From Fimbriimonadaceae bacterium (GTDB lineage: Bacteria > Armatimonadota > Fimbriimonadia > Fimbriimonadales > Fimbriimonadaceae): 60,830 bases of DNA. This document shows positions 1 through 60,830 of this stretch, in pieces. Position 1 is the stretch's first letter. Every line of letters begins with the position of its first letter. Position numbers and translations under genes: made by a program. The notes beneath the pieces were generated by a model. It had not been told where the DNA came from. It worked only from the letters and a program-made list of their open reading frames with translations, and made no database searches. The stretch spans positions 1 through 60,830 of the forward strand of contig JALOLT010000010.1 of the NCBI GenBank assembly GCA_025455775.1, given 5' to 3'.

Positions 1-1643
1 GGAAAGGCCAATATTTTGACACCTGCGAAGCGCCAGTCTTTCAACCTATCGAAATCGAAACCTAAGCTGACACAGGTTGTTACTTGGCGTGGACACCAAA
101 GAATTTCAATTTCATCTTTGTGCAGATCCAGCCTCTCGAGCAAAACGATCCCGTCTTCAAAGCGTTCGATCGTTCCAGTAAAGTCATTGGAAGGCGCAGC
201 ACTGATCTTGAGGCGAGTCGCCATCTCGCTGCAGTTCTTCACCTCTCGCGTCGCATTGCGGATCCACTGCACAGGCTTTCCTTCGTACTTACCAACCGTC
301 ACACTCGGCTGCGATCCAGGAAGCGTGATCAACCCGCTCTCCGTTTTGATTCGCAAACCATAGTCGAGCCGTCCGTCTGGCCTAGCACGCATCATCATAA
401 CAACATTGCCTGGATCATCACGGAACGCGCCCATCAGGTCATGAGGCAAAACGATTGGGAGCCGTTTACTTAACTCCACCGCCTTTGCGAAGAAATCTTT
501 GGCGTGTTTTTCATTCACCTTGGGCAATCGAAGCATCTGTAACGCTAGTTCGCCATGGCCAGTCGGCAAGGTGATAACCATGACTCGTGTCTTTTCTTCA
601 TCCATATGCATGAGCATCTTCTCGGTGCCCACGAGCCGCCCTGCGGGACTGGGTTGGCCGTTAGGAAGCACGCAAAAGCCAAATCCCTGCGGCGTATCGG
701 TAAGACCTAACGCAAAGCTGGCTTTTTCGACAACGATTGGTTCCCCATCGAAACATACATTCTCAGCACCGATTAGAAAGGGAAGTGCATCGAAGATGGC
801 GATCGCAAACTCGTGATTACGATGCTCTTGTTTGCCCAATCCAATAACCTTGCGGTCAGCTTCGTTGAATAAATGGCTGGGCTTTGTTAGCAGTTCTTGG
901 TACTTGAGCTTCTTTCCTTTTGTGAATCCATTGCCTGATTTCTTTTTGGATTGAACGAAAGGATTGAGGATGAAGTTCTGGTTGTGCAATTGAATATTCC
1001 AGATAATGCGCTCTTCCTGAACATTCAACGATTCCAATTTAGGAAGTTCTGCGTCCTCGAAGGTCGACTCGTGAACCGTGCGAATCAACTGATCAAAAAG
1101 CTTGAGAGAAATAAGACTCCGATCGACATGGAACTTCGCGTGATCGGGAACACCTTTGTCAAACTTTTCATCTCGAAGGCGCCGCCCAAATGCTGAATAA
1201 CTCGATTGAAATTGATCTAACAAAGAGTCGAGCGAGTACTCCACATGGATGCAAGCAGCCTCGCCATTCGACTGTTCACAAGAGCATCCGTACTGCGGCT
1301 TGTCCTTTAGCGGTTTCAGCCTGATAAACGTGACGTACTTTTCGCTACCTGCATAGACCTCGAAGTGAATCTCGCCCGTATCATAAACATGGGTGATTCG
1401 CGGTGTCGCATGGTATGGAGCCTCATCGATCCCCTCAGGGAAGTCGCTTTCCAGAAGATCGAACGCGAGGTCCGACCACTCCTCAAAATAATCCACCTTT
1501 TTCTTCGTGGAAGGAAGAGCACTGAACGCCTTGATAAGGGACGGTGGAAGCACTGCACCCGATTCACTCACACCCATCGCTGCGTGTATTTGCGATTGAA
1601 GTGACTTCAAAAACTGATTCTTCGATGGTTGCTTGCCGGCCAT
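1..1643 (-). CDS. SWIM zinc-finger protein, N-terminal part of a probable SNF2-type helicase (partial)
   Basis: The minus strand is open without a stop from the ATG at 1643 to the left edge, giving 547 codons of a protein whose C terminus lies outside. The start is supported by AAAGGA about 9 nt upstream; a stop lies further upstream in frame. Residues 120-133 carry C-x-C ... C-x-H (Cys120, Cys122, Cys131, His133), the SWIM zinc-finger pattern. In bacteria SWIM fingers typically sit at the N terminus of large SNF2/SWI2 ATPases, and the following roughly 400 residues fit the poorly conserved region that precedes the ATPase core. No Walker motifs are visible because the ATPase would lie beyond base 1, so the helicase part is inference. 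Base composition is visibly more AT-rich than most of the window. It starts 125 bp after the end of the galE remnant on the same strand. Confidence 0.6.
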   Translation of the reverse strand, partial: MAGKQPSKNQFLKSLQSQIHAAMGVSESGAVLPPSLIKAFSALPSTKKKVDYFEEWSDLAFDLLESDFPEGIDEAPYHATPRITHVYDTGEIHFEVYAGSEKYVTFIRLKPLKDKPQYGCSCEQSNGEAACIHVEYSLDSLLDQFQSSYSAFGRRLRDEKFDKGVPDHAKFHVDRSLISLKLFDQLIRTVHESTFEDAELPKLESLNVQEERIIWNIQLHNQNFILNPFVQSKKKSGNGFTKGKKLKYQELLTKPSHLFNEADRKVIGLGKQEHRNHEFAIAIFDALPFLIGAENVCFDGEPIVVEKASFALGLTDTPQGFGFCVLPNGQPSPAGRLVGTEKMLMHMDEEKTRVMVITLPTGHGELALQMLRLPKVNEKHAKDFFAKAVELSKRLPIVLPHDLMGAFRDDPGNVVMMMRARPDGRLDYGLRIKTESGLITLPGSQPSVTVGKYEGKPVQWIRNATREVKNCSEMATRLKISAAPSNDFTGTIERFEDGIVLLERLDLHKDEIEILWCPRQVTTCVSLGFDFDRLKDWRFAGVKILAF

Positions 1644-1768
1644 TCGCCATTCCTTTGATAGAAGATTCCATTTGGTCCCGTACTCATAACAGGTCGCCAA
1701 ATTGTAATGGAATCTCCGTTCGCAGGAGACTGGTTACCACCGGCTTTTTCACGAATTCCGAAGCAAAC

Positions 1769-2440
1769 TCAGCTCGAATACCCACGAGGATGGCTCTGAT
1801 GCCACTTCCAGGCGGTCTCCACAATGCTTTCAATAGAAACGTATTTGGGTTTCCAGTTCAGCTCTCGCTGGGCTTTCGAACTGTCTGCGATCAAACACGC
1901 GGGATCTCCTGCTCGCCGAGGCCCAATGACCGCGGGGATGGCATGCCCCGTGATCTTTCGACACGCTTCGATGACCTGCTGAACACTGTGGCCGACGCCA
2001 GTACCAAGATTCATCTGCAGCACAGAGTTTGGTTGCAACTTTTGAAGTGCCGCGAGATGAGCCGTCGCCAGATCTTCCACGTGAATATAGTCCCGAATGC
2101 ATGTGCCGTCTTCGGTTGGGTAGTCCGTCCCGAAGATCGAAATATGGGGACGTTGACCTAACGCCACTTGCAAGACGATCGGAATGAGATGGGACTCTGG
2201 GTCGTGGTCTTCTCCGATGGAAGCGTCCGACGCCGCCCCCGACGCATTGAAGTAACGAAGCGCAGCCACCCCAAACCCATACGCATGTGCATAATCTGCC
2301 AACGCGCGCTCTACCACTAGCTTCGTAAACCCGTACGGATTGATTGGGTTCTGCGGTGTGTCTTCTGAGATTGGCATCTTCTCTGGTTGGCCATACGTGG
2401 CCGTCGTACTGGAAAATACAAATCGCCAAACACCGACCAT
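1769..2440 (-). CDS. galE: UDP-glucose 4-epimerase, N-terminally truncated at a breakpoint
   Basis: GalE interconverts UDP-glucose and UDP-galactose in the Leloir pathway using bound NAD. The visible part has the SST(T)ATYG segment, the NPYGFTK segment holding the catalytic Tyr-x-x-x-Lys, the ALRYFNASGA motif, the RDYIHVEDL motif and a normal C terminus. The family is usually 325-340 residues; here only about 225 match. The NAD-binding Rossmann start (GxxGxxG) and roughly the first 100 residues are missing. The frame stays open to 2542, but the extra residues are antisense to the neighbouring plus-strand gene and do not look like GalE. The ATG at 2440 (MVGVWRFVF) is the first in-frame start within GalE-like sequence, but without the Rossmann half the product cannot be functional. 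Either the gene was cut by a rearrangement or two contigs were joined wrongly. Confidence 0.85.
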   Translation of the reverse strand: MVGVWRFVFSSTTATYGQPEKMPISEDTPQNPINPYGFTKLVVERALADYAHAYGFGVAALRYFNASGAASDASIGEDHDPESHLIPIVLQVALGQRPHISIFGTDYPTEDGTCIRDYIHVEDLATAHLAALQKLQPNSVLQMNLGTGVGHSVQQVIEACRKITGHAIPAVIGPRRAGDPACLIADSSKAQRELNWKPKYVSIESIVETAWKWHQSHPRGYSS

Positions 2441-2462
2441 CTGGGCAGAAAAGAGCCGAGAC

Positions 2463-4607
2463 GTGCTGGTGGGAAACTTTCCTTCGATTGCCTTTCGTGA
2501 TCCTGGCCTGAAGGAAATCTGGCTCAATGACGCGAAGAACAAGGACTCCGCCGCCTATGCATCTCTCTTAACCGTTCTGAGCTACGGGGCAGCCCAGGCT
2601 GGCGATATTCGTCAGTCGGTCGAACTCATGAGGACTCTGGATGCGCTTGGGGAAGCGACCCCCTTTACTCACCTCTTCCTGGGGGTATTGCTCTTGTCAA
2701 CTGGTAGAGAGCAGGAAGCAGAGCAGCAGTTCGCCCGCGTGATGAGTTCCGGGGACAGTTATGATCGTGATCAGGCGATCTTGCTCTCCAGGAAACCCAC
2801 CCTAAAGCGACAAGATCGAGCTGATGCTGCTATCAGAATTTGGAGAACAACCAAAGAAGCAATCGATGTCGAAAGGATGATGAGTTTGCAACTTTCTGAT
2901 TCCCGTAGTTCATTATGGAAGGAAGTCTTTGATGGCGTGGCGATAGGTTCCCGAAAGCACTCATTCCTCTCGGCTCTTAAGTTGCAATTAGAAGACAAAC
3001 CGGCAGAGGCTTTACAAACAATTAAGGGAGCATCAGATCAGCCAGGGGATGATCCGCCTCTTTCTGCAATTCTTGGTCTTCAATTCGAGTGTGCTCAGAA
3101 GGTTGGCGACGTCCTTTTGGCCAGAAAGACAATCGTTCAAGCACTGGATCAACCCCGTGATCTTAACCTTTGGCTCTATCGGTACTTGACGATTGCCCAA
3201 GGCGACCCATTGGAATCGAAAGTTGCTGTCGCTAAGGCTGTGATTGACCTGGCGACAGCGCCAGTTCTCGTCAGCCGAGCCGTGCTCTTCGTGCCAGAAG
3301 CAGCTCAGGAGTTAGAATCTAACTTAAGAGCTGCCTCGGAGAGGTTGCCATTCTCTCCGGAAATCCTCCTCTGCACCTGGGCGATTCAGTACAGTCAGGC
3401 CTGGGATCTCCCTATTACCTTTCCCGAAGTACTGGCCAGAGAATCAGATAGCGAAGCCTTTCTCACGTGGAATGCGTGGCGTCTCCTGTTGGAGATTTAC
3501 CAAGCTCAGCTCAGGGCTGGCACCCTCCGCTCTCCAAAGGCAGGCCTCGTGAACGATGCCCTGATTGAACTCACAAGTCGCTATCCGTCTGAGCTCCGCC
3601 AGCGTCCCCTGGACTACATGATGATGGTGGTTGTTTATGCACCTTCTGGCAGAGCATCTCAACTGGGCTTTATGCAGAGGCGTTTTCTGTTGGATAAGTT
3701 CGTGCAGAGTGAGGCTGACCCACGATTTCGCGCAGTTGGTCTTTACTCTGCCTGCTTGGCTGGGGATTTGACGACAGCCAGAGCCATTTTTGCGGACGGA
3801 AAGTGGGCTGGTGCACAGGTAGCGTCATTCACGGTTGTCTATGCCACGAGTCTGGCGATGGCTGGGTTCGAAGAAGAAGCAAAAGCGGCCCTGAGTTTCG
3901 TTCTTGCCTTCGAAGGGTCGGCAGTCGCCGACGAAAAGGCTAGTCTTCTGTATTACCTTGGCTTAGAAGGTCTTAAGAAAGAGCCTCAGTCTACAAATGG
4001 CAAAGTGTTGGCAGGATTGGCACGGGCCAAGCGGCTCTTGAGCCTGAAGGATGTTCCAAAACAGGATTTGCAGGCTGGGTTTCAGGACGCAGTGGCAATC
4101 CAAAAGCTTGCCCTGTCGACCAGTCGTTCCGATTTGCGGGCCAAGGCTCTGGCGACAGTAACCGACTTTCGCATAAAACTCGACGAAACCCAAGGTGCAG
4201 CCAGTGACCCATTACTGAGCGATCCTCTGAGCCTAGAAGGTCATCGCTCCTTCGCTGACTTACCTTGGATGACCCCAACACAGATCGCCGACTGTGTCGG
4301 AGACTTTGTCTTTCAGGGCAAGATGAGATGGGACGGAGAAGAGGCAAAACCTGTCAAGTTGGAGCTGAGGGTCGGAAGTGATGGGAATTGGACGGGAGAA
4401 ATCAAAGGTGGTGAATATCGGCTAAAAATGACCGGCTCCGTGAATCGGTACGGATATCTATTGGGTAAATCTGAAGAAGGACACGAGCTTCAAGGCCGAC
4501 TCCTTCCTCGAACCATCGGAACCCCAATTGCACGGGTCACCCTTTGGAGTCCTCTGGGTAGGCAAGCCTCAGTGACGAATCTCAGCCTCATCGCGCCAGG
4601 AAACTGA
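2463..4607 (+). CDS. Helical-repeat (TPR-like) protein of unknown function, N-terminally truncated
   Basis: About 710 residues, mostly amphipathic helices with TPR/SEL-like spacing (for instance the stretches at 2560-2760 and 3700-3960), ending in a short beta-rich domain of about 110 residues (4290-4600) with alternating Gly/Trp strands. I do not recognise the family. The frame is open back to a TTG at 2340, but everything before about 2460 is antisense to galE, so the true N terminus is missing and the GTG at 2463 is only the first plausible start. No signal peptide is visible, as expected for a gene cut at its 5' end. A hairpin terminator follows the stop. The helical-repeat scaffold suggests a protein-interaction role, but nothing shows which. 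Confidence 0.6.
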   Translation: MLVGNFPSIAFRDPGLKEIWLNDAKNKDSAAYASLLTVLSYGAAQAGDIRQSVELMRTLDALGEATPFTHLFLGVLLLSTGREQEAEQQFARVMSSGDSYDRDQAILLSRKPTLKRQDRADAAIRIWRTTKEAIDVERMMSLQLSDSRSSLWKEVFDGVAIGSRKHSFLSALKLQLEDKPAEALQTIKGASDQPGDDPPLSAILGLQFECAQKVGDVLLARKTIVQALDQPRDLNLWLYRYLTIAQGDPLESKVAVAKAVIDLATAPVLVSRAVLFVPEAAQELESNLRAASERLPFSPEILLCTWAIQYSQAWDLPITFPEVLARESDSEAFLTWNAWRLLLEIYQAQLRAGTLRSPKAGLVNDALIELTSRYPSELRQRPLDYMMMVVVYAPSGRASQLGFMQRRFLLDKFVQSEADPRFRAVGLYSACLAGDLTTARAIFADGKWAGAQVASFTVVYATSLAMAGFEEEAKAALSFVLAFEGSAVADEKASLLYYLGLEGLKKEPQSTNGKVLAGLARAKRLLSLKDVPKQDLQAGFQDAVAIQKLALSTSRSDLRAKALATVTDFRIKLDETQGAASDPLLSDPLSLEGHRSFADLPWMTPTQIADCVGDFVFQGKMRWDGEEAKPVKLELRVGSDGNWTGEIKGGEYRLKMTGSVNRYGYLLGKSEEGHELQGRLLPRTIGTPIARVTLWSPLGRQASVTNLSLIAPGN

Positions 4608-4658
4608 CAGCCGGGACGAAACTTAAAAGAACAGACTGAGGGGTCTGGGGCAAAAAAG

Positions 4659-4696
4659 GAGGTGTGATTTCCTGATGGAGATCACACCTTCTTTGG
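4659..4696. terminator. Bidirectional hairpin terminator
   Basis: AGGTGTGAT (4660-4668) pairs perfectly with ATCACACCT (4681-4689) across a 12-nt loop. It is preceded by an A-run and followed by TTCTTT, so it can act on both strands. It lies between the convergent repeat-protein gene and the response-regulator gene. Confidence 0.75.
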
Positions 4697-4727
4697 GGCT
4701 AGTACGGAGCCTCGAAGGACTCCGGGG

Positions 4728-5393
4728 TTAGTTTCCCTGAACCAACTTGGCTCGCACTGCCTTCATTGCTGCTTCGGTTCGGCTATTCACCTGAAGTGCC
4801 TTCAGGATGTTGCTGACGTGGTTCTTTACGGTTTTCTCCGCGATGGAAAGGTGGTTGGCGATCTCTTTATTCCTCATGCCTTTGGCGATGAGTTCCAAAA
4901 TTTCGGTCTCGCGATCGCTAAGTACGTAGAGTTCTGTATCGTCGGTGTCGTCGTCATCTTTGACGCGTCGAAAATCCTCAATGACCTTCGTCGCGATTCT
5001 GGGAGTGATTTTCGCTTCTCCTCGATAGGCGAGGCGGACTGCTTCAACAACTTCTTGTGGCGTTGAGGTTTTCAGTAAGTAGCCAAGAGCGCCGGATCTA
5101 AATGCCTCGAAAACGACTTCGTCTTCTTCGTTGACAGTCAGAACCACAACCTTAACTTCTTTTTCCTTCTTCAAGACTCGCCGCATGAGCTCCAGCCCAT
5201 CGAGGCGAGGCATATTGACGTCAGTGAGCAGGACGTCGGGCGGGTCTTGTAAACAAATATCCAAAGCCTCCTGGCCATCCTTACACACGGCAAGAAGCTG
5301 ACACTCTGGCATCAGATTCTTCAATGTTTTTTCGATGGCATTTCTGTAAGGCTGTTCATCATCCGAGATGACGACGCGTATCATTGCCGACAT
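4728..5393 (-). CDS. Two-component response regulator, NarL/LuxR family
   Basis: The product of 221 residues has an N-terminal receiver domain with the acidic pair DD at about 11-12, the phospho-acceptor Asp at about 58 (LLTDVNMP) and the conserved Lys in YLLKTSTP. It ends in a LuxR-type helix-turn-helix (LSDRETEILELIAKGMRNKE, then the recognition helix near TVKNHVSNILKAL). It should be a DNA-binding transcription regulator activated by a histidine kinase, but no kinase gene is adjacent, so it is an orphan here. The start at 5393 (MSAMIRVV) was chosen; ATG at 5384 is equally possible. Longer upstream readings run into the divergent ABC gene and do not look like protein. An acidic linker (KDDDDTDDTE) separates the domains. 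Confidence 0.93.
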   Translation of the reverse strand: MSAMIRVVISDDEQPYRNAIEKTLKNLMPECQLLAVCKDGQEALDICLQDPPDVLLTDVNMPRLDGLELMRRVLKKEKEVKVVVLTVNEEDEVVFEAFRSGALGYLLKTSTPQEVVEAVRLAYRGEAKITPRIATKVIEDFRRVKDDDDTDDTELYVLSDRETEILELIAKGMRNKEIANHLSIAEKTVKNHVSNILKALQVNSRTEAAMKAVRAKLVQGN

Positions 5394-5468
5394 GTCCAAG
5401 AGTATACAACTTGATGCAGTGCAATGCCGCCACCCCTCAGTGGCTCCCGCGACATAATGGGAGATCAA

Positions 5469-6422
5469 ATGGCAGTTTTGTCGATCCAAGGTCTTCAGGT
5501 CGCGATCCAAGGGGTGCCGATCCTTAGGGATATCACCCTTGAGGTGGACTATGGCCAGACGCTCGGAGTAGTGGGCGAAAGCGGATGCGGAAAGAGCATG
5601 ACTGGCCTGAGCATCATGGGGATGCTGCCTCCCGGATCGCGCACCCAAGGGAGGATTTTGCTGGAGGGGCAAGATTTGCTCCAGCTCGCCCAACGGGATT
5701 GGCTCGGGATTCGAGGGCAAGAAGTTGCGATGGTTATGCAAGATCCCTTCACGAGCTTGAACCCGATGATGAAGATTGGGAATCAGATTAGTGAGGTGTA
5801 TCGGCTTCATCAAAAACTGGATAAAAAGTCAGCCTGGGCGAAGTCGGTGGAGATGCTTAAGCATGTTGGAGTTCCAAGTCCTGAGCAATCAGCCCATAAA
5901 TATCCGCATCAGATGAGTGGTGGACAGAGGCAGAGGGTGGTGATCGCCATCGCCTTTGCCAGTCAGCCGAAGTTATTGATTGCTGATGAGCCAACGACGG
6001 CACTCGACGTGACTCTGCAGGCACAAATTTTGAATCTGCTCACGGATCTCCAGAGGGAGTACAACACAGCCGTGATTCTCATTAGTCACGATATCGGAGT
6101 CGTGGGGAGCGTGAGTGATCGTGTCGCAGTGTTTTATGGCGGAAAGGTGGTCGAGGAAGGCGCGGTTCGCGATGTGATTCATGAGCCGCGTCACCCCTAC
6201 ACCCAGGCCCTCATGGACGCAATGCCTAAGGTGGGGCAAGCTAAATTGAGAGTCATTGGGGGTCAGCCGCCCCGCCTGAGCGAACTTCCGGTCGGGTGCT
6301 CCTTTGCGCCGAGATGTCCTCATGCGTTCGACGCATGCCGACAAGATCCTGGGCTTGTTTCCACTCCGGATGGTCACAAAGCAGCCTGTTGGCTTGTCGC
6401 TGATAAAGCCCTTGTTGAATAG
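5469..6422 (+). CDS. Oligopeptide/dipeptide ABC transporter ATP-binding protein (OppD/DppD-like)
   Basis: The 317-residue ATPase has Walker A GESGCGKS, Q-loop MQDPFTSLNP, signature MSGGQRQRV, Walker B LLIADEPTTALD and H-loop ISHD. The C-terminal Opp/Dpp extension has GGQPPRL and the CSFAPRCPHAFDAC cysteine pattern, which in this subfamily can bind an Fe-S cluster. It energises uptake of peptides or related solutes at the inner membrane. The start at 5469 (MAVLSIQGL) follows GGGAG about 5 nt upstream; ATG at 5424 and 5457 are in frame but add unconserved residues. No permease, second ATPase or binding protein is adjacent, so it is an orphan within this window. It diverges from the response regulator and is followed by a family A structured element. 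Confidence 0.92.
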   Translation: MAVLSIQGLQVAIQGVPILRDITLEVDYGQTLGVVGESGCGKSMTGLSIMGMLPPGSRTQGRILLEGQDLLQLAQRDWLGIRGQEVAMVMQDPFTSLNPMMKIGNQISEVYRLHQKLDKKSAWAKSVEMLKHVGVPSPEQSAHKYPHQMSGGQRQRVVIAIAFASQPKLLIADEPTTALDVTLQAQILNLLTDLQREYNTAVILISHDIGVVGSVSDRVAVFYGGKVVEEGAVRDVIHEPRHPYTQALMDAMPKVGQAKLRVIGGQPPRLSELPVGCSFAPRCPHAFDACRQDPGLVSTPDGHKAACWLVADKALVE

Positions 6423-6445
6423 TCCAAGCCTCTTTTGCGTCCAAG

Positions 6446-6550
6446 TGTCTTGTGCGCTCAGAGGGGGCGGCCCGGAAGAGTGTTTGGATCGCTCTCTCCC
6501 AAGTGGGGAACCGGGCGGGCGTAGGCCGCGGGCCCTGAGCGCACGAGACG
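6446..6550 (+). repeat. Structured intergenic element, family A copy 1
   Basis: The arms at 6446-6461 and 6535-6550 pair over 16 positions with two G-U wobbles. They bracket a core shared with two other copies: GGGGGCGGCCCGG near the 5' side and CCGGGCGGG plus GGCYGCGGGCCC near the 3' side. It starts 24 bp after the stop of the ABC ATPase gene. In this copy the central segment 6479-6493 is also complementary to 6552-6565, downstream of the arm (14 pairs with one bulge), which would make a pseudoknot or an alternative fold. Confidence 0.7.
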
Positions 6551-6567
6551 AAGCGATCCAACACTGC

Positions 6568-7653
6568 TTAGTGCATAAAAATGCCGAGCTTCTTCACGAC
6601 CTGGTATTCCAGAACGTCTTCGCCGACAGCTTTGAGGTGGCTGACAGCTTCGATCAGAGGAACTGTGCTCACTTCTTGACCGTGGAGACTGACCATGACT
6701 GCGTTCTCTCCGGCAAGCAAGGCATCGATCGCCCCGACTCCATAGGCGCGCGCCAGAATCCGGTCGCGAGCATTCGGCGTGCCGCCTCGCTGGATGTGTC
6801 CCACAACCGTTGCCCTCATTTCGAATTCATCTGGGGCCTTTTGTTCAATTCGCTTCATGATTCGTTGGGTCACCCCTGCAAATCGAACTTCCGAAGAGCC
6901 TCCGTCTTCGATGCTCAGTTCGCCTTCAACCATCGCACCTTCTGCGACGACAACGATCGACGAATTCTTGTTTTGCTTCCGTCTTTCTCGAAGGTAGGCG
7001 ACGAGGTCATCGATTTGGAAGGGGAACTCCGGTAGGAGGATCGCATCGGCGCCTCCAGCAAGTCCCGCCTTTAGGGCGATCCAACCAGTGTGGCGACCCA
7101 TAACTTCAACAAAGAGCAAGCGATCGTGACTCGTGGCGGTCGTGTGAACTCGATCAAGGGCTTCCACCGCTACGGTCAGGGCAGTCGAAAAGCCGAAGGT
7201 TTGATCCGTCGCTGCCAAGTCATTGTCAATCGTCTTGGGAACACCAATGACGCGCACGCCTTTTTCAGAGAGTTGAAGGCCGGCTGAGAGGCTGCCGTCG
7301 CCCCCGATGATGATGAGAGCATCGATCCCCAACTGCTGAAGATTGTGCTTTGCTTCTTCGAGAATCTCGTCTGGAATTTGGTTAGAATTGCCCACTCCCA
7401 CTTTTCCGCCAAATCTGCCGCGATTGGTGGTGTGAAGAATTGTGCCGCCGATGTGGCTAATCCCGCTGACATCTTTGTCGGTGAGTGGTTGGGTTAATAC
7501 AGGAGTCAAGATTCCTTCGAATCCGCGCTGAAATCCAACGAACTCGTATCCGTTTCGGATTCCATAGTGAACAGCCCCGGAGATGACTGCGTTTAACCCT
7601 GGGCAGTCGCCCCCGGCGGTGAGTATTCCAATTCTTCCTCTGGCACCACTCAT
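6568..7653 (-). CDS. pfkA: 6-phosphofructokinase
   Basis: It phosphorylates fructose 6-phosphate to fructose 1,6-bisphosphate, the committed step of glycolysis. The 361 residues include the phosphate-binding TAGGDCPG (12-19), GGDGS (117-121), PKTIDND with the catalytic Asp143 (139-145), MGRHTGW (185-191) and HIQRGG near 290. The Gly at position 120 is the residue typical of ATP-dependent enzymes, while Lys140 is typical of PPi-dependent and group III enzymes; the combination fits a group III ATP-PFK, but donor choice needs an assay. The length (361 against about 320 in E. coli) also fits group III. Transcribed towards the family A element; upstream neighbour on the other strand is the DUF4332-like gene. 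Confidence 0.96.
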   Translation of the reverse strand: MSGARGRIGILTAGGDCPGLNAVISGAVHYGIRNGYEFVGFQRGFEGILTPVLTQPLTDKDVSGISHIGGTILHTTNRGRFGGKVGVGNSNQIPDEILEEAKHNLQQLGIDALIIIGGDGSLSAGLQLSEKGVRVIGVPKTIDNDLAATDQTFGFSTALTVAVEALDRVHTTATSHDRLLFVEVMGRHTGWIALKAGLAGGADAILLPEFPFQIDDLVAYLRERRKQNKNSSIVVVAEGAMVEGELSIEDGGSSEVRFAGVTQRIMKRIEQKAPDEFEMRATVVGHIQRGGTPNARDRILARAYGVGAIDALLAGENAVMVSLHGQEVSTVPLIEAVSHLKAVGEDVLEYQVVKKLGIFMH

Positions 7654-7806
7654 AACGCTTTTCAGACTACACCGCCAGCTAAAGAGAGTGGGTACCTGTC
7701 TGATGGAACCGGAAAGAATCCCAAGGAGATGACGGCGAAGCGGGCACTCGGCCCTAGGATTCTGTCAAGATTCAACTTGGAGTTGACTCCTTGTCAAAAA
7801 TTGAAT

Positions 7807-8211
7807 ATGGCAAACATCAAAGAGATTGAAGGCATTGGCCCAGCATACGGCGAAAAGCTCGAAGCAGCAGGAATAAAGACCGAAGAAGCTCTCCTTGAAG
7901 CAGGGAGCACCCCCAAAGGCAGAGAGGATCTGGCAGAGAAGACCGGCATCAGCGCCAAGCTCCTGATGGGTTGGATCAATCGAGCCGACCTGAGCCGGAT
8001 TAAAGGGATCGGCAGCCAATATGCTGATCTCCTGGAACACGCGGGAGTCGATACAGTGCCAGAACTCGCTCAACGAAACGCAGGCAACCTCCACGCCAAA
8101 ATGTCCGAAGTGAACGAGGCCAAAAACCTCGTGAACAAATTGCCAACTGCCGACCAGGTCGAAGGCTGGGTCGCAGAAGCCAAGACGCTGGAGCGCAAGA
8201 TTCACTATTGA
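7807..8211 (+). CDS. DUF4332-like helix-hairpin-helix protein
   Basis: The 134-residue product has two helix-hairpin-helix-like modules: IEGIGPAYGEKLEAAGI near the start and IKGIGSQYADLLEHAGV in the middle. This duplicated pattern is that of DUF4332 proteins. HhH modules usually bind DNA backbone or mediate protein contacts, but the function of DUF4332 is unknown. The start at 7807 (MANIKEIEG) was chosen over an ATG at 7729 because the conserved module begins at once. The small gene at 8222 begins 10 bp downstream, so the two are probably one transcript closed by the terminator at 8570. Confidence 0.85.
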   Translation: MANIKEIEGIGPAYGEKLEAAGIKTEEALLEAGSTPKGREDLAEKTGISAKLLMGWINRADLSRIKGIGSQYADLLEHAGVDTVPELAQRNAGNLHAKMSEVNEAKNLVNKLPTADQVEGWVAEAKTLERKIHY

Positions 8212-8221
8212 GGTTGACTAA

Positions 8222-8512
8222 ATGGATATCTCGGGAATGATCGAGAAGCTTGGATTACCCCCCGAGCTGCTTAAAAAAGTTGAAGAGTTCGCTTCCCAGC
8301 AGGGAATTGATCTCAACAATATCGGCCCAGATGATCAACAGAAAATCATGGGAATGGCTCAACAGTTCATGGGTGGTGGCGGTGGAAACCCACTTGATAA
8401 GATTCAGGATATGACGGAAGGAACTCCCATCGGAAACATCCTGGAAGGGATGGGGTTTGGTAAGGATGAAAGTCCGCCTGCCGAGGATCCCACGCCCTCC
8501 GACCCTGCCTGA
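8222..8512 (+). CDS. Small hypothetical protein with Gly-rich linker
   Basis: The product has 96 residues and no recognised family. The N-terminal half is helical and charged (MDISGMIEKLGLPPELLKKV...), followed by a helix ending in Met-Gly-Met, a GGGGG linker and an acidic, proline-rich tail. No signal peptide or membrane segment. It follows the DUF4332-like gene by 10 bp and is followed by a strong terminator, so it is probably expressed with that gene. Predicted soluble and cytoplasmic. Confidence 0.75.
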   Translation: MDISGMIEKLGLPPELLKKVEEFASQQGIDLNNIGPDDQQKIMGMAQQFMGGGGGNPLDKIQDMTEGTPIGNILEGMGFGKDESPPAEDPTPSDPA

Positions 8513-8569
8513 ATCGACAGATTCTTCGCAATTTGCGACTGTTCCACAAGTTGCAGTGTTGGAAAAAAT

Positions 8570-8610
8570 CCCCCTGAGGTAGTCTTAACTTACCCAGGGG
8601 GTTCTTGTTT
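8570..8610. terminator. Hairpin terminator
   Basis: CCCCCTG (8570-8576) pairs with CAGGGGG (8595-8601), followed by TTCTTGTTT and preceded by an A-run, so it can serve both strands. It ends the DUF4332-like operon and insulates mscL. Confidence 0.8.
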
Positions 8611-8657
8611 AGTAAAAACAGGGGCTAGCCTGGGATTTTGTCACTTAGGAAATCCCT

Positions 8658-9077
8658 ATGAGCTTTTTGAAAGAGTTCCGCGAGTTCGCCCTTAAGGGCA
8701 ACGTTATTGACCTTGCCATCGGTGTGATTATTGGAGGGGCCTTCGGCAAAATCGTCGACTCCCTTGTTAAAGATGTCATCATGCCTCCGATTGGCCTTCT
8801 CTTGGGAGGAGTGGACTTTAGCGCCATAAAGTTAGTCCTCAAAGCCGCGGAAGCAGGCAAGCCGGAAACAGAAGTTGCCATCAATATGGGACTCTTTATC
8901 AACAACGTTGTGCAGTTTGCAATCCTGGCTTTTGTGATCTTCCTCATCGTAAAGGCTACCAACAAAATGCGAGCAAAGATGGACGCTGCGATGGCTCAGC
9001 CTGCTGCACCAGCTCCAACCAACGAAGAGGTATTGCTGGCCGAAATCCGCGACCTTATGAAACAGCAAAAGGCGTAA
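8658..9077 (+). CDS. mscL: Large-conductance mechanosensitive channel MscL
   Basis: MscL is an inner-membrane channel that opens under membrane tension to release solutes during hypo-osmotic shock. The 139-residue product starts with the amphipathic S1 helix ([20 protein letters not shown]), then TM1 with the conserved [12 protein letters not shown] pore segment, a periplasmic loop, TM2 ([19 protein letters not shown]) and a cytoplasmic helix with a short Pro/Ala linker. Length and domain order are normal. It is a single-gene unit preceded by the terminator at 8570. Confidence 0.97.
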
Positions 9078-9253
9078 TCAACCTTCGCCTCTTCTTGTCG
9101 AGTCTGCCACCCATTCACACAAGGTGGCAGGCTAAGTATTTTCAACGCCTGCTCGTGACAAGTTCGAACCAGATAGACCGAGTTCCATCGAGTGGGAAAG
9201 TCCACACTCCGTTCAGGTTTCGGCCATTCAGCTGTTTAGCACGGCGACCCAAT

Positions 9254-11632
9254 TCATTCAGTCTGAACCAAGGTCGGAGTTCCACCCCATTGGTTGGTTG
9301 TGGTTGTTCGGCCTGGGTTAAAGACCATGCCCTGGTTCATAACCGTGCCGCAAAGGGTGACAAGCCTCACGTTTGGTTGAACCTGGGCGACAGAAAGAGT
9401 GAACCAGCGCGGACTCCAGGTTTGGGTGAAGCTCAGGATCCCGAGATCTACTTTTGGCTGGGCACCGATGTAAAATGCGCCCTTGTCAGAGATTGACCTA
9501 ACGAACCCGGATGCACCGAACGACCACTTAACCTGGTTGTTGTCGGAGACAACTGATGTGGCATTTGGATCGACCTGCGCAACAGGATCGTTTTGCGGAT
9601 CACCCTCGAGTTTGAGCCCGACCTGACTGCGGAGACCCTCAAGAGGATCTAGCCCTAAATCCCTGGCGTTTACATTATTCCACGGGGTTCCGACAGTCGC
9701 CAGAAGTTCCAATTCCTTTTGGCGATCCATGGTACGCCAGATCTGAGCCTTTGCTGGTTGCATTCCAAATGTTCTGAACAAGAAGGCTGCCGCAGGAAAA
9801 TGAGCGAGTTGTCCCGGATGGCTGGTGTTGTCAAAGGGGTTGAAAATGGCGTTCGCTGTGATTGAGGCAGTACTGCCAGCATAGGCAAAGTGCCAAACTG
9901 CATCCCAATCTTGCAGTGATCCATAGATCGCTGCAAAAAGTGGTCCTTCAGTTGCATACAGATTTGGGTAACAGTGGTTGTACTCCGTCACCATAAATGG
10001 CTTACCAAAGATGCGTCGAGACGCCATCGCAGCAACCCAGCTTTGCTTTGGCGAACCAACCATCGACTTTGGTTCAATCGACCAGTTGGTAGCCCAAAAT
10101 TCACCAGTCGGAATTGCCCAGTAACCATGGGAGTCGATCACGTCAAATTTATTCATCAAATGCGGACTGGAAACGCCGACAATTGTGGGAACAATGATCG
10201 CCTTTATCTTAAGGTCTTGCTTCAATAAAGTGGCCATCTCGTCCCAGTACTGAGCTTCCAGCTCTCGGAGAAACTCGAGGAAGTCCCTCCTCATCTCAAT
10301 CGTTGGTCTTATCAGATAGCCTTCTCCTGGCATCGACAGGGTATTCGCCAAGGTGATCCCTGGGTCAAGCAGAATCTCGCCCCCTTTGCGCAGCGAAGCA
10401 TTGCGAAACATAAAGGTCGCTTTGGCTTGAGATAAGAGACCAAAAAGGTAACGGGAGTTCGGAACGTTTGCCCCAGCGACAAAGGTGAACTGGAAGGTTT
10501 GCCAATTCTGGCTGAGAGAAAGCGTCTCCTCGATACCCAAGGCAGTCCAGGGGTCTGAGTTGCGACTAATATTGAATCGAATTTGTCTTGCTTGGTCTGC
10601 CTTTGCCTCAAACTTGACGGTGTAAATCTGTCGGTTTTCAATCGGAACGCCTGCCGCGAGTAGCTCAGCTATCCAATTAGCACTTCCGGGAGTGGCGACC
10701 TTAAAGGTGCACTCGTTTCCATTTGGTGTGAACTGCACCACAGCTCCTAATTGGGCCATAGGTTGCCAGTGACTCCCCGGACTAAAGCTCTGGAGCATCT
10801 CCGGCCCGAGGGGTTCCGATCTTTCTCCCCAAGCTGCCTTGAGCGCATCATCAGTTTGATACTTCGTTCTTAAAAACCAAGTCCACTTCGTGCGAACTTG
10901 AGCTTTGTAAATCTCCGGAAACTTGAGGAACCAGCCGTCGTAAAATGCTTGGATGAGAGAGTTCTCGTTGTTGATTTCGACAAAAGCGATCGCGGGATCA
11001 TCTGCGTAGCTCATGCCAGTGTAGGGGTTCACTCTGCCCAAAAGCTGCGTTGCATACTCCTTTTGCAAAGCTATGAGGGCTGGATCGAACATCGCAATCG
11101 TTCCCTGCATCTTCCAATCGACTGTCTCAATTTCCGGAGGCAGCCCGTCTGCCGCGACGAAGGTTCTTGAGACCAGAAGGTTCATGTTCGAGTAGATTCC
11201 ATTCTTTTTGAGTTCAGCGACAAAGCAATCTAGCCTATCCACGGATACTGGGTCTAGCCTTCGGGTGGAACCATGGGGGCTTGTGCCAAAGATGTTGCTC
11301 GAATTCCATGCTGCCTCCAGATGGTGGAACCGCACGGCATTCACGCCAAATGCAGCAAGCCGTTGCGCCATGATCTGGCCCTGTTCTGGCGTCGGAAAAG
11401 CAGCTTCAGAACAGATGTTTGTCCCCCAAAGCCTCGTACGGTTCCCGCCAACGGCGAGCTTGCCATCTTGAACAGTGACTGGCAGCTGGATTGATCCACC
11501 GTTCAAAAACGCTACGGAAGTTGGGCCTGTATTCACCTGATCCCAGCGAAGGGTGAAGGGTACCGTTGGCAAGTCAAGAGCCGGTTGCGACATCGCAGTC
11601 GGCAAGACAGCGAGTATCAGGGCAATGGACAT
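9254..11632 (-). CDS. Secreted clan GH-A glycoside hydrolase (cellulase-like) with an inserted carbohydrate-binding domain
   Basis: The 792-residue product begins with a signal-peptide-like hydrophobic segment (MSIALILAVLPTAMSQ). The catalytic barrel begins near 60; the motif FVEINNENS (about 217-225) holds the probable acid/base Glu and KPFMVTEYNH (about 545-554) the probable nucleophile Glu550, as in GH5-like enzymes. Between them, about residues 290-415 look like a jelly-roll CenC/CBM4_9 domain (VKFEAKADQARQIRFNIS then NWQTFQFTF), so the barrel appears interrupted by a binding domain. A beta-rich C-terminal domain follows. The role is probably extracellular or periplasmic polysaccharide breakdown; the substrate cannot be read from sequence. 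Monocistronic on the minus strand. Confidence 0.75.
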   Translation of the reverse strand: MSIALILAVLPTAMSQPALDLPTVPFTLRWDQVNTGPTSVAFLNGGSIQLPVTVQDGKLAVGGNRTRLWGTNICSEAAFPTPEQGQIMAQRLAAFGVNAVRFHHLEAAWNSSNIFGTSPHGSTRRLDPVSVDRLDCFVAELKKNGIYSNMNLLVSRTFVAADGLPPEIETVDWKMQGTIAMFDPALIALQKEYATQLLGRVNPYTGMSYADDPAIAFVEINNENSLIQAFYDGWFLKFPEIYKAQVRTKWTWFLRTKYQTDDALKAAWGERSEPLGPEMLQSFSPGSHWQPMAQLGAVVQFTPNGNECTFKVATPGSANWIAELLAAGVPIENRQIYTVKFEAKADQARQIRFNISRNSDPWTALGIEETLSLSQNWQTFQFTFVAGANVPNSRYLFGLLSQAKATFMFRNASLRKGGEILLDPGITLANTLSMPGEGYLIRPTIEMRRDFLEFLRELEAQYWDEMATLLKQDLKIKAIIVPTIVGVSSPHLMNKFDVIDSHGYWAIPTGEFWATNWSIEPKSMVGSPKQSWVAAMASRRIFGKPFMVTEYNHCYPNLYATEGPLFAAIYGSLQDWDAVWHFAYAGSTASITANAIFNPFDNTSHPGQLAHFPAAAFLFRTFGMQPAKAQIWRTMDRQKELELLATVGTPWNNVNARDLGLDPLEGLRSQVGLKLEGDPQNDPVAQVDPNATSVVSDNNQVKWSFGASGFVRSISDKGAFYIGAQPKVDLGILSFTQTWSPRWFTLSVAQVQPNVRLVTLCGTVMNQGMVFNPGRTTTTNQWGGTPTLVQTE

Positions 11633-11720
11633 GCCTGTATTATAAGGATCTAAACGTGTAACTTCCTGTTTTGAGAGAACTAGCCAAGTTTCTGGGAATG
11701 ATTCATCGCGCTCAGCTTAA

Positions 11721-11781
11721 TGTGAGCCGGAGGGGGGCCGACCTGGAATAGTTCTCCTGTGCCACCGCACTCTGGCTCACA
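11721..11781 (-). other. Hairpin element directly after the CoA-transferase gene
   Basis: TGTGAGCC (11721-11728) is the exact reverse complement of GGCTCACA (11774-11781), enclosing about 45 nt that include a G-run and a C-rich segment. It begins 3 bp after the stop of the minus-strand CoA-transferase gene. There is no U-run, so it is not a classical intrinsic terminator. It resembles families A and B in position but not in core sequence. Confidence 0.4.
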
Positions 11782-11783
11782 GA

Positions 11784-12440
11784 TTAGATTGCGACGGTAC
11801 GGAGTCCGTCGTCGATCGTGAAGGATGCTTCCGTCTTCTCTCGGATCTCATCGATCGTGACCCCTTCCGCTGTTTCACGGAGAACTAACGTGCCTTCGCG
11901 GACTTCGAACACACAAAGGTCAGTGATGATCATATCGACACAGGCTTTACCAGTGAGGGGCAGAGTGCATTCCTTCAAAATCTTTGATTCGCCTGATTTG
12001 TTGGTGTGCTCCATCACCACGACGACGCGCTTCACTCCAGCCACCAAGTCCATCGCCCCGCCCATGCCTTTCACCATTTTCCCTGGGATCATCCAATTCG
12101 CGAGGTCGCCTGTTTCGCTCACCTCCATCGCTCCCAAAACCGTGAGGTCAATGTGGCCACCGCGGATCATGGCAAATGAATCTGCGCTCGAAAAATAGCT
12201 CGTTCCCGGGATTTCGGTGATGGTCTGTTTGCCAGCGTTGATCAGGTCCGCATCTGCCTCGTCTTCGAAAGGGAAAGGCCCCATGCCAAGCATCCCGTTC
12301 TCGCTTTGGAGAACGACTTCAACGCCATCCGGGATGTAGTTGGCGACCAAGGTCGGAATTCCGATCCCTAAGTTCACATAAAAGCCATCTCTCAGCTCTG
12401 CCGCTGCCCTCTTTGCCATTTGGTCTCGACTGAGTGCCAT
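11784..12440 (-). CDS. scoB: 3-oxoacid (succinyl-CoA:acetoacetate) CoA-transferase, subunit B
   Basis: It is the catalytic beta subunit that moves CoA between acyl donors, for example in acetoacetate use or short-chain fatty-acid metabolism. The 218 residues contain [13 protein letters not shown], the catalytic Glu in the [10 protein letters not shown] loop, the [14 protein letters not shown] motif and [16 protein letters not shown], all standard for ScoB/AtoA. Family length is normal. The alpha subunit, usually the neighbouring gene, is absent on both sides, so the enzyme must be completed by a gene outside this window. The sugar-dehydrogenase gene lies 63 bp upstream on the same strand. The precise acyl substrate is not certain. 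Confidence 0.93.
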
Positions 12441-12503
12441 GTGCGGAGTTTACACCCAGCTATTTCACTCGCGACCCGATTGTTGAGATCTCGTGAAAAG
12501 GCT

Positions 12504-14051
12504 TTAGCGAACCGGGACGAGCCTGACAATTCGATCTGGCCCGTTCAGAGCCAGGTAGACATAACCATCTGGGCCGACCCGGACATCTCTTACGCGGCCC
12601 ATGTTCCAAATGAGCTCCTCTTGCTCAACCAGTACGCCGTTCTTCATGCGAAAACGTTGGAGGGTTTGACCAGCGAGCCCACCAGCCAGCAGATCACCAT
12701 TCCACTTCGAGAAGGCCGAACCCTTGCCGATGTCCAAGCCACTTGCTCCGATCGAAGGGATCCAGCGGAAGGCTGGCTGCTCCACCGTTCCTTCTTTTGC
12801 AGCCCAGGGGTGGCTTCTGGCTTGGTCACTGTATTCGATGGAATAAGTCGCCACTGGCCAGCCATAGTTTCTGCCTTTCTTTACGAGGTTCACTTCGTCC
12901 CCGCCCCGCGGGCCATGTTCTGTATCCCATAGCTCCCCACTTTGGGTCATGACGAGGCCCTGGGGGTTTCTGTGACCCAAAGACCAAACAGCTTTCGCCG
13001 TTCGCGATTGGTTTGAGGCAAACGGATTATCCGGGGGAAGGGAACCATCCTCACGCAGGCGAAAAACCTTGCCGTTTGCCCGGGTGACATCCTGGGCCAG
13101 GTTCTGGTTACCCCTTTCTCCAATTGCGAAGTAGATCATGCCTTTGCCATCAAAAACGATGTGGCACCCAAAGTGAACTCCTGCTCCTGAGTAGTCACGC
13201 TCCTCTGCCTGCCAAATCGTTTCCCAGCCGACAAGGCGGGGGGCTGCACCTGCTGCGAGCTTGGCGCGGTAGATCCTGGTCATTGCTTCCCGACTGTTGC
13301 CAGGTTTGGGGTCATTGATCGCGAAGTAAATCCAGCCGTTTTGGCGGTAGTTGGGGTGAACTGCGACATCCATCAATCCGCCTTGTCCAATTTCGACTAC
13401 TGGCGGTAATCCTTCGACGGGAGTCATGTCAGAACCTCTTCCCAGGAGGAGAGTTCCTGGTCGGTTTGTGACGAACATGCGCCCATCCGGAAGCCAGTCA
13501 ATCGCCCAAGGAGTGCGGAGCCCTTGACGTACCACTTCTTCCACTCGGTAGCGGTGGTACTTGCTGGAATAGACTCCGTTTGTCGCTTTCGGGCCGCCAA
13601 ACTCTTGGCGCAGACCACGCCCCTGCAACTCCCGGATGTGAACGACAAGACCCCAAATCTCAGCGTCGCTTAAGCTATCGCCAAAAGAGGGCATCCCTTT
13701 GGAGTCATCCCCATTCTTGATGGCATTAAAGAAGGTCTTGTCGTGTTTCTGGTCAAACTTCTCGACCGAGATCCAGTTCCCACCAGCCCCACGGCCATCC
13801 TCAAAGTGGCAGTTCGCACAGTTCTGCTCATAGAGCTTGGTCATGGTGATGCGCCTTTGCTGCATCTCCTTCACATTTCCGGTGCTGACCTCCAAGGGAA
13901 CCGGTGCTTCCAAGGGGAACTGGTCATCCAGAGAGGGGATAGGTTCGGGTGACGGCGAAACTGGGGTTGCCCTTGCTGTCGGGCCAGGGGCGCAGCTCAG
14001 AGCCATGGCTCCAGCAGCAAAAAGAGCAGGGGCGATCCAAAGACCTTTCAC
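12504..14051 (-). CDS. Cytochrome c / PQQ-dependent sugar dehydrogenase (GSDH-type) fusion, probable lipoprotein
   Basis: The 515-residue product has an N-terminal signal with a lipobox-like MALSC at about 20, a proline-rich linker, a cytochrome c domain with haem motif CANCH (78-82) and a likely Met120 ligand, then from about 165 a beta-propeller of the soluble glucose/sorbosone dehydrogenase family (LRTPWAIDWLPDGRMFVTNR, GHRNPQG, GELWDTEHGPRGGDEVN). In this family PQQ oxidises a sugar or alcohol and the fused haem passes electrons to the respiratory chain in the periplasm. The haem domain in front of the propeller makes a self-contained electron path. The PQQ requirement and substrate are inferred from the family. 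Confidence 0.9.
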   Translation of the reverse strand: MKGLWIAPALFAAGAMALSCAPGPTARATPVSPSPEPIPSLDDQFPLEAPVPLEVSTGNVKEMQQRRITMTKLYEQNCANCHFEDGRGAGGNWISVEKFDQKHDKTFFNAIKNGDDSKGMPSFGDSLSDAEIWGLVVHIRELQGRGLRQEFGGPKATNGVYSSKYHRYRVEEVVRQGLRTPWAIDWLPDGRMFVTNRPGTLLLGRGSDMTPVEGLPPVVEIGQGGLMDVAVHPNYRQNGWIYFAINDPKPGNSREAMTRIYRAKLAAGAAPRLVGWETIWQAEERDYSGAGVHFGCHIVFDGKGMIYFAIGERGNQNLAQDVTRANGKVFRLREDGSLPPDNPFASNQSRTAKAVWSLGHRNPQGLVMTQSGELWDTEHGPRGGDEVNLVKKGRNYGWPVATYSIEYSDQARSHPWAAKEGTVEQPAFRWIPSIGASGLDIGKGSAFSKWNGDLLAGGLAGQTLQRFRMKNGVLVEQEELIWNMGRVRDVRVGPDGYVYLALNGPDRIVRLVPVR

Positions 14052-14176
14052 ACCAAAACTCTACCCGACCGATGGATTTCTCCAGGATTGTCACAGCTTC
14101 CTATTTCATGACGAATTCTTGGACTCAACTCTCGTATGCTATGCTTTACTTATATTTAAGTTTTGATATAGTAGTT

Positions 14177-15517
14177 ATGAAAGGTTTCTTGTTCTCGTTT
14201 GGAATTCCCCTTTTGGTGGGGATTTCCAGTTCGTCATTGGCCCAGGGTCAGGCCCCGGCAAGTCTGCCCCAAGATCAGCTAGCTCTCATCGCTCGCCGCG
14301 TCGAGATCGGGGATGGCACTTCTCTTGCCCCAGGTGTTGTCGTGATTTCTGGGGGCAAGATCGTGAGCGTCTCACCTGGCAGGTCAACTCCGACCGGTGT
14401 TCCTGTCCTGGATCTAGGCGACAGCGTCCTCACCCCAGGGTTTATCGATGGCTTTACCGGCCGGGGCCTTCGTTCCCAGCCAGCGGCAGCAGAAGTTGCC
14501 AGGCCAAACACTGGCGTGGATGCTCCGAACACGATGTGGATCGCCAATCGCAAAGGGATTTCTGCCGAATACCTCGCCAAGGATCAGCTTCAAATTCCGA
14601 GCGATCCAGCCACTTCCTTGGCAGGAATCACAACGGCTGTTCTCTGCTCATCACGGGGATCCATTAGAGGCACTGCCGCTCTCGTGGACCTGATGCCAGA
14701 GGCTATAGAAAACCGAGTGGTCTTGCCCAATGCTGGGGTGGCCTTCTCCTTTCGTTCGATCCCTGGCGCTGGCTATCCCAGCAACCTCCTCGGGGTGATC
14801 GCTCTTTTGCGCCAAGTCCTCACGGATGCCACTTCACTGCGCGACGGGGTGAGCCTTTGGGAAGGAGCGAAGCCATCCTGGGCGGCGACTTTAGAGGCCC
14901 TTCAGCCAGTGGTGAAGCGAGAGGCGCCAGTGATTTTCGAGGCAAACTTTGCGCGAGAGATTGATCGCGCCTTGGATCTTTCTGAAGAGTTTCAGTTCAA
15001 AGTGATCATTCTCGGAGGGAGAGACTCCTCTGCCGTCGTGTCTCGTCTTTCGACAGCTAAAGTTCCTCTCATCCTGTCGGCGGCGGTTGGGTCTCCCCCT
15101 TCTCTGACTGATCCGGATGGAACTCCCGAGCAGGATCGCCAACCAGCGGCCTACCGCCAGGAACGCCGAGATCGGTGGCAAGAACAAGCCACAAACGCTT
15201 CCGCTCTTGCTGGTAAGGTTCCTTTCTGTTTCAGCAGCGAAGGGGCCCCCCAGAACTTCTTGGCTGGCATCAGGGAGCGAATTCGGCTGGGTCTCGCTCC
15301 AGAAGTTGCCCTCAGGTCCCTCACCTTGGATGCAGCGAAGATCTTTGGCGCCGAGGCGCTCCTAGGTTCGATCCAAGCAGGCAAGAAGGCAAACCTCGTG
15401 GTGTTTTCTGGCTCCTTTGACCTTTCCACATCCCGCGTGACCCACGTTTGGATCGATGGACGACCTGTCTTCCGTGAGACGACAAGCCCTGCATCAGCAG
15501 TGGTGACCCGACGATGA
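14177..15517 (+). CDS. Secreted amidohydrolase-like protein lacking the metal-binding HxH
   Basis: The 446 residues start with a signal peptide (MKGFLFSFGIPLLVGISSSS), which decides for the ATG at 14177. The fold is of the imidazolonepropionase-like amidohydrolases: N-terminal beta-sandwich (VVISGGKIVSVSPG), then PGFIDGFTGRG where active members have PGxIDxHxH, and the C-terminal ALRSLTLDAAKIFG ... GKKANLVVFSG motif. The missing histidines suggest a catalytically dead or altered subunit. Its stop overlaps the start of the next, larger amidohydrolase by ATGA, so the two are translationally coupled and probably work as a pair in the periplasm. Confidence 0.85.
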   Translation: MKGFLFSFGIPLLVGISSSSLAQGQAPASLPQDQLALIARRVEIGDGTSLAPGVVVISGGKIVSVSPGRSTPTGVPVLDLGDSVLTPGFIDGFTGRGLRSQPAAAEVARPNTGVDAPNTMWIANRKGISAEYLAKDQLQIPSDPATSLAGITTAVLCSSRGSIRGTAALVDLMPEAIENRVVLPNAGVAFSFRSIPGAGYPSNLLGVIALLRQVLTDATSLRDGVSLWEGAKPSWAATLEALQPVVKREAPVIFEANFAREIDRALDLSEEFQFKVIILGGRDSSAVVSRLSTAKVPLILSAAVGSPPSLTDPDGTPEQDRQPAAYRQERRDRWQEQATNASALAGKVPFCFSSEGAPQNFLAGIRERIRLGLAPEVALRSLTLDAAKIFGAEALLGSIQAGKKANLVVFSGSFDLSTSRVTHVWIDGRPVFRETTSPASAVVTRR

Positions 15518-18288
15518 AAAAAACCTTGCTCACCGCCCTTGTTTTGGCCGCACTCTCGGCCCTGGCTTCGGCCTACTCTTTCCCTTTTGAACTCGAAGCA
15601 GACCGCAAGCCGCGCACACTGACCCAGGGGAATTGCCTCATTAAAAATGCGACCGTATTGACGGGAGTCAGAGGGACTCTCAGCAACACAGACGTGCTGA
15701 TCCGCAATGGCAAGATCGAGGCGATTGGCAAGGGCTTGAGATCAGAGCCAGGCCTGCCTGTTATCGATGCAACTGGGAAGTTTTTGATGGCAGGAATTGT
15801 GGATGGCCACTCCCACCGGGCCAGTGATGGCACCAATGAAGGGAGCGAGAGTTTGACTTGCGAAGTTCGTATCCAGGACGTCCTCAACCCAACCGCCCTT
15901 AATATCTGGCAGGCTTTGGCGAGCGGCCACACTTCTGCCTTGATCCTTCACGGGAGTGCAAACTCGGTCGGAGGCGAGAGCGTCGTGGTCAAATACAAGT
16001 ATCAGACCACTGCCAAGCAGATGATCGTGCCAGATGCTCCCCTGCAGGTGAAGTTCGCCCTCGGTGAGAACGTGACGCGAAAGGGTGATACAACCGGTTC
16101 CCGTTTCCCAAGGAGCCGAATGGGAGTTGAAGCCCTGTACCGCCGAGCCTTTCAAGAAGCGAGAGAATACGAAAAGTCATGGGCTGATTTCCGAAAAGGG
16201 GCAATGGTAAATGGCAAAAAGGCCCATCAGCCAAGAAAGGATTTGAGGCTGGAAACCTTTGATGGGATCTTGAACAAGAAAGTCTGGGTGCAATGCCACT
16301 CTTACCGTTCCGACGAGATCTTGATGCTTGCCAGGCTCAGCGAGGAGTATGGATTCAAGATCGGTTCGATGCAGCATGCCTTGGAGGCTTACAAAATCGC
16401 CCCGGAACTGGCCAAGCTCGGAGTTCCTGTTTCGATCTTCGTTGATAGCTGGTCGTTTAAGGTCGAAGGCTATGACGCCATCCCATGGAACGCTGCGATC
16501 TGCACTCGGGCAGGAGTTATCGTGAGTATCAACACAGACGGCCTCTCCGGTACGACGGCTCTCAACATCGACGCAGCGAAAACGATGAGATTCGGCGGAA
16601 TGACGGAAGAGGAAGCGGTCCGAACCGTCACCCTGAACGGAGCCATCCAACTCGGGATCGACCACCGAACCGGATCCATAGAGGTGGGTAAAGATGCGGA
16701 TCTCGCCTTGTGGGATGGCCACCCTCTTTCGGTTTATTCTGTCTGCGCCTTGACGATGGTGGAAGGGGTGGTTTACTTCGAACGGCGCGACGCCTTTGGA
16801 ATCGACCGGGTCGCAACAAGGAAGAGCGAGCTGGATCGACCCTCCCGCGCGCCTGAGCCGACCTCAATTCCAACTGGAAAGCCGATTGCGATCGTCGGGG
16901 CAACCTTGCACCCTGTCTCTTCTCGCCCCATCGCAGCCGGAACGATGGTGGTTCAGGGAGAGAGGATCATCGCGATCGGAAAAGACGTAGCTATCCCTCG
17001 CGGGGCGAGGGTCGTAAATGGACGAGGGCTGAATATTTATCCAGGTTTTATTGACGGCTTCTCGACCATGGGCTTGGCCGAGATTAGCCCTGTGCCAGTG
17101 ATGATGGACAATAGCGAGCTCGGCCCCAGCAATCCTGACCTCGATGCTGCCACTGCCCTCTGGGTGGAGTCAGCTCACTATGGCCCTGCCCTTTATAACG
17201 GCATCACCCATGCTTTTGTCGGCCCAACTTCTGGCGTGATATCGGGCCAGGGGGCTCTCATCAAGACGGCTGGCCTGACCCCAGAACAACTGACTGAAAA
17301 AAGAAAGGCGGCTTTGCTGGTTGGTTTCGCGACGGCGCGGCGCGGCCCAACTTTGGATGTTTGCGATGACTGCTTTGATGCCTCTCTGGCTCTGGGTCTG
17401 GGGGGCGCGGTTGCCAATAAGCACGATCACGACCACGATGATGAAAAAGAGGACGCGAAAGCCAAGGACGAGGAAGGTCACCATCACCATGGCAGACCTG
17501 AGTTCATCGGCGACGACCACCTGTCGCTGCTCCAGAGGGAAGCCTACTTTGACCTCTTGGGGGGGCGGCAAGAGATCCAGCCGGAGCAAGCCCAGTCGAC
17601 AGTGAATGCCTCGATCGATGGGATCTTTGACAGTGCCATCGCCTACGCAAAGCTTCGCGAACAAAACCCAGCTGCTCCCAAGAATGTACGGCTCGAAGCG
17701 ATGCTGCCTTACGTTCGCGGCGAGAGGCCGTTGGTGTTGACTACGAGAACGGCTGCTTCGATTCGGTCGGCAGTTGCCTTTGCCGAAAAGTACAAGCTAA
17801 AAGTAATCCTGAGAGGTGCAAGTGAGGCCTGGCGCGAGGCTCCCTTGCTGAGACAAGCCGGAATCCCTGTCATTCTCACTCCTGCCGGAAAGAGCACCTT
17901 GAGTGCAAACCTCACAGATCAGCCCTACGATCCCTACGACACTCCTTATGTCCAGGCTGGGATTTTGCAAAGGGCAGGGGTGAAGTTCTGCTTTGGTTCG
18001 GGATCTCCCTCAGAGGTGATGAATCTGGCGGTTCGGACTGGCCAGCACTGCGCCTACGGCCTCTCTCCCGAGGCAGCTTTGCGGTCGCTGACCCTCTCGG
18101 CAGCTGAGATCTTTGGGGTTGAAAAGGATCTTGGCTCTTTACAGGTTGGAAAGAAGGCGAGCTTCATCGTCACAGATGGCGATCCCTTTGAGTTGACCAC
18201 CAGGATGCACTATGTCTTTATCGACGGCATCTCGAGGCCATTGCAGAGCAAACACACGATGCTCCGCGATCGGTACCAGGGTCGCTAG
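15514..18288 (+). CDS. Large secreted amidohydrolase with two amidohydrolase domains and a His-rich insert
   Basis: The 924 residues include a signal peptide (about 1-20), then a first amidohydrolase domain with intact ligands: VDGHSH (His99, His101), CHSYR, QHALEAYK and NTDGLSG. A second amidohydrolase-like domain starts near 450 but has PGFIDGFSTMG instead of HxH, like the partner gene. Residues about 636-665 form a His/Asp/Glu-rich insert (17421-17510, with HDHDHDD and HHHH) that probably binds metal. It overlaps the preceding gene by ATGA. Family members hydrolyse cyclic amides or dipeptides; the real substrate is unknown. A family A element begins 20 bp after the stop. Confidence 0.9.
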   Translation: MKKTLLTALVLAALSALASAYSFPFELEADRKPRTLTQGNCLIKNATVLTGVRGTLSNTDVLIRNGKIEAIGKGLRSEPGLPVIDATGKFLMAGIVDGHSHRASDGTNEGSESLTCEVRIQDVLNPTALNIWQALASGHTSALILHGSANSVGGESVVVKYKYQTTAKQMIVPDAPLQVKFALGENVTRKGDTTGSRFPRSRMGVEALYRRAFQEAREYEKSWADFRKGAMVNGKKAHQPRKDLRLETFDGILNKKVWVQCHSYRSDEILMLARLSEEYGFKIGSMQHALEAYKIAPELAKLGVPVSIFVDSWSFKVEGYDAIPWNAAICTRAGVIVSINTDGLSGTTALNIDAAKTMRFGGMTEEEAVRTVTLNGAIQLGIDHRTGSIEVGKDADLALWDGHPLSVYSVCALTMVEGVVYFERRDAFGIDRVATRKSELDRPSRAPEPTSIPTGKPIAIVGATLHPVSSRPIAAGTMVVQGERIIAIGKDVAIPRGARVVNGRGLNIYPGFIDGFSTMGLAEISPVPVMMDNSELGPSNPDLDAATALWVESAHYGPALYNGITHAFVGPTSGVISGQGALIKTAGLTPEQLTEKRKAALLVGFATARRGPTLDVCDDCFDASLALGLGGAVANKHDHDHDDEKEDAKAKDEEGHHHHGRPEFIGDDHLSLLQREAYFDLLGGRQEIQPEQAQSTVNASIDGIFDSAIAYAKLREQNPAAPKNVRLEAMLPYVRGERPLVLTTRTAASIRSAVAFAEKYKLKVILRGASEAWREAPLLRQAGIPVILTPAGKSTLSANLTDQPYDPYDTPYVQAGILQRAGVKFCFGSGSPSEVMNLAVRTGQHCAYGLSPEAALRSLTLSAAEIFGVEKDLGSLQVGKKASFIVTDGDPFELTTRMHYVFIDGISRPLQSKHTMLRDRYQGR

Positions 18289-18308
18289 TTCGACTGGGTG
18301 ATTCCAGA

Positions 18309-18406
18309 GTTTGCTTGCCGGGGGGCGGCCCGGAGACCAAGTGTTGAACATGGCTCCCAGGGTTCCGCTCCGGGCGGGTCGTGGCTGCGGGCCCCGGCAA
18401 GCAAAC
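18309..18406 (+). repeat. Structured intergenic element, family A copy 2
   Basis: The perfect 13-bp arms GTTTGCTTGCCGG (18309-18321) and CCGGCAAGCAAAC (18394-18406) bracket the family A core (GGGGGCGGCCCGG, then CCGGGCGGGT and GGCTGCGGGCCC). The arm sequence differs from copy 1 while pairing is kept. The loop contains ACCAAG and CCCAGGGTTC, also seen in copy 3. It lies 20 bp after the amidohydrolase stop. Confidence 0.75.
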
Positions 18407-18455
18407 GTAAAGGCACAGACACCCTACTTCAGCCCCTGCGTGGCGCTGGAGTGAA

Positions 18456-18782
18456 CTAGTGAGTGAGAGGGCGGACTTCAACTCGCCCTTTTAATGCCAG
18501 AGTCGGGCACCCCTGGGCATACTCCACCGCATCTTCGAGAGTGGGGCACTCGATCACGAAAAGGGCGCCAAGCCCGTCACCCCAAAAGAAGGATTTCAGG
18601 TCAAAGACACTGCTTCCATCCAGAACTAAGCTTGCCTCGTTTACTGGCCAGCCGGACACAAAGACTCCCTGTTCCTTGAGTTCCCGAACCCAGGTTCCAA
18701 AAGCTTCCTTAGCATCCGATTGTTCGCTTGGAGAAAGGCGATCCCAGACTCCGGAGTCCCAGCAAAGAAGGGCAAAGTGCAT
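18456..18782 (-). CDS. YciI/YCII-family small protein
   Basis: The 108-residue product begins MHFALLCWDSG and has the alternating strand-helix layout of the YCII ferredoxin-like domain: LSPSEQSDAKEAFGTWVREL helix, VSGWPVNEA strand, then GALFVIECPTLEDAVEYAQGCPTL. In the family a conserved His/Asp pair forms a putative active site, but the function is unsettled; some members are dehalogenase- or sigma-factor-associated. No partner gene is visible. It ends opposite the family A element. Confidence 0.8.
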   Translation of the reverse strand: MHFALLCWDSGVWDRLSPSEQSDAKEAFGTWVRELKEQGVFVSGWPVNEASLVLDGSSVFDLKSFFWGDGLGALFVIECPTLEDAVEYAQGCPTLALKGRVEVRPLTH

Positions 18783-18905
18783 AGCTCATGATAGCAGGCC
18801 GAAACAGCTCGGTTGAGAACGGCGTAATCACAAGCTGAGGATCGAGGAACCAAACTTACCCCACAGTCATTTCCTTTCTCGATAAACAATCCCTGGAATC
18901 CTCCC

Positions 18906-19352
18906 ATGTTAAACCTTCTAAAACCCATCGATCTCTCGGCAAAGGCTTCAACTGGTTTGCTCCTTCTCAGGCTCTTAGCTGGGTCTGCGATGGTTTTGCA
19001 TGGTTTACCAAAACTTGGGAATCCGACGGGCTGGATGCCAGCCGAAGTGGGTATCCCTGGATTCTTGCTCGCCCTTGTGGTGCTAGGAGAGGTCGCCGGC
19101 GGGTTGGGCCTCCTCTTGGGCGCTCTCTCTCCGCTTGCCTGCCTTGGGGTAGCGGCCGCTATGGGAGGAGCCATCTGGTTCAAGATTCAAAATGGAGCTG
19201 CCTTTGTGAATCAGAGCGAAGGTTATAGCTATCCCGCCCTTTTCTTGGCTGTGGCTGTCGCCCTGATCTTCACTGGTCCTGGGCGATTCTCGCTCGACGC
19301 TTTGGTCTTTGGGAAAGCCAATGCCCCCTCGTCCGACCCTGCTCTCCAATAG
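18906..19352 (+). CDS. DoxX family membrane protein
   Basis: The 148-residue product has four hydrophobic segments (LLLLRLLAGSAMVLHGLPKL, PGFLLALVVLGEVAGGLGLL, LACLGVAAAMGGAIW, YPALFLAVAVALIFTG) and the DoxX pattern LRLLAGSAMVLHGLPKLG near the start. DoxX proteins are inner-membrane proteins linked to redox or thiol stress in several bacteria; a specific role cannot be given here. It is a single-gene unit closed by a strong terminator. Confidence 0.88.
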   Translation: MLNLLKPIDLSAKASTGLLLLRLLAGSAMVLHGLPKLGNPTGWMPAEVGIPGFLLALVVLGEVAGGLGLLLGALSPLACLGVAAAMGGAIWFKIQNGAAFVNQSEGYSYPALFLAVAVALIFTGPGRFSLDALVFGKANAPSSDPALQ

Positions 19353-19369
19353 CGGGTGAGCCGAAATTA

Positions 19370-19406
19370 ACTCCCCCTCCGCCAGCCAGCGGAGGGGGAG
19401 TTCTTA
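19370..19406. terminator. Hairpin terminator after the DoxX gene
   Basis: ACTCCCCCTCCGC (19370-19382) and GCGGAGGGGGAGT (19389-19401) form a perfect 13-bp stem with a 6-nt loop, followed by TCTTAT. It lies between convergent genes and serves mainly the plus strand because the U-run is on that side. Confidence 0.85.
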
Positions 19407-19425
19407 TCGAGCGTTCTCATCGAGC

Positions 19426-21222
19426 TTAGAGGCTCGGCAAGACGGAGATCCCGTCGATCGTTGCGCCGTCTTTGCTAAAGACTGCGATGTTCAGGCCAGG
19501 CAGGTAGTTCCAGATCTCGGTCTCTGTCCCTCGGACGAGGCGAAGTCGCTGGAGCCCTTTCAGATCGACCCCGATCTCCGATGCTTTCATCCCAACTGAT
19601 AAAGTGACACGGAAGGAAGAAGTCGGGCTCTTTGCGCGCAGTTGCACAGAGCTTCCTTTTGCGTAGCTCGTTACGCGGAAAACACGCTCGCTTTCGAAAA
19701 TTGCGACGACGTCGCCTCCTTTGTAGCGTCGCTCAATGATGTCGGGATACTGCTGACTGAAGGTGAAGCTCGTCGCTGGCTTTCCTAAGGCGGTTTCAAA
19801 GGCAGTGACCCCTTGCAGAAGGGCGATTTGCTTGCCATCTACCGTCATCGAAGTGATCTGAGCAATTTCTGCCTGATTCTCGATTTCTTTGATAGCGATC
19901 CCTGCATCTCGGCAGACCGTTTCCCAAGCGCGCTTCACCAACGCAAAGCGAGAATCTGCGACTGGCCCAAAGGTGAGATAGGTTCGCAATACTGCTTCTA
20001 CCCGAAAGGCTGGCTGGCCAGTGAGCTTGGGGAGGTTGACTCTGGCCATATTCTCGGCTGCTTCCATATTGAAGCTCCGAGAAGGGCCGGTCGCAATAAA
20101 GGCATCGCGAATCATCTGGGCTGCCTTTGCCTCTTGCCCCAGTCTGGCTAATCCAAGAGCGGAGTTGTTCGTCAGGCGCAAAGTCTCCAGGGGATCCTTC
20201 GTGGCCTTCAGCATTTCGTCGGTCAGGCGGCGACCTGACTCGATGGACTGGCGGTCGTTGGTGGGATGGAGCATCAGAGCCAATCCGAGGAGTTCCGAAG
20301 CTTTCGTGCTGGTCGGCGCAGCAGCTACTGATTGTCGAATGATCTTCAGGGCCTCTGCGTACCTCAACTGATCCTCCGCAGTGATTCCTCCTCCTTTGGG
20401 GCGAACAGGGATCGGCAGCACTGGTCCGAAGTCTGGCTTGAACATTCCTTCTTTAACCGTGTCGGGCAGGAGGTCGTAGTAGTTCATCAGACTCGCTTGG
20501 CCCTGCATGATGAGGGCTTCTTTCAAGCGGGAATCCTTCTTGTAGGCTTCCGCAAAAAACTCCGCCGCAATCCCGTAGTCCCTAGCCTGCATGAAGCCAA
20601 GAGCTGCTTTGTATTCGATGGTGCCAAGCAGGATTGTGTCGTCGTTGTTGACCGCGGCAGCCCTCATCCTACCGTCGGCGTGGGTTCCTGTCATGTGCAG
20701 GGCGATCTCCCCGGATTTGTCAGAGAGTTCCGAAAGGCGGATCAGGACTTCGACCATATCCATCTTGTTGTAGCCGGCTGAGACGAGGGCCTGGGCTCCC
20801 AGGCGATCTGCTTCGTACTCCAGCTGGCGGGTGTAGATCGTCATCATGTCGGCCCCGCGTCGCCTGACGGTCGTGTCAGTAGGGTGGCCCTTGGAAAGGT
20901 GGGCCATTTCATGGGCAATTACGGCTCTCACAAGGTTTTTGTCGTGATCGAGGAAGGTGAGGAGACCCTCGAAAACCACCATCACCGCTTGAAACTTTCG
21001 GTCTGGGGTGCGCTCTACCGTGACAAAAGCGTTCACCTTCGGCTCATTTTTCATCGTGAGCTGAATGGGATAGACATAGTTGGCCTGCCGCGGAATGTAG
21101 GCTTCCAACTCAGTGATCATTTTTTGAATATCTGATTCGCCCAGTTTTGTCTGGCTGTAGCCAGATGAAAAGAGCAGGCAGAGTAACGCGACGGACGACG
21201 AGGCCCTCAAAAACATTTTCAT
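19426..21222 (-). CDS. M48 metalloprotease-TPR protein (paralogue 1)
   Basis: The 598 residues have a signal peptide (MKMFLRASSSVALLCLLFSS), which with AAGGAA upstream decides for the ATG at 21222. The zinc motif HEMAH is at 104-108 and the third ligand is in EYEADRLGAQAL (about 137). After the protease domain come about 250 residues of TPR-like helices and a C-terminal beta-rich domain of about 140 residues (GGDVVAIFESERVFRVTSYA...). It should be a periplasmic zinc peptidase, BepA/YfgC-like in layout. The gene at 24661 encodes a paralogue of exactly the same length in the opposite orientation. The substrate is unknown. Confidence 0.9.
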   Translation of the reverse strand: MKMFLRASSSVALLCLLFSSGYSQTKLGESDIQKMITELEAYIPRQANYVYPIQLTMKNEPKVNAFVTVERTPDRKFQAVMVVFEGLLTFLDHDKNLVRAVIAHEMAHLSKGHPTDTTVRRRGADMMTIYTRQLEYEADRLGAQALVSAGYNKMDMVEVLIRLSELSDKSGEIALHMTGTHADGRMRAAAVNNDDTILLGTIEYKAALGFMQARDYGIAAEFFAEAYKKDSRLKEALIMQGQASLMNYYDLLPDTVKEGMFKPDFGPVLPIPVRPKGGGITAEDQLRYAEALKIIRQSVAAAPTSTKASELLGLALMLHPTNDRQSIESGRRLTDEMLKATKDPLETLRLTNNSALGLARLGQEAKAAQMIRDAFIATGPSRSFNMEAAENMARVNLPKLTGQPAFRVEAVLRTYLTFGPVADSRFALVKRAWETVCRDAGIAIKEIENQAEIAQITSMTVDGKQIALLQGVTAFETALGKPATSFTFSQQYPDIIERRYKGGDVVAIFESERVFRVTSYAKGSSVQLRAKSPTSSFRVTLSVGMKASEIGVDLKGLQRLRLVRGTETEIWNYLPGLNIAVFSKDGATIDGISVLPSL

Positions 21223-21450
21223 TTTTCGTTCCTTGCTATGCCGTGGGCTGGCGTCAGCACATGGCAGCAATCTTGAAAGGGTTACGTGCAACTCTGGGCA
21301 CCGTTACTCCCGGGGGTGCAACTATTCCTAGAGTCCCAGGTAGTTTGAACTCCAGTTTGTTGTAAATGCAAGGATGGCAATTTTTGAGTTCCTCACCCAG
21401 ATTGAGAACGCTGAGCGGCAGTTTTTGTGAATTCTGGTGCAAACTCTGCC

Positions 21451-22170
21451 ATGGAACATACGGTTCTCTTGTGGCCCGATGGGAATCCGGATGGCTGGCA
21501 CGCCTTCGAGCCAGAAGGCGTTGAGATTTCGCCGGAGGGTTTTCGCCTGATTCGCCCGGTTGAACAGCCTCGTCTCACCTTTCACGGGGATTGGAAGTTG
21601 CCTGACCCGAAGGTGCTCATTTTGCCGGGCGGTGGCTATTGGCTCGTTGCGGCAGACCACGAGGGAGAATGGGTGGCGGAATGGCTGGCGCGCCACGGAG
21701 TCCCTGCTGCTGCCTTGACTTACCGGGTTCCTAATCCCGATGGTGACGAGCCAAAACACAGGATTCCGCTTCAGGACGCGACTGAGGCTTGGCGGATTGT
21801 GTCGGCCCTTGGTGCGACAGGGGTGATGGGATTTTCGGCTGGCGGACACCTGGCTGCCAGCTTGGCCCATCAGGAGGAGACTGTGCAAGCCCTTGCCCTG
21901 ATCTACCCTGCTTACCTACTGGCCGATTCTGGGGCCGAGCTCTTGCCTGAGGTTGCTCCTTTGCCACATCAAACCGCTTTCTTGGTTCACCACGAACACG
22001 ACTTGGTTCCTCTCCAGAATAGTTTGAGCTATTTTCGCGCTGTTCAACCAGCGTCGAAGCAGCTTCACCTTTTGGGAGGCGATCTTCACGGGGGAGGGAT
22101 CCGTCTCGGTGATCAGCTTGCCCCTTGGGCTGATGACTTGGCGACGTGGTTTCTTGAAGTCTGCTCTTAA
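21451..22170 (+). CDS. Alpha/beta-hydrolase (BD-FAE/dienelactone-type esterase)
   Basis: The 239 residues show the oxyanion strand VLILPGGGYW, the nucleophile elbow GFSAGGH (Ser), the Asp region HHEHDLVP and the catalytic His in GDLHGGG. This is the layout of acetyl-xylan-esterase-like and BD-FAE hydrolases. No signal peptide, so probably cytoplasmic. The start at 21451 (MEHTVLLWPDG) is used; an ATG at 21427 in frame adds eight residues. It is divergent from protease paralogue 1. The substrate is probably an acylated sugar or short-chain ester, by family only. Confidence 0.88.
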   Translation: MEHTVLLWPDGNPDGWHAFEPEGVEISPEGFRLIRPVEQPRLTFHGDWKLPDPKVLILPGGGYWLVAADHEGEWVAEWLARHGVPAAALTYRVPNPDGDEPKHRIPLQDATEAWRIVSALGATGVMGFSAGGHLAASLAHQEETVQALALIYPAYLLADSGAELLPEVAPLPHQTAFLVHHEHDLVPLQNSLSYFRAVQPASKQLHLLGGDLHGGGIRLGDQLAPWADDLATWFLEVCS

Positions 22171-22586
22171 GGGACTCCCAGTAGACGCTGATTTTTGGGA
22201 TTCCTCAATCAAGTTGATGAATTCAGCTTCGGCAAGATTGTCACTATAAATGTAGTTTCTCTCTTTTTTCCTGCAAATTCGCACGGAGTGGGTGTATAAA
22301 AGGTTAATGCGACGAGTCTTCCTTCTATTCTCGCTTCCTCTGCCGGCAGGAAGCCTATCTCTTATCACTCCTAAAACAGCTTTATGTACTTCATCGAGCT
22401 GACGTCAAATAGGAACAAATTCGAACGGTTACCCAATATGGGGAGGCACCTGTCCAACTAAAACGTTTCGTGCACTTCGGTACAATTCAGTAACTGACAT
22501 GTTCTTTTGCGGCTGCGCTCCGCTGACTCCTCCAATTCCAAACCCTGATCCACCTCTCCCGTAACGTTTGAAAGGAAACCCAAGAT
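22171..22586. other. Intergenic region without a convincing gene
   Basis: 416 bp. AT-rich promoter-like sequence is present around 22240-22300 (TATAAA near 22245). Tiny open frames occur, e.g. a 31-codon frame at 22305 with a hydrophobic start and a 21-codon frame at 22499, but neither has support. AAAGGA near 22568 can serve the TTG start at 22587. Confidence 0.4.
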
Positions 22587-23285
22587 TTGTCAATCATATT
22601 TTCGATCCTCTGGCTCCATCAAGCTATCTCTTCTGACGAGTACCGCCTTGAATCACTTCAGGCAGCGTCGATTCGACCAGGTTACGTCGTCTCTCTTCCG
22701 CGAGCCTACCAGGGGGTAGAAGTGATTCATAACTTGGCAAAACCAATTCTTGAAACCAAGGATCTTGAAAGGTTAGGTCAGGCTCATGGCTTAGCAGTTC
22801 GGATTGATGACGAAAAGAAGACGATCGTTTTCGAGAAAAAGCTAGATCGCAAGGAGGACGAATCTGCCCTACAAAGGTCTCTTGTGAAGTTTCGGGATTC
22901 GATTCCGAAGCCTGCCGGAATCAGTCAAGCTGTCGAAAACGTGAAACGTGAACTGCAGCAAGCAGAGACGACTCCTACTATTAATCGGCCTGGCTCTTAT
23001 TCCCTTACAAAGACCTTGATGGCTGGGGCACTGGAAAGAGTTGTCCCTCATCTCGCCGAAGCGCTTAAGTTAAGAGAGACAATTGTTCTGACCACCACGC
23101 CAAGGGGCTCAGAGAGAGATCTTGGATTGACAAGATCGGATTTGTCAAGATTGCTCGAAGAAGTAGATCAGATTCGCATGGCGCTTGACAGTGCTGTGCC
23201 CACAAGCTTTACGTCTTTCTACGCAAGTTCGTTGCGTAGAGAAATCGAAGAGTTCGAACCATTTCAGATCTCTCTTTTGTTTTAG
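22587..23285 (+). pseudogene. Broken gene of unknown function, 5' part
   Basis: The open frame from a TTG at 22587 gives 232 residues with a hydrophobic N terminus (MSIIFSILWLHQAISS), then a mostly helical, charged region. At 23262-23264 there is a TTT run; adding one T would change the frame so that translation continues as EPFSDLSFVLAPDKSTT instead of ending in SLLF. The continued frame is protein-like for about 48 codons to 23411. This points to a single-base deletion in a gene that originally continued into the 3' part. I recognise no family. The predicted product is secreted or membrane-anchored by its N terminus. Confidence 0.6.
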
Positions 23286-24343
23286 CCCCTGACAAATCTA
23301 CGACTGCAGTTCACTTATTTGCTTCTAATCATGAAGGACGAGTAGTGATGTATGAGCTTTTCTGGATCGATAACCCTTCTCAGGATGTGAGCGATATCCA
23401 AAGTGTTTTTTAAACGGACGAGGGTCAGGAAGCGCTTGGAACACTTGTTGAGGATTCGTCTTCTCAAAACACTGTTGCTGTCTCAAAAATGCTCTACGGA
23501 ACTCCCTCCTTTTCGAAAAGAAATGAGGTTGCCCAATACAACCCCGGAGATGCTCTTCTCTCATTTGCTAAGCACTCCGAAATTGCCACTGGAAAGCCTG
23601 TCGTGCTTGGCGCGAGTATGGAGAGTGAACACGAACTACTCCTCAGGATTCAGGATGCAGCTAGTCGAGGGGCTGGCTCACCCTACGTCTCATTTGGCAA
23701 GAACCTCCTAAGAGGGCAAGGCGGAGTCATCCCGACGACTTCTGGGACTGATGGTGTCTCGTTAAACCAATTCAGAAATCTTTATGATTCTGGCGGCTTG
23801 CGAGGCTACCTTGCCTTGGGTGCGGATGACAGTATCTATGTTGCTCGGCTCCTAGAATTGAGAAGCAGGGTCGGCTTGAAAGGCTTCGTGCCATCGGATT
23901 TGTGGGTTTCGTCTTGGCCCTCAAAATTACGAGACAGTTTGTTGCCTGACTTGAGAGTCTCTCTTGCTTCCGTTCCCGTGCAAGTCCTAGTGGAATTGGC
24001 TGGTGATACCCTCGACTTAGCATTGCCGACGAGGATTCCTCTGCCCATTCGCGGACAGGTGATTACAGAAAAAGAGAGTGGCGTCTGGCGACTCGGTAAC
24101 GACCAAGTGGGGTTCGTGCCAACCCCTATGAGTGCTGAGACCTGGCGGCGAGTGAGTCGCTCTGGGCAAGGTCAGTTTGGGGAACGGACGGAATTCAGTC
24201 TTCGACTCTTTGTGACCCGGGAAAAGGTGGTTACGTTTCCGCTGGGATTCGATAGCCTGGGAGTGAAAGACAACTGGGTTCCGATTGCCGATCTGAAGCC
24301 AGACCTCGGGTCTGGTTGGGAGAAAGTTTCGGGGGAGGACTAA
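23286..24343 (+). pseudogene. Broken gene of unknown function, 3' part
   Basis: After the frameshift the frame is open to a TAA at 23409-23411 within TTTTTTAAA, then open again in the same frame (TDEGQEALGTLVEDSSSQ, running into the ATG at 23489) to the stop at 24343. The 284 residues from 23489 are beta-rich with a repeated fold (LRVSLASVPVQVLVELAG...). Read as one gene, 22587-24343 would be about 585 codons with one frameshift and one nonsense codon. Two lesions favour a decayed gene over a single read error. The stop codon TAA at 24341-24343 is the first three bases of a family B element. Confidence 0.6.
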
Positions 24344-24409
24344 CCCCGCCTCCCCGAGGCCACACCCTCCCCTCCGCTGACGCTCCGGGGCTGCGCCTCG
24401 GCGGGGTTA
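24341..24409 (+). repeat. Structured intergenic element, family B copy 1
   Basis: The arms TAACCCCGCC (24341-24350) and GGCGGGGTTA (24400-24409) are perfectly complementary. Inside is the family B core: CCCCGAGGCCAC, a short central GCTGACGC segment, then CTCCGGGGCTGCGCCTCGG. CGAGGC (24355-24360) pairs with GCCTCG (24395-24400) and CCCC with GGGG. The element begins exactly at the stop codon of the upstream gene. Confidence 0.75.
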
Positions 24410-24436
24410 CTGACGATCCAGCCAAGCCAGGAACGC

Positions 24437-24565
24437 GGTCGGGAGCACCCTGAATGGCGAGCCGCGTCGGGGCAGACGAGGGCCGAGCGGAGCGAGACCC
24501 GAGGAGGGATTGGCCTTGGGCCGACGCGGCGAACCAGAAAACCACTCAGATTTCGGCTCCCGATC
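24437..24565 (+). other. Nested hairpin element (element C)
   Basis: Two nested stems: GGTCGGGAGC (24437-24446) with GCTCCCGATC (24556-24565), 10 pairs including one G-U, and GCCGCGTCGG (24461-24470) with CCGACGCGGC (24521-24530), 10 perfect pairs. The interior is purine-rich (GAGCGGAGCGAGACCCGAGG). It follows family B copy 1 and lies about 95 bp upstream of the second M48 gene, so it could also belong to that gene's leader. Single copy here. Confidence 0.5.
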
Positions 24566-24660
24566 ACCTCCAACCAAGACTCTCTGATAACCTCTCCACT
24601 TCTCGCGCGTAGAACTATTCAGACCGCTGCCGCCTCACTAGGCCGCGATTTGGAGAGAGA

Positions 24661-26457
24661 ATGAGAACCTCAAAACATGTTTTCGCAGTGCTGGTTGCAC
24701 TGCTGAGCCTCACTGTCCTGAGCCCAGCCCAACAAAAAATCACCGAAAAAGACATTCAGGACATGGTCAGGGAGATGGATGCCTTTGTACCACGTAATCC
24801 CAATTATCAGTATCCGGCAAGGGCAGTCTATGAAAGAGATCGGGTAGTCAATGCCACTGCCGGACTCGACGGAAAAAAGCCAGTGGTAACAGTTCATCAA
24901 GGATTAGTCGACTTGCTCCGACACGATCGCGATATGGTTCGAGCCGTCATAGCCCATGAGCTAGGGCACCATTCGGCTGGCCACCACCTGAAATCGCGAG
25001 GATCCACCGGTGACAGAATCATCACCACGACACGTCAATGGGAGTACGAAGCAGATCGCATTGCGGCGATCGCCCTCGAAGAAGCAGGCCACTCGAAAAA
25101 CGATATGGTCAGAGTTCTGCTCTATATTGCAGAGTACATGGATCAGGTTGATCCTAAAAACGCTCCCCTCCACCTCACCACGACCCATCCAGAAAGTCGG
25201 CAGAGAGCTGCTGCGATTTCGAACGATCCCCAGATTTTTAGATCTGCCATCTCCTACCGCTCTGCGATGGCAATGATGCAGGCCAGAGAATATGCCATCG
25301 CAGAAACCCTCTTTGCGAGAGCCTATCAGCAAGATCGCCGCTGGACTGACGCCTTCGTGATGCAAGGTCAGGCTGCTCTCATGGCCTATTACGATGCCTT
25401 GCCGGATCCAGTGAAAGAGACTCTCTTCAAGCCAGATTTCGGCCCGATCCTGCCCCTTCCCTCAACCGCCAGAGGTACGACAGTCACAGCCGAAGACCAA
25501 GTCCGGTACCGCTACGCGATGGACGTCCTGCGCAGGGCCCAAGCAGCTGCACCCCAATCCGTCAAGGCAAACGAGCTGCTTGCCCTGGGGCTAGCCCTGG
25601 AACCACTTGGAGCAGCCAGTGAGCTCAATCGCGGACTCTTGCTCATGAATCAGCTCAGGACATCCATGAGAACGAACCAAGACCGCTTGCGGCTCGCCAA
25701 CAACACTGCCCTGGTTGTGGCTCGAATCTCAGGCGCGGCTCGGGGATCCGAAGTAATCCGCAATGCCATGATCTCTCTGCGAATAGGAAGCCCAGAAGCG
25801 GTCAAAAACCTGCTGCGAAGCCCGGTTCCAAATCTGTCCCGCTCTGACTCAATCCTCCTGAGTCGTTTGATCCAGACTTTCTTTGATCCCACGTCTCTTA
25901 GCCAAACGAGATTCGAGGAAGCTGCAAGGAACTACGAAAACCACCAGCGAGCTGCCAACCTACCAATCCGCCAACTCGAGATGAAGGCGAACCTCTCCAG
26001 GGTCATGTCGCTCACCGTCGGAACGAATCGCATCAACCTGCTCCAGACCTCAGAGGAGGTGGCTCGGATTCTCGGAACATCAAGCGGACGTCACATCTTC
26101 GACAGGGATTACCCTGATCTCTTTGAGTCACGATTCCAGGGTGGCGATGTGAGGGTGATCTTTGAGAGCAACCAAGCTTTTCGAATCACGTCCTACGCAA
26201 AGGGTTCTAGTCTGCAGATCCGCACCGACGACCCAACGTCGCCGTTCCGCCTGGTGGTCACGGTAGGATCCACCGTTGCCGAGTTTGAACGAAACTCCGG
26301 GGTGAGTCTAAACCGCCTGCCTGTCATCGAGCTCGTAAAAGCAGGGGGAGTTGAGAATTGGTACTTCATCCAAGGAAGCCAAATTGGTATTTATTCCCAG
26401 AGTGGCCGCACGATCGACGGCATCACAATCCTGCCCTCCTTCACCATCCAACGCTAA
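24661..26457 (+). CDS. M48 metalloprotease-TPR protein (paralogue 2)
   Basis: The 598 residues share layout, length and motifs with the gene at 19426: signal peptide (MRTSKHVFAVLVALLSLTVL), zinc motif HELGH at 99-103, EYEADRIAAIAL near 126, TPR-like helices, and the C-terminal domain (GGDVRVIFESNQAFRITSYA, then IDGITILPSF). GGAGAG lies just before the ATG. The two copies are clearly diverged, so the duplication is not recent. Expected to be a periplasmic zinc peptidase. A hairpin follows the stop. Confidence 0.92.
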   Translation: MRTSKHVFAVLVALLSLTVLSPAQQKITEKDIQDMVREMDAFVPRNPNYQYPARAVYERDRVVNATAGLDGKKPVVTVHQGLVDLLRHDRDMVRAVIAHELGHHSAGHHLKSRGSTGDRIITTTRQWEYEADRIAAIALEEAGHSKNDMVRVLLYIAEYMDQVDPKNAPLHLTTTHPESRQRAAAISNDPQIFRSAISYRSAMAMMQAREYAIAETLFARAYQQDRRWTDAFVMQGQAALMAYYDALPDPVKETLFKPDFGPILPLPSTARGTTVTAEDQVRYRYAMDVLRRAQAAAPQSVKANELLALGLALEPLGAASELNRGLLLMNQLRTSMRTNQDRLRLANNTALVVARISGAARGSEVIRNAMISLRIGSPEAVKNLLRSPVPNLSRSDSILLSRLIQTFFDPTSLSQTRFEEAARNYENHQRAANLPIRQLEMKANLSRVMSLTVGTNRINLLQTSEEVARILGTSSGRHIFDRDYPDLFESRFQGGDVRVIFESNQAFRITSYAKGSSLQIRTDDPTSPFRLVVTVGSTVAEFERNSGVSLNRLPVIELVKAGGVENWYFIQGSQIGIYSQSGRTIDGITILPSFTIQR

Positions 26458-26473
26458 ATCCAGGTGAGAAATA

Positions 26474-26502
26474 AGGGGCCGTCTCACAAGACTCAGCCCC
26501 TT
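26474..26502. terminator. Two-part hairpin between convergent genes
   Basis: AAGGGGC (26474-26480 region) pairs with GCCCCTT (26496-26502), and inside it GTCT pairs with AGAC around a CACA loop. No strong U-run, so termination activity is likely but not certain. Confidence 0.55.
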
Positions 26503-26524
26503 CCCGTCAAAGAATCAATCTCAG

Positions 26525-27586
26525 TCAGTTCAGCTTCGCAAGCTCCTTCTTTAGGGTCTCAATCGCTTCCATCGCGGCAGGATCTCGTCCCGCAAGAATT
26601 GCCATGTAGATGCTGAGGTAGTCGCCAATATGGGCGAGGCCAAGCATCTTGCTCAGGAGCGAGTCACCAGGAGCCGTGATCATTGTGACTTCCGAGTATC
26701 GCTCCACCACCTCGAGCGTCAGGCCAATCCGAGCCTTCATGCGGTCGCTTTCGCTTCCCTCGCTCAAAACGACCGTCACCCACTTTTGAACCCCTTGGGC
26801 TCCACTGCCTTCCCAGCCCAAGATTTCGTTGTGACAAAGTTCGGGAAAGACGTGGGTGAAAATCATTTCCTTACCGTTCTCGTTGATCTGGCCCTTCCAA
26901 CGCTGAGCGAGGGCAAAAGTCCAGCCACTGGTTCCATATAGAAGCCCCACCTTCGCGCTCAGTTGCCGCGCGATCTGCTTGGCTTGGTTTTTGTCTTCGT
27001 CTGGTTCGAACCCATACTGCTCCTTCACCCGGAAGAGAGTGGCAAAAGCTCCCTCGTAATCTTGCGCGGGAATCAATCCCAGGCTTTCGCAGGCATACAC
27101 GACCGGCAGAAGCATGTAGCCCATCGCAGTTCTCGGGGGCTGGCCCCCCGGAACGATGATCAGAGGATAGCCATCCTCCCTCGCCATTTCTGCCAGCTTC
27201 CCGCCACTGGTGACCACGATCAAGGAAGCACCTTTCTTCTGAGCATCCCGATAAGCGCTAATCGTTTCTTCTGTATTCCCCGAGTAGCTGACCGCAAAGA
27301 CGAGGGTGCCTTGGTTCACAAACGAAGGGGTGAAGTAGTCACGATTCACCAAGAAGGGCGTCTTCCCTTGATCTTCGAAGAGAGCTTTCACCAAGTCGCC
27401 ACCAGCAGCCGACCCACCGAGCCCAGTAAGGAGGACAAGATCAGGCTTGGCATTCCACTTTGGCAGAGCTGCCTTGCTCGCGATCCCAAGGGCAGAGATG
27501 CATTGCTCCGGAAAAGCCTGGATCAGCTCGTTAAAGCCAGTTGGGTCGTTTTTTGTCGGAAGTGTCAAGCCATCGAGAGTCACCAT
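26525..27586 (-). CDS. Bifunctional phosphoglucose/phosphomannose isomerase (SIS-domain family)
   Basis: The enzyme interconverts fructose 6-phosphate with glucose 6-phosphate or mannose 6-phosphate. The 353 residues have two SIS lobes: TGLGGSAAGGDLVKALFE, then VSYSGNTEETI (phosphate-binding), and VTSGGKLAEMARE. The C-terminal lobe has VFPELCHNEILGWEG, which carries the catalytic Glu and His of the archaeal-type Pgi/Pmi family (ELCHNEI). Length fits that family (about 320-350) rather than the 550-residue E. coli Pgi. It can feed pfkA, encoded elsewhere in the window. Divergent from purC. Confidence 0.92.
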   Translation of the reverse strand: MVTLDGLTLPTKNDPTGFNELIQAFPEQCISALGIASKAALPKWNAKPDLVLLTGLGGSAAGGDLVKALFEDQGKTPFLVNRDYFTPSFVNQGTLVFAVSYSGNTEETISAYRDAQKKGASLIVVTSGGKLAEMAREDGYPLIIVPGGQPPRTAMGYMLLPVVYACESLGLIPAQDYEGAFATLFRVKEQYGFEPDEDKNQAKQIARQLSAKVGLLYGTSGWTFALAQRWKGQINENGKEMIFTHVFPELCHNEILGWEGSGAQGVQKWVTVVLSEGSESDRMKARIGLTLEVVERYSEVTMITAPGDSLLSKMLGLAHIGDYLSIYMAILAGRDPAAMEAIETLKKELAKLN

Positions 27587-27698
27587 AGGCCAGAGGTTAC
27601 TCTAACTGGGTGAACAGTGCAGGAGGGATGTTCATTCCACGAGATCTCTGTGGTCTTTGCCCAATGGTCACCCGAGAGTGAGGTTAAACTGAGAAGCG

Positions 27699-28592
27699 AT
27701 GGAGGCACTTCTCACCACCCATCTCCCCCACCTCCCACCCCCGCGGAAGGGGAAAGTTCGCGAGGTTTACGACCTTGGGGATGAGCTTCTCATCGTCAGT
27801 ACAGACAGGATCAGTGCCTTCGACGTCGTGATGGCGAACGGAGTCCCAGGTAAGGGTCGCCTGCTGAATCAGATGAGCACCTTTTGGTTTCAAAAGCTCG
27901 CCTCCATGACCCCCAACCATCTTCGTGTCACCCAAGATGCAGAGATCGCGCAGCGAGTCGGGCACCATCCCGAGCTCAGAGGACGGTCAGTGATTGCAAG
28001 AAAAGCCAGTCCTCTGGCAATCGAGTGCGTCGTTCGGGGATATCTTGCCGGGTCTTTATTCAAAGAATATGCAAAAAATGGCTCCAGCGTCTACGGCTTA
28101 ACCTTGCCGGACGGAATGGTCGAAGGGCAGCAACTCCCTACCCCCCTCTTCACCCCTGCGACAAAGGCAGAAGAAGGACACGACGAGAACATCTCGTTTG
28201 ACCAGGCAGCTGATATCGTGGGGAAAGAGGTCGCAAACCACGTCCGACAAACGTCGCTCAAGCTCTACGAAGCAGCTGCCGCCCATGCCGCCACCGTCGG
28301 ACTGATCCTGGCTGATACCAAGTTCGAGTTTGGCCTGACCGATGAAGGCTGTATCTGGATTGACGAAGCCCTCACGCCAGACAGTTCACGCTATTGGGAA
28401 GCCACTCAATACAAACCGGGGGGAAGCCAACCGGGATTTGACAAACAGTTTGTCCGCGATTACCTTCTCGCCAGCGGTTGGGATCAAAGCCCTCCCGGGC
28501 CAACTCTGCCGGAAAATGTGATCAACCAAACCCAGGCTAAGTACCTTTCTGCCTTCGAACGGATCACTGGCTCACCCCTCGATCTGGGCTAG
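27699..28592 (+). CDS. purC: Phosphoribosylaminoimidazole-succinocarboxamide synthase
   Basis: PurC (SAICAR synthetase) joins CAIR and aspartate with ATP in purine synthesis. The 297 residues contain GKVREVYDLGD (ATP loop), VSTDRISAFDVVM, ECVVRGYLAGS, LILADTKFEFG and IWIDEALTPDSSRYW, all diagnostic. The length fits the longer PurC form. waaA starts 12 bp after the stop on the same strand, so the two may be co-transcribed. No other pur gene is present. Confidence 0.97.
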   Translation: MEALLTTHLPHLPPPRKGKVREVYDLGDELLIVSTDRISAFDVVMANGVPGKGRLLNQMSTFWFQKLASMTPNHLRVTQDAEIAQRVGHHPELRGRSVIARKASPLAIECVVRGYLAGSLFKEYAKNGSSVYGLTLPDGMVEGQQLPTPLFTPATKAEEGHDENISFDQAADIVGKEVANHVRQTSLKLYEAAAAHAATVGLILADTKFEFGLTDEGCIWIDEALTPDSSRYWEATQYKPGGSQPGFDKQFVRDYLLASGWDQSPPGPTLPENVINQTQAKYLSAFERITGSPLDLG

Positions 28593-28604
28593 TGCTCATT
28601 CCTT

Positions 28605-29894
28605 ATGTACTACCTTTACAACTTTCTGCTCGTCATCCTCTCCCCTCTCTGGGTTCCTTGGATGATCCTTCGGTCAAAGCGGAGAGCGGAAAAGGTGGAT
28701 TGGGGCCAAAGGGCTGGCGACTATGGTTTTTACCTGGAGCGGGGCAAACCGCGGATCTGGATTCATGCCGTGAGCGTGGGGGAAGTGATGGCAGCTGTGC
28801 CGATTCTGAAGGAACTCTACGACCAAGACGATACAGTCGAAGTCGTTTTGAGTGTGACAACCTCCAGCGGCCACCAAACAGCTCGCGAGAAGGCAAGTGG
28901 CTACGTCGATCATCTCATTTACTTTCCCATTGATGTGCCTCGGTTTGTGATGAATGCCTTGGTAAGGGTGAAGCCGACCGTTGTCGCAATGATGGAGACA
29001 GAGCTGTGGATGAACTTTTTGACCTTCGCAAAGAGTTTCCATGCGAAAACTTTTATCATTAATGGCAGAATCAGCGACCGATCCTTTCCCCGGGCGATGA
29101 AGCTGAGATCCTACTATCGCGCCCTGCTCAGCGAAGTGGACGAAGCCTTGATGCAGACTGAGGTTGACCGGGAAAGACTCCTCGCTTTGGGAGCATCGCA
29201 GGCCGAGGTGATAGGGAATTCGAAGTTCGATGAAGCAGCCAAGCTCAGAGACACAAATCCTGCGGAATGGCGAGCCGAGTTGGGAATTCCCCCCACTGCG
29301 AAGGTGGTAGTGATCGGATCGACCCGAGGCAGGGAAGAGCACGAGTGGGCTCTCTCTTTGGTGGCTCGGCCAGACTGGGAAGAATTTTGGGTCGTGCATG
29401 CTCCCAGGCACCTGGAAGACTGTGACGCATTGGAGGCATCTGCGCAAAAGCTCCTCGGAACAGAGAAAGTCGCGCGGAGGTCGCTGCGCCGTTCTGGTCG
29501 GTACCTGATCCTCGATAGCTACGGTGAGCTCGGCGAGGTCTACTCCGTCGCTGACGTCGCCTTGGTAGGGGGATCCTTCCTAGTGAAAGGGGGACAAAAC
29601 ATGCTCCAACCCCTTTCCCATGGAGTTGCTGTCGTGACAGGGCCAGCAACGGAGAATTTTCGAGACATTGTGAGCCTCGCAAACCGAGCGGGAGCCATTG
29701 TCACCTGCCAAGCAGAAGAGGTCGGCGATTGGGTCGTGAAACTCATGGACGACGAAGAGCAGAGAAACAGAATGGGTCACGCAGCAAAAAAACTGATCAC
29801 AGAACACCAAGGATCTAGCGCAAAAACCGCTGCTATGCTCCTCTCCGCCGCCCGCGAACAAGTCAAGGCTCAACCGAAGAAGCGAGAGGCGTAA
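28605..29894 (+). CDS. waaA: 3-deoxy-D-manno-octulosonic acid transferase
   Basis: WaaA/KdtA transfers KDO residues from CMP-KDO to lipid A precursor at the cytoplasmic face of the inner membrane. The 429 residues have an N-terminal membrane anchor (MYYLYNFLLVILSPLWVPWM), then WIHAVSVGEV, METELWMNF, INGRISDRSF, and a GT-B C-terminal domain with VIGSTRGREEHE and GGSFLVKGGQNMLQP. Its presence shows a lipopolysaccharide-type outer membrane. It lies between purC and the vWA gene, 14 bp from the latter. Confidence 0.95.
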   Translation: MYYLYNFLLVILSPLWVPWMILRSKRRAEKVDWGQRAGDYGFYLERGKPRIWIHAVSVGEVMAAVPILKELYDQDDTVEVVLSVTTSSGHQTAREKASGYVDHLIYFPIDVPRFVMNALVRVKPTVVAMMETELWMNFLTFAKSFHAKTFIINGRISDRSFPRAMKLRSYYRALLSEVDEALMQTEVDRERLLALGASQAEVIGNSKFDEAAKLRDTNPAEWRAELGIPPTAKVVVIGSTRGREEHEWALSLVARPDWEEFWVVHAPRHLEDCDALEASAQKLLGTEKVARRSLRRSGRYLILDSYGELGEVYSVADVALVGGSFLVKGGQNMLQPLSHGVAVVTGPATENFRDIVSLANRAGAIVTCQAEEVGDWVVKLMDDEEQRNRMGHAAKKLITEHQGSSAKTAAMLLSAAREQVKAQPKKREA

Positions 29895-29908
29895 GATACA
29901 AGTGGTGG

Positions 29909-30592
29909 GTGAAAAAGAGGATGAAAGAAGAGTTTAGTTTTGAGCCGCTAGGCGAGGACATGTTCCGGAATCCCGAGCGACGTTGCCCGGTCATCCTTTT
30001 GCTCGATACCTCTGGCTCGATGGCCACTGCAATGAACATGGTGAATTTGGGCATCCAAGACATGAAGAATCAACTCATGACAGACCCCTTGGCCTGTCAG
30101 AGAGTCGAGGTCGCGATCATCACCTTTGGCCCAGTCGTTTTGGCGCAAGATTTTGTCACAGTCGATCAGTGGGTACCCCCGCGCCTCGCTGCGAGCGGCA
30201 ACACCCCGATCGGAGAGGCCCTCACTTTTGCCATCAACCAACTCAACCTCCGAAAGGCTGCATATCGAGAGGCGGGAATCCCTTACTACCGCCCCTGGAT
30301 TTGGCTGGTGACAGATGGAGCCCCTACCGATGCTTGGCGCCCAGCCGCCTTGCAGGCGAAAGCAGAAAGTGCCGCCGGAGGGATCGAGCTCTTCACGGTT
30401 GGAACTGACTACGCCGACTTCAATGTCTTGCGCGAAATCAGTGAGCCTCGCGCCCCAGTTCGCTTGAGAGAAGCGCGTTACCGAGAAATGTTCGTTTGGC
30501 TGTCCCAGTCCCTGAAGCCTGTCTCGACCTCTCGGCCAGGGTCGCCCCTCACCTTAGAACCACCCAGCGACTGGGGAAAGATCGAATCTTAG
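29909..30592 (+). CDS. vWA-domain protein (TerY-like), first gene of a signalling triad
   Basis: The 227 residues form a single von Willebrand A domain: MIDAS DTSGS at about 33-37, the Thr in SGNTPIGEAL and the Asp in LVTDGAPTD, so metal binding should be intact. This matches TerY, the vWA partner of the PP2C phosphatase and kinase in TerY-P triads, which are linked in the literature to stress and phage-related signalling. Cytoplasmic, no signal peptide. The phosphatase gene starts 17 bp downstream. In many triads TerY has a C-terminal zinc ribbon; here the tail is a short proline-rich segment instead. Confidence 0.88.
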   Translation: MKKRMKEEFSFEPLGEDMFRNPERRCPVILLLDTSGSMATAMNMVNLGIQDMKNQLMTDPLACQRVEVAIITFGPVVLAQDFVTVDQWVPPRLAASGNTPIGEALTFAINQLNLRKAAYREAGIPYYRPWIWLVTDGAPTDAWRPAALQAKAESAAGGIELFTVGTDYADFNVLREISEPRAPVRLREARYREMFVWLSQSLKPVSTSRPGSPLTLEPPSDWGKIES

Positions 30593-30609
30593 GGATCTGA
30601 GAAGAAAGG

Positions 30610-31377
30610 ATGGGCTGGGTCTTTGCTTCTGCGATCTCGAAAGGTGCCATTCACCAAGAGTCGGAGCCCTGTCAAGATGCTGCCTCGGTAGTGACCTTTT
30701 GGAGTAATGGCCAAGAAGGGCTTCTCGCTGTCGTGAGTGATGGGGCTGGCTCTGCCAAGCTGAGCCACCTGGGGAGCCAAAGGGTCGTCGAGGTCTTCGT
30801 AAATTCTGTCCTGGCTTTGGTGAGCGGTGAAAACAGCCATGAGAGCCGATGTGGCCTCGATTCAAGCGATGCCAGCCTGATCTTGCACCTTGTTCAGCAG
30901 GTGATCCACAACCTGGCTTCAGAGCTAAAAATTGACATCCTGGATCTGAGTTCTACCTTGGTCGGTCTCGTTATTCTGAATGAATATGCGTTTGTCATGC
31001 AGGTTGGGGATGGGGCGGTCGCCTTGTTTAACGGGTCAGAGTGGGTTGTTCCTGTCTGGCCCCAAAACGGAGAATTTGTGAACGAAACGACTTTCGTGAC
31101 GAGCCAAGACGCCAGTCACCTGATGAAAGTTAAGATTCTACGCGGAGAGTTTGAGGGAGCGATTGCCTTTACGGACGGCCTCCAATACCTTGTGCTCGAT
31201 CATCAAAAGCAGCAGGTTCATCAACCATTTTTCCAGTCCGTCTGGGAAAAGGTGCCGAAGTCGGAGGGATGGCATCAAGGTTTGGCTTCTTGGCTCGACT
31301 CGATTCTCAAGTCAGAACCAGTCACCAACAAGACCGACGATGACACGACTTTGGTTGTGGCAAGGAGGTGGCCTTGA
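30610..31377 (+). CDS. PP2C-type serine/threonine phosphatase of the triad
   Basis: The 255-residue product has the PP2C metal motifs VVSDGAGS, MQVGDGAV, AFTDGLQ and the C-terminal KTDDDTTLVV. The fold is of the PP2C_2 type found with TerY and kinase genes. The role inferred is dephosphorylating targets of the neighbouring kinase. The stop TGA at 31375-31377 overlaps the TTG start of the kinase gene, so the two are translationally coupled. An Asn/Ser-rich insert lies at about residues 75-87. Confidence 0.9.
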   Translation: MGWVFASAISKGAIHQESEPCQDAASVVTFWSNGQEGLLAVVSDGAGSAKLSHLGSQRVVEVFVNSVLALVSGENSHESRCGLDSSDASLILHLVQQVIHNLASELKIDILDLSSTLVGLVILNEYAFVMQVGDGAVALFNGSEWVVPVWPQNGEFVNETTFVTSQDASHLMKVKILRGEFEGAIAFTDGLQYLVLDHQKQQVHQPFFQSVWEKVPKSEGWHQGLASWLDSILKSEPVTNKTDDDTTLVVARRWP

Positions 31378-33389
31378 AACAGCAGCTCTTCCTGGATGGT
31401 GCTCCTCTTTCTCTTGGGTCCCGACTCGCCGAAGGAGGAGAAGGCACGATCTTCCGGCTGAACCTACCGGGCGATTTGACCCACCCAAAGCTGGTTAAGC
31501 TCTACAAGGAGGAAGGTAAAAGCCGCGAAAGGAGAATCCTCAAGGCAAGGGTACTGCGCCGTCAGGCGAGTGAAGAGGTTCGTCACGCCGTCGTCTTGCC
31601 ACTCGATGAAGTGACGGACTCTAGCGGTGCAGTTGTGGGCCATACCATGGAGCACTTGGCTGGCTGGGTTCCCCTGTTCATGTTGTATCAGACAAAATCC
31701 CGAGTCCAAAAACTGGCTGAGAGCGACTGGGGACTCTTGGTTCGGGTCGCTCGCAATCTGGCAACCTCGATCCAGTTTGTCCACGAGCGAGGGTGGGTGA
31801 TTGGTGATCTCAACGAGTCAAACTCTCTCGTCAGTCCCAAAGCAGTCGTCAAACTCATCGATGTCGACAGCTTTCAGGTAGCAGAGTGCGGCAAGGTTTT
31901 GCCATGCCCTGTCGCCAAGTCTGAACTCCTGGCTCCCGAATACTCTGGCTTGTCACTCGAAAATCTGGAGCGAAGCCAAGAGGGGGATCTCTTTTCCCTC
32001 GCTGTCCTCATTTTTCAAATATTATTGCTGGGTCGCCATCCCTTCGCTGGTCGCCCTCTCCAGAGCGAGCTGACTCTGGAAGAGACGATTGTACGCCAGA
32101 TTTACCCCTATCGACCAGAAGGGCGCTCCGAGATTGCACCGCCTCCCCACGTTTCGATCAACTGGGTGTCACAAGAGATTCAGGCCCTTTTTTTGCGGAG
32201 CTTCGAGGGAAAGCCAGAAGATCGCCCTTTGCCGTCCGAGTGGATCCTGGCCCTGAAAAACCAAGAGAAGAATCTGACTGTTTGTGGCGTAAACCCCCTC
32301 CACAAATACAATTCCGAATTGCAGAACTGCCCTTGGTGTGAGTGCGAAAAGGTCTGGGGAGTCCCCTTGTTCGAAGCCCAGAGTACGCCAAATCAGATTC
32401 TGCCGTTTGAGGTGGGAGACTTTGTGGAAAGGGTCACTGCTCTACCAATCCCGTCTACGGTCGAAAAGCCAGAGCCCATCCTTTGGAGTGAGGTGAAAAG
32501 AGGAAAGCACTTCCGGGATTTAGACGTGGTTTTTCTGGGTTTAGCCGTTGTTCTCTACGGAGCTTTGGCGATGATCTCGGTAGAAGTCCTGATGGTCGCG
32601 ATTCCCATGATCCTTGGCGTGTTCGGCCTTGGCGCAGTTGTGAGGGCTGTGGTCAGGAACTCGAAAGGCAATAAATGGAGAAAAATTCTAGGTCAATACG
32701 CCACGCTTTTAGAAGAATGGGATTGCCAGGCGGATCCAGACCTCTTTGTCCAAGCCAGACGAAAGCTGATCGAGGTTGCCGACTGGCAAAGGGTCGAATG
32801 TGAAATGCGAGCTGAGCTGGAAACCAAGGCCAAGATGAAGATCTACGAGCCTCAGCTTCTGAGCTATCTCGCCAAATACTCAATCCATGTCGCCAATTGC
32901 GATTCTCTCACTCCACGCCATAAAGAGTCTCTGGCGGCAGCGGGGGTCACGACAGCGGCAAACATCTCTGAGGCCTCACTCCAGAAATTGATCAAAGGGT
33001 CAGGAGATGGCGAGCGGTTCAGGGAAGAGCTTCTTCAGTGGCGGGACGAGCTGGAGGAATTCTTCTGGAACTCTTCCTTCTTTGTTTTGCCTCAACCTAC
33101 TCAATCAAAGATTGAACAAGTCATTGCAAGAGCCAGACACGAGGCACAAGATGCTTTGCGCCACGGTGAAGCCCGCTTGCTGAAACTGAGTGACCAATTG
33201 ATGGCTCAGCAACGATTGTTGGGGCAACAACTCCACGCCCTTCGCCGGGAAGCAGTGGAGGCACTTTCGAAACTACCAGCCCAGGGAGAATCGTTCGGAC
33301 TTGTGAACTTGGATCTCTACAGACCTAAGGGGCCGACTCTAAAATCCCAGCCCGCCCAAGCGATCGAGCAAGCCAGAACCGAAATCTGA
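31374..33389 (+). CDS. Membrane-spanning protein kinase with zinc-ribbon and helix-hairpin-helix domain
   Basis: The 671 residues comprise a kinase domain (Gly loop AEGGEG 19-24, Lys42, catalytic GDLNESN 144-150, DVD 163-165 in place of DFG, APEY 187-190), a CPWC pair near 320, two hydrophobic segments at about 385-430, then a coiled region and an HhH motif (LTPRHKESLAAAGVTTAANI). HGDLN and DVD are usual in triad kinases, so activity is expected. The TTG at 31374 is chosen: AAGGAGG lies 6-7 nt before it, while the GTG at 31368 overlaps that site. The TTG overlaps the phosphatase stop. The last 51 bases overlap the convergent gene at 33339. Confidence 0.88.
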   Translation: MKQQLFLDGAPLSLGSRLAEGGEGTIFRLNLPGDLTHPKLVKLYKEEGKSRERRILKARVLRRQASEEVRHAVVLPLDEVTDSSGAVVGHTMEHLAGWVPLFMLYQTKSRVQKLAESDWGLLVRVARNLATSIQFVHERGWVIGDLNESNSLVSPKAVVKLIDVDSFQVAECGKVLPCPVAKSELLAPEYSGLSLENLERSQEGDLFSLAVLIFQILLLGRHPFAGRPLQSELTLEETIVRQIYPYRPEGRSEIAPPPHVSINWVSQEIQALFLRSFEGKPEDRPLPSEWILALKNQEKNLTVCGVNPLHKYNSELQNCPWCECEKVWGVPLFEAQSTPNQILPFEVGDFVERVTALPIPSTVEKPEPILWSEVKRGKHFRDLDVVFLGLAVVLYGALAMISVEVLMVAIPMILGVFGLGAVVRAVVRNSKGNKWRKILGQYATLLEEWDCQADPDLFVQARRKLIEVADWQRVECEMRAELETKAKMKIYEPQLLSYLAKYSIHVANCDSLTPRHKESLAAAGVTTAANISEASLQKLIKGSGDGERFREELLQWRDELEEFFWNSSFFVLPQPTQSKIEQVIARARHEAQDALRHGEARLLKLSDQLMAQQRLLGQQLHALRREAVEALSKLPAQGESFGLVNLDLYRPKGPTLKSQPAQAIEQARTEI

Positions 33390-34154
33390 TGCCAAGCTGA
33401 ACCACTTTGCCACGCCATACTTCGCGCAGATTTCTGCCACCAATTGATCTGCTTTCTTGGTTGGGACGTCGATGCGTTCGGCGCTGGTGCCTTGCATTTG
33501 GGTCAGAGCCTGCACGGCTGCGTCTGGATTTTCGGCGGAGTTGGCAATGGCATCCATGATCTCGATCATCATGCCGCTGGTTTCCCCGAGGGCTGTTCGG
33601 TATGCAGTTTGGACCGGGATGCACTCGGCCGGAGCTGGCTTGGACATGAAGAACTCATTGAGTTCAAACCATTCCCGCTTAACTTCTCTTGTCCGCTCTG
33701 CCAACTTTGCTGTGGGAGCTTCTATTTCGGTTGTTGGTTCTTCGCCTCCTGTCAGGCTGCGCAGTTCGCTCAAGGCTGGGCCCGCCTTCAGTTGAACCAT
33801 CAAGGTGGCGAGGCTTCCGATTTGCCCCCTCGAAAGTCTGGCCCGACGTTCTTCCGTGACCCGAAGGTGTTCGAGCCAGGCTGCTACATCGCCAGGCATC
33901 TTGGCCGGATCTGGCAAAACAGGAGTCGGAGCTGCATCATCCTGGAGGACGGGAGCGACTGCTGCTTGATCCTGCAGAACAGGTGTAACCTGGCCTCCTT
34001 GGGCCAAAATCGGCTTTTCATCACCTCGCTGGGCGAGGACATTGAACCCAACGGCCCCCAAGAGCAGGAGCAGGAGCAGGAGCAGAACTGCACCGCCGAT
34101 GAGCATCGTTCGCTCCTTCTTCTTCTGGTGGAGGTAGGGGTCAGGTTGCATCAT
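33339..34154 (-). CDS. Single-span membrane protein of unknown function
   Basis: The 271-residue product starts with a short cytoplasmic tail (MMQPDPYLHQKKKERTM), one membrane helix with an uninterrupted run of nine leucines, and a periplasmic part with an imperfect VTPVLQD / VAPVLQD / PTPVLPD repeat at about 55-82, followed by helices. I do not recognise it. Its 3' end overlaps the kinase gene tail-to-tail by 51 bp. Its helices and Ala content fit a real gene, but the repeat makes alignment-based identification hard. Position next to the triad may be chance, as it is on the other strand. Confidence 0.7.
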   Translation of the reverse strand: MMQPDPYLHQKKKERTMLIGGAVLLLLLLLLLGAVGFNVLAQRGDEKPILAQGGQVTPVLQDQAAVAPVLQDDAAPTPVLPDPAKMPGDVAAWLEHLRVTEERRARLSRGQIGSLATLMVQLKAGPALSELRSLTGGEEPTTEIEAPTAKLAERTREVKREWFELNEFFMSKPAPAECIPVQTAYRTALGETSGMMIEIMDAIANSAENPDAAVQALTQMQGTSAERIDVPTKKADQLVAEICAKYGVAKWFSLASDFGSGLLDRLGGLGF

Positions 34155-34351
34155 GCCTTTGTCACGGATCTCCTTTCAAGTTTGACGCTCTTCACCGCGC
34201 TCTACGTCCCAGAATCCCGTAAGTTTTCCAGGATTCAGGCAGATATTCTCATGTCGGAGCATCACTTGGCCGAAAGGATATGTTATAGATACTAGAGCAA
34301 AAGCACCGACGCTTTCGCGACTTGATTGCCGCCGATCAAAAACTGATTGCT

Positions 34352-34873
34352 ATGAAACCAAAGATCAGCCCCAATCATCCCCTGGTTGTTCACTTCCGTG
34401 AGATCGTCCACGACCAGGTGGTTACTCATGTCTCCAGCAAGGATCAGGACGATGTGACGAGCTATCTGACTGACTTGCTCGTGTCGTTCTTGACAACGGA
34501 GGGTGTCTTTGCCCTGCGAGATGGGGATGGCACCCACCAGACGATCATCGAGATGATGGCTGCCGCCGATGTGAGGCTGGGGGCGAACTCATTTTTGCAA
34601 GAGCGCGAGGTTCACAAGCATATCGGTGACTTCATCTTGTTCTGGAGCGGGATCCATCCTGAAACCTTGAACACTGTCCGCACGCCGGATGGCAGGATGA
34701 TCCGGTGCGACTATTCCCATCGGGCGAAGGAGAGTTACCACCTGGTGAGCACCTTCGATTTCCCCCCCTATGATCGAGAGGCTCCCACTTTCCGAAAGCT
34801 CAGTCACGAATTTGAGGCCTACGAGTTTGTCATGCGCCAAATCGGGCAAAAAACCAATCTTTATGCAAGTTGA
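34352..34873 (+). CDS. Hypothetical cytoplasmic protein
   Basis: The 173-residue product has no signal peptide or membrane segment, and I do not recognise its family. Sequence is mixed helix/strand with conserved-looking segments (SYLTDLLVSFLTTEGVF, then GDFILFWSGIHPETL). ATG at 34352 is used; an in-frame TTG at 34322 lacks a ribosome-binding site. The 3' end overlaps the MFS transporter gene tail-to-tail by 13 bp. Confidence 0.7.
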   Translation: MKPKISPNHPLVVHFREIVHDQVVTHVSSKDQDDVTSYLTDLLVSFLTTEGVFALRDGDGTHQTIIEMMAAADVRLGANSFLQEREVHKHIGDFILFWSGIHPETLNTVRTPDGRMIRCDYSHRAKESYHLVSTFDFPPYDREAPTFRKLSHEFEAYEFVMRQIGQKTNLYAS

Positions 34874-36171
34874 TTCTCTGAAGAAGTCGATTCTTTAACC
34901 ATCGGCGCCAGCATAAACTTTCGGTTCAGTAATCCTGGGAGGCAGGCCAAGACGATGGCAGCCCCCATGATGGCAAAAGTGGTTGCGAGGCCCAAGTATT
35001 CGATGGAGGGCCCCACGAGGAGGATGCCGATTGGCTGTGCCGCCTGCTGTACCATGAGCCAGGCGGCACTCACGCGCCCGATCTCGTGGCTCTTGAACGC
35101 AGTCTGGATATAGGTGTTCATCGTGAGCCAGACGTAGGGTAAAGCGACGCCACAGAGAGCGTTCAATATCAAGAAAATCCAATAATTACGTCCAAAGACC
35201 ATCAAGAGGACGAGCAGGCCGAGGGCAAGGGTGCCGTAAATATATATTGGACCAGGCCGCTTGACGAGCGATCGTCCGGCAAGGATTGAAAAGACTGCCA
35301 TGAAGAAAACGAAGGCAAACTCAATCAATCCGAGCCTCCAAAACTCGCCCCCAAACCACAACTTGTTTGAGGCGACATAGACGACCATAAAGCCACTGAT
35401 TGAGACACTGACGGCAGCGTTCACCAGAAGCGCAATCTTCATGACAGGGTCGTGGCCCAAGACTCGGAGCCCTTCTTTGATGTCTTTGAGGCCTGTCTGA
35501 AAAGCCTCACTGGCTTTCTGGGCAAGACCCTGGGGTTTCTCCGACTCTGTCTCGTCCCTCCCCGGTTTTAGGGCTGGCAGGGTGGCAATGAACCCAGCCG
35601 AGACAGCAAAGGTAAAGCAGTTCAGAAAGGCAGTTACTGGCAAAAAGAGCTGGGGAAAGAACTTGTCGATTGCTCCCAGCAAAAGGGTTGAAAGAGCCAG
35701 GCTGATCATGGAAATGACCTGAGAGCTGGCCATGGTGAGGGCGTTGGCTTCGATCAGGTATTCCCGTGGGACAAGTGCAGGGACAGCGGCTGTGCGAGCT
35801 GGATTGAAGAAGGCATTGACCGTGCTGAGCGAGAAGGCAGCCAGGCAGATTGCCACCACCGAAACTGAGGGGGAAAAGAGGGCATAGAGCCCGAGGGCGA
35901 GGGTGACGATCGTGCTGACGCTGTCCCCGATCACCATGATTTTGCGCCGATCCAAACGGTCGGCAAGGACTCCAGCCAGGGGAGCAAAAACAACGTAAGG
36001 GATGGCAGAGAGGGCTCCCACGAGCCCGACCACCATCGCGTTTCCTGTCAGCTTTTCTGCCACAAAAAGAAAGGCGATGAAGTAGATTGCATCGCCGAAC
36101 GTCGAGGCTGTTTGGCCAATCCAGAAGCGCCGGAACTCTGGAATGGCGAGAACTCTTGCGCCAGGAAGCAC
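34861..36171 (-). CDS. MFS transporter, drug-efflux-like
   Basis: The 436-residue product has about 12 hydrophobic segments and the MFS signature between TM2 and TM3 (GVLADRLDRRKIM). The N-terminal pattern (FRRFWIGQTASTFGDAIYFIA) is that of MFS_3/enterobactin- and macrolide-efflux-like exporters. It should be an inner-membrane antiporter; its substrate is unknown. Monocistronic, divergent from the pilus operon with about 170 bp between. Confidence 0.9.
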   Translation of the reverse strand: MLPGARVLAIPEFRRFWIGQTASTFGDAIYFIAFLFVAEKLTGNAMVVGLVGALSAIPYVVFAPLAGVLADRLDRRKIMVIGDSVSTIVTLALGLYALFSPSVSVVAICLAAFSLSTVNAFFNPARTAAVPALVPREYLIEANALTMASSQVISMISLALSTLLLGAIDKFFPQLFLPVTAFLNCFTFAVSAGFIATLPALKPGRDETESEKPQGLAQKASEAFQTGLKDIKEGLRVLGHDPVMKIALLVNAAVSVSISGFMVVYVASNKLWFGGEFWRLGLIEFAFVFFMAVFSILAGRSLVKRPGPIYIYGTLALGLLVLLMVFGRNYWIFLILNALCGVALPYVWLTMNTYIQTAFKSHEIGRVSAAWLMVQQAAQPIGILLVGPSIEYLGLATTFAIMGAAIVLACLPGLLNRKFMLAPMVKESTSSENQLA

Positions 36172-36343
36172 TGCACAGAGGATACCGGCGAGGGTTCAGT
36201 GTTCCTCGGGACAGCTCGCTCGCTCGACCCAAGCCTAACAGACTACTTCCAGAACGATCGTTAGAAAATCTTAAGCATCCACTGAAGTTCCTCTCAAACT
36301 TCCCCGATAAAACTACCTGGGTGACCTGCACCAAGGATAAACG

Positions 36344-37162
36344 ATGTACGAACAGTACTGGGGATTGAACGAACCACCGTTCACACTAACGCCTGACCCG
36401 CGTTTCTTATACATGAGCCGAGCTCACGAAGACGCGCTCATGATGCTTCACTACGCCATCACGCGCAACAAAGGGGCTGCTATGTTGACTGGCGACATAG
36501 GCCTTGGCAAGACAACCGTCAGCCGAAAACTGCTGGAGACTCTCGATCCTGTGCAATACAGGATCGTCCTCATCGTCAACCCGATCTTGACTCCCGTTCA
36601 GATGCTACAGGAAATTCTGTCGCAACTTGACGTCCCTGTCAATTCTCGGAATCGACAAGTGCTGGTGCAACGTTTGCACCTCGCTTTGCTTGAATACTAC
36701 GATAAGGGTCGCAAAGTGGTCTTGATGATCGACGAGGCCCACCTCATCAGGTCGCTTAATAGTTTCGAGGAGCTTCGGCTGCTTTTGAACTGCCAGATGA
36801 ACGACCAGTTCCTCATCTCTCTTCTTCTGCTTGGTCAAAAGGAACTCGTCCCCAAGATTCACAAAGTACCAGCATTGGAGCAAAGACTCGCAGTTCGCCA
36901 CCAGCTCAAACCCCTCGAGGTGTTTGATACGGGAGAGCTGATCTTGCACAGGCTCAGAATCGCTGGCTACACGGGTGAACACAGTCCCTTTACCCCCGAA
37001 GCGATTCACCAAATCCATAAGGCTTCCGGTGGTGCCCCTCGAGTGATCATCCAGCTCGCCGATAACAGTTTGCTCATGTCCAGTGCTCGAAAAGAGCGAG
37101 TGATTGACGGCTACCTCGTCCACGAAATGGTCGAAGAGTATGCCGGAGGAAGGGTCGCATGA
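36344..37162 (+). CDS. ExeA/GspA-like AAA ATPase, first gene of the pilus operon
   Basis: The 272 residues have Walker A GDIGLGKT at 50-57, Walker B VVLMIDEAH near 125-131, and the start MYEQYWGLNEPPFTLTPDP, which is diagnostic of ExeA-type ATPases. In type II secretion, ExeA helps assemble the secretin through peptidoglycan; here it lies in the operon that ends with PilQ, so a role in secretin assembly is the natural inference. No membrane segment or peptidoglycan-binding domain is seen. AAGGA lies 6-8 nt before the ATG. It overlaps the next gene by 4 bp. Confidence 0.93.
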   Translation: MYEQYWGLNEPPFTLTPDPRFLYMSRAHEDALMMLHYAITRNKGAAMLTGDIGLGKTTVSRKLLETLDPVQYRIVLIVNPILTPVQMLQEILSQLDVPVNSRNRQVLVQRLHLALLEYYDKGRKVVLMIDEAHLIRSLNSFEELRLLLNCQMNDQFLISLLLLGQKELVPKIHKVPALEQRLAVRHQLKPLEVFDTGELILHRLRIAGYTGEHSPFTPEAIHQIHKASGGAPRVIIQLADNSLLMSSARKERVIDGYLVHEMVEEYAGGRVA

Positions 37163-37602
37163 ATCTTGCTGATGCCATTCGAAAAGCCCAAGCTGATGGG
37201 CCAGTGATTCCCCCGCCAGCGCCTGCGCCAGTTGCTGTGAATTCCCCAATTCAGCCGGAAGCCTCTTTGGATTCTGCTTCGGTTGCTCTGGCTCCGGATG
37301 CACCGGAACCACCCAACCAAGCCGTGAACTCCGGGAACGTGGTGCGATTGGAAATCTTTCTCACAGCCGAGCAAATGAACGGAATGTTCAGGGCCATCAT
37401 CAACGGCCAGCACTCTGTCTTGACTCTACGCGAAGCAGCTGCCTACTTAAGAGTTTCACCAAAGACTCTGCAAAAGCTCGCTGATGAGGGAGATGTTCCT
37501 GGTGTGATGATCGATGGCAACTGGAGATTCCCGAAGCCCAATCTCGACGATTGGATCATGACCCAAAGTGCTCTGAACGAGGATCAAGAAGATGTCGCTT
37601 AG
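37159..37602 (+). CDS. Small protein with MerR/excisionase-type helix-turn-helix
   Basis: The 147-residue product has a Pro/Ala-rich N-terminal half and a C-terminal DNA-binding-like domain (LTLREAAAYLRVSPKTLQKL, then a wing ending in FPKPNLDDWIM). This helix-turn-helix_17 type is usual in excisionases and some pilus-linked proteins. Its presence between the ATPase and pilM, with 4-bp and 11-bp overlaps, ties it to the pilus operon. It may be a regulator, or the fold may act as a protein-binding module; the sequence does not decide. Confidence 0.85.
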   Translation: MNLADAIRKAQADGPVIPPPAPAPVAVNSPIQPEASLDSASVALAPDAPEPPNQAVNSGNVVRLEIFLTAEQMNGMFRAIINGQHSVLTLREAAAYLRVSPKTLQKLADEGDVPGVMIDGNWRFPKPNLDDWIMTQSALNEDQEDVA

Positions 37603-38677
37603 CCTATTCAAAAAGAAGAACTATGTGGGGATTGATATTGGTCAATCAACGATCAAGTTGATCCAAATTGACCGAACGAGCAGTGGTTGGCGCGCTTCGC
37701 GAGTGCTCACTGTCCCGACCCCAGAAGATTCGATGAGAGATGGGGTTGTGATCGATCCCGATGCTGTGGGCTTGACGATTCGAGCTGCCCTTCGCACCGG
37801 TCGGATCACAGCCAACACTGCCATCATCGGAGTTTCCGGCGGGGGCGTCGTGGTTCGCAATGTCCGAACCACCAAGATGAACCAAGAAACACTCCGAAAA
37901 TCGATTCGGTACGAAGCAGGACGATACATCAGTTCCTCCTTCGAAGACAGCTACATCGAGTTTCAGATCCTGGGAGACACAATTGATAATCAAATCGATG
38001 TTTTGATTGTCGCTTGCCCCAAAGAACTGGCAAATAGCCGAATGAGGGCTTGCCAAATTGCTGGGCTTGAGGTTTCTGTGGTTGATGTCGAGGCCTTTGC
38101 TGCCTACCGGTCTCTGATCGAGTGCGACGAAGCCTCCGTTCTCGGGCAGATGACAGTCGCCCTGGTTTCCATTGGTTCGACTGCAACGTCGGTGAGCGTC
38201 GTGACTCAGGGTCGCTTCGCCATGATTCGGTCTATCCCCCAAGCTGGTCAGACCTGGACCGAAGCCCTGAGAACCCACTTCAAGCTGTCACATACCGAAG
38301 CCGAACAGGGGAAGGCCCAATTGGATCTAACTCCCCTCCTGAACGAGACGGCTGTCATCGAGAATCCACCCTTGCGGGTTCTTCAACCCCATGTGGATGA
38401 TCTCATTCGAGAAGTTCGCCGCAGCCTGAACTACTACCAATCGCAACAGACCGAGGCAGGGCAGAACAATCCCGTGACCCACCTGGTGATTACCGGTGGT
38501 GGGGCGAGATTGAAGGGCTTAGCCGAATACATGAGCCACAAGCTTGGCCTGCAAGTCGCACCCCTCGGCGCCTTTAGCAGCCCCAAGATCACTCAGTTCG
38601 GCGAACCGGACGAGATTGGGATGGAGTACGCCGTGGCTGCCGGGCTTGCGATCCGCGCCTTTTCTAAGTCCGCCTGA
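37592..38677 (+). CDS. pilM: Type IV pilus assembly protein PilM
   Basis: PilM is an actin-like cytoplasmic ATP-binding protein of the alignment complex that links PilN to the motor. The 361 residues have the phosphate-1 motif GIDIGQSTIKLIQ, a central SIGSTATSVSVV motif, and the C-terminal VITGGGARLKGLAEY adenosine motif. Length is normal. It overlaps the HTH gene by 11 bp; pilN follows after 18 bp. Confidence 0.95.
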   Translation: MSLSLFKKKNYVGIDIGQSTIKLIQIDRTSSGWRASRVLTVPTPEDSMRDGVVIDPDAVGLTIRAALRTGRITANTAIIGVSGGGVVVRNVRTTKMNQETLRKSIRYEAGRYISSSFEDSYIEFQILGDTIDNQIDVLIVACPKELANSRMRACQIAGLEVSVVDVEAFAAYRSLIECDEASVLGQMTVALVSIGSTATSVSVVTQGRFAMIRSIPQAGQTWTEALRTHFKLSHTEAEQGKAQLDLTPLLNETAVIENPPLRVLQPHVDDLIREVRRSLNYYQSQQTEAGQNNPVTHLVITGGGARLKGLAEYMSHKLGLQVAPLGAFSSPKITQFGEPDEIGMEYAVAAGLAIRAFSKSA

Positions 38678-38695
38678 CCCCAAGGAATAGATTCG

Positions 38696-39292
38696 ATGCC
38701 AACGATCAACCTGATTTACGAACAAAGACTCCAAGCCAAGGCTGTTGAGCGCAAACTCAAGGCAGGCATCATGGCGATCGTCGGCCTGGGAGGCCTCTGC
38801 TTCCTGGCGACGACGTTCCTCATGGTCGATGCCACCCGATTGCACTTCGAGGCCTCGGCTCTGGAAAGAAAGAAAAAAGACCTTGAGCCCCTCCTCGCTG
38901 AGCTTGATGCAAATCAAACATTGCTCAACGAACTCAGCCCACGGCTCCAGACCCTCACCAAAGCCCAAGATTTCACCCAGAAGTGGAGTCTGATCCTGGA
39001 TCACCTGACAGTGAATACACCTCCAGGCACGTGGTTGACCAACGTGAAGGCATCTCAGACAGACAAGGCGAAGCCTCTACAAGTCACTCTGAATGGCCAG
39101 TCCATCACGAACGAGAACATCGGAAATCTCATGCTGAGACTGGAAACGAGCGAGATGCTCGAGAATGTTCAGCTGAAGTTCACAAATGAACGACCCGGCC
39201 AAGACGGGGCGAAGTCACTCGACTTTGAAATCATCGCCGATCTTTCGGGATCCAAGGAAAAGGAGCCTGAGAAGCCCAAGGAAACATCATGA
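38696..39292 (+). CDS. pilN: Type IV pilus assembly protein PilN
   Basis: The 198 residues show the PilN layout: a short cytoplasmic start PTINLIYEQR (the INL motif binds PilM), one membrane helix (IMAIVGLGGLCFLATTFLMV), then a coiled-coil (ERKKKDLEPLLAELDANQTL) and a ferredoxin-like periplasmic domain. It pairs with PilO in the inner membrane. It overlaps pilO by ATGA. Confidence 0.93.
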   Translation: MPTINLIYEQRLQAKAVERKLKAGIMAIVGLGGLCFLATTFLMVDATRLHFEASALERKKKDLEPLLAELDANQTLLNELSPRLQTLTKAQDFTQKWSLILDHLTVNTPPGTWLTNVKASQTDKAKPLQVTLNGQSITNENIGNLMLRLETSEMLENVQLKFTNERPGQDGAKSLDFEIIADLSGSKEKEPEKPKETS

Positions 39293-39924
39293 GCAAACAA
39301 GGTAACCCAGCTCAATCTGTCCTCTTGCTTGGCCTAGCGGTTGCTGCTGTGGGGGGTGGAGCTGTCTTCTGGCAGTTCAACAACCGTTCAGACGCAGAAG
39401 CTAAGGTTTCCCGACTTCGACAGGAACTCCCAGACGAATCGCAAATAAAGGAGTCCCTTGAGAAGTCCAAGCTGGAGGTGAGTGAACTGCAGAACAAGCT
39501 GACTCACCTGGAACAAGGAGTGCCAGGCATCGCCTACGTTCCAACTCTACTCAAGGAACTAGAGCAACTCGGTCTGAGCAAAGCGATGCAAATCACCGGC
39601 GTCCGTCCAAACCTTGTGACGGCCCCTCCTCCAGCAGAAGGAGAGAAGAGGCAAGAGAGGCCCTACCAAGAGCTTGAAATCGACATCACTGGACGCGGTT
39701 CTTACCAGTCAGTGATGGAAATGGTCAAGGCTCTCCAGAGCTTTCCCAAGATCGTCGCTGTGCAAACCGTTGGATTAACCCCACGAAGAGACGGCACGAA
39801 CTACACGTCGCAACTCGATGCCAGCGTCCGGCTCAAAGCCTACATGTTCCGGGAGGGCGACAAGAAAGCCGGGGCAGAAGAGCCTAAGCAAGTCGCAACG
39901 AATTCTCGGGGAGGATCCCTATGA
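39289..39924 (+). CDS. pilO: Type IV pilus assembly protein PilO
   Basis: The 211 residues have a membrane helix at the N terminus (SVLLLGLAVAAVGGGAVFW), a coiled-coil, then a ferredoxin-like domain (ELEIDITGRGSYQSVMEMVK, the usual PilO segment). It should form a heterodimer with PilN in the periplasm. Overlaps both neighbours by 4 bp. Confidence 0.93.
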   Translation: MSKQGNPAQSVLLLGLAVAAVGGGAVFWQFNNRSDAEAKVSRLRQELPDESQIKESLEKSKLEVSELQNKLTHLEQGVPGIAYVPTLLKELEQLGLSKAMQITGVRPNLVTAPPPAEGEKRQERPYQELEIDITGRGSYQSVMEMVKALQSFPKIVAVQTVGLTPRRDGTNYTSQLDASVRLKAYMFREGDKKAGAEEPKQVATNSRGGSL

Positions 39925-40607
39925 ACGACAAAAAGAAACTGATGGTGGTCGGAATCTTGTTGGTGGTCATTCTTGCCGTGGGAGCTTTTCAGTTCATGGG
40001 AAGTTCGACCCCAGCGAGCGCAGCCGCAACCAAGAAAGAAGAGATCACCAAGGAAGCCGAGGGTGCAGAGCTCGGATCTGGTGGTGAGGAAGAAGCAAAA
40101 GGGCCAGCAATCGACCCAGCCTTGCAGCCTCTTATCGCCGGCACCTTCCCCTCGCGAGACCCCTTCTTGCCGGCTGGAGCCAGGGCAATGGAAACCCCAA
40201 AGTCGGTAAGCCAGACCCCTCCCAGCCAAGCGCAGAACTTACCGAACCCAGTCACAGGGCCAAGCTCCGCGCCACCCCCACCGAGGATTTCGACGAATCG
40301 CCCTCGGTATGAAGCACCAGATCCAATGAGAGGCAGCTTGCCGCCGATCAACCCAGGTGCCCCCAATGGACCACAGAACCCGACCCAACCTATCGTGGTT
40401 GTGCCGACCTATCGGCTCAAAGGAGTGCTTTTGGGTGACAGGCCTCTGGCAGTTTTTGAAGATTCTAAGGGCAACCAGAAGCTGGTGCCGCTCGGAGGAT
40501 CAATTGACGCAGATACCATCGTGGTGTCGATAGAGAAAGGAAAAGTGACGATCAGATCAAAGGGGAAAGAACGAACCCTTGTGATCGAGGAGGAAGCACG
40601 TGATTAA
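39921..40607 (+). CDS. pilP: PilP-like pilus alignment protein
   Basis: The 228-residue product has an N-terminal membrane anchor (LMVVGILLVVILAVGAFQFM) rather than the usual PilP lipobox, a long Pro/Asn-rich linker, FPSRDPFLPAG, and a C-terminal beta domain (YRLKGVLLGDRPLAVFEDSK ... GKVTIRSKGKERTLVI) that matches the homology region of PilP. It should connect PilNO to the secretin. The call rests on position and the C-terminal fold. It overlaps pilQ by 8 bp. Confidence 0.8.
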   Translation: MNDKKKLMVVGILLVVILAVGAFQFMGSSTPASAAATKKEEITKEAEGAELGSGGEEEAKGPAIDPALQPLIAGTFPSRDPFLPAGARAMETPKSVSQTPPSQAQNLPNPVTGPSSAPPPPRISTNRPRYEAPDPMRGSLPPINPGAPNGPQNPTQPIVVVPTYRLKGVLLGDRPLAVFEDSKGNQKLVPLGGSIDADTIVVSIEKGKVTIRSKGKERTLVIEEEARD

Positions 40608-43428
40608 TACAACTGTCAAACTCGGAATGGCCCTAGCCCTTGTGGCTACCAGCCTGATTGCGACGGCTCAAACCCCTCAGCTCGAAAAGGTTGTTGCCAC
40701 CCAAGTTGGTAACGGACACCTTTTCGTGATCTCTGGAAATGGCCTCTCGCGCCCGACTTCCCGCTTCACCGAGGGCGGAATCAACTATGTCCTGGAATTC
40801 GATGGGATCGGAACTCGCCGAGATCGGATCCAAGTGAACCGAGGCGGGGTCTCCTTTGTCTCCTTTGGTTGGACCGACCCACGAGAAGCCAAAACGAGAG
40901 TGATTTTTAGAATCAACCGAGGAGTCAAGCCGATCCTTGAACAGAAGGCCAACGAATTTTGGGTTTGGGTCAATGTCTCAGAATCAAGCCGCAGTGCTTA
41001 CCGTCCGGGTGGGAACTCCCAGGGCAATGGCACGCCTTCGGCTGTGAAGACTCCTGTGGGGCAGGCCAACAAGGGCCTCGATGCAGTCAAAACGCCAGAA
41101 GCACAAGGAACCTCAGGAACTCTTCCACGCGTTCCTGGCTCGGGATCGTCCAAGATGCCATTGCCTCACCCAGCTGTCAACAAATCTGGTGAGGCAAATA
41201 GCGGCACTGGTGCCATGGATCCTATTCAGGGCGGCCTCAGTGTCTCTCGGGTAGAAGAGACTCGCCGCGTTGAGCAACCCCCCACCAATGCAACTCCGAA
41301 TCCGGTGAGAGTTTCGAATCCTTCGCCCACCCCTGCATCTCCTGCCGTCTCGCCGTCAAACCCCCTCGTCTCACTTGACTTTGTGGGAACCGACGTCATT
41401 CAGATTCTGAAGGCTTTGGCGATTCAATCAGGCGTCAATATCATTGCCTCGCCAGACGTCAGCCCGAGCGATAAGCCGGTTCGCCTCACTGTGTCCCTGA
41501 CTCGGGTCACACTCGATGACTCCCTGCGATTCATTACAGCGATGGCGGGACTGCGCTACGGCAAGTTCCAGAACACCTACTTCGTCACTCCTGCCCCGAA
41601 CTTTGCTTCCGCCGTTCGTCAACTGATGGAGCGAATGGGTGGCAAGTACGAGACTCGAGTCGTGAATCTAATTTCCGGCGAAGCAGCGCAAATCCGCGAA
41701 GCTGCGCTCAAGGCGATGCCACCCGATGGAAGTGATGGTTTCTATGAGATCATCATCCCTGAAGGCACCAAGGTTTCGGTTTCGAGCAGTGAGCAACAAA
41801 AGGCGAATCAGCCTCAAGCTGGTGCATCCGGTGGCGACTCCCAAGCTGGCGGACGCACAAACGAGACGACTCAGACGGTGCAGGGTGCCGAGCTGGAACA
41901 AGTCCGCCGTGCCAGAACCTACTATCTGATGGTTGTGGGCGACCCTGCCAGAATGGACTCGGTTGTCTCCTACATTTCTGAACTAGACACTAAGCTGGCT
42001 GAGGCCTTTAGCCTCCAACGCATCAGCTCGATCACGACTTCAGTAATGCCAGCGCAAAGTGGCGACACTGGCCGCATCAAATCCACCTTGGAGTCACTGA
42101 TGCGCGACAATCCCCAAGCGACCGACATCAAAATTCAAGAAACCTTGGTCGAAGGCACGAACAAGTTCGAAACGCGAAAGGGATTGATTTTTGTCGGACC
42201 CCAGAGCGAAATCGACCGAATCGTGAGGATTGCGAAGTCGCTCGATCGCCAACTGTGCGAAATGGCGGGAATCCCTTACTCAGACGACACCACTGCTCTC
42301 CAACTCGTGAACGAAGTGGTCGCGGTGAACTTCATCGACCCTGGCATGGCAGAACATGAAATCAGGACGAGAATCAGAGGAATCCAAGTCTCGACCTTGC
42401 CTATGGCAGTGACACCTGGCAGCCTCACCACGACTTCCAGTTCAGAAACCTCGAGCTCGGTGGGAGGAACAGACGGAGGAGCCAAGCAGTCGACGAGCCA
42501 GCCAGGAAGCCAAACCAGCGAGTCAAAATCAGATAAGACCCTGAACGGAACTGAACCGATGAAGCTCATGCTGACCGGTACGAAGGCTCAGATCGAAGAA
42601 GCCAAGAAGGTTCTTGCGATGATCGACATCGCTCCTAAGCAAGTGGCTCTCGAACTTCGCGTGATGGAGCTTCGCAAGGAAGATGCCCTGAGACTTGGTA
42701 TCAACTGGAACGCTCTAACCGGTGGAACAGCGGTCCGTGCGACCCTGAACCAAGGCTTGGGTGATGCTCCCGCGACGCCGGGAACGGTTAGCTACAACGA
42801 CAGTTCGCTCAGCGTTCTTGGAACCCTGGACAAAATGGCGAACGATCGCAACCTCATCGCCCGCCCCAATGCTCTGGTGAGTGATGGCCGAACGGTGCGC
42901 CTCTTTGTGGGAGACACGGTTCGATACATCAAGACGATCCAAACCAGCCAGAACGGAACGACTGTGCAAACAGACGAGATCAACGTCGGTGTCGTCTTTG
43001 ATGCCAGTGTCCGAATTGGCAGCAATGACTCGATCGCGATGAATCTGGATCAGAATTTCTCGATCCTCACAGGATTCACTCCTGTTCCTGGTGGCGGACA
43101 ACTGCCTCAGACCAGCGACCGACGCACCTCCATGTTCGTGAACATGAAGAGCGGTGAAACCCTGGCGATTGGCGGCCTGATCTTGGATCAAGATCGAAAG
43201 AAAGTCAGTGGGATCCCGATCCTGATGGATTTGCCGATCATTGGCAAACTCTTCAGCCGAACGGATAACTCCCGCGACCGAACTGAGATCGTGTTCTTCC
43301 TGACGGCTGTGGTTGTGGATAGCACGAACCGCTCGAACGCTGCGAGCCCCAGAAACAGCGCATCCCGAACCCCCGATCCAGTTGGCGACTACCGCAAAAC
43401 TGGGCCTGGAATCGGAGACAAAAAGTAA
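40600..43428 (+). CDS. pilQ: Type IV pilus secretin PilQ
   Basis: PilQ forms the outer-membrane pore for the pilus. The 942 residues include a signal peptide (about 1-22), an AMIN-like beta domain, a long Ser/Pro/Thr/Asn linker (about 130-250), an STN/N0 domain (LDFVGTDVIQILKALAIQSG), N1-like repeats, and the C-terminal secretin core (LELRVMELRKEDALRLGINW, SGETLAIGGLILDQ, GIPILMDLPIIGKLF). The GTG start at 40600 has GAGGA 6-8 nt upstream. Serine-rich loops at about 405-425 and 610-645 are longer than usual. A strong terminator follows. Confidence 0.96.
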   Translation: MINTTVKLGMALALVATSLIATAQTPQLEKVVATQVGNGHLFVISGNGLSRPTSRFTEGGINYVLEFDGIGTRRDRIQVNRGGVSFVSFGWTDPREAKTRVIFRINRGVKPILEQKANEFWVWVNVSESSRSAYRPGGNSQGNGTPSAVKTPVGQANKGLDAVKTPEAQGTSGTLPRVPGSGSSKMPLPHPAVNKSGEANSGTGAMDPIQGGLSVSRVEETRRVEQPPTNATPNPVRVSNPSPTPASPAVSPSNPLVSLDFVGTDVIQILKALAIQSGVNIIASPDVSPSDKPVRLTVSLTRVTLDDSLRFITAMAGLRYGKFQNTYFVTPAPNFASAVRQLMERMGGKYETRVVNLISGEAAQIREAALKAMPPDGSDGFYEIIIPEGTKVSVSSSEQQKANQPQAGASGGDSQAGGRTNETTQTVQGAELEQVRRARTYYLMVVGDPARMDSVVSYISELDTKLAEAFSLQRISSITTSVMPAQSGDTGRIKSTLESLMRDNPQATDIKIQETLVEGTNKFETRKGLIFVGPQSEIDRIVRIAKSLDRQLCEMAGIPYSDDTTALQLVNEVVAVNFIDPGMAEHEIRTRIRGIQVSTLPMAVTPGSLTTTSSSETSSSVGGTDGGAKQSTSQPGSQTSESKSDKTLNGTEPMKLMLTGTKAQIEEAKKVLAMIDIAPKQVALELRVMELRKEDALRLGINWNALTGGTAVRATLNQGLGDAPATPGTVSYNDSSLSVLGTLDKMANDRNLIARPNALVSDGRTVRLFVGDTVRYIKTIQTSQNGTTVQTDEINVGVVFDASVRIGSNDSIAMNLDQNFSILTGFTPVPGGGQLPQTSDRRTSMFVNMKSGETLAIGGLILDQDRKKVSGIPILMDLPIIGKLFSRTDNSRDRTEIVFFLTAVVVDSTNRSNAASPRNSASRTPDPVGDYRKTGPGIGDKK

Positions 43429-43461
43429 GGTACTAAAGCGGGCAACCTCCTGCCCGGTCAC

Positions 43462-43501
43462 TGGCGGAATGGGTCTTTTGGCCCATTCCGCCACCTTTGT
43501 T
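43462..43501 (+). terminator. Terminator of the pilus operon
   Basis: TGGCGGAATGGG (43462-43473) and CCCATTCCGCCA (43482-43493) form a perfect 12-bp stem with an 8-nt loop, followed by CCTTTGTTT. A smaller hairpin (GGGCA/TGCCC, 43440-43455) lies just before. Confidence 0.9.
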
Positions 43502-43792
43502 TCCGGATTATTGTTTAAGTAGTAGTCGTCGGAAAAACCGTTTGAGAATTCGTTTACAAGCGATTCGTTTCGCGATTGCAACGGAATGACTCGGGTTTGG
43601 ATTTTTTGGGCGATCAACGCTCCGCGAAGGCACCGTTCAACGATTTTTGGAAAAAACTTCACCGAACCTGGTACCTTTACGGTGTAGGGTAATGGGTGGG
43701 TATTGTCTGGCCCCATCCCTTAGTGATTATTGCGACACATCTGACGGGTGTTCCGCACGCTAAGACCGACCAGACTGGAGACACAGAGAATA
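43502..43792. other. Regulatory region upstream of the repeat lipoprotein
   Basis: 290 bp without a supported gene. An inverted repeat CACCG (43660-43664) / CGGTG (43680-43684) with palindromic TGGTACC inside could be an operator; no promoter is clear enough to mark. Confidence 0.3.
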
Positions 43793-44182
43793 ATGAAAAT
43801 CAATCTCAACATCGCGGCCATGGTTGCCGCCCTCGTCGCTGGTTTCGTGCTGATCGGCTGCGCAGAAACTCCTGCCGGTGATGCCGCTGCTGACGCCGCC
43901 AACAAGGCTGGCGAAGCTGCTACCAAGGCTGGCGAAGCTGCTGGTGCTGCTGGCGAAGCCGCTACCAAGGCTGGAGAAGCTGCTGGCGCTGCTGCTGGTG
44001 CCGCTGGTGAAGCTGCTGGTGCTGCCGCTGGAGCTGCTGGTGCTGCTGCTGGCGACGCTGCTGCCAAGGCTGGAGAAGCTGCTGGTGCTGCTGGCGATGC
44101 TGCTGCCAAGGCTGGAGAAGCCGCTGGTGCTGCTGCTGGTGCTGCTGCTCCTGGCGCTGCCCCTGCTCCTACCGGCAACTAA
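43793..44182 (+). CDS. Small lipoprotein made of Ala/Gly-rich 'KAGEAAGAA' repeats
   Basis: The 129-residue product starts with a lipoprotein signal peptide ending in LIGC (residues 20-23), then almost only repeats of KAGEAA and GAAGEAA type to the C-terminal Pro-rich end. Lys and Glu at regular distance on a poly-Ala background should form a long amphipathic helix, as in LEA-like or envelope spacer lipoproteins. The start at 43793 (MKINLNIAAM) is set by the signal peptide. It has its own terminator. The nucleotide repeats follow the amino-acid repeats, so expansion by slippage is likely. Confidence 0.8.
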   Translation: MKINLNIAAMVAALVAGFVLIGCAETPAGDAAADAANKAGEAATKAGEAAGAAGEAATKAGEAAGAAAGAAGEAAGAAAGAAGAAAGDAAAKAGEAAGAAGDAAAKAGEAAGAAAGAAAPGAAPAPTGN

Positions 44183-44200
44183 TCGATTTACAAAACGACC

Positions 44201-44238
44201 AAAAGGCGAGTTCCCTCTGGGGACTCGCCTTTTTTTTA
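44201..44238 (+). terminator. Strong intrinsic terminator
   Basis: AAAAGGCGAGTTCCC pairs with GGGACTCGCCTTTT (one bulged T, 4-nt loop), followed by TTTTTT. It ends the repeat-lipoprotein transcript before the metal uptake operon. Confidence 0.95.
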
Positions 44239-44375
44239 GTTTCACCCTGTCTGCCAACAAGTATCCTCCCGCGGGGTGTGGTGAAATCTGCCAGGCGTGA
44301 GCTCCTTCATACGGTCCTCCAGATCACCAAACAGCCTTAAACCAAGACAGAGTAAAATTAACCAAAGATAACAAA

Positions 44376-45302
44376 ATGGGTCTGCAGAAACTTGTTCTGA
44401 TTACGGCGCTGACTTTCGGCCTTCTCTTGGTTGGCTGTGTCTCGCAACCTTCTGCCGATTCCATTCCCGACAAGCCGGGCCAATTGAAAGTCGTAACCAC
44501 AACGGGAATGCTGGGAGACTTAGTGGAAAGAGTCGGGGGCGACCGAATCTCTGTGAAGAGCCTGATGGGGCCAGGGGTTGATCCCCACCTTTACCAGGCA
44601 AAGTCGAGCGACCTTCTGGCCCTCGACCAGGCTGACCTGATCGTCTTTCACGGCATCGGACTCGAAGGCAGAATGGCGAGGATCTTTACCCAACAGAAAG
44701 ACAAGGCTTTCGAAGCAGCTGCCCTCGATCCTTCCCTCCTCCTGAAGGCAGACAACACGACCGAGCCGGATCCTCACATCTGGTTCGATCTCGACCTGTG
44801 GGGGAAAGTAGCAGAGAGGGTGACCCAAGAACTGAGCCGCCGCGATCCAGCAGGAAAGTCCACCTTCGAGGCAAACCTGAGGTCATACCAGGCAGATCTC
44901 GAAAAGGCAAAATCCGAAGTCACAGAGATCCTCCGCACGATTCCCCCAAAGCAACGAGTGCTCGTCACTGCCCACGACGCCTTTCAGTACTTTGGAAGAG
45001 CCTACGGGTTCGAGATCAGGGCGATTCAGGGAACCAATACTGCATCTGAGGCAGGGGCAAGCCAGATCCGAACCTTGGCCGACATCCTCACCGAGAGAAA
45101 GATTCAGGCCATTTTCGTCGAGACAAGCGTCTCCAGTACGACGATCGGAGCCTTGCAACAAGCCACCGAAGCGCGGGGTTGGCAGGTCAAGATTGGGGGA
45201 TCTCTCTTTTCCGACGCCATGGGAGATCAGGGGAGCGAGAGCGGAAGCGTGATCGGCATGAATCTCTCCAATGCGAAAACCATAGCGGAGGCGCTCAGAT
45301 AG
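44376..45302 (+). CDS. Zn/Mn ABC transporter substrate-binding lipoprotein
   Basis: The 308 residues have a lipobox LVGC at about 18-21 and the cluster A-I fold. Likely metal ligands are the His in GVDPHLYQ, the His in EPDPHIWFD, the Glu in TASEAGAS and the Asp in LFSDAMG. This His2-Glu-Asp set is typical for manganese-binding PsaA/MntC-like proteins, whereas ZnuA often has three His and a His-rich loop, which is absent, so Mn is somewhat favoured. It is the first gene of a four-part operon; its stop overlaps the ATPase start. Confidence 0.92.
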   Translation: MGLQKLVLITALTFGLLLVGCVSQPSADSIPDKPGQLKVVTTTGMLGDLVERVGGDRISVKSLMGPGVDPHLYQAKSSDLLALDQADLIVFHGIGLEGRMARIFTQQKDKAFEAAALDPSLLLKADNTTEPDPHIWFDLDLWGKVAERVTQELSRRDPAGKSTFEANLRSYQADLEKAKSEVTEILRTIPPKQRVLVTAHDAFQYFGRAYGFEIRAIQGTNTASEAGASQIRTLADILTERKIQAIFVETSVSSTTIGALQQATEARGWQVKIGGSLFSDAMGDQGSESGSVIGMNLSNAKTIAEALR

Positions 45303-46000
45303 TTGCTCTCTCCATCCGCGATTTAACCGTCGCCTACGCCGATCAACCTGTGCTCTGGGATGTCGATCTGGACCTTCCCGGCTCTCAGCTCACGGCAATC
45401 GTAGGCCCAAATGGGGCAGGTAAGAGCACTCTGGTGAGGGCTGCCCTCGACCTTGTTCCACGCCAAGCTGGTTCTGCCCGATTCTGGGATCAACCTTTGC
45501 GCGATGTGAGATCCCGAATCGCCTTTGTCCCGCAAAAGCAGGAGGTCGATTGGGACTTCCCCGTGACAGTCCGTGACGTTGTGTTGATGGGTCTGACTCC
45601 TCGTCTTGGGCTTTTCCGGCGACCCAATGGCGAACATCTCCAAAAAGTCGATGAGGTGATGGAGCGGCTTGGCCTACAGCCCCTCGCCAAGCGCCCCATC
45701 AGTCATCTCAGTGGTGGCCAGCAGCAAAGAACCTTCCTGGCGAGGGCGATGGTTCAAGGGGCAGAGTTGCTCATCATGGACGAACCCTTCGCTGGTGTGG
45801 ATGGCCCCACAGAAGAACTCCTCTTTGCGACCTTGCAATCCCTACGTGATCAGGGTCATTCGATCGTGATCGTCCATCATGATCTCGAGACAGTTGCGAA
45901 GAACTTTGACCATGTTGTCTTGCTCAAACGAGAGATCCTTGCCACTGGGTCACCTTCGAGTGTCTTGGTGGACTCAAACCTGAGGCTCGCCTATGGTTGA
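45299..46000 (+). CDS. Zn/Mn ABC transporter ATP-binding protein, probable AUA start
   Basis: The 233 residues carry Walker A GPNGAGKS, signature LSGGQQQR, Walker B LLIMDEPFAGVD and H-loop IVHHD. Homologous N termini begin about where IVALSIRDLTVAY begins, but no ATG, GTG or TTG is in frame nearby. ATA at 45299 lies 7 nt after GGAGG and overlaps the previous stop as ATAG, which is the exact position an ATGA overlap would take. AUA initiation, or a G-to-A change or read error, is the simplest reading. A longer frame back to 45179 reads the binding-protein gene out of frame and is not real. It overlaps the permease gene by 8 bp. Confidence 0.88.
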   Translation: MVALSIRDLTVAYADQPVLWDVDLDLPGSQLTAIVGPNGAGKSTLVRAALDLVPRQAGSARFWDQPLRDVRSRIAFVPQKQEVDWDFPVTVRDVVLMGLTPRLGLFRRPNGEHLQKVDEVMERLGLQPLAKRPISHLSGGQQQRTFLARAMVQGAELLIMDEPFAGVDGPTEELLFATLQSLRDQGHSIVIVHHDLETVAKNFDHVVLLKREILATGSPSSVLVDSNLRLAYG

Positions 46001-46847
46001 CCTTTTGGGTGACTACACGATTCGCATGGTCACGATTGGCTCAGCCATCGTTGGGGGGCTTTGCGGTGCGCTTGGCTCCTTTGCTTATGTTCGAAGGCAG
46101 TCTTTGGTTGGGGATGTGGTTGGCCATGCTGCTCTACCTGGAGTCGCCCTCGCCTATCTTATTTCTCAGTCAAAGGATTTGGCGGTCTTGATGCTCGGAG
46201 CTGGGCTCACCGGCCTCCTCGCCCTCGCAGTATCGATCCTGGCGGTTCGATACTGCAAAATGGATCAGGGAACTGCATTCGCGAGCGTGCTGAGCACCAG
46301 TTTTGGCGTGGGAGTGCTGTTGCTGAGCTTGATTCAGCAAACCCACGCAGCAGATCAAGCTGGCCTGGATCGTTTTTTGTTCGGTCAGGCAGCGACCCTT
46401 GTGGAGCCACAGATCATCACCATGGCAGGGGTCGGCACAGGTGCCTTGGCCCTCATGCTCATTTTCTTCAGGCCGCTTGTGACTTTGAGCTTCGATCCGT
46501 CCTACAGCCGATCAACTGGGCTCCCAGTCGTGGGTCTTGAATCTATCCTGCTCGTTGCCCTGGTTTCTAGCGTCGTCGTGGGGATTTCTGTTGCTGGTGT
46601 CGTCTTGGTGGCTGCCCTGCTGGCAGCTCCTGCTGCCGCTGCTCATCGCTGGTGCACGCGTTTTTCCACTCTTGTCGCTGTTTCCGCGGCTTTTGGGGCT
46701 CTTTCTGGGGCGACTGGTGGATTCTTGAGCTCCACTTGGGCGAATGTTCCGACTGGGCCCCTGATCATCTTGATCCTCACTGGCCTCGTGATTGTGAGTC
46801 TTCTTTGGGGTAGGCGGCGCACTGAGCCGAGGGAAGTGCCTTCGTGA
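45993..46847 (+). CDS. Zn/Mn ABC transporter permease 1
   Basis: The 284-residue product has about eight hydrophobic segments of the ABC-3 family, with GDVVGHAALPGVALAYL (the conserved GD-x2-HA region) and GLPVVGLESILLVALVSSVV. It forms the inner-membrane channel for Zn2+ or Mn2+, together with the next permease. Overlaps the ATPase gene by 8 bp and permease 2 by GTGA. Confidence 0.93.
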   Translation: MVDLLGDYTIRMVTIGSAIVGGLCGALGSFAYVRRQSLVGDVVGHAALPGVALAYLISQSKDLAVLMLGAGLTGLLALAVSILAVRYCKMDQGTAFASVLSTSFGVGVLLLSLIQQTHAADQAGLDRFLFGQAATLVEPQIITMAGVGTGALALMLIFFRPLVTLSFDPSYSRSTGLPVVGLESILLVALVSSVVVGISVAGVVLVAALLAAPAAAAHRWCTRFSTLVAVSAAFGALSGATGGFLSSTWANVPTGPLIILILTGLVIVSLLWGRRRTEPREVPS

Positions 46848-47704
46848 CCTCTTCAGGGTGGGTTGTTGTCATCATTCTGCTCACGTGCGTGACCTGTTCG
46901 CTCGTCGGATGCTTCCTGGTTTTGCGGCGATCTGCCATGACCGCCGACGCAGTGAGCCACTCCGTATTGCCGGGGATTGTCTTTGCATTTTGGATCAGCG
47001 GAGGGCTCAATCTCTTCTCCGCTTTTCTGGGGGCAGTTGGCGCCGGGGCACTCACAGTGGGGCTCACCAAGTGGCTCACTCGATTTAAGTTGAAACGGGA
47101 GGACGCTGCTTTGGGGATCGTCTTCCCTGCTCTTTTTAGCGTCGGGGTGATCTGGGTTTCTGTCGCCTATCGCCAGGTTCACCTCGACACAGATGCCATC
47201 CTCTTGGGTGAAGTTCTGCTTGCGCCTTTCGAGCAGCTCCAGATTGGAACAACATCCCTTGGTCCCGTTTCCGTTTGGCTTCTCGGTCCTTTGCTGGTTT
47301 TGGCAACTGGTTATCTCAAGCTGTTTCAAAAGGAGCTGATTTTGGAGTCTCTCGATCCTTCTTTTGCCAAAGTTTCGGCTCCAGCTGCATCCCAGATCGG
47401 GAGCGGATTGACTCTTCTCCTGTGCCTGGCGGTAGTCGCGAGCTTCACAGCAGTGGGGGTCGTGTTGGCGATCGCTCTCCTCATCGTTCCAACCGCTGTG
47501 GGGCGGCTTTGGACAGACTCTCTGCGTCTCCTCATTTGGCTTTCGGTTGGGATCGCTTGTTTGGCTGGGGGCCTCGGCTTGTTCCTTGCCTTTGGTTTGA
47601 ATCTTTCCGTCTCTGGCAGAAAAGGCAAGAGCTCACTTTCGCCACCCATGTATTGGCGCTCCATCTTGCGAGCCACGGGGACGACGAGGAGGAACGCAGG
47701 CTGA
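46844..47704 (+). CDS. Zn/Mn ABC transporter permease 2, C terminus altered by a frameshift
   Basis: The 286 residues have the ABC-3 pattern (MTADAVSHSVLPGIVFAFWI). The GTG start at 46844 overlaps the previous stop. After the last membrane helix (LFLAFGLNLSVSG) the frame continues as unconserved RKGKSSLSPP... to 47704. Adding one A to the AAAA run at 47619-47622 gives GRKRQELTFATHVLALHLA and continues into a winged-helix domain to 47895. Permease-DtxR fusions of this layout are known in Mn transport operons, so the intact gene was probably 46844-47895. Read error or true deletion cannot be told apart. Confidence 0.85.
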   Translation: MTSSGWVVVIILLTCVTCSLVGCFLVLRRSAMTADAVSHSVLPGIVFAFWISGGLNLFSAFLGAVGAGALTVGLTKWLTRFKLKREDAALGIVFPALFSVGVIWVSVAYRQVHLDTDAILLGEVLLAPFEQLQIGTTSLGPVSVWLLGPLLVLATGYLKLFQKELILESLDPSFAKVSAPAASQIGSGLTLLLCLAVVASFTAVGVVLAIALLIVPTAVGRLWTDSLRLLIWLSVGIACLAGGLGLFLAFGLNLSVSGRKGKSSLSPPMYWRSILRATGTTRRNAG

Positions 47705-47895
47705 GTCACTTGGAAACGGATCTCGGCTGGAGTAATGACTGGGTTTATAGAGTGGTTCGGGAGGCTGAGGAACGCAACTTGATTAGTAAAGCCGGCTCGA
47801 TTCTGACCCTTACGGAAGCGGGACATCGTTTGGCTTTGGCCCTGAAGACTTCTCCGGGTGAATTAGGCCCCCTGCCAGACCTCTCCTTCAGTTAG
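47623..47895 (+). pseudogene. DtxR/MntR-like winged-helix domain, out of frame with the permease
   Basis: The frame gives about 90 residues (HLASHGDDEEERRLSHLETDLGWSND split by its start, then WVYRVVREAEERNLISK and LTLTEAGHRLALAL) with the helix-turn-helix and wing of iron/manganese-dependent repressors. No start codon with ribosome-binding site precedes it, so it is more likely the C-terminal domain of the permease separated by the frameshift than a free gene. As a fusion it could sense the metal or DNA near the transporter. Confidence 0.55.
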
Positions 47896-47896
47896 A

Positions 47897-50269
47897 ATGG
47901 TTTCTGGCCAGATGATCTTTACGAAGTACCCCAGCCCTGCGAACTTTTCCTTTTTGAATGATGCGCCAGATAAGGCGGGAAACGTCTCGATTGGATCGCG
48001 AAGTGTCACCCTCAAGACCGCCACCTTTGGCAAAGTTATTCACCAGATCAAGTTGGTCAATCCTGAAATCTGGACGCCAGACACTCCCCTGGTGGCCCTG
48101 AACTTTCCCGCTCAGAGTGAGACTGGAATTGCTCCCAGCGAGGAGGGTTCCATCGCAATCCCTGGATTGAACGGAGAAACGATCCTCACTCTAAAAACTG
48201 GCTCTGGCATCGGGCTCAGCGGGCTGGCGTCGATTTTTCGAATTGAGCTGCCCAAAGGGTGTAACTTCTTTGGCGGAGGCCAGAAAAACTATTGTCAGAT
48301 TGAGCTGAGTGGCAAACGCTCCGTGAACTGGAACACGGATCTTTGGAGTGACTTCCACTTCTCCCACGTAAAGGATTGGCCGACCGACCCGAGCTACTTC
48401 ACCACCCCTTATCTTGCCGTTGAGCTTCCGAGTGGGGACTGGGTTGGACTTCTACTCCACAATCCGGCTCCGACCTTCTTCTCGACCCCTGGGAAGGACA
48501 ACACTCGTGCGTTCGTTCACTGGGAGCTCACGGATCCCGCTTTGCTAATGGGATCCTATGACGGAGAGCCCAACCTTGTCGTCATCGTGGGGAACTCCTT
48601 GGCCCACATCACGCAGATCCTTTCGCGGTTGATTGGCGTGACACCTCTTCCGCCTCTCTGGAGCCTTGGCTTTCACCAGTCGCGCTGGGGCTATGGCGGT
48701 CACGACGATTTGATGGAGCTGGATCGTCAGTTCACAGAGCATAAAATCCCATGTTCCGGTCTTTGGCTCGACTTGGATTATATGGATGGTTATCGCATAT
48801 TCAAGACCAATGAGAGTCTCTTTCCCAAGGGAGTGGCGTCGACGGCTGCCAAACTCGCCGAGAGAGGGCGCAGGATCGTCCCCATTATCGACCCGGGCGT
48901 GAAGTTCGAAAAGGGCTACAGAGTTTATGACGATGGCAGTGCCCAGAAGATGTTTTGTCTAAACCATGAAGGGAAGGAGTACATCGGAATGGTTTGGCCG
49001 GGGCATACGGTCTTTCCCGACTTCACCCAGCAGAGAGTCAGGGATTGGTGGGCCGGATACGCTCAGGAGTTCCGAGAATCTGGTTTCGGGGCTTGTTGGG
49101 TAGATATGAATGACCCTAGCACAGGGCCAATTGATCCTTATGACATGCTTTTCCAAAATGGAACAGCAAGACATTGGGAGCATCGCAACCAATTCGCTCT
49201 GGGAATGCAGATGGCAACCCACCAGGGCTTTTTGAAGGCCAAGCCAAACGAACGTCCCTTCATCTTGAGTCGCAGTGGTTTCACTGGTTCCAGTCGCTAT
49301 GCCGCGATCTGGACGGGCGACAATGTTTCGAACGATTTTTATCTCAGGCATAGCGTGACCACCACAATTGGAATGGGGTTGAGCGGCCACGTCTTCACTG
49401 GATCAGATATTGGCGGCTTTGGCCAAAACTGCTCTGGCCCTTTGATGGAGAGGTGGATGCAGGCGGCATTTCTCTTTCCGTTTTGCCGAAACCATAGTTC
49501 GCTTGGCACGACTCCCCAGGAGCCCTTTGCCTTTCCGAAGAGGATTAGGGAGAACGTCGCCCACTACATCCGGCTGCGCTACAAATTCATGGCGGAGATC
49601 TACCGACTCTTCATCGAGCATGAGGAGCAGGGCGATCCCATCATCAGACCTCTCAACTATGAATTTTCTGGAAAAAAGCTGGCTCTGGTGAACGATCAGT
49701 TTATGATCGGGCGATCTTTGCTCCAAGCCCCGATTTTGAGTCAGGAGGGCGAAGAACGGGATCTGATCTTGCCTGGGAAGGGGTATTGGTTTGACTTAAC
49801 CGGAGGCACTTGGGTCAAGGCTGGAAAGCATAGAGTTATCGTCAAGCGCACGGAGACCCCTTTGTACTTGCGTGATCAGTCATTGGTGGCCATTCAGCCT
49901 GGTGAGGCAACGACATCCCATGTGAATCTCAACCAGGTTGAGATTCTTGTCGGCCTCGCTCCCTATCGACAGCGAGGATCCGTTGGTTTGGCAGACACTG
50001 TCCTCTATGCGGATGATGGCTTGAGCTTTGACTACAAGTCCGGGAAGCGAACGGCGATGAAAGTCGTTGTCGAGTCGGACGCGAGAGGGATTTTGGCGAC
50101 GACGGAGAATCTTCAGAGTGGTTTTGGCGAGATCCAAGCGACGCTCGTCTTCTTCTGGGAGCCAAAGAATCTGAAGATCAATGGAAAGAAAGTCGTGGCG
50201 GAGAGGGGCAAGTTGGTGATGACCGGCAAACCAATCGTCGTCTGGCGAGCGGTTGTTCCGAAGGGGTAA
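47897..50269 (+). CDS. Alpha-glucosidase, glycoside hydrolase family 31
   Basis: The 790 residues show GH31 order: N-terminal beta-sandwich, (beta/alpha)8 barrel with LWLDLDYMDGYRIF, the nucleophile Asp in ACWVDMNDPS (about 402), the acid/base Asp in WTGDNVSND (about 474), GSDIGGF, then the C-terminal beta domains. It hydrolyses alpha-linked glucose from maltodextrins or similar. No signal peptide is clear, so probably cytoplasmic. Either the ATG at 47897 or that at 47912 may be used. A family B element begins 15 bp after the stop. Confidence 0.95.
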   Translation: MVSGQMIFTKYPSPANFSFLNDAPDKAGNVSIGSRSVTLKTATFGKVIHQIKLVNPEIWTPDTPLVALNFPAQSETGIAPSEEGSIAIPGLNGETILTLKTGSGIGLSGLASIFRIELPKGCNFFGGGQKNYCQIELSGKRSVNWNTDLWSDFHFSHVKDWPTDPSYFTTPYLAVELPSGDWVGLLLHNPAPTFFSTPGKDNTRAFVHWELTDPALLMGSYDGEPNLVVIVGNSLAHITQILSRLIGVTPLPPLWSLGFHQSRWGYGGHDDLMELDRQFTEHKIPCSGLWLDLDYMDGYRIFKTNESLFPKGVASTAAKLAERGRRIVPIIDPGVKFEKGYRVYDDGSAQKMFCLNHEGKEYIGMVWPGHTVFPDFTQQRVRDWWAGYAQEFRESGFGACWVDMNDPSTGPIDPYDMLFQNGTARHWEHRNQFALGMQMATHQGFLKAKPNERPFILSRSGFTGSSRYAAIWTGDNVSNDFYLRHSVTTTIGMGLSGHVFTGSDIGGFGQNCSGPLMERWMQAAFLFPFCRNHSSLGTTPQEPFAFPKRIRENVAHYIRLRYKFMAEIYRLFIEHEEQGDPIIRPLNYEFSGKKLALVNDQFMIGRSLLQAPILSQEGEERDLILPGKGYWFDLTGGTWVKAGKHRVIVKRTETPLYLRDQSLVAIQPGEATTSHVNLNQVEILVGLAPYRQRGSVGLADTVLYADDGLSFDYKSGKRTAMKVVVESDARGILATTENLQSGFGEIQATLVFFWEPKNLKINGKKVVAERGKLVMTGKPIVVWRAVVPKG

Positions 50270-50284
50270 GAGTCTCGAACTTTG

Positions 50285-50353
50285 CAGGCCCGCCTCCCCG
50301 AGGCCACGCCCTCCCCGTCGCTGGCGCTCCGGGGCTGCGCCTCGGCGGGCCTG
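50285..50353 (+). repeat. Structured intergenic element, family B copy 2
   Basis: The perfect 10-bp arms CAGGCCCGCC (50285-50294) and GGCGGGCCTG (50344-50353) bracket the family B core, identical to copy 3 over most of its length. Arms differ from copy 1 yet pair fully. It begins 15 bp after the glucosidase stop. Confidence 0.78.
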
Positions 50354-50452
50354 ATCGGCCGCCACAGGTGAGGCTTCGCCGGGGGTAACAAGAAACGGGT
50401 TGTGCCCGACCTGACCATCGTTCAGAGTCCGACGCCTGACTTCCCGCCACGA

Positions 50453-50552
50453 GGTTTGCGCGCCAGGGGGCGGCCCGGCCGACCAAGCTGGGAACGGAAC
50501 CACCCAAGGTTCTTGTCCGGGCGGGTGTGGCTGCGGGCCCGGCGCGCAAACC
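50453..50552 (+). repeat. Structured intergenic element, family A copy 3
   Basis: The perfect 12-bp arms GGTTTGCGCGCC (50453-50464) and GGCGCGCAAACC (50541-50552) bracket the family A core. It follows family B copy 2 after 100 bp, the only place where A and B lie in tandem. The minus-strand epimerase gene ends at 50572, 20 bp away. The 100 bp between B2 and A3 hold nothing else I can name. Confidence 0.75.
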
Positions 50553-50571
50553 CGAAAAACGACCCGAGGCC

Positions 50572-51690
50572 TCACCCACCCCGGACTTCCACAACTTGGC
50601 TCCCAGCCACATGACTCAAGAACCCAGAGTCGAGGCTCGCCCCGAGACCAGGGCTGTCTGGCAAGTGAACGACGCCATCCCGAACCGAGATCCCGCCGAT
50701 CACCCAGTCCGCTCCGTGCCCGAGAGAGGAGTCAAGATCGAAGTACTGGAAACTCGGGTGAGCCCGGGCCAGGTGAGCAGCCGCAGTCGTCCCCAGCCTG
50801 GTCTCGATCATCCCTCCCACCATGCTCGGATATCCCAGCTGGGCGATTGCCAGGCCTCCTGCAAGACCCCGCGACTTGCTCAGCTTGACGTTTACCCCCC
50901 AGCAGCATCCTCTAAGAGCGAGCCCATCGAGTACGGAAAAGCAACTCTCATCTGCCATCACAGGCACCAGGCCCAGGTCATTCAGAGCTTTCATCCCGGC
51001 GAGATCTGTTTTGGCGACTGGCTGCTCGATGAACTCAATCCCGAAGGGTTCAAGCCCTCGGAGCAAAGTCTCCCCCTCGATGGCATCATAGGCCTGGTTC
51101 GCATCCACCCGAAGGGTGACTTCCTCCCCCACTGCAATGCGGATGGCTTCGAGCCGCGCCAGATCGGCCCTGACCCCATCTCCCAGCTTCACCTTGATAA
51201 TCGTAAAACCCTCGTGGACAATCCTCGCTGCTTCCTCGGCAGCCTGGGGGGGAGGCAAAATCGAGATCGTCTGATCGGTTCGCAAAGCCTTATCCGGATC
51301 TCCTGGTCCAAGAAAACGCCAAAGAGGAAGCCCAGCTGCCTGACTCAGATAATCCTGGACTGCCATCTCGAAGGCACTCACTGCTGCGTGTTGAAAGGGC
51401 ATCAAGCGTCCCAAGAGAGCGAGGCAGGGTTGCGCTTCCTGGTTAACGAGCCACTCCGCAAGGTCCTGAAGGGCAGCAAAGCAAGTGCGCCCCGTCTCCC
51501 CGTTGATGGAATGCAAAGGCGCAGCCTCCCCCCAAGACTCAAGACCATCTGTCCATCGAAGTTGAAGAAACACGCATGGGGCCTGGTGAGCAACCATCGT
51601 CGCAATGCGAAAGGGCTTTTTCAAAGGGACAGGAACCCAAAAAATTCTGGCGGACTCAAGAACAGACTGCTTCACACGTGATCTGATCAT
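50572..51690 (-). CDS. Dipeptide epimerase (enolase superfamily)
   Basis: The 372 residues show enolase-superfamily motifs: KVKLGDG (catalytic Lys of KxK), RVDANQAYD (Asp), EQPV (Glu), MADESCF (Asp) and NVKLSKSRG (second catalytic Lys). This set is that of L-Ala-D/L-Glu and related dipeptide epimerases, which recycle peptidoglycan peptides. Substrate specificity cannot be read safely. The start is placed at ATG 51690 (MIRSRVKQSVLE); an ATG at 51726 adds 12 residues. It is divergent from coaD, 60 bp away. Confidence 0.9.
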   Translation of the reverse strand: MIRSRVKQSVLESARIFWVPVPLKKPFRIATMVAHQAPCVFLQLRWTDGLESWGEAAPLHSINGETGRTCFAALQDLAEWLVNQEAQPCLALLGRLMPFQHAAVSAFEMAVQDYLSQAAGLPLWRFLGPGDPDKALRTDQTISILPPPQAAEEAARIVHEGFTIIKVKLGDGVRADLARLEAIRIAVGEEVTLRVDANQAYDAIEGETLLRGLEPFGIEFIEQPVAKTDLAGMKALNDLGLVPVMADESCFSVLDGLALRGCCWGVNVKLSKSRGLAGGLAIAQLGYPSMVGGMIETRLGTTAAAHLARAHPSFQYFDLDSSLGHGADWVIGGISVRDGVVHLPDSPGLGASLDSGFLSHVAGSQVVEVRGG

Positions 51691-51749
51691 AGACCAAGGG
51701 CGAGTCATCCTGTTGAGGGTGGCCACGAGTGCTAAACTCCAGCGGTCTC

Positions 51750-52244
51750 ATGCCTCGCATTGCCATTTACCCCGGCTCCTTCGATCCACCGACAAACGGG
51801 CACCTGGACATCATCGAAAGGGCCTCCACTCTGTTTGATACTTTGGTTGTCGCAGTCGGAACGAACTCAGAAAAGTCCCCCTTTATGTCGGTAAATGAGA
51901 GGATGGCTGCCTTAAACGAGTCGACCACCCACCTGCAAAACGTTAGAATCGATACCTTCAAAGGACTACTCGTTAAGTACGCCCAAGACCAAGGGAGCCG
52001 GGTTCTAGTAAGGGGCTTGAGGGCCATTTCAGACTTTGACTATGAATTCCGGGTCAGCATGGCCAACAAAAATCTGGCCCCAGAAATCGAGACGGTGTTC
52101 CTGATCGCGAAAGAGGAATACAGCTTCATCGCCAGCTCCGTCGTCAAGGAGATGGCGCAGCTTGGAGCTGATTTTTCTAAGTTTGTGCCAGGTCCTGTTG
52201 CAGAGAGGATGGCAAAAATCCTGGCAGAAAGACCAGAGGACTGA
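51750..52244 (+). CDS. coaD: Phosphopantetheine adenylyltransferase
   Basis: CoaD makes dephospho-CoA from 4'-phosphopantetheine and ATP. The 164 residues have YPGSFDPPTNGHLDII (the nucleotide-binding T/HxGH-like motif), VRGLRAISDFDYEF, and EEYSFIASSVVKE, all diagnostic. The start at 51750 (MPRIAIYPG) is used rather than the GTG at 51729. Next gene 68 bp downstream. Confidence 0.97.
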   Translation: MPRIAIYPGSFDPPTNGHLDIIERASTLFDTLVVAVGTNSEKSPFMSVNERMAALNESTTHLQNVRIDTFKGLLVKYAQDQGSRVLVRGLRAISDFDYEFRVSMANKNLAPEIETVFLIAKEEYSFIASSVVKEMAQLGADFSKFVPGPVAERMAKILAERPED

Positions 52245-52312
52245 ACCCTCTGGGAGCTTAAAAGCGTGTTAAACTATAGGTTGGCGTTTTTGCAGAACGC
52301 TGTTTCACCATC

Positions 52313-52891
52313 ATGTCAGTCCGCAAAGACAACTCGATAGACGTTCTCCGCCTTCTGGAGAACCTAAAGACGAAGGTTCAAAAGCCCAGATCCTTCATGG
52401 GGATCACTTTTGGGTTTGACAAAGACGACCTGACGATGGACATCGAAAAGATCCGAGCTTCGATGCCAAAGGATGTGAAAGACGCAGCCAGCTTGGCCAG
52501 AGAACGAGAAATTGTCTTGGCAGAAGCCCACGAGGAAAGTTCGAGCCTGCTCGACGTAACAAAGCGCGAGTGCGAGAAGATGCTGGAGGAGGCCCAGATC
52601 GAGGCAACCCGTTTGGTAGAAACTGCACGGCTTCAACATGAGCAACTGGTGAGTGAAGCCGAGGTTTTGAAGATCGCTAAGGCTACCGCCGACGAGATCA
52701 AACACAGTGCTGAGCGGGAAGCCAGAGAAATGCGCCGAGGCGCAGATAAGTATGCCCACGATGTTCTGACAAACCTAGAGAACGTTGTCGGGAGAGTTCT
52801 CGGTCAAGTGGAAAAGGGCCGAGCTGCCCTGGAACCCTCTTCAGAAAGGGCTGTAGTCTCGACAGAAGCTCGCGATAAGGTCAAGTCGTGA
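52313..52891 (+). CDS. Coiled-coil protein (F0 subunit b-like/DivIVA-like) beside coaD
   Basis: The 192-residue product is nearly all charged coiled coil from about residue 60 to 170 (EREIVLAEAHEESSSLLDV, TRLVETARLQHEQLVSEA), preceded by SFMGITFGFDKDDLTMDIEK. Database labels such as ATP synthase b-like arise from the coiled coil; no membrane helix is seen, so it is not AtpF. Similar coiled-coil genes follow coaD in some Firmicutes (from memory). A cell-division or envelope scaffold is possible but unproved. Confidence 0.75.
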   Translation: MSVRKDNSIDVLRLLENLKTKVQKPRSFMGITFGFDKDDLTMDIEKIRASMPKDVKDAASLAREREIVLAEAHEESSSLLDVTKRECEKMLEEAQIEATRLVETARLQHEQLVSEAEVLKIAKATADEIKHSAEREAREMRRGADKYAHDVLTNLENVVGRVLGQVEKGRAALEPSSERAVVSTEARDKVKS

Positions 52892-52898
52892 TCTCCAA

Positions 52899-53303
52899 TT
52901 GATCTTGAACCCAGTGAATCTGAGCCTCCTCGTTGGGCTCGGTGCTGCCGCTGGTGGTTTGGGCCGGTTTTGGATCTCTACCTTGCTCAACCCAGCAGGA
53001 CAAGTGGGTTTTCCGACTGCTACCTGTCTGGTCAACTTGGTCGGCTCCTTGGCTATTGGATTGGTCGTTGGTTCAATCGGAGAAGACCCAAAGCTGGTTT
53101 GGCTCAGGATTCTTTTGGTAAGTGGCTTTCTTGGGGGCTTCACAACCTTCTCTGCCTTGTCGCTCGAGACTCTGGGACTGATTCGCGCCGGTGAAGTCGG
53201 AACAGCCGTGACCTACGTGCTGACCTCAGTGGTGGGTGGTCTACTTCTCTGTTGGGTTGGCTTTTGGCTTGCAGGTCTGATGCGCCCTCAACTCGCTGGC
53301 TAA
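52899..53303 (+). CDS. crcB: Fluoride channel CrcB/Fluc
   Basis: CrcB exports fluoride through a dual-topology dimer. The 134 residues have four hydrophobic helices with GAAAGGLGRFWIS, the FPTATCLVNLVGSLAIG motif with the central Asn, and GFLGGFTTFSALSLE (the Phe-box helix break). The start is TTG at 52899 or GTG at 52914; neither has a good ribosome-binding site. No fluoride riboswitch is visible upstream. It ends 8 bp from the convergent photolyase gene. Confidence 0.95.
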   Translation: MILNPVNLSLLVGLGAAAGGLGRFWISTLLNPAGQVGFPTATCLVNLVGSLAIGLVVGSIGEDPKLVWLRILLVSGFLGGFTTFSALSLETLGLIRAGEVGTAVTYVLTSVVGGLLLCWVGFWLAGLMRPQLAG

Positions 53304-53310
53304 AGTTGCT

Positions 53311-54702
53311 CTATCTCCCCCGCCTTGGCGCGACCTGCCTGGGCTTAGACTTTCGAGTCGCTGCTTCGTACCGTCGGCGGTTCTCTTCCGCACTGAGTCG
53401 AAAATCGACCACTGGCTCTGGATAGCCCAACTTCGTTCGCTCTGGGACTGATGAAGAGTAAATTCGAAAGCCCCGAAGCGGGGAGAGTTCTGGCAGCCAC
53501 TTGTGGCTATAGGTGCCAGTGGGGTCGTAGTCTTTCGCTTGTTTGTCGAGGTTAAAAAGACGGAATTCTCTGGCATCATTCCCCACGCCAGCGGCATATT
53601 GCCAGTTCCCCCAGTTACTCGCTACGTCATAGTCCAGAAGCTGCTCTTCGAACCACATCGCCCCAAGTCGCCAATCAAGCCCCAGGTTTTTGGTGAAGAA
53701 GCTGGCAACGATCTGGCGTCCGCGATTGCTCATCCAGCCTGTCTCCTTTAGCTCCCTCATGTTGGCGTCAACCAACGGAAAGCCAGTGCGTCCCTCTTGC
53801 CACGCCTCCAGGAGACTCGATTCCCTGCGCCACTTGACCGCAAGACCCTGAATCCCTTGCGGGAGGAAGAGGGTGCGCCCCTCTTGAAATGCAACCCACC
53901 GAAAGAATTCTCGCCATAGGAGCTCGAACTTGAGCCAGTAGGTTGAATCGTTTTCGCCGTGGCATGACTCATAGTCTTCGATCCCCCGCAAAATCTGCTG
54001 AGGCGAGAGGCAGCCAAGGGAAAGCCAAGGGGAGAGCTTACTACTGTGATTCGCTTCAACCATGCCGTTTCTGGTGGCTTTGTACGTTCGGATCGCTCCA
54101 GAAGCAAGGTATTGCCGCAGGTGCGCTTGGCCACTCTCCTCCCCACCAGAAAAGACCATGATGCTCCGTTGATTTGGTGACGGTGTTTCAACCGGGAATA
54201 AGTCTGAGATAAGGCTAACGGGGGCTTGAGCGGCAACACGAATCGGTTTGCTGGATCGGATCGGTTCGACTAGGCGGCGAAAGGTGGTGAAGAGGGGCGG
54301 GAGCTGGGATTGGCGGAAGGAAAGAGTTCCCTTGGTGAAGAGCCCTCCGTCATCCACGAGCTTCAGGGCAAGCTTCAAACTGGCTTCCTCTTGCGATTCT
54401 TCGGTACCAGGCTCTTTGGGGCCAATGACTTCTCTTACCCTGAACCCTGAACTCCCAAGACGGGGAACAAGGCCCTCAGGTTGCTCTCGGATCAGGGGCA
54501 TGTTGAGCGCAGCGAGACTTTTCTGCAGTGAGTGGAGAGATTCCTGTCTGAATCGCTTCCGATGGGGGCCGGCTCTAAGATCGCTCTTGCTCTCTGAAAC
54601 CCAGGCGACGACCGGCAGGCCCATTCGGAGGGCTTCAGCAAGGACCGGATTATCTGAGACCCGGAGGTTGCGGCGAAACCAGACGACTACACAAGGAGAC
54701 AC
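53311..54702 (-). CDS. Cryptochrome/photolyase family protein (DASH-like)
   Basis: The 463-residue product begins with WFRRNLRVSDNPVL (photolyase domain) and has the FAD-binding C-terminal half: SSKLSPWLSLGCLSPQQI, WREFFRWVAFQ, TGFPLVDANMREL, TGWMSNRGRQIVASF and DYDVASNWGNWQY. The N-terminal and FAD signatures resemble CRY-DASH more than class I CPD photolyase. It repairs UV photoproducts using light, or signals blue light. Whether it repairs double-stranded DNA cannot be read here. Confidence 0.92.
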   Translation of the reverse strand: MSPCVVVWFRRNLRVSDNPVLAEALRMGLPVVAWVSESKSDLRAGPHRKRFRQESLHSLQKSLAALNMPLIREQPEGLVPRLGSSGFRVREVIGPKEPGTEESQEEASLKLALKLVDDGGLFTKGTLSFRQSQLPPLFTTFRRLVEPIRSSKPIRVAAQAPVSLISDLFPVETPSPNQRSIMVFSGGEESGQAHLRQYLASGAIRTYKATRNGMVEANHSSKLSPWLSLGCLSPQQILRGIEDYESCHGENDSTYWLKFELLWREFFRWVAFQEGRTLFLPQGIQGLAVKWRRESSLLEAWQEGRTGFPLVDANMRELKETGWMSNRGRQIVASFFTKNLGLDWRLGAMWFEEQLLDYDVASNWGNWQYAAGVGNDAREFRLFNLDKQAKDYDPTGTYSHKWLPELSPLRGFRIYSSSVPERTKLGYPEPVVDFRLSAEENRRRYEAATRKSKPRQVAPRRGR

Positions 54703-54787
54703 TTTGGTTTCTACGACCCGACACGTCCGTAGATCTGTGGGGGTAAGGCAATTGGGCTTGGCTCGCAGCTCCCCTGATTTGCTGAGT

Positions 54788-55126
54788 TCAGAAGTCCGTC
54801 ATTCGAACCAGGTAACGCCCTACCTTTGGCGATTGTTTGAGGCAGCCCTTTGGGTTGAGTAAAGGGTTTGCCACAGCACGTACATCCGCCAGGAAGGGCT
54901 GGAGCGTCATCCGCGAGAGGGGATGTATCGCCACCTCTGTGATGGCAGTGTTGGGTAGCAGAACTGGCGCTTGGAGGGACATCACAATCCACTTATCACC
55001 TTCTGAATCGTCGAACTCGGCAACTACTTTGCCGGTCAGGGTTGGAAGCAGGCAGTCCGACGACGGATTGGGTTCCAGATACACAAATTGTCCTGAAGAG
55101 GCTATCCGGTCTCGATAAGCACCCAT
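54788..55126 (-). CDS. Small hypothetical protein
   Basis: The 112-residue product is mainly beta strands with SDCLLPTLTGKVVAEFDDSE and DKWIVMSLQAP. I recognise no family. The ATG at 55126 begins MGAYRDRIASSGQF. A plus-strand frame of 93 codons overlaps it (54837-55118), but its composition is less protein-like. No signal peptide. It is a lone gene between photolyase and the 2TM gene. Confidence 0.6.
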   Translation of the reverse strand: MGAYRDRIASSGQFVYLEPNPSSDCLLPTLTGKVVAEFDDSEGDKWIVMSLQAPVLLPNTAITEVAIHPLSRMTLQPFLADVRAVANPLLNPKGCLKQSPKVGRYLVRMTDF

Positions 55127-55205
55127 GCTATGATGTGTTGGCTAGATGAGAACCTCTCATCCCTGGTGAAAACCAAATTTGCGGCCAAAAGAGCAAACGT
55201 TTATT

Positions 55206-55730
55206 TCAGTCGATCCTTGTTCCCGGTTCGGGACTACTTTTCTTGAGCCTGCGTCGCTTTTTCTTTTGCCACGAACGGAATTCTTCCTCTGCACTTTTGC
55301 TCAGGGGAGAAAAAGCCAGCGAGGCATGGATCCCGACCGCGATTCCCCAGAGGACGATGGGAATAAGACTTTCCACCCCAAGACTAGCGATGCCAACGAT
55401 GAACATGAAACCGACACTAACCACGAGCCACGTGTAGAAATGGCGAATCCAGGAGCCCTTGAGAAGCTTCCGGTATTCTCTGAGATCTTCCTCCTCGCCA
55501 TCCAGATCCTCGTCAAGTTCCTGATTTTCTTGGCCACGCAGACCAGTCCGTTTCTGGCGATATTCTTCTTCTGCATCTGCGACCTGCTCTGGTGAGATCC
55601 CTAACTCCAGGGCTGTTCGATTCAGCCTGTCTCTGAGAGCATAGGTCGAGTCGTGATCTTTGGCGATCGCGATCCGAAGAATCTCTTCAATATCTTGCTC
55701 TGACTGGAGATGGTCTTCCTGGGGTGCCAT
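55206..55730 (-). CDS. 2TM-domain membrane protein
   Basis: The 174-residue product has an N-terminal helical acidic part (QDIEEILRIAIAKDHD..., a SHOCT/DUF1707-like look), then RHFYTWLVVSVGFMFIVGIA and SLIPIVLWGIAVGIHASLAF, the two spans of the 2TM family, and a basic C-terminal tail (KKKRRRLKK). The function is unknown; such proteins sit in the inner membrane, often with regulators. The HTH-PAS regulator lies 69 bp upstream on the same strand. Confidence 0.8.
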   Translation of the reverse strand: MAPQEDHLQSEQDIEEILRIAIAKDHDSTYALRDRLNRTALELGISPEQVADAEEEYRQKRTGLRGQENQELDEDLDGEEEDLREYRKLLKGSWIRHFYTWLVVSVGFMFIVGIASLGVESLIPIVLWGIAVGIHASLAFSPLSKSAEEEFRSWQKKKRRRLKKSSPEPGTRID

Positions 55731-55799
55731 GCAACTCTTTCTATTTTAACCGAGCCTTGCTCTCGGCTGGGGGTGAGTTTGACGCGGCAAAACTACCCT

Positions 55800-56486
55800 C
55801 TAAGCCGGCCGAATGATCGCCACGAAACTCCATTCGCCAGCGGCTAGCACCTTGCGCACTTCGATAAAGACCTCAATTTCCTCACCGTCGGAGCGAAGAG
55901 CCGTCACAGTCCTCCCCATGCCAAGAATCCTCGCAGTGCCTGTTGCAACGTGGCGATCCACATAAATCTGGTGACGGCGACCCTGCGCGTCCGGCATCAA
56001 GACCTCCACCGAGCGGCCGATCACTTCCTCCGCCTTATAGCCAAAGATCTTCTCGGCACCCTGGCTGAACTCCTGCAGAACTCCGTTAGCCCCGATTGAT
56101 ACGACCCCCACATCCAAGAGTTCAAGGGTGGCTTTGTGCTGGGCCTCCGCCTTGGCGAGGTTCAATCCAACCTCGTGAAGCTCGGTCTGGATCACATTTT
56201 TAGTGCGGCTCAGTTTGTTCAGGTTCTGTTTGAGCAACTCCGCTTCTGCCTCAAGCTCCTTGAGTCGGCCCTCTGCCTTGATTCGAACCAGGCTGGAGGC
56301 AAGCTCGGCGCGGGAAGAGCCCTTTAGTTTGCGCCGGACGCGGTTCCAATAGGTGTTCAGGGTTCCTGTGCTGATCGAAAGACGAGCCGCAATTTCCTTA
56401 TCGGTCAGACCCTGGCACGAAAGATCAACGATTTGCTCCTCCCGGGGGGATAGGATTCGCGAACTACCTTCGTCAATCTGTTGCAT
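55800..56486 (-). CDS. Transcription regulator with N-terminal LuxR HTH and C-terminal PAS domain
   Basis: The 228 residues start with a LuxR-type HTH (LSPREEQIVDLSCQGLTDKE, then LNTYWNRVRRKLKG) at about 11-65, a coiled-coil linker (about 75-110), and a PAS domain at about 115-225 (LLDVGVVSIGANGVLQEFS, FGYKAEEVIGRSVEVLMPD). The order is the reverse of the usual sensor-then-HTH layout. It lies divergently upstream of cydA, so regulating cytochrome bd by a redox or ligand signal is a fair guess. No haem or flavin ligand can be assigned. Confidence 0.88.
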   Translation of the reverse strand: MQQIDEGSSRILSPREEQIVDLSCQGLTDKEIAARLSISTGTLNTYWNRVRRKLKGSSRAELASSLVRIKAEGRLKELEAEAELLKQNLNKLSRTKNVIQTELHEVGLNLAKAEAQHKATLELLDVGVVSIGANGVLQEFSQGAEKIFGYKAEEVIGRSVEVLMPDAQGRRHQIYVDRHVATGTARILGMGRTVTALRSDGEEIEVFIEVRKVLAAGEWSFVAIIRPA

Positions 56487-56648
56487 CCCTTACAATATAC
56501 CCTTCATTCGTCAGGTTATGTCATAAAAATTGATGACGGTAAGAATCGCGACTTGTAAGATTTCCTAACAAACGAAATAATGAACCTTACAAGCCGTATC
56601 GATCTGGGTGTTTGCAGTCCGCCCAGTCTGCGGCTTGAAGAATATAAC

Positions 56649-58025
56649 ATGAGCGTCGAACTACTGGCTCGATTTCAGTTTGCACTCACCATTGCGTTTC
56701 ACTACATTTTCCCTCCGATGAGTATCGGTCTGGGACTGCTTTTGGTGGTGCTGGAAGCGAGTTATCTCAAAACAAAATCCCCGGATCTCGAGAGAGCTGT
56801 CCGGTTCTGGATCAAGATCTTTGGTGTCATCTTCGCGATGGGGGTCGCGAGTGGCATCGTCATGGAATTCCAGTTCGGAACGAACTGGGCCGCCTATTCT
56901 CGCTTTGTCGGCGACGTCTTCGGGAGCGCGCTGGCCGCCGAGGGCGTCTTCGCTTTCTTCCTCGAATCTGGCTTCTTGGCGATTCTCGTTTTCGGGTGGA
57001 ACCGAGTCAAGCCATGGGTGCACATGCTCTCCACCGTCATGGTCGCGCTCGGAGCAACTTTCAGCGCAGTGTGGATCATTGTCGCGAACTCCTGGATGCA
57101 GACTCCTGCTGGATTCGAAATCGGGACTCACCATGGATCCCAGAAGGCACTGATCACAGATTTCTGGGCGATGGTATTCAACCCCTCTGCCATGGATCGT
57201 CTCAGCCATACAGTTTCGGCTGCATGGATCACTGGGGCATTCCTCATGATGAGTGTTGCTGCCTACTATCTGATCAAGAATAAGCACGTTGAGATCGCAA
57301 AGCCTTCGATGAAAGCTGGCTTAGCTCTGGCGGTGGTTGCGATCATCCTTCAGTTCGTCACTGGCCATTCGAGCGTCGGAGTCGTGGCGAAGCACCAACC
57401 CAGCAAACTAGCTGCCTTCGAAAACCACTGGGATTCCAGCAAGCCTCTCGACCTCGTCATCCTTGGCGTTCCCAAGGCAGGCGGCGGAAACAACGGACTC
57501 GTGATCCCTGGCGGTGGCTCGCTCCTCCTCTACGGGGATGCGACGAAGCCAGTGAAGGGCTTTGACCAGATTCCAGAGAACGAAAGGCCCCCGATCGCTG
57601 GGACCTACCACGCCTATCACGCGATGGTCATCATCGGAATCACTCTCTTTGGCTTGACTGCCATTACTGCCTTGCTCGCCCTGACCGGCAAGCTTTGGAC
57701 AGCGACTGGATGGCTCAAACTCCTGGTTCCTGCCGTCATCCTTCCTCATCTTGGCAACCAGCTCGGCTGGATTGCAGCGGAAGTGGGTCGCCAACCCTGG
57801 ATCGTCTGGGGCTTGATGCGAACCGACGATGGTATCAGCAAGGCGGTTAAGGGAGAGGCAGTTCTGACCTCCATCATCCTCTTTAGTGCTATCTACGGCC
57901 TGCTGTTCTACCTCTTCATCTATTTGATGGACAAGAAGATCAAGCAGGGTCCAGATCCTGCTCCGAGCGAGCGGCTCGATGGCCCGATGAAACTCGAACC
58001 CTTTAAGCCAGAGGTGAAAGCGTGA
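56649..58025 (+). CDS. cydA: Cytochrome bd ubiquinol oxidase subunit I
   Basis: CydA oxidises quinol and reduces O2 with high affinity in the inner membrane. The 458 residues start with SVELLARFQFALTIAFHYIF (haem His18), contain the Q-loop VVAKHQPSKLAAFE with Lys and Glu, and end with GRQPWIVWGLMRTDDG. The length is that of the short-Q-loop type. The start at 56649 is supported by homology; an ATG at 56580 adds 23 unlike residues. cydB overlaps by 4 bp. Confidence 0.96.
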   Translation: MSVELLARFQFALTIAFHYIFPPMSIGLGLLLVVLEASYLKTKSPDLERAVRFWIKIFGVIFAMGVASGIVMEFQFGTNWAAYSRFVGDVFGSALAAEGVFAFFLESGFLAILVFGWNRVKPWVHMLSTVMVALGATFSAVWIIVANSWMQTPAGFEIGTHHGSQKALITDFWAMVFNPSAMDRLSHTVSAAWITGAFLMMSVAAYYLIKNKHVEIAKPSMKAGLALAVVAIILQFVTGHSSVGVVAKHQPSKLAAFENHWDSSKPLDLVILGVPKAGGGNNGLVIPGGGSLLLYGDATKPVKGFDQIPENERPPIAGTYHAYHAMVIIGITLFGLTAITALLALTGKLWTATGWLKLLVPAVILPHLGNQLGWIAAEVGRQPWIVWGLMRTDDGISKAVKGEAVLTSIILFSAIYGLLFYLFIYLMDKKIKQGPDPAPSERLDGPMKLEPFKPEVKA

Positions 58026-59050
58026 TTGAACAACTAAACCTGCCTGTGATCTGGTACATCCTCATCGGCGTCCTCTTCGTTGGCTATGCAATTCTCGACG
58101 GCTTCGACCTTGGAACAGGGATGATTTTGCTGACGGTCAAGGGAGACCAAAAGCGTCGGATCCTCCTGAATGCGATCGGCCCTGTCTGGGATGGTAACGA
58201 AGTTTGGCTCCTTGTGGGAGGAGGTGCCCTGTTTGCTGCCTTTCCCGATGTCTACGCCACTGTCTTCTCTGGGTTCTATCTTCCCCTTGTCCTTCTCTTG
58301 GTCGGGTTGATTTTCCGCGCTGTCGCGATTGAGTTTCGCTCCCGAGAGGAAGGAACAAGGTGGCGCAACACCTGGGATATCAGTTTCAGCGTTGCGAGCT
58401 ACGTAATCACTCTTCTCCTGGGTGTGGCGATGGGCAACATGGTTGTGGGGATCCCGGTTGATGCGGCAAAGGAATACACAGGCGGGTTCTTCAACCTCCT
58501 CAACCCCTACGCTCTGGTTACAGGAATCACCACGATCGCTTTGTTTATGATGCACGGCACCATCTATTTGGTGATGAAAACTCAAGGTGAACTACAGGCA
58601 GAGATGAAGGCGCGAGTGAAGGGAGCGATGATCTTCTTTGGCGTGATGTTCGGGTTGGTCACGATGGCTACTTTGGTCTTCGTGCCGAACATGGCTGAAG
58701 TCATCCGATCGATGCCTTGGCTATTCCTGCTGCCGGTTGCTCTCCTGCTCTTTGCGGCGAATATCCCACGCGAGATCACAAAGGGCCGCGAGCTGATGGC
58801 GTTCCTCAGCAGCTGTGGCGTGATCGTCACTCTCCTCACCCTCTTTGGATTGGGTAAGTTCCCTGTCTTTGTGCCGTCCCTCACAGATCCGGCCTTTAGC
58901 CTGACCGTGATGAATACCCATTCGACCACAAAGACCCTCTCCATCATGTTCATCATCGCTCTCATCGGCGTTCCTTTTGTCCTGGCCTACACGGCTGCAA
59001 TCTATTGGGTCTTCCGAGGCAAGGTGAAAGAGGAACAATTGCACTACTAA
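58022..59050 (+). CDS. cydB: Cytochrome bd ubiquinol oxidase subunit II
   Basis: The 342-residue product has eight or nine membrane helices and CydB motifs: LFVGYAILDGFDLGTGMIL near the start, GPVWDGNEVWLLVGGGALFA, and a C-terminal SLTVMNTHSTTKTLSIMF. It forms the complex with CydA. The GTG start at 58022 overlaps the cydA stop. No cydX-like short gene is found before the terminator. Confidence 0.96.
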   Translation: MIEQLNLPVIWYILIGVLFVGYAILDGFDLGTGMILLTVKGDQKRRILLNAIGPVWDGNEVWLLVGGGALFAAFPDVYATVFSGFYLPLVLLLVGLIFRAVAIEFRSREEGTRWRNTWDISFSVASYVITLLLGVAMGNMVVGIPVDAAKEYTGGFFNLLNPYALVTGITTIALFMMHGTIYLVMKTQGELQAEMKARVKGAMIFFGVMFGLVTMATLVFVPNMAEVIRSMPWLFLLPVALLLFAANIPREITKGRELMAFLSSCGVIVTLLTLFGLGKFPVFVPSLTDPAFSLTVMNTHSTTKTLSIMFIIALIGVPFVLAYTAAIYWVFRGKVKEEQLHY

Positions 59051-59100
59051 CTTAGGCAAAGTCCCAGCGAGGACACGAACGACAAGGTCATAATGAATGT

Positions 59101-59134
59101 GCCGGGTTCGAGTGAGTTCGACCCGGCTCTTTTT
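59101..59134 (+). terminator. Terminator after cydAB
   Basis: GCCGGGT (59101-59107) pairs with ACCCGGC (59121-59127), extended by CGA/TCG inside, followed by TCTTTTT. It ends right before the ATG of the DEAD-box gene at 59135. Confidence 0.85.
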
Positions 59135-60310
59135 ATGTCAGTTGCGACCCCCCCCTCCACTTTTGAGAACCTTGGCTTGCCAAAGGCTGTCTTAGCTTTG
59201 GTAACCCAAGTTGGTTTCCACCACCCTACCCCCATCCAGGCGGAGGCTATTCCCCTCGCTCTTCGTGGAAATGACCTAATCGGTGTTGCACAGACAGGAA
59301 CTGGCAAGACTCTGGCCTTTGCCTTGCCCATGATTTCTAATTTGGCTAACGGAGAGGTTGGCCTGGTGTTGGCTCCGACGCGCGAACTGGCCCAGCAGAT
59401 CGAGGTGACCTTCCGAAAGCTCGGGGTCTCGACGGCCCTGTTGATTGGTGGGGCGGCAATGGGCCCCCAGCTTGGCCAACTGCGACGTCGCCCCCGTGTG
59501 ATCATCGCAACTCCTGGCCGGCTGATGGATCACCTGAGTCAGAACAATGTTTCTCTTGATTGGGTTGGGGTCGCGGTATTGGACGAAGCAGATCGAATGC
59601 TCGACATGGGTTTCGTGCCAGACATTCGAAAGATTTTGGCGAAGACTCCAGCCGGACGACAGACCCTCTTGTTCTCTGCCACCTTTGCTGGCGAAGTCGA
59701 AAGGCTCTCCCAAGAATTCCTGCAAGAACCAGTGAAAGTTGAGATTTCCCGCCAAGGAACCGCCGCCGAGCTCGTTGAACAAGAGATCCTCATTGTTGCC
59801 CACGAGGAAAAGCAAGAAGTTCTTGGCGATTTGCTCGACGACCACGATGGAAGCGTCTTGGTCTTCACCCGAACCAGATGGGGAGCCAAGAAGCTCGCGA
59901 AGCGAATTCACTCTATCGGCCACTCGGTCGCAGAGCTTCATTCTGATCGTACCCAGGCTCAGCGCACAGCTGCTCTCAACGGTTTCCGGACGGGGAACGT
60001 GAGAGTCCTTGTTGCAACCGACATCGCAGCCAGAGGGATCGACGTCAAGGAGATCGGTCTCGTCGTGAACTTCGACGTCCCAGAACATGCCGAGGACTAC
60101 GTCCACCGGATTGGTCGAACTGGCCGGGCAGGAAAGTCTGGCAAGGCGATAACCTTCGCTTGCCCCGACCAACGGAAGGATGTCCGCCAGATCGAGTCTT
60201 TGATCAAAGCCGAGTTGCCAGTGAGTGCTCACTCCCGCGCGAGTCTCGCTGAGAGCCCTGCTCCGCGACCGAAAGGTGGCGGGAAGCTCCGGTTCCGAAA
60301 GCGCCGCTAA
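59135..60310 (+). CDS. DEAD-box ATP-dependent RNA helicase, RhlE-like
   Basis: The 391 residues have all DEAD-box motifs: Q-motif HPTPIQAEAIP, I AQTGTGKT, Ia PTRELAQQ, Ib ATPGRL, II DEAD, III SAT, IV VFTRTRWGAK, V TDIAARGID, VI HRIGRTGRAG, and a short basic tail. It unwinds short RNA duplexes. The start at ATG 59135 (MSVATPPSTF) is used; the ATG at 59093 would encode the terminator hairpin as peptide. The ATG follows directly on the T-run, leaving no room for a normal ribosome-binding site after the hairpin. A family B element begins 9 bp after the stop. Confidence 0.95.
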   Translation: MSVATPPSTFENLGLPKAVLALVTQVGFHHPTPIQAEAIPLALRGNDLIGVAQTGTGKTLAFALPMISNLANGEVGLVLAPTRELAQQIEVTFRKLGVSTALLIGGAAMGPQLGQLRRRPRVIIATPGRLMDHLSQNNVSLDWVGVAVLDEADRMLDMGFVPDIRKILAKTPAGRQTLLFSATFAGEVERLSQEFLQEPVKVEISRQGTAAELVEQEILIVAHEEKQEVLGDLLDDHDGSVLVFTRTRWGAKKLAKRIHSIGHSVAELHSDRTQAQRTAALNGFRTGNVRVLVATDIAARGIDVKEIGLVVNFDVPEHAEDYVHRIGRTGRAGKSGKAITFACPDQRKDVRQIESLIKAELPVSAHSRASLAESPAPRPKGGGKLRFRKRR

Positions 60311-60319
60311 GGGATTTTT

Positions 60320-60392
60320 GGTCTGCCCGCCTCCCCGAGGCCACGCCCTCCCCGTCGCTGACGCTCCGGGGCTGCGCCTCGGCGACCAGACC
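60320..60392 (+). repeat. Structured intergenic element, family B copy 3
   Basis: The arms GGTCTG (60320-60325) and CAGACC (60387-60392) plus the inner GCC/GGC pairs bracket the family B core. The core is near identical to copy 2. Arm pairing is shorter than in copies 1 and 2, but again the sequence is unique to this copy. Confidence 0.7.
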
Positions 60393-60393
60393 C

Positions 60394-60447
60394 CTGGGAG
60401 GGTTGGCACTCGTTGCTGAGTCCGGCTTACCGGGAACCCCCTCCCAG
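60394..60447 (+). other. Hairpin element after family B copy 3
   Basis: CTGGGAGGG (60394-60402) pairs perfectly with CCCTCCCAG (60439-60447) around 36 nt that include GTTGCTGAGTCCGGCTTACC. It is the second structured module after a B element, as seen after B1 and B2. The 130 bp from here to 60578 are pyrimidine-rich with no gene I can support. Confidence 0.5.
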
Positions 60448-60578
60448 AGGATTAGGCCCCCTCAGACCCAACCCCTTTTCCTCCCGGAGGAGAGAAGGGA
60501 CTTTTCAGACTCAACTGCTGGTCTTTCAGAGTGAATCAAAGCCTCTCCCCCGAGTAAATGGTCTGTAAAACAAAGCAC

Positions 60579-60830
60579 TCACTGCCTTCTCGCCTTCGTC
60601 GAGCGGATAAAGGCGAAGACATCCTCAGCCAGCTGCGCATGACAACCCTGGTGGATGTACATCATATGGCCAGCCTCGTATTCCTTCGTCACAAAGTTCG
60701 TCTTCACAGCTTCCTGCTTCAATCCCATGTGATTCAGGGTGTAGTAGGTGGCGAAGTGAGGGGTGGCAAGGTCAAAGAAGCCAGAGGCCACAAAGACCTT
60801 CATAAATGGATTTTTATGAAGGGAAGATCG
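60579..60830 (-). CDS. C-terminal end of an S10-family serine carboxypeptidase (partial)
   Basis: The minus strand is open past the right edge; the 83 visible codons end at 60579. The segment KNPFMKVFVASGFFDLATPH, then TYYTLNHMGL and EYEAGHMMYIHQ, holds the catalytic Asp (FDLATP) and His (AGHMMYIH) of S10 peptidases; the nucleophile Ser would lie beyond the window. An ATG at 60803 is internal, not the start. Such proteins are usually secreted or periplasmic in bacteria. Confidence 0.85.
   Translation of the reverse strand, partial: RSSLHKNPFMKVFVASGFFDLATPHFATYYTLNHMGLKQEAVKTNFVTKEYEAGHMMYIHQGCHAQLAEDVFAFIRSTKARRQ

Follow-up and report, generated by a model that had tools for sequence, protein, structure and literature searches.

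Sequence comparison places a vWA, PP2C and membrane kinase gene set from a Fimbriimonadaceae genome in the YegL-PphC-YegI family

Three adjacent genes in a Fimbriimonadaceae genome, which encode a vWA protein, a PP2C phosphatase and a membrane kinase, are placed by sequence comparison as a further member of the known but poorly understood YegL-PphC-YegI signalling module. They lie in a stretch of 60,830 nucleotides (contig JALOLT010000010.1) that was analysed as a whole and is referred to below as the window, and they very probably constitute a stand-alone, membrane-anchored phospho-switch of this family, carried as an accessory cassette. This reading draws on the gene order, the homology, the intact catalytic and MIDAS residues, a model of a transmembrane hairpin in the kinase, the patchy distribution of the genes and an empty site in a relative. 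The family spans about ten phyla, with methanogenic archaea among them, and is near-universal in E. coli, yet the literature that we searched gave no substrate, no signal or inducer and no phenotype for any of its members, in agreement with the original prediction, which had left the input of the kinase unassigned.

That prediction had proposed a three-gene set between positions 29,909 and 33,389, coupled by a 17-bp gap and a TTGA overlap. All three open reading frames are found there with Pfam support (Table 1), the vWA and PP2C matches being well above chance and the kinase match clear, although Pfam and NCBIfam assign the kinase to generic kinase families only. The gap between the vWA and PP2C genes (30593-30609) is confirmed in the sequence, as is the overlap, in which the TTG start of the kinase at 31374 runs into the TGA stop of the PP2C gene at 31375-31377. 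The motif AAGGAGG stands approximately 6 nt 5' of this TTG, and a GTG at 31368 offers an alternative start. The start of the vWA gene is ambiguous between GTG 29909 and ATG 29921, the alignment with E. coli YegL beginning at the latter. Together with purC and waaA the set forms a run of five plus-strand genes (purC-waaA-vWA-PP2C-kinase) with gaps of 12, 14, 17 and -4 bp, from which cotranscription of the five is plausible.

Table 1 Features of the locus, in positions of the window
Feature	Positions	Strand	Details
vWA protein, YegL family	29909..30592	+	227 aa; Pfam VWA 6.5e-11; 45% to E. coli YegL, 4e-58
PP2C phosphatase, PphC family	30610..31377	+	255 aa; Pfam PP2C_2 5.8e-41; 31% to E. coli PphC, 2e-33
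Ser/Thr kinase, YegI family	31374..33389	+	671 aa from TTG 31374; Pkinase 1.2e-9; 26% to E. coli YegI over 650 aa, 5e-54
Putative zinc knuckle, C304-x5-H310-x8-C319-PW-C322, immediately C-terminal to the kinase domain	32283..32339	+	four ligands invariant in 39 sequences
Predicted transmembrane helix pair of the kinase, aa 381-398 and 403-425, 4-residue loop	32514..32648	+	AlphaFold model; hydropathy 2.62 and 2.40
Degenerate HhH region of the kinase, aa 505-557	32886..33044	+	alignment, pattern counts; fold match Z 5-6

Downstream, the minus-strand gene at 33339-34154 converges on the kinase gene, with whose 3' end it shares 51 bp, and encodes a 271-aa protein with one N-terminal hydrophobic segment and no Pfam match; it is present in all 41 genomes searched (family and order). 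The plus-strand gene at 34322-34873 encodes a 183-aa protein with no Pfam or NCBIfam match, a homologue of which lies near the same site in one relative (G003, locus L087). The genes further downstream (36344-43428) are ordinary: an AAA ATPase, an HTH_17 protein and a pilM-like run for type IV pilus assembly.

All three proteins align end to end, and in the same gene order, with YegL, PphC and YegI of E. coli K-12. The alignment of the kinase with YegI spans the CPWC motif, the transmembrane pair and the helix-hairpin-helix (HhH) region. The locus shows the adjacent vWA-PP2C-kinase order, full-length collinear homology in each of the three proteins, and a membrane kinase with a CHCC motif, transmembrane segments and a C-terminal HhH-like region, albeit one with degenerate hairpins. 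The original prediction had treated the CxxC motif, the two membrane segments and the HhH domain as additions made by this kinase; the CPWC motif, the helix pair and an HhH-like region are indeed present, but they occur already in YegI and are thus not peculiar to this organism. What counts against the phospho-switch reading is that the kinase is only 26% identical to YegI and that the two fall in separate branches of the kinase tree, which is informative only for grouping within the family, its outgroups (one generic kinase and a TerY-P kinase) being very long-branched.

The catalytic and metal-site residues are retained in all three proteins. The MIDAS of the vWA protein (D33-x-S35-x-S37, T99, D136) is intact and invariant in 16 homologues, as are the metal-site aspartates of the phosphatase (D23, D44, D189, D243-D245) in 17 homologues. 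The kinase carries non-canonical HRD and DFG signatures, GDLNESN and IDVDSF, yet its catalytic core can be considered as kept, since none of K42, D145, N147, D163 and D165 varies across 39 sequences. Its CxxC motif is a single CPWC (C319, C322) and forms part of a C304-H310-C319-C322 set that is invariant in the same number of sequences, which suggests a metal knuckle, putatively for zinc. The matching position in a plasmid TerY-P kinase reads CPYC.

The kinase is laid out as a kinase domain (1-299), the CHCC motif (304-322), the transmembrane hairpin (381-425), a helical HhH-like region (~492-567) and a coiled coil (574-632). An AlphaFold model with a mean pLDDT of 87 shows the kinase fold, transmembrane helices at 381-398 and 403-~425, the helical domain and the coiled coil, and a Foldseek search with this model returned kinases, including PknB. 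Hydropathy detects both transmembrane segments as well, and in the sequence basic residues border both helices on the cytoplasmic side. Because the modelled loop between the helices is only 4 residues long, the kinase domain and the C-terminal part would lie on the same side of the membrane, with no sensor domain outside.

At least 575 relatives were recovered with the vWA alignment as query, and of the best 80 named loci, for which gene order was examined, 70 have the vWA-PP2C-kinase order; among the other ten, three run off a contig end and in seven one partner is not recognised, some of these likewise on short contigs. A scan of genome contigs with the kinase alone as query gave no matches. 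According to their record titles the triad loci come from Armatimonadota, Bacteroidota, Pseudomonadota, Cyanobacteriota, Bacillota, Chloroflexota, Acidobacteriota, Planctomycetota, Chlamydiota, Methanoregula archaea and others, many of them being MAGs in which misbinning is possible. Relatives were searched for conserved neighbours, as had been proposed in advance, and no fourth gene is shared across phyla, where we see only lineage-specific synteny and generic transporters; this points to the three genes as the functional unit. Two arrangements stand apart: in one relative (G029, L053:10187-14235) two full-length YegI-type kinases lie in tandem behind one vWA and one PP2C gene, and another genome has two triads (G142; L060, L055) whose kinases group separately, one with the local clade and one with the YegI-like branch.

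The HhH region is where conservation breaks down, since the CHCC set, the MIDAS and the catalytic set are kept everywhere, whereas the HhH hairpins are not. The family consensus of this region is GIG...VPGFG. In the window kinase the glycines of hairpin 1 are lost and hairpin 2 is reduced to KGSGD, so that two h-x-G-h-G hairpins are not present, and there is no Pfam HhH match; the region does align with the HHH_5 match of E. coli YegI (9.3e-4, under the curated cut-off). Glycine hairpins 1 and 2 are found in 0/12 and 1/12 sequences of the window clade, as against 17/27 and 22/27 elsewhere, figures that are simple pattern counts over related and hence not independent sequences. One could suppose that the kinase acts as a membrane-to-DNA relay, in which phosphorylation modulates the binding of nucleic acid by the HhH region. 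The hairpins retained outside the clade speak for such a relay, as do the HhH-type domains matched by the C-terminal region when modelled separately (pLDDT 96), among them the N-terminal lobe of RAD51, DinB polymerases and the alpha-CTD of RNAP, at Z 5-6, which is middling by the tool's own scale and, being below 8, may reflect a common helical arrangement. SAM domains are matched as well, however, and these, like NusA AR2, which is also similar in fold, bind protein; Foldseek with the C-terminal domain alone gave no match under E 0.001. With hairpin 1 lost and hairpin 2 altered in this protein, and the glycine pattern missing from all and from all but one of the clade sequences respectively, we regard a DNA relay as very unlikely, and the earlier suggestion of a link from a membrane-bound signal to nucleic acid finds no support in a kinase whose transmembrane helices are modelled as a tight hairpin without an outside domain and whose glycine hairpins are eroded. 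One could also speculate that in this clade the region was converted from a nucleic-acid-binding module to a protein docking site, so that kinase, phosphatase and vWA protein would form a switch confined to the membrane, spreading as an accessory cassette and sensing the state of the membrane with no outside domain; we consider this unlikely.

Two further explanations concern the company the genes keep. The triad lies 14 bp 3' of waaA on the same strand, and cotranscription is plausible, so it might be part of a conserved housekeeping operon with purC and waaA, for purine or LPS synthesis, an outcome that the original prediction had named as one that would explain the genes otherwise. Against it, waaA is found in 40/41 genomes searched, while the triad kinase is found in 5/36 other family genomes, with a further fragment where a contig stops, and in 0/24 other genomes of the order; weaker matches are generic kinases. 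Where both can be placed (G005, G014, G015), triad and waaA lie on different contigs, and the flanks of the other triads are unrelated and differ from one another save in pairs of close relatives. In G003, which is without the triad, waaA directly abuts the homologue of the minus-strand gene at 33339-34154, tail to tail and with overlapping stop codons. Given this empty site, known from one genome, and the presence of the downstream neighbour in all 41 genomes, we conclude that the triad was inserted at the waaA site or, less likely, lost from it; a housekeeping operon is extremely improbable. Patchy distribution and clean insertion, which fit an accessory cassette, would also suit a TerY-P-like anti-phage or stress module in which the kinase, set off by infection or metal stress, arrests the cell. 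The gene types and their order are those of a genuine TerY-P set, for which we used a ter plasmid (L179) as reference, and among TerY-P-like kinases those that end in an OB fold act as anti-phage systems, those with a zinc ribbon occurring in CoCoNuT systems (PMC11090510). The similarity to the plasmid set (vWA 4e-18, PP2C 3.5e-7, kinase 1e-9) is far below that to the E. coli set (4e-58, 2e-33 and 5e-54). The plasmid TerY carries the metal-binding domain TerY_C (PF15616, 2.7e-52), for which the window vWA protein gives no Pfam match, and a search for TerD (PF02342), the ter family that was looked for, found no homologue in the genome, in line with the earlier statement that ter genes are absent. 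PADLOC reports a weak, partial TerY match (0.0043) and a weak PD-T4-6 match, which are not diagnostic of defence because the E. coli proteins score similarly weakly. No defence genes were seen adjoining the triad, no defence neighbours are conserved, and near-universal presence in E. coli is unlike that of a defence island gene. We therefore think a defence role improbable, and the term "TerY-P-type" used at first survives only as distant homology with shared gene types and order, the defining TerY_C being absent and the E. coli set far closer. On sequence grounds the two triads are best described as cousins, and the window triad is not classed as TerY-P.

How the membrane-anchored phospho-switch might operate can be sketched from E. 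coli, where YegI, a membrane-bound Ser/Thr kinase, is described as phosphorylating itself on serine and as a substrate of the phosphatase PphC; the same source adds that no condition promoting yegI and pphC expression has been defined (PMC13232886). By analogy, the Fimbriimonadaceae kinase, anchored at the cytoplasmic face through its predicted hairpin, would autophosphorylate and phosphorylate a cytoplasmic or membrane partner, and the PP2C protein would reset its phosphorylation, as the E. coli pairing suggests. The vWA protein, with its intact MIDAS, may serve as a docking point for a peptide or for its two partners, and so set when these partners meet.

Among known systems, the GAP1-N2 conflict systems contain kinase-PP2C-vWA sets with zinc ribbon or transmembrane kinases (eLife 2020, PMC7159879) and thus share the three gene types, but no GAP1-N2 GTPase genes were seen adjoining the window triad. 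TerY-P triads, whose kinases bear a zinc ribbon immediately C-terminal to the catalytic domain (PMC11090510), share gene types, gene order and a Cys-rich motif at that place; they differ in having TerY_C, a larger PP2C and accompanying TerD, in their much weaker similarity, and in a short soluble tail where the window kinase has a transmembrane hairpin and an HhH-like region. Cyanobacterial triads share vWA, PP2C, kinase domain and gene order, but only approximately the first 340 kinase residues match, and the annotated example has WD40 repeats at the kinase C-terminus. In that plasmid locus (L180:7452-9500) the repeats replace the transmembrane and HhH part, so the C-terminal part can be swapped against a constant background of vWA, PP2C and kinase core. 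The closest likeness is to YegL-PphC(YegK)-YegI of E. coli K-12, in gene order, collinear homology, CPWC, transmembrane pair, HhH region and intact MIDAS and PP2C residues. The differences are that in K-12 yegJ sits on the opposite strand between pphC and yegI, the three family genes being on one strand, that the kinases are of low identity and the HhH glycine hairpins of the Fimbriimonadaceae kinase are eroded, and that the module is near-universal in E. coli (yegL in 5360/5426 complete genomes) but patchy in Fimbriimonadaceae. Placement in this family sets the locus apart from the defence triads of the ter and TerY-P kinds and makes the question of its function testable in E. coli K-12.
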